From positions 1 through 56,601 of the forward strand of contig ML991879.1 of NCBI GenBank assembly GCA_010094025.1: a stretch of DNA of 56,601 bases. Direction: 5' to 3'. Positions 1 through 56,601 of this stretch are shown in pieces. How positions within the stretch are numbered: position 1 is the first letter of the stretch; the number at the start of each line of letters is the position of its first letter. The position numbers and the translations under genes were made by a program. The notes under the pieces were generated by a model. It did not search any database. It saw only the letters and a list, made by a program, of their open reading frames with translations, and was not told where the DNA came from. This DNA comes from Viridothelium virens. Lineage: Eukaryota; Ascomycota; Dothideomycetes; Trypetheliales; Trypetheliaceae.

Positions 1-1
1 T

Positions 2-345
2 TGTTCAATTCGGCTCGTAACTAACTGTAGGTACAGTTTTGGTATGATAATAAAACGCGAGGAAGTCAGTTAAGCTGGTTTCCTCCTGCATATATATACT
101 TGTGATCCTCTTGATCACGGCCGTTATCCTTCTGATCAGATCTCTACTGATCTTGAATTGATCACTACTGATCGGTGTGATAACCCGTGATCTGTGGGTG
201 ATCACCCTAGATCGCTCTACCCTGATCTGTAGTTTATCACCACTAATCAGTCACGTGACCTTTACTCGTTACGACCTGTCTGTGGAACGCTTGCAGCAAG
301 TACAAAGGAGATGGCGTTCAGCCTTGACGCGGCTGGGTCGTAACA
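2..345 (-). mobile_element. Putative solo LTR of a retrotransposon
   Basis: The segment begins TGTT (2-5) and ends AACA (342-345), the TG...CA termini expected of an LTR. GATAT (346-350) directly follows, and the only base before it (T at 1) matches the last base of GATAT, as a 5-bp target duplication would require. Read on the minus strand it starts TGTTACGACC, then has a run of GATC-containing repeats (a U3-like region) followed by a TATATATA box near 98-90, which is the usual LTR order. GC content is far higher than in the AT-rich DNA next to it. It could instead be the outer LTR of a full element lying left of the window, but base 1 is not the purine-rich tract expected there. The other target-duplication copy is outside the window. 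Confidence 0.5.
104..236. repeat. GATC/TGATC-rich short repeats inside the LTR
   Basis: About ten GATC words spaced roughly 8-20 bp apart, many as TGATC or GATCA, lie between 104 and 236. They are imperfect and not strictly tandem. In LTR terms they fall in the putative U3, where transcription-factor sites usually sit. No function is shown. Confidence 0.55.
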
Positions 346-1443
346 GATATACTTATACAACAAAATTTAGAATATAGCCTTGGCAATAAATACAATTTTA
401 AGTAGCCGTCTAATTAATCCAGTAAGTTTTAAAGAAGTATATTAATATTATATAATAAAGAGTATTATTTATAGCTGCATTATTGCTAATAATTATGCTA
501 ATTAACTTTATATAGCTATATTCTTTAAGGACCGGAAGTAAAACTAATTACTAAGCTTTGCTGTTATGGCCTAATATTATATAAAGACTGATTAAATAAG
601 TATAAAATTAATTAGTATAATTAATATAACTTACATAAATAGCTAAAAAAAGGTAGTTATTTAAAGATATCCAGATATTAATAGCTAAATGGATTTATAT
701 TTTTGCAGACTGGATTAATTTTTATATAATATCTTTTAATTCTGGAAAAAACTCTTAAACTCTTTTCTTTATTATATTATAAAAGTAAGGAAGTTTAACC
801 CAGGAATTAAGTGTAGAAATAAATTTATATAATACATCCTATTTAATAAGTTAAAAAAAAAGTCCGCATATAATAAGCAGATTAAGAAATGCTATTATTA
901 TAAGTATAATATTTATTATATAAGAGTATATATATCACTTAAATTTAGCCGCTTCTTCTTTTATATAAAGCTTTTTATAATCCGCTTTTAATTAATCAGT
1001 CAAAGTTAAAGCTATTAAATATAATATTATATAAAATTAATTAATCCCAATTTCTGGGTAATATTTTTAAATATAACCTTATAATTTACTGGTTAATAAA
1101 AAAGACTTTTTATTATAATATTTATAATAATAAAGTAATATTTTTTTAAGTCTCTTTAGTTTATTTAACTTTTTTATATAATAATAAATATGGATATCTA
1201 ACCTATATTAAGCTTTAGACTTAATACTCTTAATATCAGCAATAAAGAAAAATTCTTTAGTCTAAATAAATGCCATAATTATAGTTTATTTTATGCAAAG
1301 AGTCTTATTTTATAAAGAATTTCTAAAATTTAGCTATTTATGTAGGGGCTAGCATATTGTATAATAATATTATTATTATACCATATTGTATAATAAAAAT
1401 ACCGCTGATACTATCAGCGATAATCATACCGTTACCCAGTCTG
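346..1443 (-). mobile_element. Partial hAT copy, inverted, RIP-degraded
   Basis: This is the reverse complement of the first ~1.1 kb of the hAT element at 1535-3987. Position p pairs with 2978-p at both ends (1443 with 1535, 346 with 2632), so there is no net insertion or deletion over the arm. Its terminal repeat (1430-1443) differs from the intact one by one G-to-A change. Differences between arms are mostly C/T and G/A transitions, as RIP would leave. The other end of this copy is not visible: it stops where the putative LTR begins and may continue left of the window. It carries no readable gene. Confidence 0.8.
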
Positions 1444-1526
1444 CTTGGTGTCGCGGGCTGTTGCGCATGGAGCATTTTTCTGTTGGTGATAGCACCATAT
1501 TTGAAGTCCGTGCGGATCAACTCACC

Positions 1527-1534
1527 AGCGCAAG
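1527..1534. repeat. Left target-site duplication AGCGCAAG
   Basis: AGCGCAAG immediately precedes the hAT end at 1535 and is repeated exactly after the other end (3988-3995). Eight bases is the hAT-specific duplication length. Confidence 0.9.
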
Positions 1535-1548
1535 CAGACTGGGCAACG
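1535..1548 (+). repeat. hAT terminal inverted repeat, left
   Basis: CAGACTGGGCAACG, identical to the reverse complement of 3974-3987. The following bases (ACGATTATCGCTGATA) contain short TATCG/CGATA words. Confidence 0.88.
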
Positions 1549-3973
1549 GTACGATTATCGCTGATAGTATCAGTAGTATTTTTATTGTATAATACGGTAT
1601 AATAATAATACTATTGTATAATATATTAGCCCCCACATAAATAGCTAAATTTTAGAAATTTTTTATAAAATAAGACTCTTTGCATAAAATAAGTTATAAT
1701 TATAGCATTTATTTAGACTAAAGAATTTTTTTTTACTGCTAATATTAAAAGTACTAAGTCTAAAGCTTAATATAGGTTAGATATTTATATTTATTATTAT
1801 ATAAAAAAGCTAAATAAATTAAAGAGACTTAAAAAAGTATTACTTTATTATTATAAATATTATAATAAAAAGTCTTTTTTATTAACCAGTGGATTATAAG
1901 GTTATATTTAAAAATATTACCTAGAAGTTGGGATTAATTAATTTTGTATAATATTATACTTAATAGCTTTAACTTTAATTAATTAACTAAAAGCAGATTA
2001 TAAAAAGCTTTATATAAAAGGAGAAGCGGCTAAATTTAAGCAATATATATACTTTTGTATAATAAATATTATACTTATAATAATAATATTTTTTAATCTG
2101 CTTATTATATGCGGACTTTTTTTTTAACTTATTAAATAAGATATATTACATAAATTTATTTTTATGCTTAATTCCTGGGTTAAACTTCCTTATTTTTATA
2201 ATATAATAAAAAAAAGAGTTTAAGAGTTTTTTTTAAAATTAAAAAATATTATATAAAGATTAATTTAATCTGCAAAAATGCAAATCTATTTAGCTATTAA
2301 TATTTAGATATTTCTAAATAATTACCTTTTTTTAGCTATTTATGCAAGTTATATTAATTATATTAATTAATTTTATACTTATTTAATTAGTTTTTATATA
2401 ATACTAGGCTATAACAGCAAAGTTTAATAATCAGTCTTACTTTTAGTCCTTAAAGAATATGGCTATATAAAATTAATTAGTATAATTATTAGCAATAATG
2501 CAGCTATAAATAATACTCTTTATTATATAATATTAATATACTTCTTTAAAACTTATTAGATTAATTAAATAGTTACTTAAAATTATATTTACTGCTAAGG
2601 CTATATTCTAAATCTTATTATATAAGTATATCTTTTTAATAATAAAAATAATAAAAATAATATAGCTTTATATAATTAAAAAGAGCTTTTGGATAAGCAG
2701 CTAGATAAGAAGATATTAAAAAAAAGGCAAAATAAATTACATATTTAAATAAAAGTAATAAGTAAACTTTATAATTTTATTATTTATATTTATGTATCTG
2801 CTTTTTATATAATAGAATTTATTTTAAAAGCTGGTTAAAAAATCCCTTTTAATAATTATATAAAATAAAATAGCTGATTTAATATGCTTTAAGTTGCTAA
2901 AAAGTAATAAGTTAAAAAGGCGCTTATAATATATATAAATAAGTATTATAATACTAATTTATTAAATAAGAAAGATATTCTTACTTTAAAAGATTGGAAT
3001 TATTTTTATATAATTTATTAATATCTTAAAATATTTAAATAGGCTATATTATATCTTTAAGGAGATTATATAATACTTTAAAAAGTCTATAAAAGTATTA
3101 AAGCACTTTATAAGTAGCTTAAAAAAATTAATATATGTTATATAATTATATTAACCTTGTATAAAATATACTAATTAATTATTTTAAAAATTAAAGTTTT
3201 TAAAACAAATTTACGCTTAAGTATAATATATGCTTTTAAAATTAGAATAATATTAAGAAAAACTTAATATTTCTTTTTATTATTAAGTAGCCCACCTTTT
3301 ATTTTTTATAATTTATATAATATTTTTAAAAAATAAAAAGGGCAATTTAACTTAAAAGGGAGTTATATAATTTTAAAAAATTAGTAACTTTAACTTTAAT
3401 TCTTTTAAAAACCTTTTATTAATCTTAATTATTTATATAATATTTAAAAAAAGCTATTAACTTTTATATAAAAGTAAAACCTTACTCCTTTTAAATAAAT
3501 TCTTTAAGAGCATTATAATAACCAGTAATTATAAAGTTAAAATTAATTTAATTAATACTGCGTAAAAATAGCTTTATATAAGATTCCTTTATTATTAATT
3601 AAGTAATAAGTTAAAAATATTTAATAAAAATAATAACCACACCTCTTTTTATTTGCTTTTAATATTTTCTTAATTCCTGCAATAAGTAATAAACCAAAAT
3701 AGGTATTTTTTGGTGCGTGTTATATAATTTTTTAGGATAAAGCATAGCTTAATCCAGATATTATTAAACTTTAAGAACTTTTAAAGGATTAGAAAAAATC
3801 AAATATTTTAAAAAATTAATTATATAATTTAAAGTAAATTATCTCATATAATAGCTTATTAAGGGGAGGAATTTTATTTTATTACAATAATTGTGTCGGC
3901 GCTGATAATATCGGCGATATCGCGGTAATTTATCGTACGATAGGGCTTATCGTACGATACGTATCGCGCCTAT

Positions 3974-3987
3974 CGTTGCCCAGTCTG
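3974..3987 (-). repeat. hAT terminal inverted repeat, right
   Basis: CGTTGCCCAGTCTG, the reverse complement of the left end. The 75 bp just inside (3898-3973) are packed with TATCG/CGATA/CGTACGATA words, a likely subterminal binding region for the transposase. Confidence 0.88.
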
Positions 3988-3995
3988 AGCGCAAG
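3988..3995. repeat. Right target-site duplication AGCGCAAG
   Basis: Exact copy of 1527-1534, directly after the hAT end at 3987. It shows that the element inserted as a unit and was not truncated afterwards. Confidence 0.9.
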
Positions 3996-4062
3996 GGCAT
4001 ATGTGGACAAGGCTGAAGATGAAGCGTCGTCGCAAATGGCTGTGTTGTCAGCGCTAGAATAA

Positions 4063-4703
4063 GCAGGGTTCGCCGTTACGATACCGCAATAGAATACAGA
4101 ATCTTATAAAAGAATAATATATTATTGTCAATCATTGTAATATATTCAATTAAATTTCCCACCAAAATTTAGTAGCAATCGCAGGAGACGCGCCGTAGAG
4201 GCTAATTCGCACCCAGTATGAATGCAGCTGAGGTAAAATTTTAGGCTAGACTAAAATGGCATGGATGGCTATCATCTACGAGAGGGCAATTTGGCCTCAG
4301 TTCTTTTAGGCATTCTCTCACACACACTATCCCCTAAATAATAGCAGAAAATCAGAATGTATCGCAGATCATATCCATTCTGTCTGACCGCCGTACAGGA
4401 AACCTTCAGTAACTTCTCAGCAGGAGCTCTCTGAGCATTGTCCTCGTCGTGTTGCGTGTTGCGGTTGCCTCTATCGAAATGGATATAGACACTTCTCTTC
4501 CTTACACCAATGGGAGAGACTTTGAGACCTAGTGACAGCCCAAAGGTTCCATTACCCTTGCTCACCATGCAAGCAACGGGATAATGTAACAAAATAGCGT
4601 CAATTGTAGTCATCGTGCAATGGAGGCTCTATAAAAGACCGATGTCATGTATGAGCGGCTGGATTAGCGCACCTCCGGCCTTCTCATCATTTCACTGCCC
4701 CCT
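4063..4703. other. Intergenic, no gene seen
   Basis: A short AT-rich piece (about 4095-4165) is followed by normal-composition DNA up to the 3' end of the dynamin gene. Open frames here (for example minus strand 4613-4272, 113 codons) resemble nothing I know and have no splice or start context that supports them. Confidence 0.5.
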
Positions 4704-7312
4704 TTACGACCACTCCTGAAGACCAGACGAACCGTCATCTACAACTTCACGTTCGTATGTCTTTTTCTTCTTCAGCCCTTTCTTTCTTGGTTTTTGAGCC
4801 GTAGGAGTAAACCGAGCCCATTCACCCCATTCGTTGGTCGCCTCAGCGGGCGGTGGAGGTTCCTCTACTGGAAACTCCTCTATCGGAGCTGCCTCCGTCA
4901 CCTCCCGGTCGTAAGTTTTCCAGTCTGCTGCTACGACTGCAGGTGGGACCGCCGCTACAATTGCAGGCGAGGCCTCAAAGTCACCATTTGCGACTGGAGT
5001 TGAAGACCGAGAATTCGATGTGGAAATGCCGTCTTCTTCATTTCCCTCCTGGCTTTCGTAATGATCTCGTCGAGCCACTGGACCTTGAAATTAGCGAGCG
5101 GGTCCGGGCAAGACTCCAGCGTCACTACAGAGAGCACATCGGGAGAACAACATACTCACCTATGAAATTTGAACGGTGCTTGTCTAGACGTCTGAGTTCG
5201 TGAAGTCCAGTTTCGAGAACGCCTAGCTTCTCTATGCATCGCGAGCGTTCCGCAGCAGCCTCTTCAGATTCGCCGGCAAGACGTGAGAGTTCGTCTTCGC
5301 GGAGATCATTGATCATTTCTGGTGTGAACAACGATGGCAGTTCGCGCATCAAACAGCGTTCTATTGCGAGAACACTGATGTCGTCAATGAATTTCTTCAT
5401 CGCTACCTACAGCGTACGTTAACAGAGCTGAACAGCCACGATGAAGCATTGACCACTTTGGGGAACCAGTAAGGCCAGTTTTTAGCTAGGAACGCACCTT
5501 GTAGTATGCCTGCATATAGTCCACCGCCACGTCGCTCGCGTAGCGTTCCATATCTCTTTCCCTGTTTTGCTCAAAGACAGTCAACAATTGAGATGGGTAA
5601 ACATCACATCGAATTCCTTTCTCAACATTGCTGGAACCAAGTAACTTCTCCAGCCCGGTGACAAAGCTTTCGCGGCGTCTATCAGCCTGCATCTTCTCTA
5701 CGGTATCCGTTAGGTAGTGATTGTACGTGATAGGATGGCCATTGTAATGTGGCTCAAGCAACTCGACCACCTTCTTGTCAACGTTGCTCTGCAGAGCATC
5801 GATCCCCCCGTTGATGATCATCAATATGTTGTTTGCAGTCTCGTCCACAGCAATATGGTCAATGATGGCTTGTGTTGCCTGATAGACAGCCTCCAAGATC
5901 GCTTGCTTTGCACTCATCGTGATAAACTTCCACGGCCGGCATTGCTCTCGGAAAAGCTCGCCAATGATCATCGGGTCGAAAGTGCCCAGAAGTTCGCAGC
6001 CCCTGCTTCTCCGCATTAACGATTTGACCTCGTCAATATATGCTGATCGAGAGATCTCGTTCGTTTTCGCTCTCGGTGTCGATTCAGTGATTCTCCGTGT
6101 TTGACCATTTCCGTGCATATCATCTTTGAAGTCGATCAAGCTATTTTGAACAACAGCCCGTAGGCGCTTTTGGTAGCCATCATCGGTCTTGGCACTTGTG
6201 AAGTAGCGATCATTGTACACTCCATCTACGGAGGCTCTTATCAGGACTGAGAACTTTTGGCTGGCTTGGATCAAGTAGCGGCGTTGCTCTTCGGGTGTCG
6301 CGCGCGAAGCACCAAGCCTTTCTAGCCGGTCCTGACACTGTTGGATACCGGCTTCGATATCTTGAAGCAGAGCTGGCAGCTGGTCCAATATTTGGTCTTT
6401 CAAGACATTGCTGAGTCGGGGTTTCAATGTCTTAACGCCAAGTTGTGTTATATCTAGCGACTTCCAGGACGATGTTAAGAAGAAGTTTGCTTCAGCTTCA
6501 TCGCGTTCCGCAGAAGATGCTTCTCTCATCGCATAGTCACGGTTCTTGAGGACATGCCAGCTAAGTCGGAATATGATATCCTTATTCTGGGCCAGGTTGA
6601 TGTAAGATGCCTCGCTATCAGATCCGGCATCTAACGTGTCCGGTTTAGTGATCAGTCCCAGAGTGCGTATGCCCTGCGGATCGAGCTCGCGAGCCAGCTC
6701 GGTCACTTCCTGGAGAGCAAAGTCGCTCTTCGCTGAAACGACCGCCAAAATGATACTCCGTTCCTTTTTCATGTATTTCCGGACCATTTTCTTGACTGTT
6801 TTGGCATCAACTACCGACTGGTCTTTGTTACCCGCCCTGAAAAGACCAGGAAGATCGACCATGGTGAGATGCGGTTGGGTCGGTCCGCTCAGTTCTACAC
6901 GGAGCGTATCAGTGCTAAATACCTTGGTGTCAGATATTCCCATCGCATCCTTAGCCTTCTCAATGACATCGCTAAGGTCAGGTAGGTTGGCATCTACTTC
7001 GACATGGAACTCTGAGAGACGCTCCTTCTCATCTGCAGATCTCTCTGAACCAGGAATGATAGAGATCTTAACTCCCTGCCGGAAATCTCGACGGAGAACC
7101 AGTTCCGTTGCGAACCGGGTACAAAGGTTGTCCTTCGTCGGAAACGAGATTTCGGATATGGCGTTGAGAACAGAGCTCTTTCCCGCCGACTGATCGCCGC
7201 AAACAATGATCTCAGGCAGGTCAACGTATCTGCCAGTTCCTTTGGAGCGAAGCTTGTCAATAGTATCGAGAAGGTCTCTATGATCCTGCGACTGGAGTGT
7301 CACTGAAGCCAT
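4704..7312 (-). CDS. Dynamin-family large GTPase
   Basis: Large GTPase of the dynamin/Mx/Vps1 superfamily, which assembles on membranes and uses GTP to remodel or divide them. Three exons: 7312-5498, 5406-5160 and 5083-4704, giving 813 residues; introns 91 and 76 bp, the second with a GCTAAT branch point. Seen: P-loop GDQSAGKSS at residues 39-47, switch DLPG, and TKPD for guanine specificity, all in the N-terminal ~300 residues. A middle/stalk region follows, then a GTPase-effector domain encoded mainly by exon 2. The tail (exon 3) is acidic, then proline-rich, then has a KKGLKKKK patch; it carries no PH domain. This layout fits the fungal Mx-like group rather than Vps1 or Dnm1, whose cellular roles are largely unassigned. 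The next gene upstream is 2.4 kb away. Confidence 0.9.
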
Positions 7313-9746
7313 TGTGAAGAACTTCTAATGGTTGATTAGTGTCTGAGGATGGACGTCGAAGCTACAGTTACTCGATCATGAGCATGAAGAGACCTTCGAG
7401 AAGCAACAGTGAAGAACAGACTTGTTCGGTATTATTCGATCTGCAAGTTCGCCGACCGCCACTCCATAAGCCTACTGTGGTACAGGGGTCTCACCCAGCA
7501 CTTCCCACACTACGACCCAAGTAATGCAAGTTGGACGCAGTTATCCATTGAGAAGACTTGTGGATCGCTCATTGGATGGGAGCCGAACGGCCGCTGCAAT
7601 GTGCATGCAGCAGTAAGAACTGGGACGTCCCAGACATGCAAATGACCTGACTTGCCCTACCGAGCACGTCAAACTAGTGCAAGAAATTGAACAGTCATTG
7701 GATGCTCATGGTGATGACGGATGCCGACAGTCCACCAGTTCAGGCATAACATCTAATGCAAGACGCGTCCCGTTCGCATTCCTGCGTTTTGCCGCCTTGT
7801 CGTGCCCATACACAATCAAAATCGTACCGTGTTCCTAGGCAACAATTCACGATTGAGTAGTGAAGCTGCTTTTGCTCCGGATAGGAGACGTAAGATAAAA
7901 CGGATGGTACCATTGTTCGCGCCCACAAAAGGAGTGAAATCGGATGACGTCATCTGAGCCTTGTTAAATCGATTGAATCGTTTACCCGCATCCTGCAGTC
8001 CAGTCTAGCTCTCAGACAATAAGCCCTTTAAAGTACCATGAAGCCTCGCCAGCGAGAAGTCACGTACAATACTGAACGGAAGTCGTAGTCGAGCTACCGA
8101 GTGGAGCTCGCGGTCGAAACAACACGCCTTGCCAGCTTCCCTGTCATCTAGTCGGCCTTGATGCAAAACCACGGAAACAGCGACCGAGTGGAGCAGCCTG
8201 TTGCCCGCCGGGCGCTAATGCACGCCCCAAAGGTTAATGTGTACGGAGTACTGCAGGCAGAGCAGAGTGGTCACTGCTCAGGGACTCGCGCCGAAACATG
8301 AGCGTCAATCTCTACGATACGGCGGGTTTCTGCCGACAGCTGTGTCACAGCGTTCTCCATGGACTATTGGCCACCTACAGACATTTCCTTGCTCACCGAC
8401 ATGCATCAGCCTTATCTCTGGCACAGCCATGGAGCCACTCTGTTACCTCTTGTCGACGAGTTGGCCAGCATCGGTCCGGATTGGTTGTACATGGCTGCAC
8501 CGCTGTATGTACTACCATCCGCATGCAAGCCCGAAGCTATCATGCATATAATCATTCCCAGACGGTCGAACCGTGCCGTCTGCGCCGGCAAGCAATTGGC
8601 TTAGACTGCAAAACGTACCTCAGCCTTGCAAGGCAGTCACATGAGATTCGATATTCGCTGTGCTCGAGCATATTAGGCTGCGAGCTGAGTAGAATCACAT
8701 CGCGCTTGCGCTATGCTCTTAGCCACTTTACTTGCAAATCAAGAAGAGTCAATTAGCAGAGAATGGCACAAACAGAAATAGACAATGGGATAGCACACGA
8801 CAATATGAGTTTCTATGCAAACGCAACATATGTACAATGACGAAATTCCAAGAGTCCAGGTCATTGGTTCATACCATTCCACCTCTTCAAGCAAGGCGTC
8901 TCCCATAGATCTGACGTTGAGACTATTCAACCATTACCTCAGTTCTATTTCACGACTTTGGGGGCGTAAAATTTGGTCTCTTCTATTAACGAGGATTTCC
9001 TATCATTATATATTTCTTCTCTCAAAAAGTCTCTTTACTTGGTGTTGATTGATTACTTCGTACGATACTCTTCTGCTTCATTTATGCTTGCCACTTCTAT
9101 TCGATCAACACCAAACCTTACGCGTAGCTCTTTATAGAATTCACATAAAGCCAATTGCATCGTCTATCCTAACTCAAGCAAGTCGAAAAATCTTAGTACA
9201 TGTCACGCGTCTTCGTCTTGTTAAGCTAACAAACAGCTATGCAAGCTTCTTCTTGGTCTAAACCTACTGTATTCTCGTAAGTAACAGAAAATCTTCTCCA
9301 CAACTCGTGGGCGACAACTGACCCACAAACTTTGTTCTTGGTTGCTCTCGGCTTCATTCGGAAGTATGCTAATAAGTGATTGCAATATGAGGACTAGCTG
9401 ATATTCAAAGCTGACCCTGTTAGATCTAAAGTGTCCTTTTATTAGAATTCATAAGTTGCTGGCAGTGTGGGGTTTTTGAAGAGGTTCTTTCGTCGCCCTC
9501 CTCGCAAGTAATGACCTCTGCTACCCATGGCGTGTATTCTACTCAGATCGATCCAGCTTGAAACCTTGAACCAGTGTACCAGAGATGAGCAAGCTCTCAG
9601 AATTAAGCGGTGCAGTGATTGAATAACAAAAAGGAGCCACGAATTAGGACCTTATCATGCATATGAAATATATAGAAGAGATCTGCGCCAGGTATCACGC
9701 CGAGAGACCTGTATGCGTGGTCCACTCATCAACCGTCCAAAGATCC
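7313..9746. other. Intergenic, 2.4 kb, no gene seen
   Basis: It lies between the start of the dynamin gene and the end of the F-box-like gene, both on the minus strand. Short frames on both strands show no recognisable motif, no consistent splice structure and no protein-like composition. It presumably holds the dynamin promoter. Confidence 0.5.
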
Positions 9747-10961
9747 TCATTCTTGATTAGGTGCTCTAAAACCAGGGACAGTCTGAAGCTGAGGGTCTGT
9801 AGACAAGGCAGACGACACTGCAGCCAATGCAGATCCTCTCTTCTCCCCAGACAGCCTGGCTGCCATTAATTTTTCTTCCGGTCTTGCAATATCACCAACT
9901 CTCGCCTCCTCGAGAAGACGCCAGATCCTCCGGCGGTTTCGTGGCTGTAATGATAGCTGCAGGGCTGTTCCACCGAGATCTTGGATCTCTCTCTGCGAAA
10001 GCTGACGCACGAGGAGCTCCCAATCCCAGCGTCCAGCGCGTTGCTTTTTGCGAACCGCATTGAGGTCCATGTCCCATAGCCATGGAAATATCTGCTTGTT
10101 GACCAAGGCTTCGCAGTACCAGTCTTGACTGGTTCGAAGATGACGAGGAACGCCAACAGGGTCAATCATGTCCGCTTGCCGCAGATTTTGCAGAATTGAT
10201 GAGGTGAGACTTGGTATTTCTATCGGATTCTGTTCAAGTAGCTTCCTTGTTTCAGCAATTTGGTAAATTTATCGCCTCGAGCAGGGCTGTGGAATTTACC
10301 TCGGCATACTCGGAATCATCTCCTGGCTCCCAATAGGTATTACGACATCTCCTTCCACCAAAATAGTCGTGCGGCTCGGGCAATATCCACGTGCGATCAT
10401 TGCTACTGCTTCCGCGTAAGCGACGATACAGGACCTCCCACATCTGCTTAGGAGACGTGATACCATCTAGCGGTACGATCTGAGCTGTGTGTATGGAGCT
10501 CGTTACTCTATCGATAAAACGATCTGTGAGCTGGATACAAAAGCGGTGGACAGGGAGGTAGAGTGGAGCCCCATGATCCAGCACGAGTTTCCTCGGCTGA
10601 ATGTCGACGCGCATAGCATTCACCTGTGCGCCCGAATCTAGCAGGTCAAATGATTCCGTACCATGTGAGTGAGCCTCAAGTCGCAACACGCTTCTCTGGG
10701 GTTCTCTCGATAAATCTTGGCTTTGGTGGAAGGAATATGATGTACGAGGAGGCCGTGGCCAGTATGTATCCAGCTCTATACCTTGCTCAACATTGTGTCC
10801 AGTGGTCAGCAGAACAGCTGTAGTTAGCCATTCCTTGGGGTCATTCTTTCTATTATTGCATTGGTAAATACTTTGGTCTCTATAATGATGGAAACGCACA
10901 AAGTGCCGCCCTCAAATATTGGGGCTCCACAGATTGAACAGTAGATCTGAGGCTGGCTCAT
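9747..10961 (-). CDS. Fungal F-box-like hypothetical protein
   Basis: A 368-residue protein in three exons: 10961-10900, 10849-10300 and 10241-9747 (introns 50 and 58 bp, phases 2 and 0). The N-terminus carries a CSICG cysteine pair (C-x-x-C), as in a large family of filamentous-fungal proteins of unknown function that often carry a degenerate F-box. The C-terminal third has the features of that family: F-P-W-L-W-D-M-D, then W-E-L-L-V-R-Q-L, then R-N-R-R-R-I-W. A clear F-box motif is not visible here; the expected place is around residues 205-230, where the sequence is divergent. The first exon is only 62 bp and was placed from the CxxC match and phase. Without it the protein would lack its head. 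Family membership is from memory of the pattern; the function is unknown. Confidence 0.65.
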
Positions 10962-12214
10962 GGCTATTGATGGCGGCTATAGGTTAAAAGTCGTGGACTT
11001 CACTTGAGAGGAGGTCAGTATTCTGGATCTGGAATGTGCGACAGTCCCTTCAGGCGATGGCGGCCTTTAAATGGATCTTGGAGCTGATGCAGCGGTAGAT
11101 AGTAGAGTAAAACAAGGTCCGCTGTGCCCAACGATCAGTATCTGCCACAAGTATATATTTGGACTGGTTTGATGACAAGTATGGCACTTTGAGCACCAGC
11201 CCGCGTATTGCTCTCTATTTGCTACTAAAGGAGGGACTCTATTTTACCTCGTGGGCGCTCGGTATTGAACAAAGGAACGGGTGACGTGACTCTTCGCTTA
11301 ATCCATCGGCCCTTTTGGAACTGAGGAGCTACAACAGTACAGTGGCCATTGTATGCGGAAGCGGCAGGTAAGGAGTCGTCCCATACATGCATTTCCACCA
11401 AGCTGTATTTTCATGGAAAGGCAAAAGCATTCGCAGAACCAACACAGCACATATGCGAGACGTAAGGCAGATGAGGCTGAAAACTGGCATGGCGCATCAG
11501 AAAAGGATTGTCGGGGGTCTCTCAGTTTTGCTTCTATCCTACCGCTTCGAGACCGTTGTTCGCTTTCTATGCTGTTGAGATTAATGTCTTGATTCTATAA
11601 AGCTATCTTAGGTAGGTCTGAAAAGTTTATGTGTGGTTTCACAGATGCGCTAGGCCTAGTTTGGATTGATTCAGGTTAGTCTTCAACAATGGGAGCCTAG
11701 CCGTGTAAAATCAAGCTAATTAATATCCAAACTCTCTTCCTTCCTGTCGGTTACATTATTAACAGGTTTCCTTCTGGCTCATTTCGTGAGGGACTTTAGG
11801 GTATTACCCCGCCGGGCGCCATTGCCAAGAGATGGCTCGAGATATTTTGCAGGTGGCGATGCTGACTTCCCTCACCAGCTAGCGAGGGTTGTAAACCTAG
11901 CTTTCTACGGCTCGGATACCACGATGTGCTGAGATACTCAAAGGACGATGGCTACAGATCCTTTCGATGGGCAGACCTAAGAAACCTGTGTCTTGGAGGA
12001 TTGAACAAAACAATGCAGCCTCCAGCTCGCTACCGCATATCGTAAGAGAGGTGGAAACTAGACCTAATGTGGTCAAGAGTGGGTTTAATCTAGCCAAAAT
12101 CGTAATGCTATTAAACTCAATCCTAAAGATCCTGATCATGGAATACACGAGTCTATTCCATACTCCGGCTATGCTTCCGACCCCTGACTTGAACAGGGCT
12201 TTTTCGTCGAAAAC
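10962..12214. other. Intergenic, 1.25 kb, no gene seen
   Basis: Upstream of the F-box-like gene. Small frames on the plus strand (11353-11592, 11967-12248) have neither motif nor splice support. Confidence 0.45.
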
Positions 12215-12721
12215 TCAGCGCTTCCTCGACCGGCTCTTCCCTGACTGAGAGCTCTCATTGTCACCACCCACTTGGTCAATTCGGGTAGACGAGCCAACAG
12301 AAAGCTCAAGATTATGCCTCTCGCCTTCGTTTGACGCGTCAAATGGCGACTGTGCATTCGCATTTGCAAGGAAAGAGACCGCATAGTTGATAGCATTTAC
12401 GGTACAGTCACGACCAAGGCACAACCAACCGCTAGCGCTGATGATTGTGAAAGTCTATAGGAAATCAGTTATGAGCTCAAAGGAATGCGGCTCAAAAGAA
12501 ACTTCATGATTTGTCGAATCGTTAAAAATCTCTTCAACTGATCCCCCTACAATCGTAATGCGTTTAATCCTCATGAACCCTCCCCTGTCAGAGTGAGCGC
12601 TAGTGGTCGGTCGCACGTAGGCGGTGCAGGTCGTCACGAAAAACGACTTCCGATCGTGGGATAGGGTATAGTAATCATCTCGTACTCGATGTGGGCTGTG
12701 AAATGCTTTGAGTACATTGTC
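12215..12721 (-). CDS. Possible small gene or remnant, unknown
   Basis: Two minus-strand blocks in the same frame, 12721-12503 and 12454-12215, are separated by what looks like a 48-bp intron (starts GTTTCT, has AACTGAT, ends CTATAG). Joined they give about 152 residues with protein-like composition and a basic, serine-rich end (KSRSRKR). No start codon was found in frame: a TGA precedes residue 1, so an upstream exon or decay must be assumed. The upstream side faces the carboxypeptidase gene (start 12880) with under 160 bp between. I do not recognise the product, and chance open frames are not excluded. Confidence 0.3.
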
Positions 12722-12879
12722 TCATGTTCTCATTCCATGATCAATATACAGCTGAAGTGGACCAGGAGAAGAATACCGCTACATAATCCGGAGACTTTGT
12801 CACGTATAAATAACCACTGTACATATGCATATGCGAACCATCAAGAATCCAACTTTCTCTTTCTTTCTTCTGTGTTGAG

Positions 12880-14791
12880 ATGTCTTCCATTCGGTATGTG
12901 ACCTGTCCAATTGTTCAGATATCCGCTAAGAAAGATTCTAAGCCTACCACTCCTCGGGCTATTCGCATTATTTGCAACTCTCGGAGAAGGCCAATTTGTA
13001 GACCCTCCCAACGATCTCATCAAGAAGACGGGGTATGCAGGTGTCGATGTCCGATACAAAGAAGTACCAACAGGAATCTGTGAACTCAATCCAGCTGTCA
13101 AATCATATTCCGGCTACGCCGATGTTGCCGAAAATCAACACATGTTTTGGATGTTTTTTGAGACCCGCAATGGCGATCCTACGACAGCCCCTCTAACACT
13201 TTGGATATCAGGAGGGCCTGGAGCAAGCTCAATGTACGAACTTTGGCAAGAGCTAGGTAAGTCTTACTTGCGGTGCAACCAAGTTGCTGCACTAATTTTC
13301 AACTTCTAGGCCCTTGCTTGATTAACTCCAGCATCGAGGTGAATAACAACCCATACAGCTGGAACGAATTCAGCAACATGATATTCATTGATCAACCAAT
13401 ACAAACAGGGCTCTCATACAGTGTCCCTACCCCAGGCTACGTAGATCCGGAGGGAGATACAATCGCCAACCTTCCCGACAACACGTGCTCTGACTGGGCA
13501 TCAGACTGGGATTGCGGGAAGTATTCCCGTGCCGACCAAACGACTACTGCAAACTCTACAGTTGACGCTGCCCCCAACGTCTGGAAGACCTTGCAAGGGT
13601 TCGTGGGCGTATTCCCACCGTATGCGCGAGACGGATTCCATTTCGCGACTGAATAATACGGAGGCCATTACGGGCCAGTCTTCGCAAAATATTTCAAGGA
13701 TCAAAATTCGAGGCTCTTCAACGCTTCATCGCCAGCAAGGGAGATCAATTTGGAGAGTGTGCTTATTGGGAATGGATGGTACGATCCGTTGATCCAAAAT
13801 GAGGCCTACTATAACTTCTCCGTGCAACCTGGTAACACTTACGACATTTTACTTGACAAAGACCATGCACATATGATGTACAATGCCATATATGGCCCTG
13901 GAAACTGCCGCGGTCATACTTTACAGTGCTACAATACCGGTAGACAAGATGTGTGCCAAGATGCTGACAACTTCTGCTCAAATGAGGTCGAAGCTATTTA
14001 CAAAGATTTCCTCCACCGAGATGTATACGATGTACGCGAACTCATTCCGGATCCAATTCCGCCAGATTGGCACGCCGATTATCTCAACACAGAGAGAATC
14101 CAAGTATGAATACCATGTCGAGAGCAAATCTGGCTGCTAATATGGTCGTAGAAAGCCATTGGTGCCTACGTCAACTACACATCAGACAGCGCCTTCGTCA
14201 GTCAATCATTTTCTGATACTGGGGACGATTCGCGTGTTTTCTCTATCATCCAAGACATGCGAGACCTGGTAGCAGCAAATCTCACTGTGGTCATGTACTT
14301 TGCAGACGCCGACTTTGAGTGCAAGTGGATCGGCGGGTAAGTAGATGTCCAGTACGAAATGCGGTCGAGCCTGTCTAACGTAGCATAGGTATGCTGTCGC
14401 TGAAGAGATAGGTGTTTCAGGTTTCGAAAAAGCAGGCTTTGTCAATATCACCACTGGAGATGACATTGTCCATGGTCAAGTAAAACAAGTCGGCAAATTT
14501 AGTTTTGTTCGAATCTTTGAGAGTGGTCACTCTGCGCCATTCTACCAACCTCTTGTCTCAATGGAAATGGTAGAACGAGCGATCAACGGATTTGACATTG
14601 CCACTGGCAAGACTAAAGTTGGACCAACCTATCAAACTGTCGGATCTCCGACTTCGACATATCATGAAGGAAACGCAACTGTTCAGTATGAACCTCTACC
14701 TTCTGATGCTTTTTACAATACAACAACGAACGAACCGGAAAGGCCGCCGAGTAGGATGAGTCAAAAACAACACCTTCCATGGCATTTATGA
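12880..14791 (+). pseudogene. Serine carboxypeptidase (S10), stop at nucleophile
   Basis: Peptidase family S10, secreted or vacuolar enzymes that trim C-terminal residues. Five exons: 12880-12893, 12943-13256, 13310-14103, 14152-14336, 14389-14791; all junctions are in phase and give 569 codons. Exon 1 joined to exon 2 yields a hydrophobic signal peptide (MSSIRLPLLGLFALFATLG). Seen: W-I-S-G-G-P-G-A-S-S (oxyanion region), F-I-D-Q-P, the Asp region (A-D-A-D-F-E-C-K-W) and the His region (E-S-G-H-S-A-P-F). The nucleophile block, normally G-E-S-Y-G-G, reads A-T-E-stop-Y-G-G-H-Y-G-P: codon 225 is TAA (13654-13656) where serine belongs. Everything after it is open and well conserved, so the loss looks recent, or the base is a sequence error. 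A single TCA-to-TAA change would explain it. Confidence 0.85.
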
Positions 14792-15719
14792 GTAGAAGCC
14801 ACGAATCTGAATTACCCGTTGAGGCTGGCTGCGGTGGCTTCGGTGAGCAAAATTTTTGGGAAGGGAAAAGCCGCGTTCCATGATTTGCGCGATCTCGCCG
14901 CTGGGGATGAGATCTTGATTTGACTAAGTGGTCTTCGAATAATAGAGATATTGGTCAGGTCTATCTCCAGAAATACGAAACACACAATTACAGAGACTTA
15001 CTGTACCTAATGCCCGCGATATACGTTAACACGCTCCAATATGGAAGCAGTAAATCGCCTGCTGACGAGAATAAACCCTTTGCATGGTTTGCATTAATCA
15101 ACATATTGTATCCGATGTCTACAACGCGCGTGATTTCCGTGTGCCTCTCCCTTGAGCCAGACGTCGTCCGAATTTTTACACGGAGCAGTGATGAAAATTA
15201 TTTCTTCTCAAATCCTTTTTTCTTGTGAAAAATGGATCAGCGCTGGGCCACTGGCAGATCGTATTGACTCGCATTTCCCAGCACCTCCAAACAATTTTGG
15301 GACACTCTGCTATACTGTTCGCAATCTACCAAGGATTCTCTTACCAAAATAGTTAACTTCTATCCGAATATTCTGCTACGCTCGGGCTACATTGGGAGGA
15401 CGTTGGAAAAACAGTGCGAAGTACTGCAGAGACGAAGGGCTGCCTGGGATAATTTCTCTCTTCCGGAGCGCAATTTTGCGGCGGTGCCCGCTGAATTGAC
15501 TCGCCAATCGGGCTTGCGTCAAGTCAAACGAAAGACTGTACCTCTAATCAATCATTCAGTCTTATGTCAATAATTGTAGCCTCGCTGGACTTACACGACT
15601 TGGTGTGACCACCTCGAATCACTGCAAAGCAACTCAATCAATTAGCTTGACACATCATGTATGCTGAATTCCAGATCCCATAATGCTTGAAAAAAGCGGC
15701 AAACTTTCTGCAACGGACC
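14792..15719. other. Intergenic between convergent genes
   Basis: It holds the 3' flanks of the carboxypeptidase and the membrane-protein gene. The carboxypeptidase frame stays open for 43 codons past its TGA (to 14923), but this has no family support. No other gene seen. Confidence 0.45.
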
Positions 15720-17545
15720 TTACAAAACGACTCCTAACTGGATTGCGCCAGCCGCTGTCCCACCAAACAGACCCAAAACCCAAAAACATACCCACAGCCA
15801 GAACCATCGAGAGACATATAGCTTTTGCTCCAAATTAGATTCATCTGCTTCTGCAACTTGCAGACTGGAGAATGTTCTTGCCCTCTCGACATTCACAGTA
15901 TCGACTCGGTGGAACCCGCCTGGGTGTGTACTATCACGTCGCTCATCTGCTGCTGATGATTTAGTTATGCAAGTCGTAGCAGGGCTGTCCTGTGTGTTTA
16001 CGGCCCTGGGAACGCAAGATTCAGCCAGCTCAGCGTCCTCTGGAAGCTGTACACTTTGCAGTGCGCTTTCACGTGCTCCCTCGTCCCTTGAACCAGAGTG
16101 GGCAGTAGCAGTGTCCAGTGGCGGCGCTTGTCCGTGCAATGCCCGATCGAACATAGAATTGTCTGGGTTTGGCTGAGGCTCGTTAGGCGCGATCGAAGCC
16201 GGCATTCGATTTGACCTTGTTCCTTCTTGTTCTTCTTCTTCCTTTTCTCTTTTCCCCTTCATCCTCGTCCTCCGGTTCCAAGCGTCCTCTATTACGACGA
16301 CTCAGCCGGTTATCCGGAGTACAAAAGAGACACAGCTCTTAGAACTACCTCGAGCCATCTCCCAGATCTGCGAAACAGGAAGTGCGAGCAGGAGGAGTGG
16401 CAATATCTGACCAAAGTCCCAACTGTTCTCGCTCCCAACCAAAACAGGAGTTCCATCTAGAGTCCACGAGTCGAATGCTTGGTTTCTAATAGTTATCAGG
16501 TTATATGTAACATAGACAAGCGTGGCCTAAACCCTATACAAGTCAATAATGTCCGAGGTAAGGATTTGTACAACAGTGATGTATAACAGGAAGAGGAGAG
16601 ATGAGACTGAATTCATCAACCGCGACGGCATTTTTTCAGGGCCTTCGACCCTTTCCCGCAGTGCATAATGCCATCGCTTGATAGAGAAACTACGAAAGAA
16701 TGGGTGCAATTCGGGACAGATGTCCCAAGTAATGGCAAGAAAGCCCCATAACAGAAATATGGCTGTGAAAGCTAGAAGGAAGATCTCTAGTGGACTATAG
16801 TAATATGGGAGACTACTCCACGCGCATTGCGTTACAAGACCAAGCTCGACAAGAAAGTAGTCATTAAAAGTGAGGATATTTCCAAGCAGGTTGAAAATGA
16901 AGATCAGAAAAATCGCCATTAATCGCCACCATTTCTTCCAAGGGTATCTCCTTAGCTTTGCCCTCACAATTAATATAGTACTTTGATGCGTGGCGAAGCT
17001 GGCCAGTCCAAGAAGCGAAACAACGAAGAAATGGTACTCCGTGATCACGCAGTGTCTAGCAAATCCTACAATTAGGATCGACGTTCCGGTAATAAGTTGC
17101 TGGTCGCCCAGAGTAAATGCGATGTCCTCGATAGCATCCAAGGAGAATTGTCGATCAGGTTTGAGAAACTGTGGAAGAAAGGTCCTGATCCGCTCGCTGA
17201 TTTTCCGAGTCCTTTGGACAACGCGCCTGTCAAGCTCATTTGGTGCGCAGTTGAAGTCTTTGGCAAAGAGAAAGGTAATAACAACAAAGAAAAACGTCAA
17301 CCAGGCGGATAATAGAAACGCGAGGATAACCTTGCAGCATCAGCATGAAGATATCGGCTTCGTTATCTGCCTGGGCTCACGCCGATGCCAGCCTATGCTC
17401 GGTCAGCGCGCGTTAGTATCCAGGTCTGGCATGGTTTTGTAAATGTCAGATGGTTCGAACCTACGATATCTGGATCCGCATCAAATTGAATGGGAGTTGT
17501 AACATTTGTACAATTGGCAAATATATCGAATCCGTGACAAGGCAT
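15720..17545 (-). CDS. Fungal multi-pass membrane protein
   Basis: Integral membrane protein of a filamentous-fungal family without known function. Five exons: 17545-17465, 17392-17381 (12 nt), 17330-16540, 16485-16349, 16288-15720; phases close to 530 codons (529 residues). The N-terminus has a short Cys-containing ectodomain-like stretch, then DPDI-AGIG, a motif I associate with this family, spanning the micro-exon. Then come a TM segment, a ~70-residue soluble stretch, about five further TM helices, a G-Q-I-L-P-L-L-L-L-A-L-P block, a long charged tail rich in E and S, and a final C-terminal TM (around F-W-L-W-V-C-F-W). Exon 3 alone would stop at TAG 16527; splicing at GTATAG 16539 avoids this and restores the family block. 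It converges on the carboxypeptidase gene. Transport or receptor roles cannot be told apart. Confidence 0.75.
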
Positions 17546-18468
17546 CGTTTTCTGATCGCTCTGGATTGCTGGAACGTACTACGATTGGGCTTTAAATGGC
17601 CATGCTGTACGGCTCCTCAGTTCAGCTAGATTAGACCAGCAGGAACAGCGAACAAAACGGCAGTCAATTCTGCAACCTCGACAAGGATGGGTTTATCACC
17701 TATGCTATCGTGCATCTAGACTCTACATGAGCCAATATATTGCCAACAGCATCCCACAGCATGGAACCAGCCGCGATCTTCAGCTAGCAGTGATCGATGT
17801 AGAAAAGGGTGATTGGCAGCTGGGGCTTCTAGCTAGAAAGGAGATCTGACATCGCAGGTGCGTCGCAATCACTCTTCGACCAGATTCGGAAGAGTCAGGG
17901 ATTCGAGTGGCCAAGTAAAGGAAAAAGACTCTGAATGAGCGGTGGCTGGCAACAAGCCGAGCAAGCCAGATTGCTGAAATTTGACAAACATTTCGACGAT
18001 GCAGGCCATTGGGAATCTTTGCACACCGACGAAAGCGGCTTCATCGGATCGGCCTAATGTCCCTAGATAAGACTTTACCTTTTTAGATAAGCCCTGCATA
18101 GAGTACATGACAAATTCTACCTTGAAACGTTAGAGTAAAAGCTACACTTTGGAGAACGATGATCCGGAGATGAATGAGTGGAAATGACTCAACTGATCGA
18201 CATTGACACTTTCCTTGTAGGTATTCTGGTGTGAAGGAAAGGCTGGTTGTGCTGTCACAAAAGGCTGTACCCCGCGGAGTACCTAAGATGCTCGTGAAAC
18301 CCGAGCGTTGATGCCCGAGGTAGGTACCCTACCATACGGTATCTTAGGAACTCTTCCAGGTGAATCTTAGCTGCTGAGATCTTTCGCTGCGATCGCACTA
18401 TCTCGTTTCCGCAGATTGAGACGAGCTACTAGCAGTGAGTCCGCAGTATGCATCCCTGAGCTACCAAT
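17546..18468. other. Divergent promoter region, 0.9 kb
   Basis: Lies between the membrane-protein gene (minus) and MED22 (plus). It contains TAGGTACC-like words near 18320-18350 and 18275-18285, but no recognised gene. A minus-strand frame at 18108-17869 (79 codons) has no support. Confidence 0.45.
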
Positions 18469-19031
18469 ATGGACCAATCCTTGCGCAACGCACCGGCTCT
18501 TCTTGGTGAGTAGATCCACCCGGTGCGAAACTGCTCAGTTTGTAAGTAGAATGCTAACCGAATAGCTCGCATCGATACCGCTACTCAGCAGTTGATCAGA
18601 AGATTTGAAAACCTGATTGGCCTTGCCTCTGTGAGTTCGCCAACGTGCTGCTAGGTTCGCCCTTCACGACCACTGATAATTCGCTATCCCGCTTCTCAGC
18701 TTGAAAAGACCGATCGGAACTCAACAGCTTTAAATGCACTGGAGATCGATGTTGAGACAGCTGCTCTGGTAAGCCATCTTCAATTTTCATGACGCGATTA
18801 TCGCAAGGAGGCTTGGTCGGAGATAGCTAAGGTATGTGGTAGATTCGTGGAGCGGAGGACTTAACGACCCTCATTCGGCAGATGCAAGAAGTCTGGCTCT
18901 TTGGCGAGCTTAACACTCTGGGGAAGAGCGAGAATCAAGAGAAGATGCAGCAAAGCACTGTTGCAGTTGCAGAATTACTGAACAAAGTTTTGTCGAGTTA
19001 TGGACGTGAAGCGACTCAAGCGGAGGTTTAA
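18469..19031 (+). CDS. MED22: Mediator complex subunit 22 (Srb6)
   Basis: Head-module subunit of Mediator, which links transcription activators to RNA polymerase II in the nucleus. Four exons: 18469-18505, 18566-18630, 18700-18768, 18843-19031; phases close to 119 residues, the usual size for this small subunit. Seen: an N-terminal helix with L-L-A-R-I-D and R-F-E-N-L-I-G-L-A, then V-E-T-A-A-L, then the family core A-E-D-L, L-I-R-Q-M-Q-E-V-W-L-F-G-E-L. The gene is so fragmented that no exon exceeds 63 codons; it was found by reading across introns with good GTGAG/GTAAG donors. DHFR follows on the same strand 291 bp downstream. Confidence 0.88.
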
Positions 19032-19183
19032 ATTTTGGGAGGCTCATCTACCATTCATTCTTAATACATGATACCCACGTAGTTTTAATGCACAATGGAT
19101 ATGATATCCTAGATGAACCTGATTCTCTATTCTTCAAACGCTTGCGGCCACTTGAGTTACGTGCTGAAATGACCGCTACTGCT

Positions 19184-19192
19184 TATATATTG
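19184..19192 (+). promoter_or_regulatory. TATA-like element upstream of DHFR
   Basis: TTATATATT lies about 135 bp upstream of the DHFR start codon, in the gap after MED22. It matches a TATA box by sequence only. Confidence 0.3.
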
Positions 19193-19322
19193 ATCCCGCA
19201 TAGAAAAGTTCAAACCACCTCCTCCTATGTCAGCACTTTAGCACAGCAGCAGCCCACAACATGAATACACGCAACAGCCGACTCACCACCCAATTTCTAT
19301 CGTCAATTACTCCATCACGATC

Positions 19323-20009
19323 ATGACAGCCTCACCTTCCACCTCCTCTGCCCAACTGCCCTCCGACACCATGCCGCGCTCTCTCGACCTCACCCTCATC
19401 GTCGCCGCCACACCCTCTATGGGCATCGGTCGCGCTGGCACCCTTCCCTGGCCTGCCCTAAAATCGGACATGGCCTACTTCGCCCGCGTTACCAAACGCA
19501 CCTTTCCAGCATCGACTTCTTCGTCAAGCGTTCGCAACGCCGTTGTCATGGGCCGTAAAACTTGGGAGAGCATCCCCGTGCGGTTTCGGCCGCTCAAAGA
19601 TCGAATCAACGTTGTGTTGACAAGGAACTCTGGAGCTATCGGTGAGGAAGAGAAGAAGAAGGAGGGTTCGGATGTGATTACGGCGACGGGAATGGAGGGG
19701 GCACTGGAAGAGTTGAGGAAGAGGGGGGAGGCGGTGGGGAGGTGCTTTGTTATTGGGGGCACGAGTGTATATGAGGAGGCTATGCGGAGGCCTGAGATGA
19801 AGAGGGTGCTGTTGACGAGAGTATACAAAGATTTTGAGTGCGACACCTTTTTCCCCGCGGACTTGAGCAGCGAAGTCGCAGCGAAGGAGGAAGGGTGGAG
19901 AAGGGGGAGTCGAGAGGACCTAGAGGCATTCGTGGGAGAGGAAGTAGGTGAAGGAAAGAAGGCGGATGGGGACGTAGAAATCGAGTTCTGTCTGTTTTAC
20001 AGGCCTTAA
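19323..20009 (+). CDS. Dihydrofolate reductase
   Basis: Reduces dihydrofolate to tetrahydrofolate with NADPH, needed for thymidylate, purine and methionine synthesis; cytosolic. A single exon of 228 residues. Seen: G-I-G-R-A-G-T-L-P-W-P (substrate/nucleotide loop), an acidic residue in S-D-M-A-Y-F at the catalytic position, V-V-M-G-R-K-T-W-E-S-I-P, and F-V-I-G-G-T-S-V-Y-E-E for NADPH. A low-complexity E/K-rich insert (around residue 110) and a charged loop near the end lengthen it relative to bacterial enzymes, as in other fungi. A second ATG at residue 16 would remove a Ser/Thr-rich leader; the first is used here by default. G-rich third positions are strong in the second half. Confidence 0.93.
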   Translation: MTASPSTSSAQLPSDTMPRSLDLTLIVAATPSMGIGRAGTLPWPALKSDMAYFARVTKRTFPASTSSSSVRNAVVMGRKTWESIPVRFRPLKDRINVVLTRNSGAIGEEEKKKEGSDVITATGMEGALEELRKRGEAVGRCFVIGGTSVYEEAMRRPEMKRVLLTRVYKDFECDTFFPADLSSEVAAKEEGWRRGSREDLEAFVGEEVGEGKKADGDVEIEFCLFYRP

Positions 20010-20360
20010 AGGGCTATAGGAAAAAGTTCGAGAGTTCGTCTCGAGAATCCCAGCACTGCCTGGCACGGAACGAGCTATACACACGTTCGAGTATTTCGGC
20101 TCCATTCAGTTGCCTATAGGACGCTAAGGGTTGCGCAAATACCCACATTACACACTCGGAGGGTGGTCGTCACCTCTGGAATGCCATGAACGGTTACAAT
20201 CATTAATCTGTCAAAGAAGCGCTGACAGGCTATGCTAAGAAAAGGGACAAATTCTAAAAAGGACAAGACCTCTATGACATTGAAGACTGATCAAAGGAAA
20301 CAGACGGCTCCTGAGACTATCCTGGGTATAATGAACGCCAAAGAACGATGAAGAGTCCAA
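20010..20360. other. Intergenic between convergent genes
   Basis: The 3' flanks of DHFR and the Ecm14 gene; nothing else seen. Confidence 0.5.
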
Positions 20361-22256
20361 TTAGCGCCGCTTTCGTCGACGTAATTCCCATTGATCATCT
20401 TGGTCTAATATTTCTCCCGTCTGTGGTCCATCAAGACCGCCGATATTTTCCTCCGAAAACCTCGAACTCTCTCCACGCGATGGCTTTCTCCAACTGTCTT
20501 GTGGATTTTTCGATCCAAATGGTATCCGGAACTTGGTGGAAATCATGCTTGGACCTCGCTCTGGAATCTTAAGATAATCAAAATCTCCTCTCATATGCCG
20601 CGCGAGATGTAATGCCGCCTCAAGGACCTCTTTCCCAGTCGGCACGATATGCTCCTTCGGCAGGAGGAAGCCGTAGCTTCCAGTGTCCCGTAGCTTAATT
20701 TGGAAGGCATAGCGAACGCCCATCTCACCATAAAACCAGTCAAGTGCTGATCCCCCACCTTGTGGAAGGCTAGACTTGCGTGGAGCTTTCTCTGATATTG
20801 GCATGACATTTCCCTCGCAGGCGGAGACGACCTTGTAGTAATGTCCACTTGACAGGCGCATTGCCTTAGCCAAACCCATGGCCAGTTCTTGCAAATTCTC
20901 TAGACTTGGAGGCGATGCGGTACAAGAGTAAGAATATGGATATAGGACTTCTTGAGAATAGGAGTGGAGATCTAGGAATGCAACGACCTCTGCATTGTGG
21001 TTGGTAGTCTGGTTCCGGACCCAGTCAACAAAGGTCCCAGTCTCAATTGCCCCAAAGGGCTCTTCGCCTGCAAAACTTTCGCTGCAAGGATTGTCGGATG
21101 TCACTGCGCCGTCCCAGTGGTATCCGAAGGAGCGATCCAAGTCTATTCCAGAGCAAAATCGAAGAGACGTAGGTTGACGGCTCTTGCGCCACAGGCGGTC
21201 GTCATTCCACGTGTAGACATAACCATCCGGGTTGACGGATGGGACGAAAATCCAATCAAACGATTCAATGAGACTAGTGATGAGCTGAGATTTCCCATAT
21301 TGAGTCGCAAGAGAATACGCAAGATAGTTGACAGATGAAGTACTGATCCATTCCCGCGCATGAATGCCGCCGGTGACGATGATGGTTTTTCGAGGGGGAA
21401 GCGGCTTCTCCGAGTTCGTGGGGTGTACGCCAACTTTCAGGGCCGGTATCTCGCGGTTCTCAAAAGTCTTGCCAACATTTATCATCCGAACATGGGTTGG
21501 AAAGATGGAGGCCATCAAACGCATCCACGGAAGTATGACACTGAGCGGCTGATAATTTTGAAAGAATATATTGGCATCCTCAGTATTACTAGACGCAGTA
21601 TTCGGGTTTGAGAGTTGGTTATCGTGTGGCCTTGTGGACGAGGAAAAGGTCTGGGGATATGAGTTGTAGACTGCTTGGGCCAGGTCGAGGTCTTGCATGA
21701 TCGGGGCGTGTGCATCTTGTAGAGACTCTGGCAACAAGCTTAAGAGAGGAGAGACCTGAAAGACTGTTAGCCATTGAATATTGAAGCGAAGGAGGCTTCG
21801 TCTTACGGTATCCTTTGAAAGCCGTACATCAACAAAGCTCTCACCAAATTCCCACACATCGAGAAAAAGTATTTCGCATGCTTCCGACAGTGCCCACGCC
21901 TCATCTGCGGTGGAACAATTGAACCGCAAGACTATATCCTCGCTATACCTCGTACGAAGCCTGTGTGTTGGTTGCCCATCTCCGCCTCTTGAGACTGAGG
22001 AACTTGCCAGAGATTTTACACTTTCTGGGTAGCCTAACACTTTCTGGATGATTCTGTTGGATAGTCTTCGCCAGCTGCTCAATTGGTGGTGTGGATAATG
22101 TTCTTCAGAAACCTTGGCAATCCCAGACTTGGGCTCGAGACGACGATAGGACTGCGAGGTTGCACCAGAGACAAGTGAAGCCAAACAAATGGAGAGAAGG
22201 GCGATGAAGAGTAGCCTGAGAGTTAGTGAGGTTGCAACCGCACTCCTGATCGCCAT
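20361..22256 (-). CDS. ECM14: Ecm14-like inactive metallocarboxypeptidase
   Basis: Secreted or vacuolar protein of the M14 carboxypeptidase fold. Exons 22256-21807 and 21755-20361 give 614 residues. The 51-bp intron is a multiple of three and has no stop, so a naive translation would carry 17 extra residues; its donor GTAAGA, GGCTAAC branch and TTTCAG acceptor support splicing. Seen: signal peptide, a propeptide-like N-terminal part, zinc ligands in G-I-H-A-R-E-W, substrate loop P-D-G-Y-V-Y-T-W-N-D-D-R-L-W-R-K, third ligand L-D-L-H-S-Y-S, and F-Q-I-K-L-R-D-T-G-S-Y-G-F-L. The catalytic glutamate of active M14 enzymes is lysine here (I-K-L-R-D), as known for Ecm14, a pseudoenzyme tied to cell-wall function in yeast. 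It ends in a basic RRRKRR. It shares an 0.8-kb divergent promoter with the Sec7 gene. Confidence 0.9.
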   Translation of the reverse strand: MAIRSAVATSLTLRLLFIALLSICLASLVSGATSQSYRRLEPKSGIAKVSEEHYPHHQLSSWRRLSNRIIQKVLGYPESVKSLASSSVSRGGDGQPTHRLRTRYSEDIVLRFNCSTADEAWALSEACEILFLDVWEFGESFVDVRLSKDTVRRSLLRFNIQWLTVFQVSPLLSLLPESLQDAHAPIMQDLDLAQAVYNSYPQTFSSSTRPHDNQLSNPNTASSNTEDANIFFQNYQPLSVILPWMRLMASIFPTHVRMINVGKTFENREIPALKVGVHPTNSEKPLPPRKTIIVTGGIHAREWISTSSVNYLAYSLATQYGKSQLITSLIESFDWIFVPSVNPDGYVYTWNDDRLWRKSRQPTSLRFCSGIDLDRSFGYHWDGAVTSDNPCSESFAGEEPFGAIETGTFVDWVRNQTTNHNAEVVAFLDLHSYSQEVLYPYSYSCTASPPSLENLQELAMGLAKAMRLSSGHYYKVVSACEGNVMPISEKAPRKSSLPQGGGSALDWFYGEMGVRYAFQIKLRDTGSYGFLLPKEHIVPTGKEVLEAALHLARHMRGDFDYLKIPERGPSMISTKFRIPFGSKNPQDSWRKPSRGESSRFSEENIGGLDGPQTGEILDQDDQWELRRRKRR

Positions 22257-23072
22257 TGACGCCGTGGTAGAATTAGCATGCCAGCAGTTCGTCGAAAGGC
22301 ACAAGAAAGGGCGGAATCAAAGAAGGAAAGATGTCGCGTGCCTCAGTGGGAGGAGAAGAGCATCTCGTCATCTGTCAGTGGCGCCTGCGGAAGAAGACGA
22401 GAGGGGAGGAGCGGGGCAGCGGCTGCAGGCGTCGATTTCGTTGTGCAGGTGCAGCAATCCCGGTAGTTCGTTACGTACCCGTGCCGTATCGATCAATGCA
22501 TCCCAACTGGAAGTTTGCTCTCGGTCAAGCACATGCCAGTTTGTCGGCGCACCCACTCTCCTCGCCCTCCTGATGTGATTGTCAGCTGTCCGCGCGTCGA
22601 CGGGACGGATTCAAAGTCTACGGCGGGTGGGCCATCAGTGTAATGCTGTATTACGGCGGCGGCGGAGCACGACGTCAAGAGCGGAAGCACACGGTCCATT
22701 GTCCGAGAGGAGGCCAAACCGCCCCCTTCGCTGCTGAACCTAAGTATCTTGTACTCCAGCACTTTGATGCGACACCATCCTGCCCGTCACCTTCATCTCT
22801 GTATATCAACTCAGTCACTCGTTTTTCCCTCGAAGCTCTGTCCTGTCCTCGTCCGACCATCCCGTTTTCGCCCTCACCCAGTCGCGTCGTGCCGTCAGCC
22901 TTGCATCATCTCAGCTACAAACCTGCCAACATCCTGGCATCGCACATCGAACCCCGACTGTGTTGCTCGTGGGGCAGATCCACCCAAGCTCTACCTCCCA
23001 TAGGTGTTCTCCACTGAATTGACTCTCTCTTGAGACTCATGAGTGCTTCACTGTTGCTGCTCATGACCCGTC
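22257..23072. promoter_or_regulatory. Divergent promoter, ECM14 and Sec7 gene
   Basis: An 816-bp gap between two diverging genes. It is GC-rich near the ECM14 side and pyrimidine-rich on the plus strand near 22760-22960, typical of fungal leaders. Overlapping open frames here are compositional. Confidence 0.4.
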
Positions 23073-26000
23073 ATGCCTCTGATGGGACTGCGCTATAATC
23101 GCAGTGAGAAGGATCTCCATCGGCGCAGCACTCATGATCCTTCCCATCTCGTCCGCCGTAGCGAGCAGGTCTCGCGCTCAGGGACTCCCGTTGACTACCT
23201 ATCGCCACAGCTAGCCATAGACTCCCATGGAAACGCTGTGTCCGCGCCGCCCAGCTCCCACGGGATGCTGCAGGAACCTCCACCCTCCCCGCCAATACAG
23301 CCAGCGACACCAAACACACGTCGGTTCAGCATGCTCAAGTTTCGACACGCTTCTGACTCTCAGCTATCAACAAGAGCGAAAGAACAAGCTGCGCCAGAAG
23401 TTCCGCCGGTCCCGTCTATACCTCCTGATGGTAAGCTTACTCTGCGCTACGTACAGCAAACAAGGATTGACAATCTTTTGATCAGCCCCTTCAATCATCA
23501 CTACCGCGCCGACCATGGAATCCACGAGGTCGCAACCTCGTAAATCGAAAGTGCGCACTCCATTCAAGAGACGGAAGAACCCGCTGGATCAGGTCATAGG
23601 CGAAAGATTGAAGCCTCAGAGGTCGAATGCACAAGTTAGACGAAGCAATAATAGTTCCACTGAACAAATGGGCGGCCAAAATTATCTAGACGAAACGGAG
23701 GATTTGACTCGCCTCTCAACCACCTCCGCTAGTTTTCGTCCTGGCGCACCTACCGCATTTGGAGAGGACATGGCCAAGACCACTGCGCCATCCGTTTCGA
23801 GAAAGTCCGAATCATCTCGATCGGATGGAAGCTCCACTGGATATGGAAATGTCGCCTATTCATCTTCCAAAAACCCTCAATCGCTCTCAGCAGCTGCCTT
23901 CTTTCGACTTCCTGGACGCAACAAGCGTACATCATTATTCCCCTTGCCCGTCAAGATACCGTCGCCGGAAACAGCGCCTGAGCAGCGTAATGAAGGTTTG
24001 CTCACTCCGAGGGCTTCGACAAGTGCATTCACCTCTGGCTCATCCAATGATTCACCTACCTTGCGGACTCCTCCCGCGACTGCGGTTCCTCATAACAATA
24101 CACTAAAGGGCCAAAGTCTCGAATATCCTTCGGCACGGCATGCCACTTCGCATGGGGCGCTTGCTGCTTCTTCCGTAAGCTTTGCTGCGCCAGGAGCCCA
24201 CCTCGCCCGTAACGATTCCACGACTTCTGCAAAATCGTCTCCACCTGGTCTTTTACCACCCATGCGGTTAGAAAGGCGGAACAGATCTCCTACCGCGACA
24301 TCGAGTGGAGAACTGCCTTCCACTCCCCCATTACCAATTAGTGGGCGTGACTCAATGTCTCTTGCAGGCCGAAGTAGTCTAGGTACGGTCTTCAGTCTCT
24401 CCCGTTTCCGGCAGAGTTCGGATGCGCAAATCTCGCGCCACGGATCACCAGCAAGTGGACAGACCGGTACACCAGGGGGCACCACCAAGAGCAATTCCTT
24501 TGCATTGAGCCGGGAAGTTCTTGTTCTACCCGAGCGAGAAGACGGTGAAACGCCTGTGAAGTATTTGGCAAGAGTCGAAGAAGCTATTCCACGCAGCTGC
24601 ATAGCGTCGCTGTTGTCCAAATCAAATGACCCGTTTTCTCTGGCAGTTATGAGGAGTTATATGCGGACATTCGCATTCTTTGGCGAGCCCATCGACATGG
24701 CTGTGCGAAAACTACTAATGGAAGCGGAGCTGCCAAAGGAGACGCAACAGATCGATCGCGTTATTCAAGGCTTTGCGGACCGATATCATGAGTGCAATCC
24801 GGGAATATTCATATCATCAGGTAATGTCTCTCCAGACTCACAAATTACCTAATAGCTGACGTTTACTATTAGAACAAGCGTACATTCTTGCATTCTCAAT
24901 TATCATCTTGCAGACAGATGTTTTCAACAAGAATAATAAGAACAAGATGCAAAAACAAGACTACATAAAAATGGCATCGGGCAATGATGTCTCCGAAGCC
25001 GTTTTGGGTTGCTTCTACGATAATATCTCATACACTCCTTTTATCCACATTGACGACGATGTGAATGTCAACGGATCAAGACCCGGCACTCACAAGCCTA
25101 GGAAAGCTCTCTTCAAAAACCCCGCGCCCGAGCAAATCAAGCGAGTGGCGGCAAAGGAACCTCTCGATCCTTATACCCTTATCTTCGAGTCGAAATTAGA
25201 CTTTCTCCGTCCCGAGATTAGAAATGTCATCAATTTGGACGATCCGTATACCTATCTAGGAACAACCTCAAATCTAGACGTGAAAGCGCTCTCAAATTCA
25301 TTCTTTCGGTTTGGTGTACTTCAGATCCTATCAGCAAGATCACGACCGGAGGCTTTCATGTCCCAAGCAGGCATAAGTAATCCACAAGAAGCGCAAGCAG
25401 GTGTAGTCGACATCATGGTCACAAAAGTGGGTATACTATGGCGGAAAGACACCAAAAAGAAAAAAGCTCGTTCACCATGGCAAGAATGGGGGGCTGTTCT
25501 CACTGGCTCACAGCTATACTTATTTCGAAGCTCTGCATGGGTTAAAAATCTGATGCACCAGTACGAGGTTCATCAGAAACAGGGAAACAGAGATACGCCT
25601 GTCATCTTCAAGCCTCCATTGACAGAATTCAAGCCGGATGCCTTCCTTTCCACAGACGATGCTGTCACGCTTCGAGACTCGACGTATAGGCGACATAAAC
25701 ATGCCTTTACATTCGTCCGCCACGGCGGGTTTGAGGAAAACTTCCTGGCTGAAGATGAGGGAGAAATGAACGATTGGCTTGCGAGGCTTAATTATGCCTC
25801 AGCATTCCGTTCAGCAAACGTGAGAATGAAAGGCCTTGTCGGTGGCAGCTACGAAGGTCAAAGAAGTCGGGGTATCCGAAGACTAGACTCTAGCAAATCC
25901 GTGAGATCGGTACAGACGCCGACTGGGGAGGTGACAATTCAAAGCGGCAAAATTGATATGCAATTGGCGCAGCAGATCCTCGAAAGCAGAAAACAGCACA

Positions 26001-27565
26001 TCCTGGAGAAGGTGGCACAGGCCGAAAATCAACTGGGAGACTATCATAAGGAATTGGACAAGCTCCTTCGGAATGCTAGGCATCTTCAAATACTTGCTCC
26101 CATTCAACCAAAAACTCGCCAGGATATCATCATGGCAGCAGGCCGCATGGAAGCGCAGCTTCGATGGACGAGAAAAGATATATGGCGGGTGAGGTGTCAT
26201 AAAGATGTCCTTGCAAAGGATATCGAAGATGATGCGAGTGTGGAAAGCCAGCCACAGGCCATGGATACCTTAACACCTTCGGCAGATCCAGCCAAACAAC
26301 CTCGATCACGTGCACTAAGCAAATCTAGCCCCATAGGTAGTCCGAAGCTAAGCCCCAAACGAAGCCAAAGCTCGTTTACTCGATCGCCACGGCGAGATGG
26401 AAGGTCGTCCCTGGAAGTCCAAACGGAGATGGCGTTCAAAGCTCCTGCCGAGCCAGCAAGTTCGCTACGCTCCCAGGATCAATGGCAACTCCCGCCTCTG
26501 TCCTTGAACCCTAATCGCCGTTCTCGCGCATCAGTCTCTAGTGTTCAAGCCAATAGCGCTACTCAAGATGCTCTTTCTTTGGCAAGTAGCCATGGGCGCG
26601 AGGCTCGATCTCCGACGATGTCGAATACGACTGATACTCACCTCGCAACACCAACACCTAGTATTGACGACAAGGAACATGCCCTCTTGCGTGAAGCGGG
26701 TCTTCTACGAGAGGATAGTAATCGTCCAAGAACAGCACCAGACTCGGATCAGGAGTGGAATAGCGCTTTGGCCTCTCCAGAAGGCCGCTCCAAAGTCCGT
26801 CGCAGCCTACATAGGACTCTACGAGAAAGTCACGGACACGGTCACGGTCATCATGTACCCCATGGACCATCCCATCACCGTAGTAGGAAGGGTAAGGATT
26901 CTGCCTCCTCTGCTGGTCTGGGAGACGATGACGTATCGCACGAGGGCGAGCGTTTATCAAGGACGACAGGAAGCTTTACTGTGCATGGGAAGAAGGCCTC
27001 CGTCATTCACTTTGGATCGGAATGGAAGGACATGTCACCAGAAGATCGCCTCAAAGCCAAACGGCACGCCCATGCTCAGGATAAACGACTCTCTGTCTCC
27101 AACGCGATCGAAGACAGTGAGGACATCAGTCTGCAGGATAGTCCTGGCGACCACGATAGGTCCGGCGTCGGAAAGGAGATTGCGGCGGGAAAGCGCCCTG
27201 TCTCGATGGCGGAAACGGAGAGTACGACGACTGCGCAAAGCTTCAGAGACGCCGAGCTCAATGCTGTGACGTCGACCAGCGATGCTTTGTCCGAGGACTC
27301 CAGCTTTGAAGCACCCCAGCCAGCGCAATTCGAACCGCCTGGAGGGGACATCTTCACAGCCGAGGACTTAGTCCCTCCTCCAGAGGAATCTCCTCTTGCT
27401 GGTGATTTCCATACGCCGCCTTCGGAACAAGGTCAGGTTGAGGAGGAAGATGCGGTAGTTGGAGGCGAGGACATGGAGGGGAAAAGTGGCTCTTCGGGTG
27501 CGAATGATGAATTAGATATGGATCGGCTGCAACCGCAGCTTCGTGCTATTTCCGCTGAGTCATGA
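23073..27565 (+). CDS. Sec7-PH domain Arf guanine exchange factor
   Basis: Activates Arf-type GTPases at membranes by nucleotide exchange; resembles fungal Syt1-type Arf-GEFs. Three exons: 23073-23430, 23486-24820, 24873-27565, giving 1461 residues. The first ~450 residues are Ser/Pro-rich and probably disordered. The Sec7 domain lies around residues 470-680 and crosses intron 2: F-A-F-F-G-E-P-I-D-M-A-V-R contains the glutamate finger (E in G-E-P), followed by L-P-K-E-T-Q-Q-I-D-R and Q-T-D-V-F-N-K-N-N-K. A PH domain follows at roughly 750-880 (G-I-L-W-R-K... with a long basic loop), then a coiled-coil stretch near 930-1000 and a long disordered tail with a His/Gly repeat (26826-26880). The intron inside the Sec7 motif removes in-frame stops. 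Confidence 0.88.
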
Positions 27566-29165
27566 GATTGCCCTCGATAGAGGAAATAAAACAGCAGGTC
27601 TTGACTTTTAGTCATTTCTTTTCTCTTTTCTCTTTTCAGAGGGATCGGAGTGGATTTGGGAGTGGGAGCGTCTTTCTTTCCCTTCTCCTTGGTCTGGGGT
27701 ACTTTTCAGCGTTACTGCATAGGCCTGGCGCTGGTGGGATAGGGAAAAAAAATTGGGTGAAATGGCTGATAGACGTGAATCGCAACGGCTTTTATGATGA
27801 GATCTCACTGGCACGGTTGGGTTGTACTATATATTGCTTTTAGTCCGTCCGTCACCGACGCTACAATCTTTCTCTTCAACGAGCAAGCATCTTCTTTCAC
27901 TGGAAAATCGTCTGAAGCCCTATATTAAGGACTTCGAGAACTTGAGAAAGCTGCCATAAAGGCGGTATGGGCTCCATGAAAGTCCGACAACTACTCATTT
28001 CCGCAAGCCGTGCTCGTGCCATTGCATTGGTACTGAATATCGCCTGAATCTAGTGTCCAAACTCTTCTCAAAAATTCACGGGCTGCTCAGGTCTGGGATT
28101 GCTATGAATCGGCGACTTCAATTTGCCATTGATCCAAGGAAAGTGATTGACAGTCACATCTGATGCTCTGTTTACGACACTCAGCCTTCCGCCCCTGGCA
28201 GCGCTCAGCGTCCTCTGCCGTTATGTGTCTCAACGTCTCGCACTCGAGCGATTGCAGGGACGTTTCAGCTATTGCAGCTGCTGTAGCCTCTCCGTCTGAA
28301 GAATAAGGTATGGTCCTCGCAAGGCCTCAAATACTTGGGTTTGACCGCATCTGGAGTAACCACAGACTTCTCGTTCATCAAAGACGCACGTGGCGGAAAC
28401 TAGTCAGACTTGATATTGCCATGCCGGGTCTGTGTCGAAGGCATTTAGTCGAGTTATCTAGGTAGACCTCCTCCTAGGACAGTATCCACGGTTCGGGAAT
28501 TGTAGGAATATCGGGTGGAAACGGGCGTACGGGGAGAAGGCACGAAGGTGGAAGGGTCGAGATCGTCGAACGTTAGCTCAGATTCGCAGTGCCGAGGTTG
28601 ACGCGACGTTGATGTCACACCACGAGCAACGGTTCGCGTCGCGCGAATCGTGAAAGGGACCCAAGAAAGCCAATTGCATGTGAAATGGCAGCTTTGGTAT
28701 TTGCAGCCATTGCCATTTCCACTGCCAGTGACGATATCAAGAAGCTGTCCAATGATTGCGCGAATCGGAATGCCTCCTTGTGGTGGAGGACGAAGGCAGA
28801 GCTACTACGCCGTGTTGGTGGAATAGCCGCAACCCCTCGGCATCCAGGACGCGAAATCCTGGGGTAATGGAGGAGAGGGGCAGAAATAAAAACCTCCCTG
28901 GTAATAATAGCTTCTCGGTACCGGCTCGGAGCTTGCTCCCATGGTAGAGTCTGGGCTCTGAAGACGTAATGTAGGTTGTTTTGTTCCTACTTCTTCTCTC
29001 CGTAGTTTATACATTTCCTCGTCTTCGAGATATTGAACTCTTCTGTCTCTCTCTATCTATCCTTCAGGAGCGCGTAGCATAGCTGCCAAGCGCTTCTCTC
29101 CTTTCGTCTGCCAGCCTTCGGTTTGGTTCGTCATACACGGTCTTCGAAAATCTTTTGATGTCACG
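27566..29165. other. Intergenic, 1.6 kb
   Basis: Between the Sec7 gene and the carrier gene. A minus-strand frame at 28326-28102 (74 codons, several cysteines, no start codon) is protein-like but unproven. The last 200 bp before 29166 are pyrimidine-rich, as expected for a leader. Confidence 0.4.
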
Positions 29166-30654
29166 ATGTCGGCAACCAATGTGAAAGGCCCTGGTGGCAA
29201 GAAACCTGCTTCGGCAGCAACTAACTTGATCGGTATGGTCGATACTAAAAAGATCATGGATTCAGCGGAGCATTGTTCTAACGGGCTCCATTCTAGCTGG
29301 CGGTGGGGCTGGCATGATGGAGGCGCTCGTCTGCCATCCTTTAGGTGCGTTAGGGCTGGCGTTCTGTGATGGAAATGCGCAATCGCTGACAGTTTCTAGA
29401 TACGATCAAAGTTCGCATGCAGCTGTCACGTCGAGCGAGAGCACCAGGCGTATGTGGCTCCACCTATTTTCCTGCAGTGCTCTTCAAATCGACCTTTGGC
29501 TCTCCCCTAAATATCGACCTTTCACGAGGAAATGACTGAATATGCTTATAGGCGAAACGACGAGGTTTCATAGAGACCGGGATAGGTATCGTTAAGAAGG
29601 AAACTCCGCTGGGTCTGTACAAAGGGCTTGGTGCCGTTCTGACTGGAATCATACCGAAAATGGCCATCCGCTTTACGAGCTACGAGAAATACAAGCAGCT
29701 TTTGGCAAACAAGGATGGTGAAGTTAGTGGCCGAGCAACATTCCTTGGTATGTATTGTACTGGACCTATCCGAGACTATCGCAATTGGCCACCCATATCT
29801 TGAAATAGATCTGTTCGAAAAGGATAGAGATACAATGATTTGCAATACGGGCTAACTTGAAATTCTCAGCGGGTCTTGCCGCCGGTATTACAGAGGCCGT
29901 TGCAGTTGTGACTCCTATGGAGGTCATCAAAATTCGACTACAAGCGCAGCACCATTCAATGTCTGATCCCTTGGACATACCTAAATACCGAAACGCTGCA
30001 CATGCTTTGTATACCGTCTTGCGCGAGGAAGGTCCTGGTGCGCTTTACCGAGGAGTTAGCTTGACCGCGTTACGACAGGGCAGCAACCAAGCAGGTACGT
30101 AGCAAATCCTGGAGTGGTCTAGTGGCACTGCAAGGAATGCAATCAATATGCAGAGTCAGAGCTGAGAGCGGGATCGAAAAAAGGAGGTGCTAAAAAATAC
30201 TTACTTCCAGTGAATTTTACCGCATATACGGAGTTCAAAGCGATTTTGCAGAGGCTACAAGAGACACCCGACACGCCTCTTCCCGCCTGGCAAACGTCAA
30301 TAATTGGTCTCATTTCTGGTGCCATGGGTCCTCTTTCCAATGCTCCGATCGATACTATCAAAACTCGTTTACAAAAGACCCCAGCAGAACCAGGTCAGTT
30401 CTTTCGGAATGCTGCTCTCAAGATCCAAGGAACTGATGCGTAGCGACTCAGGCGAGACGGCTCTATCGCGTATTCTCAATATATCCAAAGCAATGTTCAA
30501 ACAAGAAGGCTTCCGTGCATTCTATATGGGCATTACTCCGCGCGTAATGCGGGTTGCCCCTGGACAAGCCGTAACGTTCACGGTTTACGAATATCTGAAA
30601 GAAGTCTTGGAGAAAGGACGAGAAATGTTGCCGGGTGGCAGTTACGAAGAATAG
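29166..30654 (+). CDS. SFC1: Mitochondrial succinate/fumarate carrier
   Basis: Inner-membrane carrier exchanging cytosolic succinate for mitochondrial fumarate, linking the glyoxylate cycle to gluconeogenesis. Seven exons: 29166-29232, 29297-29344, 29400-29449, 29552-29747, 29870-30094, 30211-30393, 30452-30654; phases close to 323 residues, normal for the family. The three carrier repeats each show their signature: H-P-L-D-T-I-K-V-R, T-P-M-E-V-I-K-I-R and A-P-I-D-T-I-K-T-R, with matching later halves (G-L-Y-K-G, A-L-Y-R-G, A-F-Y-M-G). G-I-I-P-K-M-A-I-R and the A-P-G-Q-A-V-T-F-T-V-Y-E-Y end are typical of Sfc1/Acr1 rather than citrate carriers. The last intron uses the second of two nearby AG acceptors (GACTCAG); the first breaks the frame. 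It converges on twinfilin. Confidence 0.9.
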
Positions 30655-31003
30655 GATCGCATCAGGAAACGAAATGTCCTCGAAATAGTTAGAGCGAAAG
30701 CGAGGGAGCTAGAGAGGGTAATTGTGGGCTCCCGCAAGGGTGTGATGCTGGCTCGACCCAGTTACCACGAGTCAATATCAGATCCCCTGAGCAAATGAAC
30801 GCGGCTGTCCAATGATGTGTTAGAGCGAATTCTGCGCTGCAAAGCGATGCATTGACGGTGTTCTTGTGTCAGTTTTGTACCAGAGACTAGCGAAGTATCG
30901 AACCATTTTCATAATTTCATCTATTGATGTCTACAGCCATAGAATATTTTGGGACCCGCCACATTGCTTTTTGGAAACCTAACCCTCAATGCAGTCATTG
31001 ATA
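30655..31003. other. Intergenic between convergent genes
   Basis: The 3' flanks of SFC1 and twinfilin; no gene seen. Confidence 0.5.
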
Positions 31004-32297
31004 TCATCGTCGTCCAGGCCGCTTTGGCCGTGCGAATCCGCTTTTCTGTTCCGACTTCGGATTGAACTCGTCATGTAATGTCTGAGCGGTGATCTCATCT
31101 GGGTTCGTTGCTTCGAGCTATGCCCGCCATCCATTAGTTATCTTCTCGGTGTAGTAGCTCATACACGTTGAATTTACACATACCTTTTTCGAAACCTCGA
31201 TGCCAGCTTCACTCGCCGCAATAGCAATGATGCTCGCCCGGCTCGACGCGTAAAGCATACGCTCTTTGATCTTGGACTCTGAGGGACAGGTGTAAATAAA
31301 GACAACAGGTTGGTCGCTCCCACTTTCAGAAGACGTCTCGCTGTATCGATAGAACGAATACCGTGGTTCTGAAGATGAGATAGCCGAAGCCAGAGAATGC
31401 GGAGTGGCGGAGGACGTAGACACGAGGTCGATCGTCTCGCTTGCGACGTCGATTTTCTAATGTTCCCTCCATCAGCTCTGTGAATCTTAGTGGCATCTTT
31501 TGCTTCGCTTCTGCCCTCGCCCAAGCTCCATCAATCCCAACAGATAAAAATCTCCCCACTAGCAAACCCGTTCACATGAAAAGTTCCAAGTAAAGAAACT
31601 CACCAACTGCACCAGCCCACCCTCTCCCCCTCCCTCCCCCAACCCTCTCAACGCCCCCACCGCCTCCTCCTTAATCGGAAAGCTCACTCCACTACTCACA
31701 TGCCCCCTCCTAACCCCCGTCCCACCACTCCCCTCCCTCTCCTCCTCCTCCTTCACCCCCACCAGACTCCTCTCCTCCTCCGTCAGCGGCGCCGCCAGCC
31801 CCAGGTGCGCCTCATGCCGTAGCCAGCCCTCGCGCGTGAGCTCCTCGAGGGTCGTCGCGAAGAGCGTCTCTGGGAAGTGCTCGACGCCGAGGTCGCGCAG
31901 GAGGGTGAGGCGCGTGGAGGCGAAGAGCGTCTTGGTGCGAACGGGGGCAGCGTCGGGGACGAAGGTGATGGCGACGAAGGACGAGGACGAGGACGAGGAC
32001 GAGTTAGGGTTGGCGTCGCGTCGGAGCAGGATGTAGGCGGCGGAGGTGGGGCTGAGTAGCGAGGTGAGGTTGGCGAGGTCGTCGAGAAAGGAGGGGGAGG
32101 TGGAGGGGACGGTGGACACGGGTACGAGGGATTCGTTGGTGATGCCGGCGAGGAGGCCGCGCTGGGAGGGGGTGGTTTGGAGGGTTTTGAAGGCGTCGCG
32201 GAGGTCTTGCGATGCTGTGAGGAGTTAGTTTTGACGTGATGATTGATTCTAGAGGACAGACAGGGAGAAGAGGCATACCTGAAATGCCTGACTGCAT
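31004..32297 (-). CDS. TWF1: Twinfilin, two ADF-H domains
   Basis: Binds ADP-actin monomers and filament barbed ends, limiting actin assembly in the cortex. Four exons: 32297-32279, 32214-31604, 31456-31184, 31117-31004, giving 338 residues. The first ADF-homology domain (about 5-150) starts M-Q-S-G-I-S and has R-T-K-T-L-F-A-S-T-R; a linker with P-L-T-E-E-E-R follows. The second (about 185-315) has G-V-S-F-P-I, V-F-I-Y-T-C-P and K-E-R-M-L-Y-A-S-S-R. The end (K-S-G-F-A-R-P-K-R-P-G-R-R) is the usual twinfilin basic tail. An eight-serine run in domain 1 is encoded by a GAC-GAG hexamer repeat (plus strand 31978-32003). Exon 1 holds only six codons. Confidence 0.9.
31978..32003. repeat. GACGAG hexanucleotide microsatellite
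   Basis: About four GACGAG units inside twinfilin exon 2; read on the minus strand they encode part of a serine run within the first ADF-H domain. Confidence 0.7.
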
Positions 32298-33215
32298 GGT
32301 GGTTTGAGAAGTCTGATATTGAATCGGTACCTAGATATGAGGGGAACAGCTGCAGGTACTGTAGTCGTACGTCAGAGTTCACTCCTCGTGCATGGGCCCG
32401 CAATCGAGACTGTCTGGTCAAAACAATCCAGAGATACCTGTGCTCTAGTCAATAAGAGCGGGAGTGTCTAATTGCGAAAAATCGTAGTTTTCATTGCTCT
32501 ATGCGTAACGTTAATATGCTTCACCATCGTCATAGTTTACATTCGATGGCTTCTCGACTACATCGAGATGCTTCCGAAAAGATTCAAACGCCCCTTCATC
32601 ACCTGTACGCAAACGCTCCACGCCTGATAATTTCATTTTCTCAGAATTGTCACTGCTGTCCTGCAAGCAAGACATATCTATGGTATCTCTAGCCGCCCTG
32701 TGCTTCGTCAATTTCGAGGTCGGATTTTGAAAAAAGCCCCAGTAAGAGCCACAGGCACCGAAAATTGAAATGACTTTCTCTGACTGACCCTGACGATAAA
32801 CGACCAGATCGAGTTTTTCGCAGATGTAGTCCTACATGTGTCGCTATCTCCTTGGCTACCGCTCTTCAATACGCTTTGGCCTCAGTCGTGCCCAGTTTGT
32901 TTGAATGCGAACGCCACGAACGATGCCTTCATACCAAATCCACCACCCTTCCGCCAACCATGTTGAAGTCAATATTTCACAATCGCCTTCCGTCTATTCA
33001 TTCCTCCACTTCCCAAATTGCATGCGAGATCTGTATAGAGTATGGCAGGACAGTGTAAGCATGGCTGAAGTAGCTGTGAGCCAATCTTAGGATATTACCA
33101 ACCCAAAGCTACCGCGTTTCGCAGATTGCTTGCATGGATGTGCAAAATATCTCCCAAGACCGACCTTAGCTACTCCTACATCTTGCCATGTTCTTAAATG
33201 GTTCCAAGAGCGAGA
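32298..33215. other. Intergenic, 0.9 kb, no gene seen
   Basis: Upstream of twinfilin and downstream of the nucleotidyltransferase gene (both on the minus strand). No supported frame. Confidence 0.45.
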
Positions 33216-36200
33216 TCAACCGCCCTTGCGTTCTGCTTCATTTGGTGGCGAGGGCTCGCCTCCGGGTGGCATTCGTCCACGCTCTTCATTGGAATTTGCC
33301 CGCCGACGTCCATTTTTCTTGCTTTTCTGTTGTTGCCAGCCGTTCACATGCCCATTCGCAAATGTTGATGGCTTGATTGGCGGCACTATAGGGGCAATTG
33401 CACCATTAGAATTGGACTGTGATATATTCCTCTCATGAGTGTGACTGGATTCCTGCTGTGGTGAAACCTTGTTCTCTTTCAACGAGCCGTTGATAGTAGA
33501 TTTCGTGGGCGCCGCACCTAGTCCTGAGCTAGATTCCAGACGCCGGGAAATGATCGGTGAAGGTGACATTGTTTCAAATACGGGTGACAGTTGTGGCACA
33601 GGCATTGGGTGGGAGTCCATGCCGCGATCAATGATGGTCTTAGCGGTGCTCTCATCCATAAGTTCTTGTGGTTGACGGATATCTACCTCACTCGCAGGTT
33701 GATTCGACCCAATGTTGGCCGGCTTTGATATTCCGAGACCACTCGATCCGAGACTATCCTGTTGCCCCTGCTCCGAGACTGAGGGGAAAGGCTGATCTAT
33801 GCTGCCATTGTGTTTGCTTCGTTTTTCAGGGGCGCTCCTATCATACGATCCGCTACAATCAGACGTAGATAGGCTCTCCTGGTGGCTAGCCTGTAAGCTT
33901 GAAATCGGACCTGGTCTCGAAAGCTCATTAGACAATTGCCCAAAATCACCAAACTCAGGGATCTTTGGAGGGTAGTTAGAGTTTCGCGTGGATGACGTGG
34001 GCGGTCCACTATCACGTGAATCATGGCTTTGAGTGTTACTAGTCAACGGCGTAACGGGAAATGATCCATTCACAATTGGAGGCAGTTCATGTTGGCTCGG
34101 TTCAATCGCTTCGCCCGACTCCTGACGAGGTGGAATGTAGCCTGGTAAGGGGGCTGAGCGTAACCCATTCGAGTATGTCCTAGAACGACCCAGTGGTGAT
34201 GGCGACCGGGACGCTCGACTCAACCTCTCGGGCGGTGCAAGATCCGGCGATACTCGTCTTCGCCGAGTCGGAATATCTGTATAAGGAGGGATAGTGGCCA
34301 TGCTAGCGAGAGAATATTGTGGGATCAGCTGTGGTGATTCGCCGACATAATAGCCAACGTACTCTTTTGCCATATTGCGATCCACGGAAGGGCCAGACAA
34401 TGTTGGCACTTGAGTATACCGCCCTGCAGTCCCATTTGGAGCCGGGGGCAAGAATCCTGGTAAGGGCCCGGCCATTGGATGCCCTATCGCTCCGGAGACA
34501 TCAAATCCTGGATGCGCGTATGCATGCATGGCTAAAGGATTCGGAGCGGACCGTCCAGGTTGCGACTGAGATCTCACGGAAGCAGCCGCAGAACCATCAT
34601 TGACCGATGAGCGGTGCACGCGGTTGAGGGCAGGTACCGTTGCCATGAGAGAAGGCGATGACGGATTTGTACTCGTGCCGGAACTGTCATGTTGCGGGGC
34701 TTGCGGGGGAATCTGGGACCGTGGATAATTTGACGGAAAATGGTAGAGTAGCCCGGGGAGAAGTGCGTCATGTTGCAGATTCTCGCCGATAGTCCCGCGG
34801 CGAGAAGGAGTAGGATTACTCGTCACTGATCGCTGGGTGGGTGATCCCAATATGCGACCACCTGGAGCATGGCCTTGTAGAGGTTGTCCCTGCGTTTGAG
34901 CGAACTGAGCCTTGAGTAGATTTTCCTGGTAAGTTAATAGCTGATACCGTTGAACAAGTTGTTGGTGAAGATTGGCAGGGTCGAAATAATCATTCCCATG
35001 TACTCCGATCGGAGGACTTGCAGCATACGGATATCGAGGTTGTCCGAATGCTGCTCCACTAGATGATCTGCGGCCTGCTGGCCCATTTCGCTGGTTTGAT
35101 ACCTGCCTTCCTTTGAGACCTGGATTGCCTGGGCCATTCGTGGTAACGCTTCTCCTGGTCTGTGAGTGACTTCTTGATAGAATAGGCTTTGGTTTTGGCT
35201 CGGGTTTTTTGAACGTGACTTTCTCTAATGGGGGAAATTCGTGCTGTTCCAAACATTGATCAAGCTTGAGTCCATCCGCAAGCAAGTCAAAGGCTCTTCG
35301 CATCTCCTCATGAATCCCATGGAACGAGTAGTCATCCGCAGAATTACCAAGGTTACGGTAAGTGTTGAATGGCTCTTCCACACACAGTCTTCTTTCCAGT
35401 ACCCATCCCTTATCTTCTCTTGTCAATAGTCTGCCTTTCCGCACCGAGATGACGGATTTTTCATAATCAATCTCGTATCCATGTCGACGAAAGAACTGGA
35501 ATAGAAGCTGGCCGAGAGTCTCTTTGTTTGCTTGACCGTAGCCTCGTAAGGCTTGAAGATCATCAGCAAACGTACTTTTCACTCCGTTGCTATTATGTCG
35601 CATCAAGTGTGGAAGCTGGTGGAGGACGGGAAGGACCGGTGGGTTTCGGGTTTGTAGGAAGTTGATGATCATGCAAAGCCAAGTGTAGGAGCTTATTGTG
35701 GCGCCCATTGCTGTATTTGTCAGTCAAAATCCATGGAATATTCGGAGAGGAAATGGCATACCAGCATCGTTAATGATTCGGCGGCTCGTCCAGTATTTGA
35801 TGATCATTGCAAGTGGACGAACACGATCGTCAATCTGCACGTATGTCTTGATCATTCGAGTATTCTCGAGGGCGTCTGCGTTGTTAACATTAAGATCGCA
35901 AGCAAGCTGCAGTTCAGGGTCCCAGATCTTGACTATTGGAACCTTGGCAGAAGAGACACAGACTACCTTTTGCATTCCATCTGTCGTTGCGTTAGCGAGG
36001 ATAATGCCGTTGGTACGAATCTCTACTGACTTCGAGCGAGAACTTCTGCAAGCATGCAAACCTTTTCCAGTTCTTTCATAGATGTTGTGATGCAAATGTC
36101 GACTGTTTCCCAGTCAGTATTCGTCAGTCACGTTTGAACCTCCTCGGGACATACCGTCGGAATCACTCGAACACAGCATGTTCCCAGATGAACCGAAAAC

Positions 36201-36701
36201 ATGGACTTTGATATCCTTGCCCGGCCATTTGTCATTCAACAATGTCTCCAATTTTTCGACCAGTTTGGAGCGTCGTTGTATGCTATCGTCATCTGGCAAT
36301 AACCGGTCGTAGAGTTCTCTCATGTCACCACTCAACTTGTCCTCTTCGTGGGGCTCCAATGCTAACTTGGGGGACTCTTTTGGCGCCCCAAGGATCGAAT
36401 CACCTCCATTTGTGTATATGAAGCGCCTTCTCGGCACCAGAGAACCCTCGTATTTGCAACCTGGTCCTGTATCTGATTTTGGGTAAGCGGACAAAATTCT
36501 GTTGGCTTCAGACGTAACAGATTGAGGCGAGTAGCTACCCAGCCGACCGACAGGGGAGGGCGATCGGGAGTTGGCGATTCGATTCCTCGCGTATTGATGA
36601 GGGGTGGAAGGTACGGAGCTGGACTGGTGGCTAACGTTATGAGTACGAGCCGGCAAAGAATTGCGACCCGGGCTGGAGGCTTCGCGATTTGCCGCCGGCA
36701 T
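33216..36701 (-). CDS. Cid1/Trf4-type nucleotidyltransferase
   Basis: Non-canonical poly(A) or poly(U) polymerase that adds nucleotides to RNA 3' ends. Four exons: 36701-36155, 36102-36031, 35980-35762, 35710-33216; phases close to 1110 residues. Seen: F-G-S-S-G-N (the G-S nucleotide motif) and, across intron 1, S-D-S-D-V-D-I, so the catalytic aspartates D182 and D184 come from two exons. Then K-V-P-I-V-K, D-L-N-V-N-N, R-P-L-A-M-I-I-K-Y-W-T, and the PAP-associated region with S-S-Y-T-W-L-C-M-I and F-F-R-R-H-G. About 600 residues of Ser/Pro/Gln-rich tail end in a basic KSKKNGRRR patch; yeast and animal homologues are far shorter. Adenylation versus uridylation cannot be told from sequence alone. 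Confidence 0.88.
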
Positions 36702-38480
36702 GCTTCTGGCTCCTCACTCGCTACGGGCAGGATGCCGCTCTGACGATTGACTGGAATGAAAGAATCCTTCCCATCGAGAGAACCCTCGTCTTAGCAGCAG
36801 AAGCCGTAGCGTTTTATCGTCGAGACCGCAGGGCGTTCTGATGGAGTGGCACGCGTCACAGAGAGAAGTGAAGAATGAGCTCGACAATGCTCCGAGGATT
36901 TATCTTGACGGTGGGGCCCTTTGTGTGGTATGTGAGGTGTGGGCCAGGAGAGTGAGGGCACGGTGCTTGGAAACAACAAGCACCGTCCAACACTGACTGC
37001 AAGGCTTGTGATTGCGAGGTGTCCAGAAGCTCGAGAGAGCCTTCGAGAACGGGAGACGCCTTGCGATGTCTTGCCCAGCAGGAAAAAGGGTGAGGGGAAG
37101 TGTTACTTGACGTTCCGTCTGAGGAGGATCGAAGGGTGGTGCACCCGGCGGACTACAAGCAAGTCTCGGATGACCAGCACCAAAGGAGCGAGCGAAAGTC
37201 GGGTTGGACGGGAGGGGCCAGGAATGAAGAAGCGTCAAAAAACGGTCTTTAGAACGATGAAGGAGAAGTGCAATTTACAAGGAGGCCAGGGCCAGTGCGG
37301 CGTACGAGGTAGAGTGCGGATGGTCATCCGAGTACTCGCGGTACTAGGTACGCCGTACTGTACTTTGTACTTTTGTAGTGCTGCACCGGACGCAACCCAC
37401 GCAACCCACGCAGCCCGCGTCACGTCGTATTTGCACGCCTGCATGTTTGTTTCGAAACCGCCTCCAGCATGGCTGAAGGGCCATTTCGGAGGCAGCAAAG
37501 CACGATCAACACGATGCATCTTCGCACGCTTAGTGACTCTGAATGCCTGACCGAGCGGCGAACTGGTTCCGACAGTGGCCTCATTCTGCTCCGAAGCCAG
37601 CCAGTCAGAGGCGCTTTGCATCAGCCTTCACTACCAAAAATAACAAAAACACGCTTTTCTATAGGCTACAACAATTACTTCGGCTCCATTTTCTGGGTCA
37701 TGACCTCGATGAGGGTAGCTCCCGTTTCGACAATCCGCGTCTCCAATGGAAAGGTGGGAGAGTCGAACAAAAGGTCAACCAGCTCCCTATCATGCTTCGC
37801 CTTCTCGCCTGTATGCGCTGCTGGTGCACCCCAGTCCACCGAGCTCAAGAGCCCAAAAAGCCTCCACCAGCCAGCCAGGCATCTCAATGCGGTCCTGTTG
37901 TCACCGGCAGTCCCACCTCATCGAGCTGACCGAGCCGACCTGCTGACGGTAAGCAGCACGAGTGCATTCTGAAATACTCCCAGAATTTTCATTGGTAGAC
38001 AACCAGAGTTGGGACGTAATACAAGGCATCGAGGGCCAAACGGTGCGTACGTGAGACTCGCGGGCGCAGGTACACTATGAAGTCATCTCCATCGTTTTCA
38101 ATTTCTGGACCCACCATCTGCCAATGCCTTTTCACGCGGAGAAATAAGGAAACTTAGCAAGAATGAAAAGGGTCTTTGACACTCGGCCTAGGCCAAGAAG
38201 TGCCCCTGGCTAGATGGTTAGGCAAGGCCAGGGTCTTGGCCCGGCTTTGCTCTGCTGGGCTGTCTTGTCTGGTCCCATGCTTTATTAATTACCCCACCTC
38301 CCTCCGCCCCGCCATCCCTCATACAATCTGGTTAAAGGAAAATCTTTGTTGGCACATCACATCAGTTCTATTTGTTGGGTCCCATCCGGAAAGGTTCCAA
38401 ATTACTCCTCTCGCTTCTTTTTTCTGTTTTGTTGGGTCTTGCTGAGCCTCACTGCTTGATCCTCCACTGTCCAATTCAAA
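36702..38480. promoter_or_regulatory. Divergent promoter region, 1.8 kb
   Basis: Between the nucleotidyltransferase (minus) and isochorismatase-like (plus) genes. Overlapping frames on both strands (36939-37972) look compositional: no motif, no splice logic. A GTACTAGGTACGCCGTAC stretch near 37341 is a loose palindrome. Nothing else seen. Confidence 0.4.
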
Positions 38481-39473
38481 ATGGGTGCTAAACGAAGATT
38501 GAGTAATATCCTGCCTATGTCCCAATCGGGATGTATTACGCGCTAATCCATCTGTAGACAACCCTGTGCTATTGTAGGATCCGAGGTACTGATCCTGACC
38601 AGGCCAAATGCTCATTTACTCCCAGTATCTGTGATTTGCAGGAGAAGTTCCGTCCTGTCATTCATGAGTTCCCCAAAGTCATATCCACAACGCAAAAGAT
38701 GCTCAGAGCCAGTAAGATCGAGTTTCCCTAATTTCCTTGATACGTGCTATTGCGTCTCTCCTTTCGAGCGGTTGGCGATGCGTTTCCTCTCTCTCTTCGC
38801 TTGTTGATCACAATCGGCTTCATTCAGGTCGAGCACTGGATATACCCGTATTTGCGACTACGCAGGTCCGGGCGAGGCTCGGAGACACTTGTTGTGAGCT
38901 CAACCTGGATGGGTCCGATGGTATCATCACAAGAGCTCATGCTGACAAGTCTCATTTCTCTATGTGGTGAGTCTTCCTTCGAACAGCTCGACTCATAGTC
39001 CGTTTGTACTTTCCTTGGGTATTTATTGGGATTAGGATACCGGAGATAAGAGAGGCTCTACGTCTTCTTCCTGATTCCAAGAAAGAGATTATTCTCGTAG
39101 GCATCGAAGCTCATATCTGTGTCACTTTGACTGCCCTAGATATGCTTAACGAGGGGCATGCTGTTTACGTATTAGCCGACGCTGTATCGAGTTGCAATAA
39201 AGAGGAAGTTCCCATTGCATTGGCCCGTATGAGACAAGCAGGAGCCGTCATCACTACTAGCGAAGGCTTCTTGTATGAGTGTATGGGAGATGCGATGGTT
39301 AGCGAGTATGGCTCCCCTCCGTTCTCTCGGGTTCGGAAGTCCTTCTCACTTTCTCTTACCTATCAATCAAAGCTGATATTTCTTTGTCCCTTAGGTTTCG
39401 CGCCATTGCAAGTCTCGTCAAGGACACTAAGGATGAGACGCGGGAGGCACTTGAGGCGTTGTGTAAAATATGA
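38481..39473 (+). CDS. Isochorismatase-family hydrolase
   Basis: Cysteine hydrolase of the isochorismatase/nicotinamidase fold, closest in pattern to the ISOC1/2-type proteins whose substrate is unknown. Five exons: 38481-38518, 38626-38711, 38828-38966, 39036-39305, 39395-39473, giving 203 residues, the normal size. The catalytic triad is complete: D16 in C-D-L-Q-E-K-F-R, K82 in H-A-D-K-S-H-F-S, and C116 in G-I-E-A-H-I-C-V. The end reads [10 protein letters not shown]. The first intron's donor (GTCCCA) is weak; it was chosen because it joins M-G-A-K-R-R to the conserved core in phase. If exon 1 is wrong, the enzyme core is unaffected. Confidence 0.83.
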
Positions 39474-39884
39474 TTGAACCCTTGCATACGCTTCCCATGT
39501 ACGAAGATTTGTGCATTCAAAAAGCGTTTCTCAGCCATGTAAAGATAGAAAGCTAACGAAGATTTTCTACCATTGGCGCCAAACATTAGGCAACTCCATC
39601 GGCTGTTTACAGGTACCGAGTGACCGACTCGGTATACCCGGCGCCCGGTCGCTACTGCTGTAAATAGCACTATGGATACCTCACGAATTAATAAGATGGC
39701 TGATTCATCGAAGAATAACGCGGAAGGTTTTCTTCGCGGCGGAGTATAAGACTCGCCCGATAGTAAACAAAATCACGGTAGTCATCGTCGCGTACACACG
39801 TAAACACGTGCCTCGGGCCACGCTCTGACGTGCCACCAACGAAAGACGCGTTCACTAAATTGTCTTGATCAATTTTTCGTCAAA

Positions 39885-40691
39885 ATGGCTACTTCCAGAT
39901 CTTTTACGATTGACAGTAAGATATTCAACAGACAGCTTTTTACTCAAATTCTCGATTTTTGGTTCAGCGACCTCCCCAGGACCGCTGTTGCTCCAACTCA
40001 AAGCCGAATCTCCCAGTGGTTCGGCATAGGAGAGGCACAAGCGCGTCAGGCCTTTGATGATTCGTGCCGGGCTAAATTTAAGCATGCGCTCGATTTGCTT
40101 GGGCCAACTTCAGTCCACCTCCCCAAATTTACAACGTTTGAAGACGATCGTACGAATGCAATTTCCTTTGCGTCACCTTTCCTGAAATTAGATGAGCTCC
40201 AAAACAACGACATCAACACGAAAGCTGAAGGAGTGCTCAGCCTCATTCTCCTGCTTGATCAATTCTCTCGAAATATCTTCCGAGACCAACAGGACTTGAT
40301 ATACACTCATTATGATCGTCTCTCACGAGCTCTGATCCATCACATGTTGAGCGGCGGCGAACAAAACCCAATCTCTTCTCTAGACAAAAAGTCGTTCTGT
40401 CGACTCTCTCCGCCCTATCGCATATGGTTCTATCTGCCGTTGATGCATTCGGAGGACGTCAAAGACCACGACGAGATCGCTCAGGCAATTTCTGACATGG
40501 AGGCGGAGCACCCGGGCAACGAGGCTGCAATTGGATATCTCAACACGTTGGCCAACTTTGAGCACCAACATCGCAAAATTCTTGATCAATTTGGAAGGTA
40601 TCCGCACAGAAACAACGTACTCGGAAGAGAGACCACCCCAGCTGAACGTCAATGGCTTGAGGAGGGAGGTGCTACTTTTGGAACAGGCTAG
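39885..40691 (+). CDS. DUF924 family protein
   Basis: A 268-residue single-exon protein of the DUF924 family, all-helical TPR-like proteins found in bacteria and fungi with no established role. Seen: L-D-F-W-F near the N-terminus, the family block L-L-L-D-Q-F-S-R-N-I-F-R in the middle, W-F-Y-L-P-L-M-H-S-E, and the end block H-R-K-I-L-D-Q-F-G-R-Y-P-H-R-N with G-R-E-T-T-P-A-E. Length is slightly above the bacterial average because of an N-terminal extension. It follows the isochorismatase gene on the same strand by 411 bp. Confidence 0.85.
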   Translation: MATSRSFTIDSKIFNRQLFTQILDFWFSDLPRTAVAPTQSRISQWFGIGEAQARQAFDDSCRAKFKHALDLLGPTSVHLPKFTTFEDDRTNAISFASPFLKLDELQNNDINTKAEGVLSLILLLDQFSRNIFRDQQDLIYTHYDRLSRALIHHMLSGGEQNPISSLDKKSFCRLSPPYRIWFYLPLMHSEDVKDHDEIAQAISDMEAEHPGNEAAIGYLNTLANFEHQHRKILDQFGRYPHRNNVLGRETTPAERQWLEEGGATFGTG

Positions 40692-43600
40692 ATGCAAGGT
40701 TTCAGGTCATTGGCAGAGCAAAGATACGAATGTTACCGCGTGTGCATTGGTATGAGTATTGCAAAGCTTTCAAAGGAGAAGTGGCAAACATGGACCGCTT
40801 GCCCATCCCCAGGAGCAATTGCAGCTGGCTCTACCCCTTACATTTTGCATAGTCAAGAATCTGATGATTTCTATTTTAGAATGTGGGCGCTCTCTGGGCG
40901 CAAGAATGTGCTCACTTCCTGACAATTCTTGAATCTTGACTTTCTTTGCATATCATCCTGTGATTTGGACATCGACACTAGTGGCCTCAAGTTTCCCCGC
41001 CTTAGCACTACAGTTATGTTCACTAAATGTCATCGCACCAATAATGTTTTGGAGGACGGAGTAGCAGTTGTACCCGTTCACCCGTGAGGAAGAGGAACCT
41101 CCATTACTCCGTGCCAATCTGGCCATTCCATCCCCTAGACTGCCATAGTATCGGAAGGTATAGGTATCAATCCTTTTTCTTGATTTTTCTCGTTATTACT
41201 TTACGCATTCAACCGGGTAACTGGGAGTTTCGTAGCCTTTTCTTCTCAAATATGATATAATAGCTTTGCCTTCGAACTAACCCATCTTCGCTCACGGTGT
41301 ATGAGCTTAGCCTGTAATATCTCCTCTTGCACTTTTTTGCTCATTCGTTTTTGTTGCGTCCCTTCGCGAATAGAATCCGTGTCGGATCTTCCACTCTACC
41401 GCTCTCATAACGGACAGCCCGCCCAGACTAATTGATGGCTCATATGCTATGATATGGCATACAGAAAGTGGTGATGGCCCTGTTATCTGATGCTACTCCA
41501 CAGAGCGACATTATCGATAAGTGACTGGAACACAGTCGCTACTGCCGAGTGCCGCATCAAACAGACCTAATTTCCTCTTCTCTGACCAACTGGGCACGAT
41601 CTCGACATCCCTTGCCGACTGAATCGTGATGCTAACGTGTATTGCTATTTTCCATACGCTTTTTGGGTCGGCAGGATCTGCCAAGCTTTAGTTATCCGAG
41701 CAAGTATCTACACAACAATTGGTATGCTGTGGAATTCTCACCTCGTGATCCAAAAACTACAGCAGCATTACTTGGTGTTGGCTTGCTCCTGATGGTCTAG
41801 ACACGATATCAGGCATCACAAGATGACGTAAATTCAAAAATAGGCAATTTTTCTCGCAAGCATTTATATTGGGAGAATTGACAAGCTTCAAAAGTGGCAC
41901 GAGTCAAGGATCACGCCCTTGATAAACTCGAGGGCTATTCCGACCATCTGTTCACTCAAGGCTGACTTGAAGGTAGCTGAAGTCGCTAATTCCTACCTGC
42001 TACTTCAAAGAATGGCATCTCAGTCTATAGTTGGTATGAAGGCCTAGGACGGCCTCTGTCTCGATGGACCGTAAATTCTCGGATGTCCACAAATTTTGAA
42101 GATCATGTGCTATGGACGTCTATAAGGATAATTTGCGTCATCTGTGAGAATCAATTTTCTGTGTGCGCCGTCTGCTTCATTGCAATGCGCCAGAGTGAAT
42201 GGTGTATCTTGTTCATAATGGACCTTTGGAATGAAATCAGACGAAAGGATGAATTGAAGCATCTTTAGGGCAAGCTAGGAGTTATATTCGCGAATTCGGT
42301 AGAGATTGGGATTGCCTCCCATCCGTATCCATACTACCGGTTCCTGCCGACCTAGGATCAACCTCCTGCCTGCAAGGTGGAATACTGTTCCTTCCTGTGA
42401 TATCGAAACGACCTTGGTGGGTCTTTCCATGGCTATTAGCGAGCTCTGCGTCGTAGCAAAGGCCGTTGCAGCGCTTCGCTATCAAATCTAGTAATGGAAT
42501 TATCTTGGAAATGCATAACTGATCACAGCCTGCACTGTATCGTAGATGCTAGAAGATCCTTTCCATTTCCATATTTAGGCTCGGCCTTATACGACATGAA
42601 GTTGATTCTCGCAAATCCGCTGGGCCATGCTAGGCTCCAGAGATGTGCGCCAACACTGATAAGCTAAGGTTTGCATAGGCGGCTTCTCCCGATTGCATGA
42701 TCTTGCTGCACTTGCCGGGTACCTTGGCGAGTTCAAGGTTCAATTTTGATGTAGAGTCCCGATTACTCCCAGCGTAAAATCCCGCAAAGAATGCCGCTAA
42801 GCGTAGTGTGGGGATTTGGCTTGCGTCCCGTGAGAAGAATGCCATTCGATCAGTTGTCGATGAAAAGACTAGCTGCTTATCACCGACGCATCCATTCTTC
42901 TCTCCGTGGAAAAACCATGATCAGTCAGACTCGCCTACTGATCTGCCATTCGAATGCCCACAGATGGTGCATGGGACGAGCCCCTAGCGTTTGAGCAAGT
43001 CAGGGGGTACGATCCGCGCTTCTGGTTGAGATGGAGCCAGCCTGAAGATCTCATGAATGCGAGAATTTCAATGTCCTTCCAACCTACTGAGTTGTCATTT
43101 GGACCCGAAACGGATTGTGATTGAGAAAGAAATGAGCATTGGTATCAATCAGCGTTCGGAAAGAGGAATTCGGCGTCAGAAATGTTGCGACCACCCTGCA
43201 AATGTGAAATCACTGCCTGATGTATTATTCTTCTCAGCCAGCTTAGCTCTAAAGATCCCAGATCACTCATCATCTGATCGTCATTGTCCAGCTGATGTAT
43301 AGAACTTCTCGGAGCTACATTAGTTTAGGATTGACGAGTGAACCTGAAATTTGATAGGATCGCTTGACGATGATAACGCTCCTGTGAATAGCAGAAGCAA
43401 GCGTGTGGCTCTGCATGAAGATAATGCAAGTTGATTTGCTGGATTTTGGCCCATGATTGCTTTACGTATGCCTTTTCTCAGACAGAAACAGTTCATCAGA
43501 GATATCGGATGTTAAATTAAGAATCGCGAATACCTACCAGCTGGGTCGCTGGAGAAGTTTTGCTGGAAACTGTAACGACAGTGCTTAAGAGACCGTTCAG

Positions 43601-44583
43601 TCGACAAGTTAGATATTGAAATTCCATTGAACAATCGAGATTCGAACCATTGTATGACGAATAAAGGTAATCACCGGATCTATATTGTTATTTTATTATT
43701 AGAGGAAAATGCACCAGGATCCACCTCGAGTAGTAAGGCCGTCTAGTCAAGGATCATCGAAACGTTGGTTTTCTGTACACCTTCCGCGCGAGCTTACGAT
43801 GGACCATGCACGATTCCAATGCTTCTGCAGCTCTGTGCGCTGGACTGATACGGGACTGCGGCGGCCGAATCTTGCGCAATCGCTTCGAGCATCTCTACCG
43901 TACTGCATTGGTTAGAGTGGTGCTGTTGAGTTTCAACCTAATGAAATCAAGACGCTCGGCCGAACTTCCCTTTGAAGGCTGCTGCAGCGGCAGCGCTAGA
44001 GTATCGTACCTGGAAATCTTGACTGTGGTCAAGTCGGAAATTAAAACGGGCCTCGGAGAAGCACACACTTCAGAACAAGTGCTTATGCTAATATGCATGG
44101 ACGGGGAGATCAAGATAGGATGTGCCCGTCTTTTGTGGTAGCGAGGCTGCACGTTGTAAAATTCCTGAAGTGCTACTCAACGACAGATGCTGATCATAAA
44201 AGGCTGAACCACATGTTGATATCGCAACCGTCATGAAACCACGAACTAGGAAAGACCATACGAGTACTAACTTGTAAACAGCAATGTTGACTCCTAGGGT
44301 CATCTCGATTTGTTGGCCCATCTCGTTCTGTGCTTATGGCTGTCGACCGCGTGACTTGTTGCGAGCCACGTCTGTAAAGGGATAAATCTTTGCGTGGGTT
44401 TCTTCGAAGTTGATAAGCGTTGACAGGTAGCGCCTTTTCAAACTACCTCGATCTTACTGCTCTTTCACGACCTAGGAATGCCTTAACGTCGTATTCTTGG
44501 TTGCTCATCCTTAGGCTGATTTTTTTTCCTTCACGACACTCAGACTGCATCAGCATACATCTGCGCCGTCAACCTTCGATACG
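40692..44583. other. Gene-poor gap, 3.9 kb
   Basis: The longest stretch without a secure gene outside the repeats. Composition is normal, so it is not a RIP block. Two overlapping plus-strand frames at 42778-42987 and 42954-43124 look like one decayed gene piece. Frames at 43709-44141 show no motif. No tRNA or repeat was recognised. Confidence 0.4.
42778..43124 (+). pseudogene. Possible decayed gene fragment
   Basis: Frame one is open 42778-42987 (69 codons, ends TAG). Frame two is open from ATG 42954 to TGA 43122-43124 (56 residues, with F-E-Q-V-R-G-Y-D-P-R-F-W). Both have protein-like composition and overlap by 34 bp, as expected if a small indel split one coding stretch. No family recognised; chance cannot be ruled out. 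Confidence 0.25.
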
Positions 44584-45772
44584 ATGTTGAGTATCGCGTT
44601 AGTGGATACAAGCCACCCAGGAGCCATAGCTGCTACGGTTGTTATGCTAGCACTTCCAACTATTGCCGTGCCACTACGGAGCTACGTCCGATATTTCCTT
44701 CTCAATACGTGGAATTTGGCCGACTACTTCTCTGTTCTGGCGTGGGCCTGCTTGGTCATTATCGTGTCGATCGCTCTTGATTCCCTGGAATATGACTTTG
44801 GCGCTCACAGATATGCAATGCTCTACTCATTTGAAAAGTTAGCCAAGTTCAAGGAGCTCATTAATATTCAGCAACTGATATACATGCCTGCGATGCTGTT
44901 CACGAAGGTCGCCATCTTGATGCAGCTCAACGACATATTTGTGACGCAAAGACATTCACGACGGTGGTGGATCCTACGGGGTTTGATTGTGGCAAACAGT
45001 ATATTTTTCACCACCCTGCTGTTCGTTGAAATCTTCCAATGTGTACCTCGCAAGAAGATCTGGGACTCGTCGGTGCGCGGCCATTGTCTCAATAATAGCA
45101 AGATCTTTGTTGCAATAGGAGTTATCAACGTAATCGATGACTTTCTCATCTTGCTAAGTCCAATCTTGTGGATCATTAAGTTGCGCATGGATTCACGAAA
45201 GAAGCTTGGAATATGCGTTTTGTTTGCAACGGGTCTGTTGTAAGTCTGCGAACTCGACGTCTTGCGCCAAATTGCTAATTTAAATCGTTAGCGCTTGCAT
45301 CTGCAGTATTATGAGACTTGTTGAGAGCATTAGGAATTTCAACAATGAGAATATCGCTTGGTCTTTCAGTTCCATCAGTTTATGGGCGGATGCTGAGCTC
45401 TCAAGCGGTCTGTTTGTCTGCTGTCTTCCGGTACTTCCACGTCTTTTCAAGGGCTCTGCCAATAAGCCTCAAAAAGATAGTGGAGGCGGCTCGGGAGCTC
45501 CTTTCTTCCGGAGATTCCGAGAAGTTAGACAATTCCGGCAGCCCTTCGTAGGGACGACAAAGTGCGATGACCCAACCGAAAGTCTGAATTCGGAGGACTC
45601 ACAAACAGTCCTCTTGCCTGTGTCAGCACCAGAAATGAGATCAGTCTCGGTACTAATGGGTGACCTCGAGCAAGGGTTCGGAGAATTGAGACAACCTCCT
45701 CAGGCGCAGAGGAACTCCAAATCTCAGATTATTCGCACTGTATCGATACATCAGGCCAGCACCTCCCTGTGA
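44584..45772 (+). CDS. SAT4-type rhodopsin-domain membrane protein
   Basis: Integral membrane protein of the fungal 'Rhodopsin domain' (SAT4) family: seven-helix proteins of uncertain function, numerous in filamentous fungi and often near secondary-metabolite or effector genes. Two exons, 44584-45239 and 45292-45772 (52-bp intron, phase 2), give 378 residues. Seen: seven hydrophobic segments in the first ~290 residues, a charged loop after helix 1 (R-S-Y-V-R-Y-F), an F-x-C-V-P-x-x-x-W block typical of the family, and helix 7 ending F-V-C-C-L-P-V-L-P. The C-terminal ~110 residues are soluble and Ser/Pro-rich. There is no retinal lysine evidence, and these are not proven opsins. No cluster partner is seen nearby. 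Confidence 0.85.
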
Positions 45773-46261
45773 CTCGAACATTAGAATAGAATAATGACTA
45801 AAACCGGTGAAGAGGGAGCTAATTTGTGCTCTTCGACATCCCAGGATCGGCAATTCTGTAACGCTCGAAGCTAGATGAAGAGGGCCTTTTCATAGAATGG
45901 TGCAGGTGGTTGGGCTTCATAAGCTCGAGGCTCTGCTATTTGCGCACTTTCATCAAGCTGGATGTACTGATGTATTATATAGAAATAGACACTGCCAAAG
46001 CAATATTCTTTCAGGAGTAGCTTAGGCTTCCAAATTCGAGTCACCAAGAGTGAAGCAGAACATCCGGTGTTAGTTTGTCAGACGGATCAGCAGTCGGAGA
46101 TGGCGAGTGGATGTATAGAGGTAGAGACTTTCAGTTAAGATATTTGAAGGTTTAGAGATGGGGAAAGGCGTCGGCGTAGTATCACGAGAAATTCATGCAA
46201 CGTTTTTGATGAAGAGAGAAAAGGCGAAGAATGAGATACGATATTCGTACATGGTATCATT
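45773..46261. other. Intergenic between convergent genes
   Basis: The 3' flanks of the SAT4-type gene and TLG2; no gene seen. Confidence 0.5.
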
Positions 46262-47538
46262 TCAAAACCAGTCAGGGAAATCAAGATCGATCTCCAACTT
46301 CCGCCTCCTTCTCCGATACCTCCAATCTCTCGACTTGAGTAAACTCAAGCGTTCCGGTGCGCCTGTGCCTGGATTGTCTGGTTCGGGCACTGGAGTCGTG
46401 GGAGGGGTAGGCTCGTTTCTTCGTCTCGGCTTCAAGATCAATAAGATGAACATCGCCATAACGATGAGGAGCAATAGTAGAATGACCTTCCGCTTGGTCG
46501 TCCGTTTCTGGTAACCTGTGGCAACCGTCAACTCTTCGTCGGCTGCCTTGACGTCCGTAGCCATGCGCTCCACGTTGTAGTCGATCCGATCCAACATGCT
46601 GCCCTGATCAATGACCATTGTCTGTAGCTCCTGAAAGATGTTCGCCAGTTCGATTATGCCTTGTGCAATGTCCTCGATCTCGCGCTCACGCTGAGCAATC
46701 ATAGTATCGTTCACGTTCGTGTGCCGTTTCTTCTGTGCAGTCTGAAGCAAAGTGGATTGTGAGAAGGAGCGGTCGGCGTCTGACTCCATGAGTGAAGGAT
46801 CGGTGTAAGGGTTCTGTACTGGAGTTGACGATCTTTCTAGAGGTGAAGCCATGCCACCGAGATTTCGAAGCTCTACAGATAGTTAGATCTCAAATGCCAG
46901 ATAATGCATTGCTGAATAAAAGACACACTCTTGAGGTATGCAGACTGCTTCTTGCGAAACAGTGCGCTGACTTCGCCTACTCGAGAGGCGAGCGAGATTT
47001 TCAAGTTCCTTGCCATTGTCTCTTCTCCCTTGCCAAGGCTTCCTTGACGAGCAGATTCCTTTACCATAGGGTCAACCCGCTGTACGGCTTTTTGACAGTT
47101 CTGAAAGCCGCGAGTGATCTCTTGTGTAAGTTTCTCAATATCCCGCTCCTCCCGTTTCTTGACGTCTTCATCATCGAAGCCTGGCAATACATGTTTTTGG
47201 TGAAGCTGATCTAAACGTTTCATTTGTTGGGCCACGGTGCTGAGAAGATCTGTAACCTCATCCTGTATATCCAACCACCGAGGCGGGAGTAGGTCCATCT
47301 CTATCACCGCATCGCCATCGTCCTCGTATGCACCTTTGGACATAAGCCCTCGGCGCTCCTCCGGCACGGAACCTCCATCGCCGTAGCCATTGGCAGTCGA
47401 GCCGCCGACATGGGATTTCTGGGTCAGATGATGGTTGTAAGACTGCCGGTAAGATATGTATCTGTGGCTGCGGGGTTAGTGCTAAGACTTTGCAAGGAAG
47501 TTTTTGAGGACAGACAAATTAGTACGATCACGCCACAT
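46262..47538 (-). CDS. TLG2: Syntaxin Tlg2 (Qa-SNARE)
   Basis: Qa-SNARE of the trans-Golgi/endosome, paired with Vps45, driving fusion of endosome-derived vesicles. Three exons: 47538-47516, 47461-46929, 46872-46262, giving 388 residues. The N-terminus M-W-R-D-R-T-N-L-Y is the conserved Tlg2/syntaxin-16 peptide that binds Vps45, and it is built from exon 1 plus exon 2. A three-helix Habc region (about 60-190) follows. The SNARE motif has its zero-layer glutamine in I-F-Q-E-L-Q, and a TM segment (V-I-L-L-L-L-L-I-V-M) comes after T-T-K-R-K. A ~57-residue Arg-rich luminal tail follows the TM, comparable to yeast Tlg2. The start lies 499 bp from the calmodulin start. Confidence 0.92.
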
Positions 47539-48037
47539 GGCGCGCTTTGGGTGTTGGAGCACTCAGGTCATGGATTGGTGAAGAGCCCACGAGCAGGGCG
47601 CTACAAGACAATGGCATCTGCAGGTGTTGACATGGAGAGGACAAGCATACAAAAGAGGAGAGAGGCAGTGAGTGGACACTGAAGAATGGTGGGAGATGAA
47701 GTCAATTTCCGCGGGTAGTAATTGGACAGGCGCGGCGGTTGAGCATTTCATCATCTGCTAAGTAGACGTTCCGATTCCCCCGAGCAGACGATCACGTGCC
47801 TGCCAGCTTTGGAGACCTTGCTGTGTTGCGTTCAGCTCGAAGCCCGAGCGCGCGGGCCCGCAAAACAGCCCTGGCGAGAGCCTTCTCTGTCGCTGCCTGA
47901 AGCAGCTGTCATTCCCCCCTCCACAACCTCAACCACCACACTTACACTCTTCCTCCTCACCTAGCTCGCCTGTTGCTTGTCGTTCCAGTCTTCATACCAA
48001 CAGTGTTTGTCCATCGGAGTCGAGATAATCTACTACA
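47539..48037. promoter_or_regulatory. Divergent promoter, TLG2 and CMD1
   Basis: A 499-bp shared upstream region. The CMD1 side has a C/T-rich tract (about 47910-47965) typical of strongly expressed fungal genes. No other gene seen. Confidence 0.5.
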
Positions 48038-48855
<818 letters not shown>

Positions 48856-49397
48856 CCATATGGGGCTCTGCGGTCGATGACGAAAAGGGGGTGGTAGAAA
48901 TTTGGGGCAAAGGCTGCAAGCCATTCCCGCAAATTACGATTCCAAAGAATCTACGGTTCCCTTCAGTGGTCTCTTGCAATAAATGGCATGGTTTCTCCCA
49001 CCTTATGTGCGGCTATGGGCCAAGATATCCTCCTCGTTTCTATTGAAGGCAATTTCTATTCTTCGAGTTCTTTCTATACACAGACTTCTTTTCTGCCTTT
49101 GATGAGCTTCGCCTGAGGGATGATGCAGCGTTCTGCCCCCTTTGGCACGCTCAGGTTACATAGCAGCTACACATGCCCTTGGGGTCCTCTCTCTGAAGTG
49201 GATTGCTGCAGGTTCCAATAGATACTATTTTTTTTCCCCGCTTGATTGGGATCTTACTGTTGTTCCTACTCACTCCGAATAGACAATCCCGTAAAATTCG
49301 CTCGGACCCAAGCTCCTGCCAATATTCTGTACCAGCAGAGTTGAAAGCGAGACAAAGATACCGGAGCAGCGACCCTCGTATTCAGAGCCCCACTGCG
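48856..49397. other. Intergenic between convergent genes
   Basis: Holds the calmodulin and THI6 3' flanks. A long plus-strand frame at 49203-49760 overlaps THI6 and looks compositional. Confidence 0.45.
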
Positions 49398-51317
49398 TTA
49401 GATTCGAACTTTTTCCACCTTAGCGGTCCCTATCCAATCGACGTCCCCGTTGGCTGTTCTCTGTTTGAGGTCAAAAAGACTATCAATGAAGGCCGGAATG
49501 AATGTTCCCGGTCCTTTGACATCCTCCCTAACTGCAGCCCGCTCAGCAGCGATCTCGTACATCAGAATGCCTGCAATTGCCGCGAGCAGCTTGTCATCCG
49601 GATGGGTGGCCAGGAATGCGGCAACCGTTGTTCCCAGAGTACAACCGCTACCCGTGATGTTACCGAGATACTCGTGGCCATTGGAAATCGCAAAAGTGCG
49701 TACTCCGTCGCTAATGTAGTCGGTTGGTCCAGTCATAAGAATGACATTTCTTTCACGTAATGCCACTTTTTTCACTAGGTGTGCCTTTGCATACCCGGTC
49801 AATGTACTTGTCCCGCTATCTACCCCTCGTTGATGATTGTTTGTACCGGATACGGTCTTAATCTCACCTTCGTTGCCTTTGATGACATCGAAATAGCCAC
49901 ATGCCATCATCTGCTTGACTCCATTTCTTCGTTGCTCAGTGGCGCCGGCGCCGACCGGATCGAAGAGTGTTGAGCCCCCCAAAGCATTGTATGCTCGAAG
50001 AGCTTTGGAGTAATTCACAAACCCCTCCGGAGTTGATGTCCCCATATTAATGACAAGAGCACCTCCAAGCTTTGCCAGATCCCCAGCTTCATCGCCGTTG
50101 TTAGACATGATGGGGCTTGCGCCGCTGAAACGGGTCAGTGTCACTCTCACGTCTATTACATCTCAGACTTACATGGCCAACGCCACGTTAGCGGCAAAAT
50201 TCTGCACGACCAGGTTTGTCATGTTATGACACAGAGGGTTTTGCTCTCCAAGACGTTCCACGATCGCAGGGACTTGCGCAAGAATATCTGCAGATGTAGT
50301 ACTAGGTGGTACAGACTGAGAAGCAAATGGCGGCGGTGTTTTGACCAGTCCGCGCAGCTGCTTTGCTGCTGCCAAAGGGTCTTTCGCAGCCATTATAGCG
50401 CTAACGACTGCGACTCCATCCAGACGCCGCTCTGGTGATGCTGACTGGTAGAGTACACGCTGCATGTTTCCAGCGTTGATGCCTCCAATGCAGACAGTCT
50501 TCAAACATTCGCTCGCACTTGCGAGGAAGTTGAGGATCTCTCGCGTACCCGCAGTACCAATGATAGATTTGACGTTCTCCTTTCTGTTCTCCGTTAGCTT
50601 CCGAAGTTTTGTTTCACTAAGAATGGAAAGGCAGTACGTGGGTGTAGCGAAAACGGTGCCGATCCCCAAATAATTGGCTCCTCCATCTGCAGCTCTCCGA
50701 GCTTCTTCAACAGATGATACTGTCACGCCAATGATTATGTCGTCGCCAAGTATGCGGCGAGCAGAAGCCAAGTCTGAACTCTGTATCAGTCTCAGGAAAT
50801 TATTCGAAGAGATGCGACTTCCATGTCCGGTGCCACGCGTTTAGGCAAGGTAATTTGCTATATTTTCCGGGACGAATAAAAGGAAAAGGAAAAGAATTGA
50901 TTTTCATTCCTATTTCTACTAACGAAGATATGACATGCATGATTTGGAATCTAGGAGGTAAAGAGATAATTGCCCTACCCATATCATCCTGCCCGATATG
51001 AACACCCTCTGCACCGACGGCAAGGGCGACATCAACTCTATCATTGATAAGCAGAGGTACGCCATGAGTTCTGGTGACGCTGTGCAACTGTTTAGCAGTT
51101 TCGATAAGGTCTGCGGTTTCACTCGTCTTATCTCGATACTGCACGACCGAGACGCCTGATCGCCAGGTCAACGGGCAGCACTACATGGTTGAGGGTATGC
51201 AAGAGACATGCCTCCTTCAACAGCAGAACGAACGATGTCCACCAGGTTGCGGTCACCCAGGATGGGCTTCGTCGAATCAGTCACGAGATAAAGGGAGTAG
51301 TCCAGCTGCATGGTCAT
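49398..51317 (-). CDS. THI6: Thiamine biosynthesis bifunctional enzyme
   Basis: Joins thiazole and pyrimidine to thiamine phosphate (N-terminal ThiE-like domain) and phosphorylates hydroxyethylthiazole (C-terminal ThiM-like domain). Five exons: 51317-51212, 51155-50979, 50773-50638, 50583-50173, 50124-49398, giving 518 residues from the first ATG or 516 from ATG 51311. ThiE part: L-Y-L-V-T-D, V-V-Q-Y-R-D-K, I-N-D-R-V-D-V-A, G-V-H-I-G-Q-D-D-M and G-T-V-F-A-T-P-T. ThiM part: N-P-L-C-H-N-M-T-N, S-P-I-M-S-N, N-M-G-T, D-P-V-G-A-G and T-G-S-G-C-T-L-G with the catalytic cysteine. Intron 1 appears to use a GC-AG donor (GGAG|GCATGT). Intron 3 (54 bp) is a multiple of three without a stop. No TPP-riboswitch pattern was found in its introns or leader. 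Confidence 0.93.
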
Positions 51318-52256
51318 ACTCCGGACATGTGCTCGCAGTACCACAAGCAACAGTTCTAGACCAGTGAGACGCTTGATGGATGTCGAATGACCAATGAATC
51401 AATAGAATGGCACTAATGAGTGAGACGGGATTCTGCCGGGGAGGAAAATTCACGTGGAGTGCGTCATTACGACGAAAAGATCAATGTGGCCATTGTTGAG
51501 TCCAACTCTGGCGATGGTGAGTGAACGCGTACCCACAAACTCATAGCTTGCGTGTCAAAGTTTGATGCAGTCGACCAGCAACCAGACTCCATTTGCGACT
51601 TTGTCAGCAGAATTCGCTGTCAGATTGCTGCAGTAAAATTGTGGGAAGGGGCAGTGAGAGTCGGAGTTCTGGCTGAGACTATTGCGAGGCACGTGCAGGC
51701 AGCCAACAGGGCCTTTGGTCAGACTCGAGCGTTAAAGTTCCGCCTTCATCTGTCTTCCTCCTACCTTTTATTTTTCCTCCACCACATTCATCCGCTTGTC
51801 TGCAATCTGCTGCACTCGACGTCTATCCATCAAGACTACCTCCGAAAGTGTGTGCCTTCCGTCGATAAAGCCTGCCCGTCTGCGTACGAACGGTCAGCGT
51901 CTACTTTCTCGGCCTACACAATCAGCCCAGCATCTTACCCACAAAGCCGCCATCAGCTCGACAAAGCACATTGCGGTGTTTATGTATTCGTCCCGCGCCC
52001 ACCATTTCAGTCACGATCCTCCTCCCGAGCTGCGAGCGTTTCGCACCTTGCGCAGACCTTGTAGCGGTTACCATAGTGCAAACGGCTAACCTGGCTTCCT
52101 TACGTCTCTCGACCACTAACAAAAAGCAATTTGCGATCACTGTGTGATCTGTAATACTGCATGTCTTCATCTTTCAGGCAGCTCTCTCTTGCCTCACTAA
52201 GCATCCCATACCCAGCCTCGCAGATTTAAGCAAAACTCCTTTCCAATACCACCACC
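51318..52256. promoter_or_regulatory. Divergent promoter, THI6 and TIF5
   Basis: A 0.9-kb shared upstream region. A 170-codon plus-strand frame (51552-52064) lies in the probable TIF5 leader; it has no motif and was not called. Confidence 0.45.
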
Positions 52257-53687
52257 ATGACTACCATCAACATTCGTCGTGTATGAACTCCCAGTCAATT
52301 CCCTCCACATGGTAATGTATACTGATATATTCTAGGATGTCACCGACCCCTTCTATCGTTACAAGATGGAGCGTCTCCAGTCCAAGATTGAAGGCAAGGG
52401 GAATGGTATCAAGACCGTCGTCGCCAACCTGAGCAGCGTCGCCAACTCGCTTGCCCGTCCTCCTTCCTGTCAGTCCAGTCCGTGTCATATCATTGTTTCA
52501 ATTTTCTAACCATACATTGTGCAATAGATATCATTAAGTACTTTGGATTTGAACTCGGAGCCCAGACCAACAATAACCCCAATGATGACCGCTGGATCAT
52601 CAACGGTGCTCATGACGCTGGCAAACTTCAAGACTATCTAGATGGATTCATCAACAAATTCGTCCTCTGCAAGAAGTGCAAGAATCCTGAAACTGATGTC
52701 AATATCAAAGACGGTCGCATCTTCCTCGACTGCAAGGCCTGTGGTCAACGTTCCGAAACCGACCCTCGCCTCAAGCTCAGCTCTTTCATCCTCAAGAACC
52801 AACCCAAGAAAGGTAAAAAGGATAAGTCCACCAAGAAAGCCGAGCGCAAGGCCCGCAAGGAAGCCGAGGCCAGCGGAGACCACGACGAGGGTGCCAACGG
52901 CAATGGTAACGGCAGCGGCGGCAACAGCCCCGGCGAGAGCGGCTCGGACCACGGCGGCTCCGACGCCAACGGTGATGTCGAGCTCGAAGCGGGCAGCGAC
53001 GATGAGTTCACTCGGCGCATCGCAGCCGAAGCCAAGGAAATCGATATCGTTGAGGACGCCAAAGAAGTCGAATGGTCGGTCGACACGTCTGAAGCCGCGG
53101 TCAAAGCGCGCCAGAAGGATCTGCCGGACGAGCTGAAACGCACGCTTGTCATCAATGGTGGCGATGCTGATGACGATGGCGAAGGGGGCACGAATACTGC
53201 CTATGATCAGCTTGGCAGCTGGATTGGCACTGCTGCGGCAGAGGCTGGTGGTGTTGGCAAGGTCAGCGATGTGGATATCTATCGCAAGGCACAGGAACTC
53301 GGCATCGAGAAGAAGCACCGTACCCTCACTGTGCTTGCGCAGACTGTCTTCGATGACGCCATCGTCAAGCAGATTGAACCCCGTGCTGGCATGCTGCGCA
53401 AGATGATCGACGGTAGTGATCGGCACCAGAAGGCCTTGCTGGGTGGCACCGAACGCTTCGTGGGAATCGAGAAGCCGAACTTGGTACCGCAGGTCTCCGC
53501 CATCTTGATGAAGTACTACGACAATGACGTCGTCACGGAAGAGGTCCTGAAGAGTTGGGGGACGAAGGCGAGTAAGAAATATGTTGATCTGTCGACGAGC
53601 AAGAAGGTCAGGAAGTCAGCGGAAAAGTTCATGGAATGGCTTGAGAATGCGGAGAGTGATGAGGATGAGGACGATGACGACGAGTAG
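52257..53687 (+). CDS. TIF5: Translation initiation factor eIF5
   Basis: GTPase-activating protein for eIF2 during start-codon selection on the 40S ribosome. Three exons: 52257-52280, 52336-52468, 52528-53687, giving 438 residues. Seen: the N-terminal GAP domain with its start D-P-F-Y-R-Y-K-M and G-K-G-N-G-I-K-T, then [11 protein letters not shown], then a zinc ribbon with C-K-K-C and C-K-A-C. A low-complexity Gly/Asn/Ser/Asp linker follows (about 190-250). The C-terminal W2/HEAT domain ends in aromatic-acidic boxes ([12 protein letters not shown]) typical of eIF5. The catalytic arginine expected near R15 is consistent with the early Arg residues, but I did not align it. Confidence 0.95.
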
Positions 53688-54318
53688 GTGCTTGGAAGGA
53701 TTGCATCTTCGTCATCGCTGGTTGTGCATTGCTTCATATGGTTGTTTCTCCCCTCCGAGCATAAGGTCTTTGTTACTTCAACGTGTTTCAGTCCTTCCCC
53801 TGACTTTGGTGTTGTTTCTGCCCCACTCTAACCCCTTTCCCCCCTTTTCGTGCAATGGTCATCTGGCATGGAAAATTCTTGAGTTGTATTCAGTTGCTTT
53901 GGCTGGCTTTGTACTTCTGGACTCGGCTCCCATTAAAAGCCACATTGAATTAAGCTATCGTTCCCACCGTCTTTCCCTTCCCTTGGCTTTTCGCAAGCAC
54001 AGCGAAAGCCGCTTGATCCGAGTATTCTGCCCAACTTCGTGGAATCTTACTCTTTTGTCTCTGGGCTTCATTCGCTGACGCGGTGTAAATCTGTACTTCC
54101 GAACGGTAGTGTTCAGAGTAGAGCAAAGGTCATCCCAGACCCATGCAGCGAGCATACTCCGCACTTTATGGCTTAACAAAACTCAGAACGAACTTCGCGT
54201 GCAGCACAACCTCAACCCACTGCAACACTTGTAGACACCTGTGTCTGACGGGGTTCGCTATTAATGACGGCACCCCAAACCAGATACCCGTCCCGTCCCG
54301 TCATTAATGTAAGTCTTC
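53688..54318. other. Intergenic between convergent genes
   Basis: The 3' flanks of TIF5 and MET2. It contains the 11-bp inverted repeat at 54260-54308 (listed separately). Confidence 0.5.
54260..54308. repeat. Inverted repeat just downstream of MET2
   Basis: ATTAATGACGG (54260-54270) and its exact reverse complement (54298-54308) flank a 27-bp C/A-rich spacer, ending 10 bp before the MET2 stop codon. It could form a hairpin in the MET2 3' UTR, or mark the ends of a lost insertion. Confidence 0.6.
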
Positions 54319-55925
54319 CTACCACGCCGTGATATCCTCCACTTCCGCCTCCCCAAACGTACTGCCTTTCACCACGCACAACCCCTCCCCCCCAGCTCCG
54401 ACATCCTCCCCAGCCGCCGCCATCCTCGGCTCCCTCGCCATAATATCCTCCAACTCCCGCTCCAGGAACTCCACCAAGTGCGCATTCACTTGCCGGAACT
54501 CAAGCAGAAACGCATCGTGCCCCTCACTACTATCGATAGTCTTGAGCAACGCGCCGGGAATCGCCGCCGCAAGCTCCTGCTGCTCAGCAAAAGTGAAGAG
54601 GCCATCAGACTCGATGCCGAGAATGAGCGCCGGCTGGGCAATCTGCGAGAGAGCGACGCGGAGGGCTTCCTCGGGAGACGCGGCGGTCGAGGCGGGGACG
54701 CGGCCGCGCGAGATGTCGTGCGTGTCGAGCTTGCGCGTGATGGCGATGTAGCAGTTGGCGTCGAAGCGGGCGATGAATTTCGAGCCCTGGTAGCGGAGGT
54801 AGGACTGCGCGGAGAAGTAGGTCGGCGCGGGTTTGCGGGGGTCGGAGGAGGAGGCAGTTCGACGGGGAGGCGAGGTGGAGAGGGGCGTGGTGCCGTGGAA
54901 TTGGGGGTCCATGACTGTGGGGACGTCGTTGTTGTTGGAGGCGGAGGGACGGAGGGAGGTGGTGCTGTTGACGCGTGAGGGTCGGGGAGAGCCGGCGTTG
55001 CGGTGGCCGTCGTTGTGGATGGCGAAGTGCTCGTTCGTAGGGGTGGAGGGCCTGTCAGAGCCGTTGATATTCTGGCGGCGGGATGGATCGGGGATGTTGC
55101 GTCCGAAGCGTGCTTCGAAGGAGTTGCGGCTGCGGTAGGTGAGGAGAGCAGACATGCGCGCTGCAGCGAGACCTGTAGACGGGGGGTCGTCGAAGGAGTA
55201 GTATCCGTCCTCGTATTTTGGGTCGCTATAGATGCTCTGCCGTTGAGCTTCTCCCCAGCTTATTCCCCATGCGCTATATCGTGCAGATGTTGCGATTGGG
55301 ATAATAGTCCTCACGTAATCCTTTCCGAAATATGCGAATTCTAAGATCAACATGCCTCCCATCGAACCTCCGACCACAGCTGCGATTTGACGTACGCCCA
55401 GATCGTCAAGCAGGGCTTTGAATATATTAACATCGTCTCGTATTGTGGTAAGGGGGAATTCTGGGCCGTAGTGGCCTTTTGCAGGATCTCCATCGATGTT
55501 TGTGACCGGGCTGGCGCTGCCGTAGGGACTCCCGAGACTGTTTATGCAGATAACGAAGAACCTTGAGACATCGAAAGCCTTGCCAGGTCCACCGAGAAGA
55601 GGTCCCCACCAATCGCCCACATCTGCGCTGCCTGTCAAGGCATGACATATAATCATAGCATTGTCGGCCTCTGGAGCAAGAGCACCGTACGTCTTGTATG
55701 CGATTGGAACATTACGAAGGGTAACGCCAGACTCAAGGGTGAAGGATGGAATGATAGCAATTGACTGGTCCGGAATGAGTTTTGAGAATGGATTTTCTGG
55801 CTGCGTAGAGACTCTTTCTGCGAAGAGGAATGAGCAGATGAGATGTGAAAAGAAAGGAAGACGAATCACAAACTGAATTTCTGGTAATGTGTCACGCCAT
55901 TGGCGTTCTGCGCCTCCCCCATCAT
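54319..55925 (-). CDS. MET2: Homoserine O-acetyltransferase
   Basis: Transfers acetyl from acetyl-CoA to homoserine, the first dedicated step of methionine synthesis. Two exons, 55925-55874 and 55817-54319 (56-bp intron, GTTTGT donor), give 516 residues. The alpha/beta-hydrolase fold shows the nucleophile elbow G-G-S-M-G-G-M, the oxyanion stretch I-C-H-A-L-T-G-S, F-F-V-I-C-I-N-S-L-G-S-P-Y-G-S, catalytic Asp region G-I-E-S-D-G-L-F and His in S-S-E-G-H-D-A-F-L. About 100 low-complexity residues (S/P/N-rich, near 255-350) interrupt the fold, seen in other filamentous fungi. The large exon alone lacks an ATG; exon 1 was found upstream by phase, and its ATG pair (55925, 55922) is the best start. 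Confidence 0.93.
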
Positions 55926-56167
55926 GCCCTTAGAAATGGGTCTCGACTGTAGACGCTACCTGGACATCGTGGAATTGATGGTGTCGAGCGAGAAAAACTC
56001 TCGTTCGCCATGATTCATCGGCGCGATGATGCACTAACCGCGAACCCTGCCCTCAGGCAGGCTTGGGTGGCGCGACTTCACGTGGGTGGGAATGTGAATG
56101 GTGGGGCTGCGGGGCAAAATTTGTGCGCAGCAATTTACGTACATCAGCCTCCTAACTTTGAGTACGC
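55926..56167. other. MET2 upstream region
   Basis: About 240 bp between the MET2 start and the Tc1/mariner element. If the element end is right, the insertion cuts the MET2 promoter region short. No gene seen. Confidence 0.45.
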
Positions 56168-56601
56168 TACAGTACTAGGGGTCAAGTTTCCCGACACCGG
56201 CTAATTATCGGCCAAACCTCCCCTCCAATGCAGTAGATATGAAGCCATTGTTACTGCGTGTAAGCTCGCAGAGCTATGAAATTTGGTGTAGAGATAGCTA
56301 GATGTTGTAGCTACCTAGCTAGCTAGTCAATATTTTGTGTGCCAACCTCTAGCCTTAATGACTGCCTTGATCCTCCTAGGCATACTCTGAATCAGCTTCC
56401 GTAGCAGGGACCTGCGTATTTTCCACCACTGTTCTTGACATGCTTTGATTAGGTTCTCGGTTGCTTCTTTAGTGTTGCCCTGCTCTGCGAGATGTGGATA
56501 GGCCTCCAAAACATGGTTTTTGAGGGCCCACCAAAGGTGTTCAATAGGGTTCAAATCAGGCGAGTATGGGGGCCATTCCAGCACCCAAATCCCATGCTCC
56601 T
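56168..56601 (-). mobile_element. Tc1/mariner-type element, truncated by window
   Basis: The likely end is CAGTACTAGGGGTCAAG at 56170, directly after TA (56168-56169), the insertion target of this superfamily. CAGT-starting ends with a GGTCAA-type continuation are common in Tc1 elements. The other end and most of the transposase lie outside. A block TAGCTACCTAGCTAGCTAG (56308-56326) directly follows the transposase stop. The called end is inferred, without the partner repeat. Confidence 0.6.
56327..56599 (-). CDS. Tc1-type DDE transposase, C-terminal part
   Basis: Ninety codons of a DDE transposase entering from the right edge and ending at 56327. W-P-P-Y-S-P-D-L-N-P-I-E-H-L-W-W is the classic third-acid block of Tc1/IS630 transposases (catalytic Glu in I-E-H), followed by the usual W-x-x-I ... 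I-x-S-M-P-R-R tail. No stop or frameshift is visible and composition is normal, unlike the hAT copies at the left edge. The N-terminal part and the first two catalytic aspartates are off the window. Confidence 0.85.
   Translation of the reverse strand, partial: EHGIWVLEWPPYSPDLNPIEHLWWALKNHVLEAYPHLAEQGNTKEATENLIKACQEQWWKIRRSLLRKLIQSMPRRIKAVIKARGWHTKY

What the first reader, a model, noticed from the sequence alone, without database searches (positions are those of the whole stretch)
13651..13668. Carboxypeptidase inactivated exactly at the catalytic serine codon
Codon 225 is TAA where the G-E-S-Y-G-G motif needs serine; the rest of the five-exon gene, including the Asp and His regions and all splice sites, is intact. 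A single C-to-A change (TCA to TAA) suffices, and it is not a RIP-type mutation. This may be a very recent loss, a strain polymorphism or a base error.
Basis: partly seen in the sequence, partly recalled or inferred. Interest (0 to 1): 0.7.

Follow-up and report, generated by a model that had tools for sequence, protein, structure and literature searches.

The report
Fungal carboxypeptidase gene with stop codon
A fungal gene for a secreted protein-cutting enzyme carries one stop codon exactly where its reactive serine should be, which most likely makes it a recently lost spare copy in a large gene family and is an ordinary kind of gene loss.

Summary
An otherwise open five-exon S10 serine carboxypeptidase gene (window 12880-14791, +) has TAA at codon 225 (13654-13656), on the nucleophile position of Pfam S10. 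Asp428, His483 and four GT-AG introns are present. The motif is T-E-*-Y-G-G, not G-E-*-Y-G-G.

Best reading: a real, recent null allele among about 16 S10 genes of this genome. No RIP signature; branch not accelerated. No splicing, editing or readthrough route that I examined returns the serine.

Two corrections. The single C-to-A step from TCA is inferred: the two nearest paralogs use AGY here, though the tree favours a TCN ancestor. And the active site was already unusual: positions equivalent to carboxypeptidase Y Asn51, Gly335, Asn342 and Val399 differ (4 of 19 active-site-window positions, against 2 of 102 pooled over seven paralogs), though stricter counts show no overall excess. The Asn51 change is three nucleotide steps, so probably old.

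A base error cannot be excluded without reads. A random one-step stop would land on a TCA serine about 1% of the time. Low interest.

The parts
12805..12812 (+). TATA-like box TATAAATA, about 70 bp upstream of the start codon
   Evidence: read directly; no expression test
12880..12893 (+). exon 1 (start codon)
   Evidence: splice model
12943..13256 (+). exon 2: hydrophobic, signal-peptide-like N terminus and start of the S10 domain (W-I-S-G-G-P-G)
   Evidence: the signal-peptide reading is by eye
13310..14103 (+). exon 3, contains the stop at codon 225
13654..13656 (+). in-frame TAA at codon 225, on the S10 nucleophile position (T-E-*-Y-G-G)
14152..14336 (+). exon 4, with the catalytic Asp region
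14311..14313 (+). Asp428, equivalent to carboxypeptidase Y Asp338
14389..14791 (+). exon 5, with the catalytic His region and the terminal stop
14528..14530 (+). His483, equivalent to carboxypeptidase Y His397
13208..13210 (+). Ser94 (TCA) at the carboxypeptidase Y Asn51 position; Asn in 13 of the 14 other family genes in which the motif was located (Ala in C8; not located in C31)
14302..14304 (+). Ala425 at the Gly335 position
14323..14325 (+). Lys432 at the Asn342 position
14534..14536 (+). Ala485 at the Val399 position (this position also varies in some paralogs)

Best explanation
This is a secreted S10-family serine carboxypeptidase paralog that has become a null allele, recently on an evolutionary scale, by a point change that left TAA at the nucleophile codon. 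Translation stops after 224 residues, before the nucleophile, Asp and His, so no carboxypeptidase can be made; the transcript is probably a nonsense-mediated-decay target, because two introns lie downstream (inferred). The loss is probably tolerated because the genome keeps about 15 other S10 genes, among them two apparently intact members of the same subfamily. The stop falling on the serine is a coincidence that made it conspicuous. Shown: the stop, its position, the open frame and splice sites, the paralogs. Inferred: that it is real in the organism, that it is recent, that the earlier residue was serine, and redundancy.
For: One internal stop in 569 codons, no frameshift, four good introns. 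S10 domain on both sides of the stop. 32 S10 matches in this assembly (a lower bound by the tool's own words), which I group into 16 genes. Two nearest paralogs, C17 and C133, at 54.7% and 54.2% identity, with TESYGG and canonical Asp and His regions. C109 branch 0.38 against 0.54 and 0.58 for C17 and C133 from the same node, so no long period of decay. In a neutral-decay simulation the 1345 runs without a second disabling change had on average 9 mutations, 95th percentile 29 (rates were my assumptions). Conserved neighbouring genes have long open frames with Pfam domains. Loss-of-function alleles are common in one well-studied fungus: in Zymoseptoria tritici 45.4% of core genes carry one in at least one of 123 isolates (PMC5765654, passages).
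Against: No reads, transcript or second isolate could be examined, so a base error is not excluded. No ortholog from another species was found: the GTDB scan gave 12 prokaryotic loci, and the viral scan, run with one exon piece only, none. Substitutions at conserved active-site positions suggest that the story may not have started with the stop. By raw counts C109 is the odd one out at 96 of 530 sites, against 54 for C133 and 52 for C17, which I read as its outgroup position and not as acceleration.
Confidence: 0.72

Rival explanations
1. The TAA is a base error in the assembly and the living gene has a sense codon here.
For: It is a single substitution in an otherwise open gene, with no broken gene seen among the neighbours scanned.
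Against: Consensus substitution errors are rare compared with real loss-of-function alleles in fungi (error rates recalled; loss-of-function frequency in Z. tritici). Long conserved neighbouring frames show no sign of a high error rate, though they could not reveal a rare one.
Confidence: 0.13
2. The gene had already become a non-canonical S10 protein (altered specificity or pseudoenzyme) with its frame kept by selection; the stop then ended it. The residue before TAA may not have been serine.
For: In active-site windows C109 departs from residues invariant in the other long genes at 4 of 19 positions, against 2 of 102 pooled over seven paralogs (Fisher 0.0055); elsewhere 4 of 57 against 44 of 373. 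Without C57 the count is 5 of 21. Ser94 (TCA) is at least three nucleotide changes from any Asn codon. In the simulation of decay after the stop, 4 or more active-site hits occurred in 0 of 1345 surviving runs and 3 or more in 0.5%.
Against: Within C109 alone the excess is weak (Fisher 0.10 and 0.095 in the two sets). When C8 or all 16 genes are kept in the invariance test, C109 departs at 4 of 63 or 2 of 46 positions, ordinary numbers, and only Gly425Ala of these lies in the active-site windows. The windows were chosen after seeing the alignment. The Val399 position also varies in other genes (Q or I). Paralogs are not orthologs: these residues may be normal for this subfamily.
Confidence: 0.1
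3. The stop is bypassed: an alternative intron, RNA editing or readthrough gives a full or near-full protein.
For: 84 of 247 candidate GT/GC...AG pairs around the stop would keep the frame, some with a GTATGC donor at 13620.
Against: All such introns delete codon 225 itself. Fungal A-to-I editing of stop codons yields Trp in the cases described (PMC7306014, passages). Yeast reads UAA as Gln, Lys or Tyr (PMC4973966, passages), and UAA is the least leaky stop (PMC12233894, passages). None of these gives serine.
Confidence: 0.03
4. It is an old pseudogene that happens to look intact.
For: Several conserved positions are changed.
Against: No second stop, frameshift or lost splice site in 1912 bp; branch not accelerated.
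Confidence: 0.02

Closest known systems
Peptidase family S10 (Pfam PF00450), fungal members with the T-E-S-Y-G-G motif; nearest relatives are paralogs C17 (L012) and C133 (L016)
   Same: S10 domain before and after the stop, Asp and His present, hydrophobic N terminus, 54-55% identity over 530-odd aligned positions
   Different: Nucleophile codon is TAA; Asn51-, Gly335- and Asn342-equivalent residues replaced; introns 2, 3 and 4 are not seen in C17 or C133, where the alignment runs on without a gap of intron size (intron 1 not examined there); it lacks the intron that both appear to have just after the motif
Yeast carboxypeptidase Y (PDB 1wpx, 1ysc, 1cpy)
   Same: Best hit among solved structures for the four exon pieces searched (the exon 3 piece before the stop was not searched)
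   Different: Active enzyme with Ser146 (recalled), Asn51 and Asn342
Segregating nonsense alleles in fungal species, e.g. Zymoseptoria tritici (PMC5765654, passages)
   Same: One early stop in an otherwise open gene of a multi-copy family
   Different: Here only one genome is available, so segregation is not shown

Membership tests
Peptidase S10 (PF00450) | Profile match above the curated cut-off | tested here: met
   Four of five exon pieces score 56.0, 47.4, 44.7 and 29.2 bits against a cut-off of 21.9; the exon 4 piece alone did not match
Peptidase S10 (PF00450) | Nucleophile serine in [GT]-E-S-Y-[AG]-G | tested here: not met
   TAA at codon 225
Peptidase S10 (PF00450) | Catalytic Asp and His | tested here: met
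   D428 and H483 align with carboxypeptidase Y Asp338 and His397
Peptidase S10 (PF00450) | Asn in N-G-G-P-G (carboxypeptidase Y Asn51) | tested here: not met
   Ser94 here; Asn in 13 of 14 other family genes of this genome in which the motif was located, and in 9 of 10 bacterial loci in which it was located, of 12 fetched
Peptidase S10 (PF00450) | Carboxypeptidase activity | not testable with these tools
   needs protein; predicted absent
Pseudogene / null allele | Disabling change in a gene with apparently intact relatives | tested here: met
Pseudogene / null allele | Disabling change present in the organism's DNA and not only in the assembly | not testable with these tools
   no reads available
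RIP-inactivated gene | Raised TpA/ApT and low (CpA+TpG)/(ApC+GpT) | tested here: not met
   0.67 and 1.23, composite -0.55, like the rest of the window (-0.64)

The most novel reading that the evidence does not exclude
The gene belonged to a subfamily of secreted S10 proteins that gave up canonical carboxypeptidase chemistry (Asn51, Gly335 and Asn342 positions replaced) while the fold stayed under selection, so the nucleophile position was already free to change before TAA appeared there. If so, the stop on the serine is less of a coincidence, and sister species should hold frame-intact, serine-less relatives.
Probability: 0.12. Interest if true: 0.45.

Novelty: new member of a known kind. Interest (0 to 1): 0.22.

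Why it matters
It is a tidy example of loss in a large, probably redundant secreted-peptidase family, and a caution for annotation, since automatic gene callers may split the gene or invent an intron to avoid the stop. If the active-site changes came first and are shared by sister species, it would point to a non-enzymatic or altered role for a fungal S10 subfamily.

Tried and rejected
Ancestral codon: because C17 (AGT) and C133 (AGC) use the other serine codon box, I first suspected that the one-step route was impossible. The tree puts C109 outside that pair with TCN outgroups, so the one-step route stays the most parsimonious.

Intron at the serine codon: in paralog C1a the serine codon is split by an apparent intron, and in C8 an apparent intron follows it directly (read by eye). 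In C109 there is no GT between the Glu and Tyr codons, so the TAA is not the edge of an unrecognised intron at that spot. A relic of imprecise intron loss would more naturally leave TAG; rejected as needing extra steps.

RIP: rejected for this gene. Old pseudogene: rejected.

Searches that gave little: genome contigs returned 12 prokaryotic relatives and no fungal ortholog; viral contigs, asked with the exon 3 piece behind the stop, returned none; paper searches for the assembly size and for carboxypeptidase Y with Asn51 returned none; a search combining serine carboxypeptidase, fungal, gene family, pseudogene and S10 listed 8 papers, of which I opened none. A paper on serine codon boxes (PMC6872785, passages) says only that a switch needs two changes in tandem. 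The tea SCPL paper (PMC7330524, passages) did not settle what the Asn51 position does. The organism was not identified; 'ascomycete fungus' is inferred from a fungal rhodopsin domain, short introns and the RIP-like block.

Full report
Observation. The window is contig C109 (56,601 bp) of a 30.7 Mb, 175-contig assembly. The gene runs 12880-14791 on the + strand in five exons; the spliced frame has 569 codons before its terminal stop, one of which is TAA: codon 225, 13654-13656. All introns are 48-53 bp with GT...AG ends. Pfam S10 matches profile positions 6-143 before the stop and 145-255 and 375-420 after it; the exon 4 piece alone did not match. Asp428 and His483 align with carboxypeptidase Y Asp338 and His397 (E 0.042, E 1.4e-5; numbering).

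Is it more than chance? 167 of 568 other codons are one substitution from a stop, by 225 paths. A TCA serine would add two, so about 1% of random single-step stops would fall on it. Given how common nonsense and frameshift alleles are in one well-studied fungus (PMC5765654, passages: 45.4% of core Z. tritici genes have a loss-of-function mutation in at least one of 123 isolates), a scan of many genes should meet such a case from time to time. A stop anywhere before the histidine would be equally inactivating, so I see no reason for selection to prefer the serine codon.

Family. One search gave 32 S10 matches (a lower bound by the tool's own words), which I group into 16 genes. Stops were flagged inside matches of four genes: C109, C99, C133 and C1a. 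In the last three they look like introns, because the alignment resumes on both sides (for C1a the split serine codon is visible). I did not verify the splice sites of the paralogs one by one, nor check them for frameshifts. With that limit, 1 of 16 family genes shows a clear disabling stop. Serine codons in the other 15: TCN in nine (C57, C99, C41, C13, C33, C4, C137, C1a, C8) and AGY in six (C1b, C7, C31, C94, C17, C133) (C1a and C8 by eye). A DNA search of the own genome found only two further short matches, 178 bp at 72% in C133 and 158 bp at 70% in C17, so there is no recent duplicate of this gene.

History. A tree of the nine family genes with enough aligned sequence (9 of 16; query-anchored alignment, LG+G4) puts C109 next to, and outside, C17+C133 (100 for that pair, 89 for the trio; deeper nodes 42-100). 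A second tree of seven genes gave 99 and 80. The six other genes in the first tree use TCN. The C109 branch (0.38) is shorter than the paths to C17 (0.54) and C133 (0.58), so the protein seems to have been constrained for nearly all of its history. Raw counts make C109 the odd one out at 96 of 530 sites, against 54 and 52, as expected of the outgroup of three. The gene has no RIP signature, while the AT-rich block at 1-4000 does.

Active site. Positions invariant among the other long genes (at least five residues present) were compared by leave-one-out. C8 was left out because it is itself divergent, and the seven shorter genes for lack of aligned sequence. In windows around the triad and N-G-G-P-G, C109 departs at 4 of 19; the other seven genes together at 2 of 102 (Fisher 0.0055; the pairs are not independent). 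Elsewhere C109 departs at 4 of 57 and the others at 44 of 373 (Fisher 0.37). Against this: within C109 alone the contrast is weak (Fisher 0.10, or 0.095 without C57), the windows were set after I had seen the alignment, and an earlier count that kept C8 or all 16 genes gave C109 ordinary numbers, 4 of 63 and 2 of 46, with only Gly425Ala in the active-site windows. Ser94 is encoded by TCA, three changes from any Asn codon, so that change is probably old. A simulation of neutral change after the stop, conditioned on no second disabling event, gave 3 or more hits among 19 hand-picked active-site positions in 0.5% and 4 or more in 0 of 1345 surviving runs of 20,000 (mutation parameters were my assumptions). 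I read this as modest evidence that the gene was already a non-standard S10 member before it was broken.

Bypass. 84 of 247 candidate introns of 40-300 bp would remove the stop in frame, but each removes codon 225 as a whole. A-to-I editing of stop codons in fungi gives tryptophan in the cases described (PMC7306014, passages). Yeast inserts Gln, Lys or Tyr at UAA (PMC4973966, passages) and UAA is the tightest stop (PMC12233894, passages). No route known to me gives serine.

Surroundings. I scanned 30 of the 61 open frames of at least 130 codons in the window against Pfam; 17 of the 30 matched, many of them housekeeping: dynamin, dihydrofolate reductase, M14 carboxypeptidase, Sec7/PH, poly(A) polymerase, cofilin, SNARE, thiamine enzymes, eIF5. 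The gene does not seem to lie among broken genes.

Verdict. It is an ordinary, probably real and recent, null allele of a secreted carboxypeptidase in a large family, with an undecided chance of base error. The unusual active-site residues are the only part that might interest a specialist, and the evidence for them is modest.

Noticed in passing
window 1-4000: AT-rich block (22% GC over 1-4000, 17.7% at 2001-4000) with RIP-like dinucleotide indices at the contig end, while the rest of the window is normal.
   Followed up: partly
L019 (paralog on C8): Another S10 paralog with non-canonical active-site motifs: Y-F-A-G-G-P-G and, across an apparent intron, G-N-S-Y-G-G. With C109, two of the 15 S10 genes in which the motif was located lack Asn at the Asn51 position.
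   Followed up: partly
L019 and L020 (paralogs on C8 and C1): Apparent introns abut or split the catalytic serine codon: after TCG in C8, within TC|A in C1a (by eye).
   Followed up: partly
L012 and L016 (paralogs on C17 and C133): Both nearest paralogs encode the nucleophile serine with AGY while the six other genes in the tree (apart from C109) use TCN, a switch between serine codon boxes.
   Followed up: partly
window 20364-22316 (-): A zinc carboxypeptidase (Peptidase_M14) gene lies 5.6 kb downstream of the broken S10 gene.
   Followed up: no
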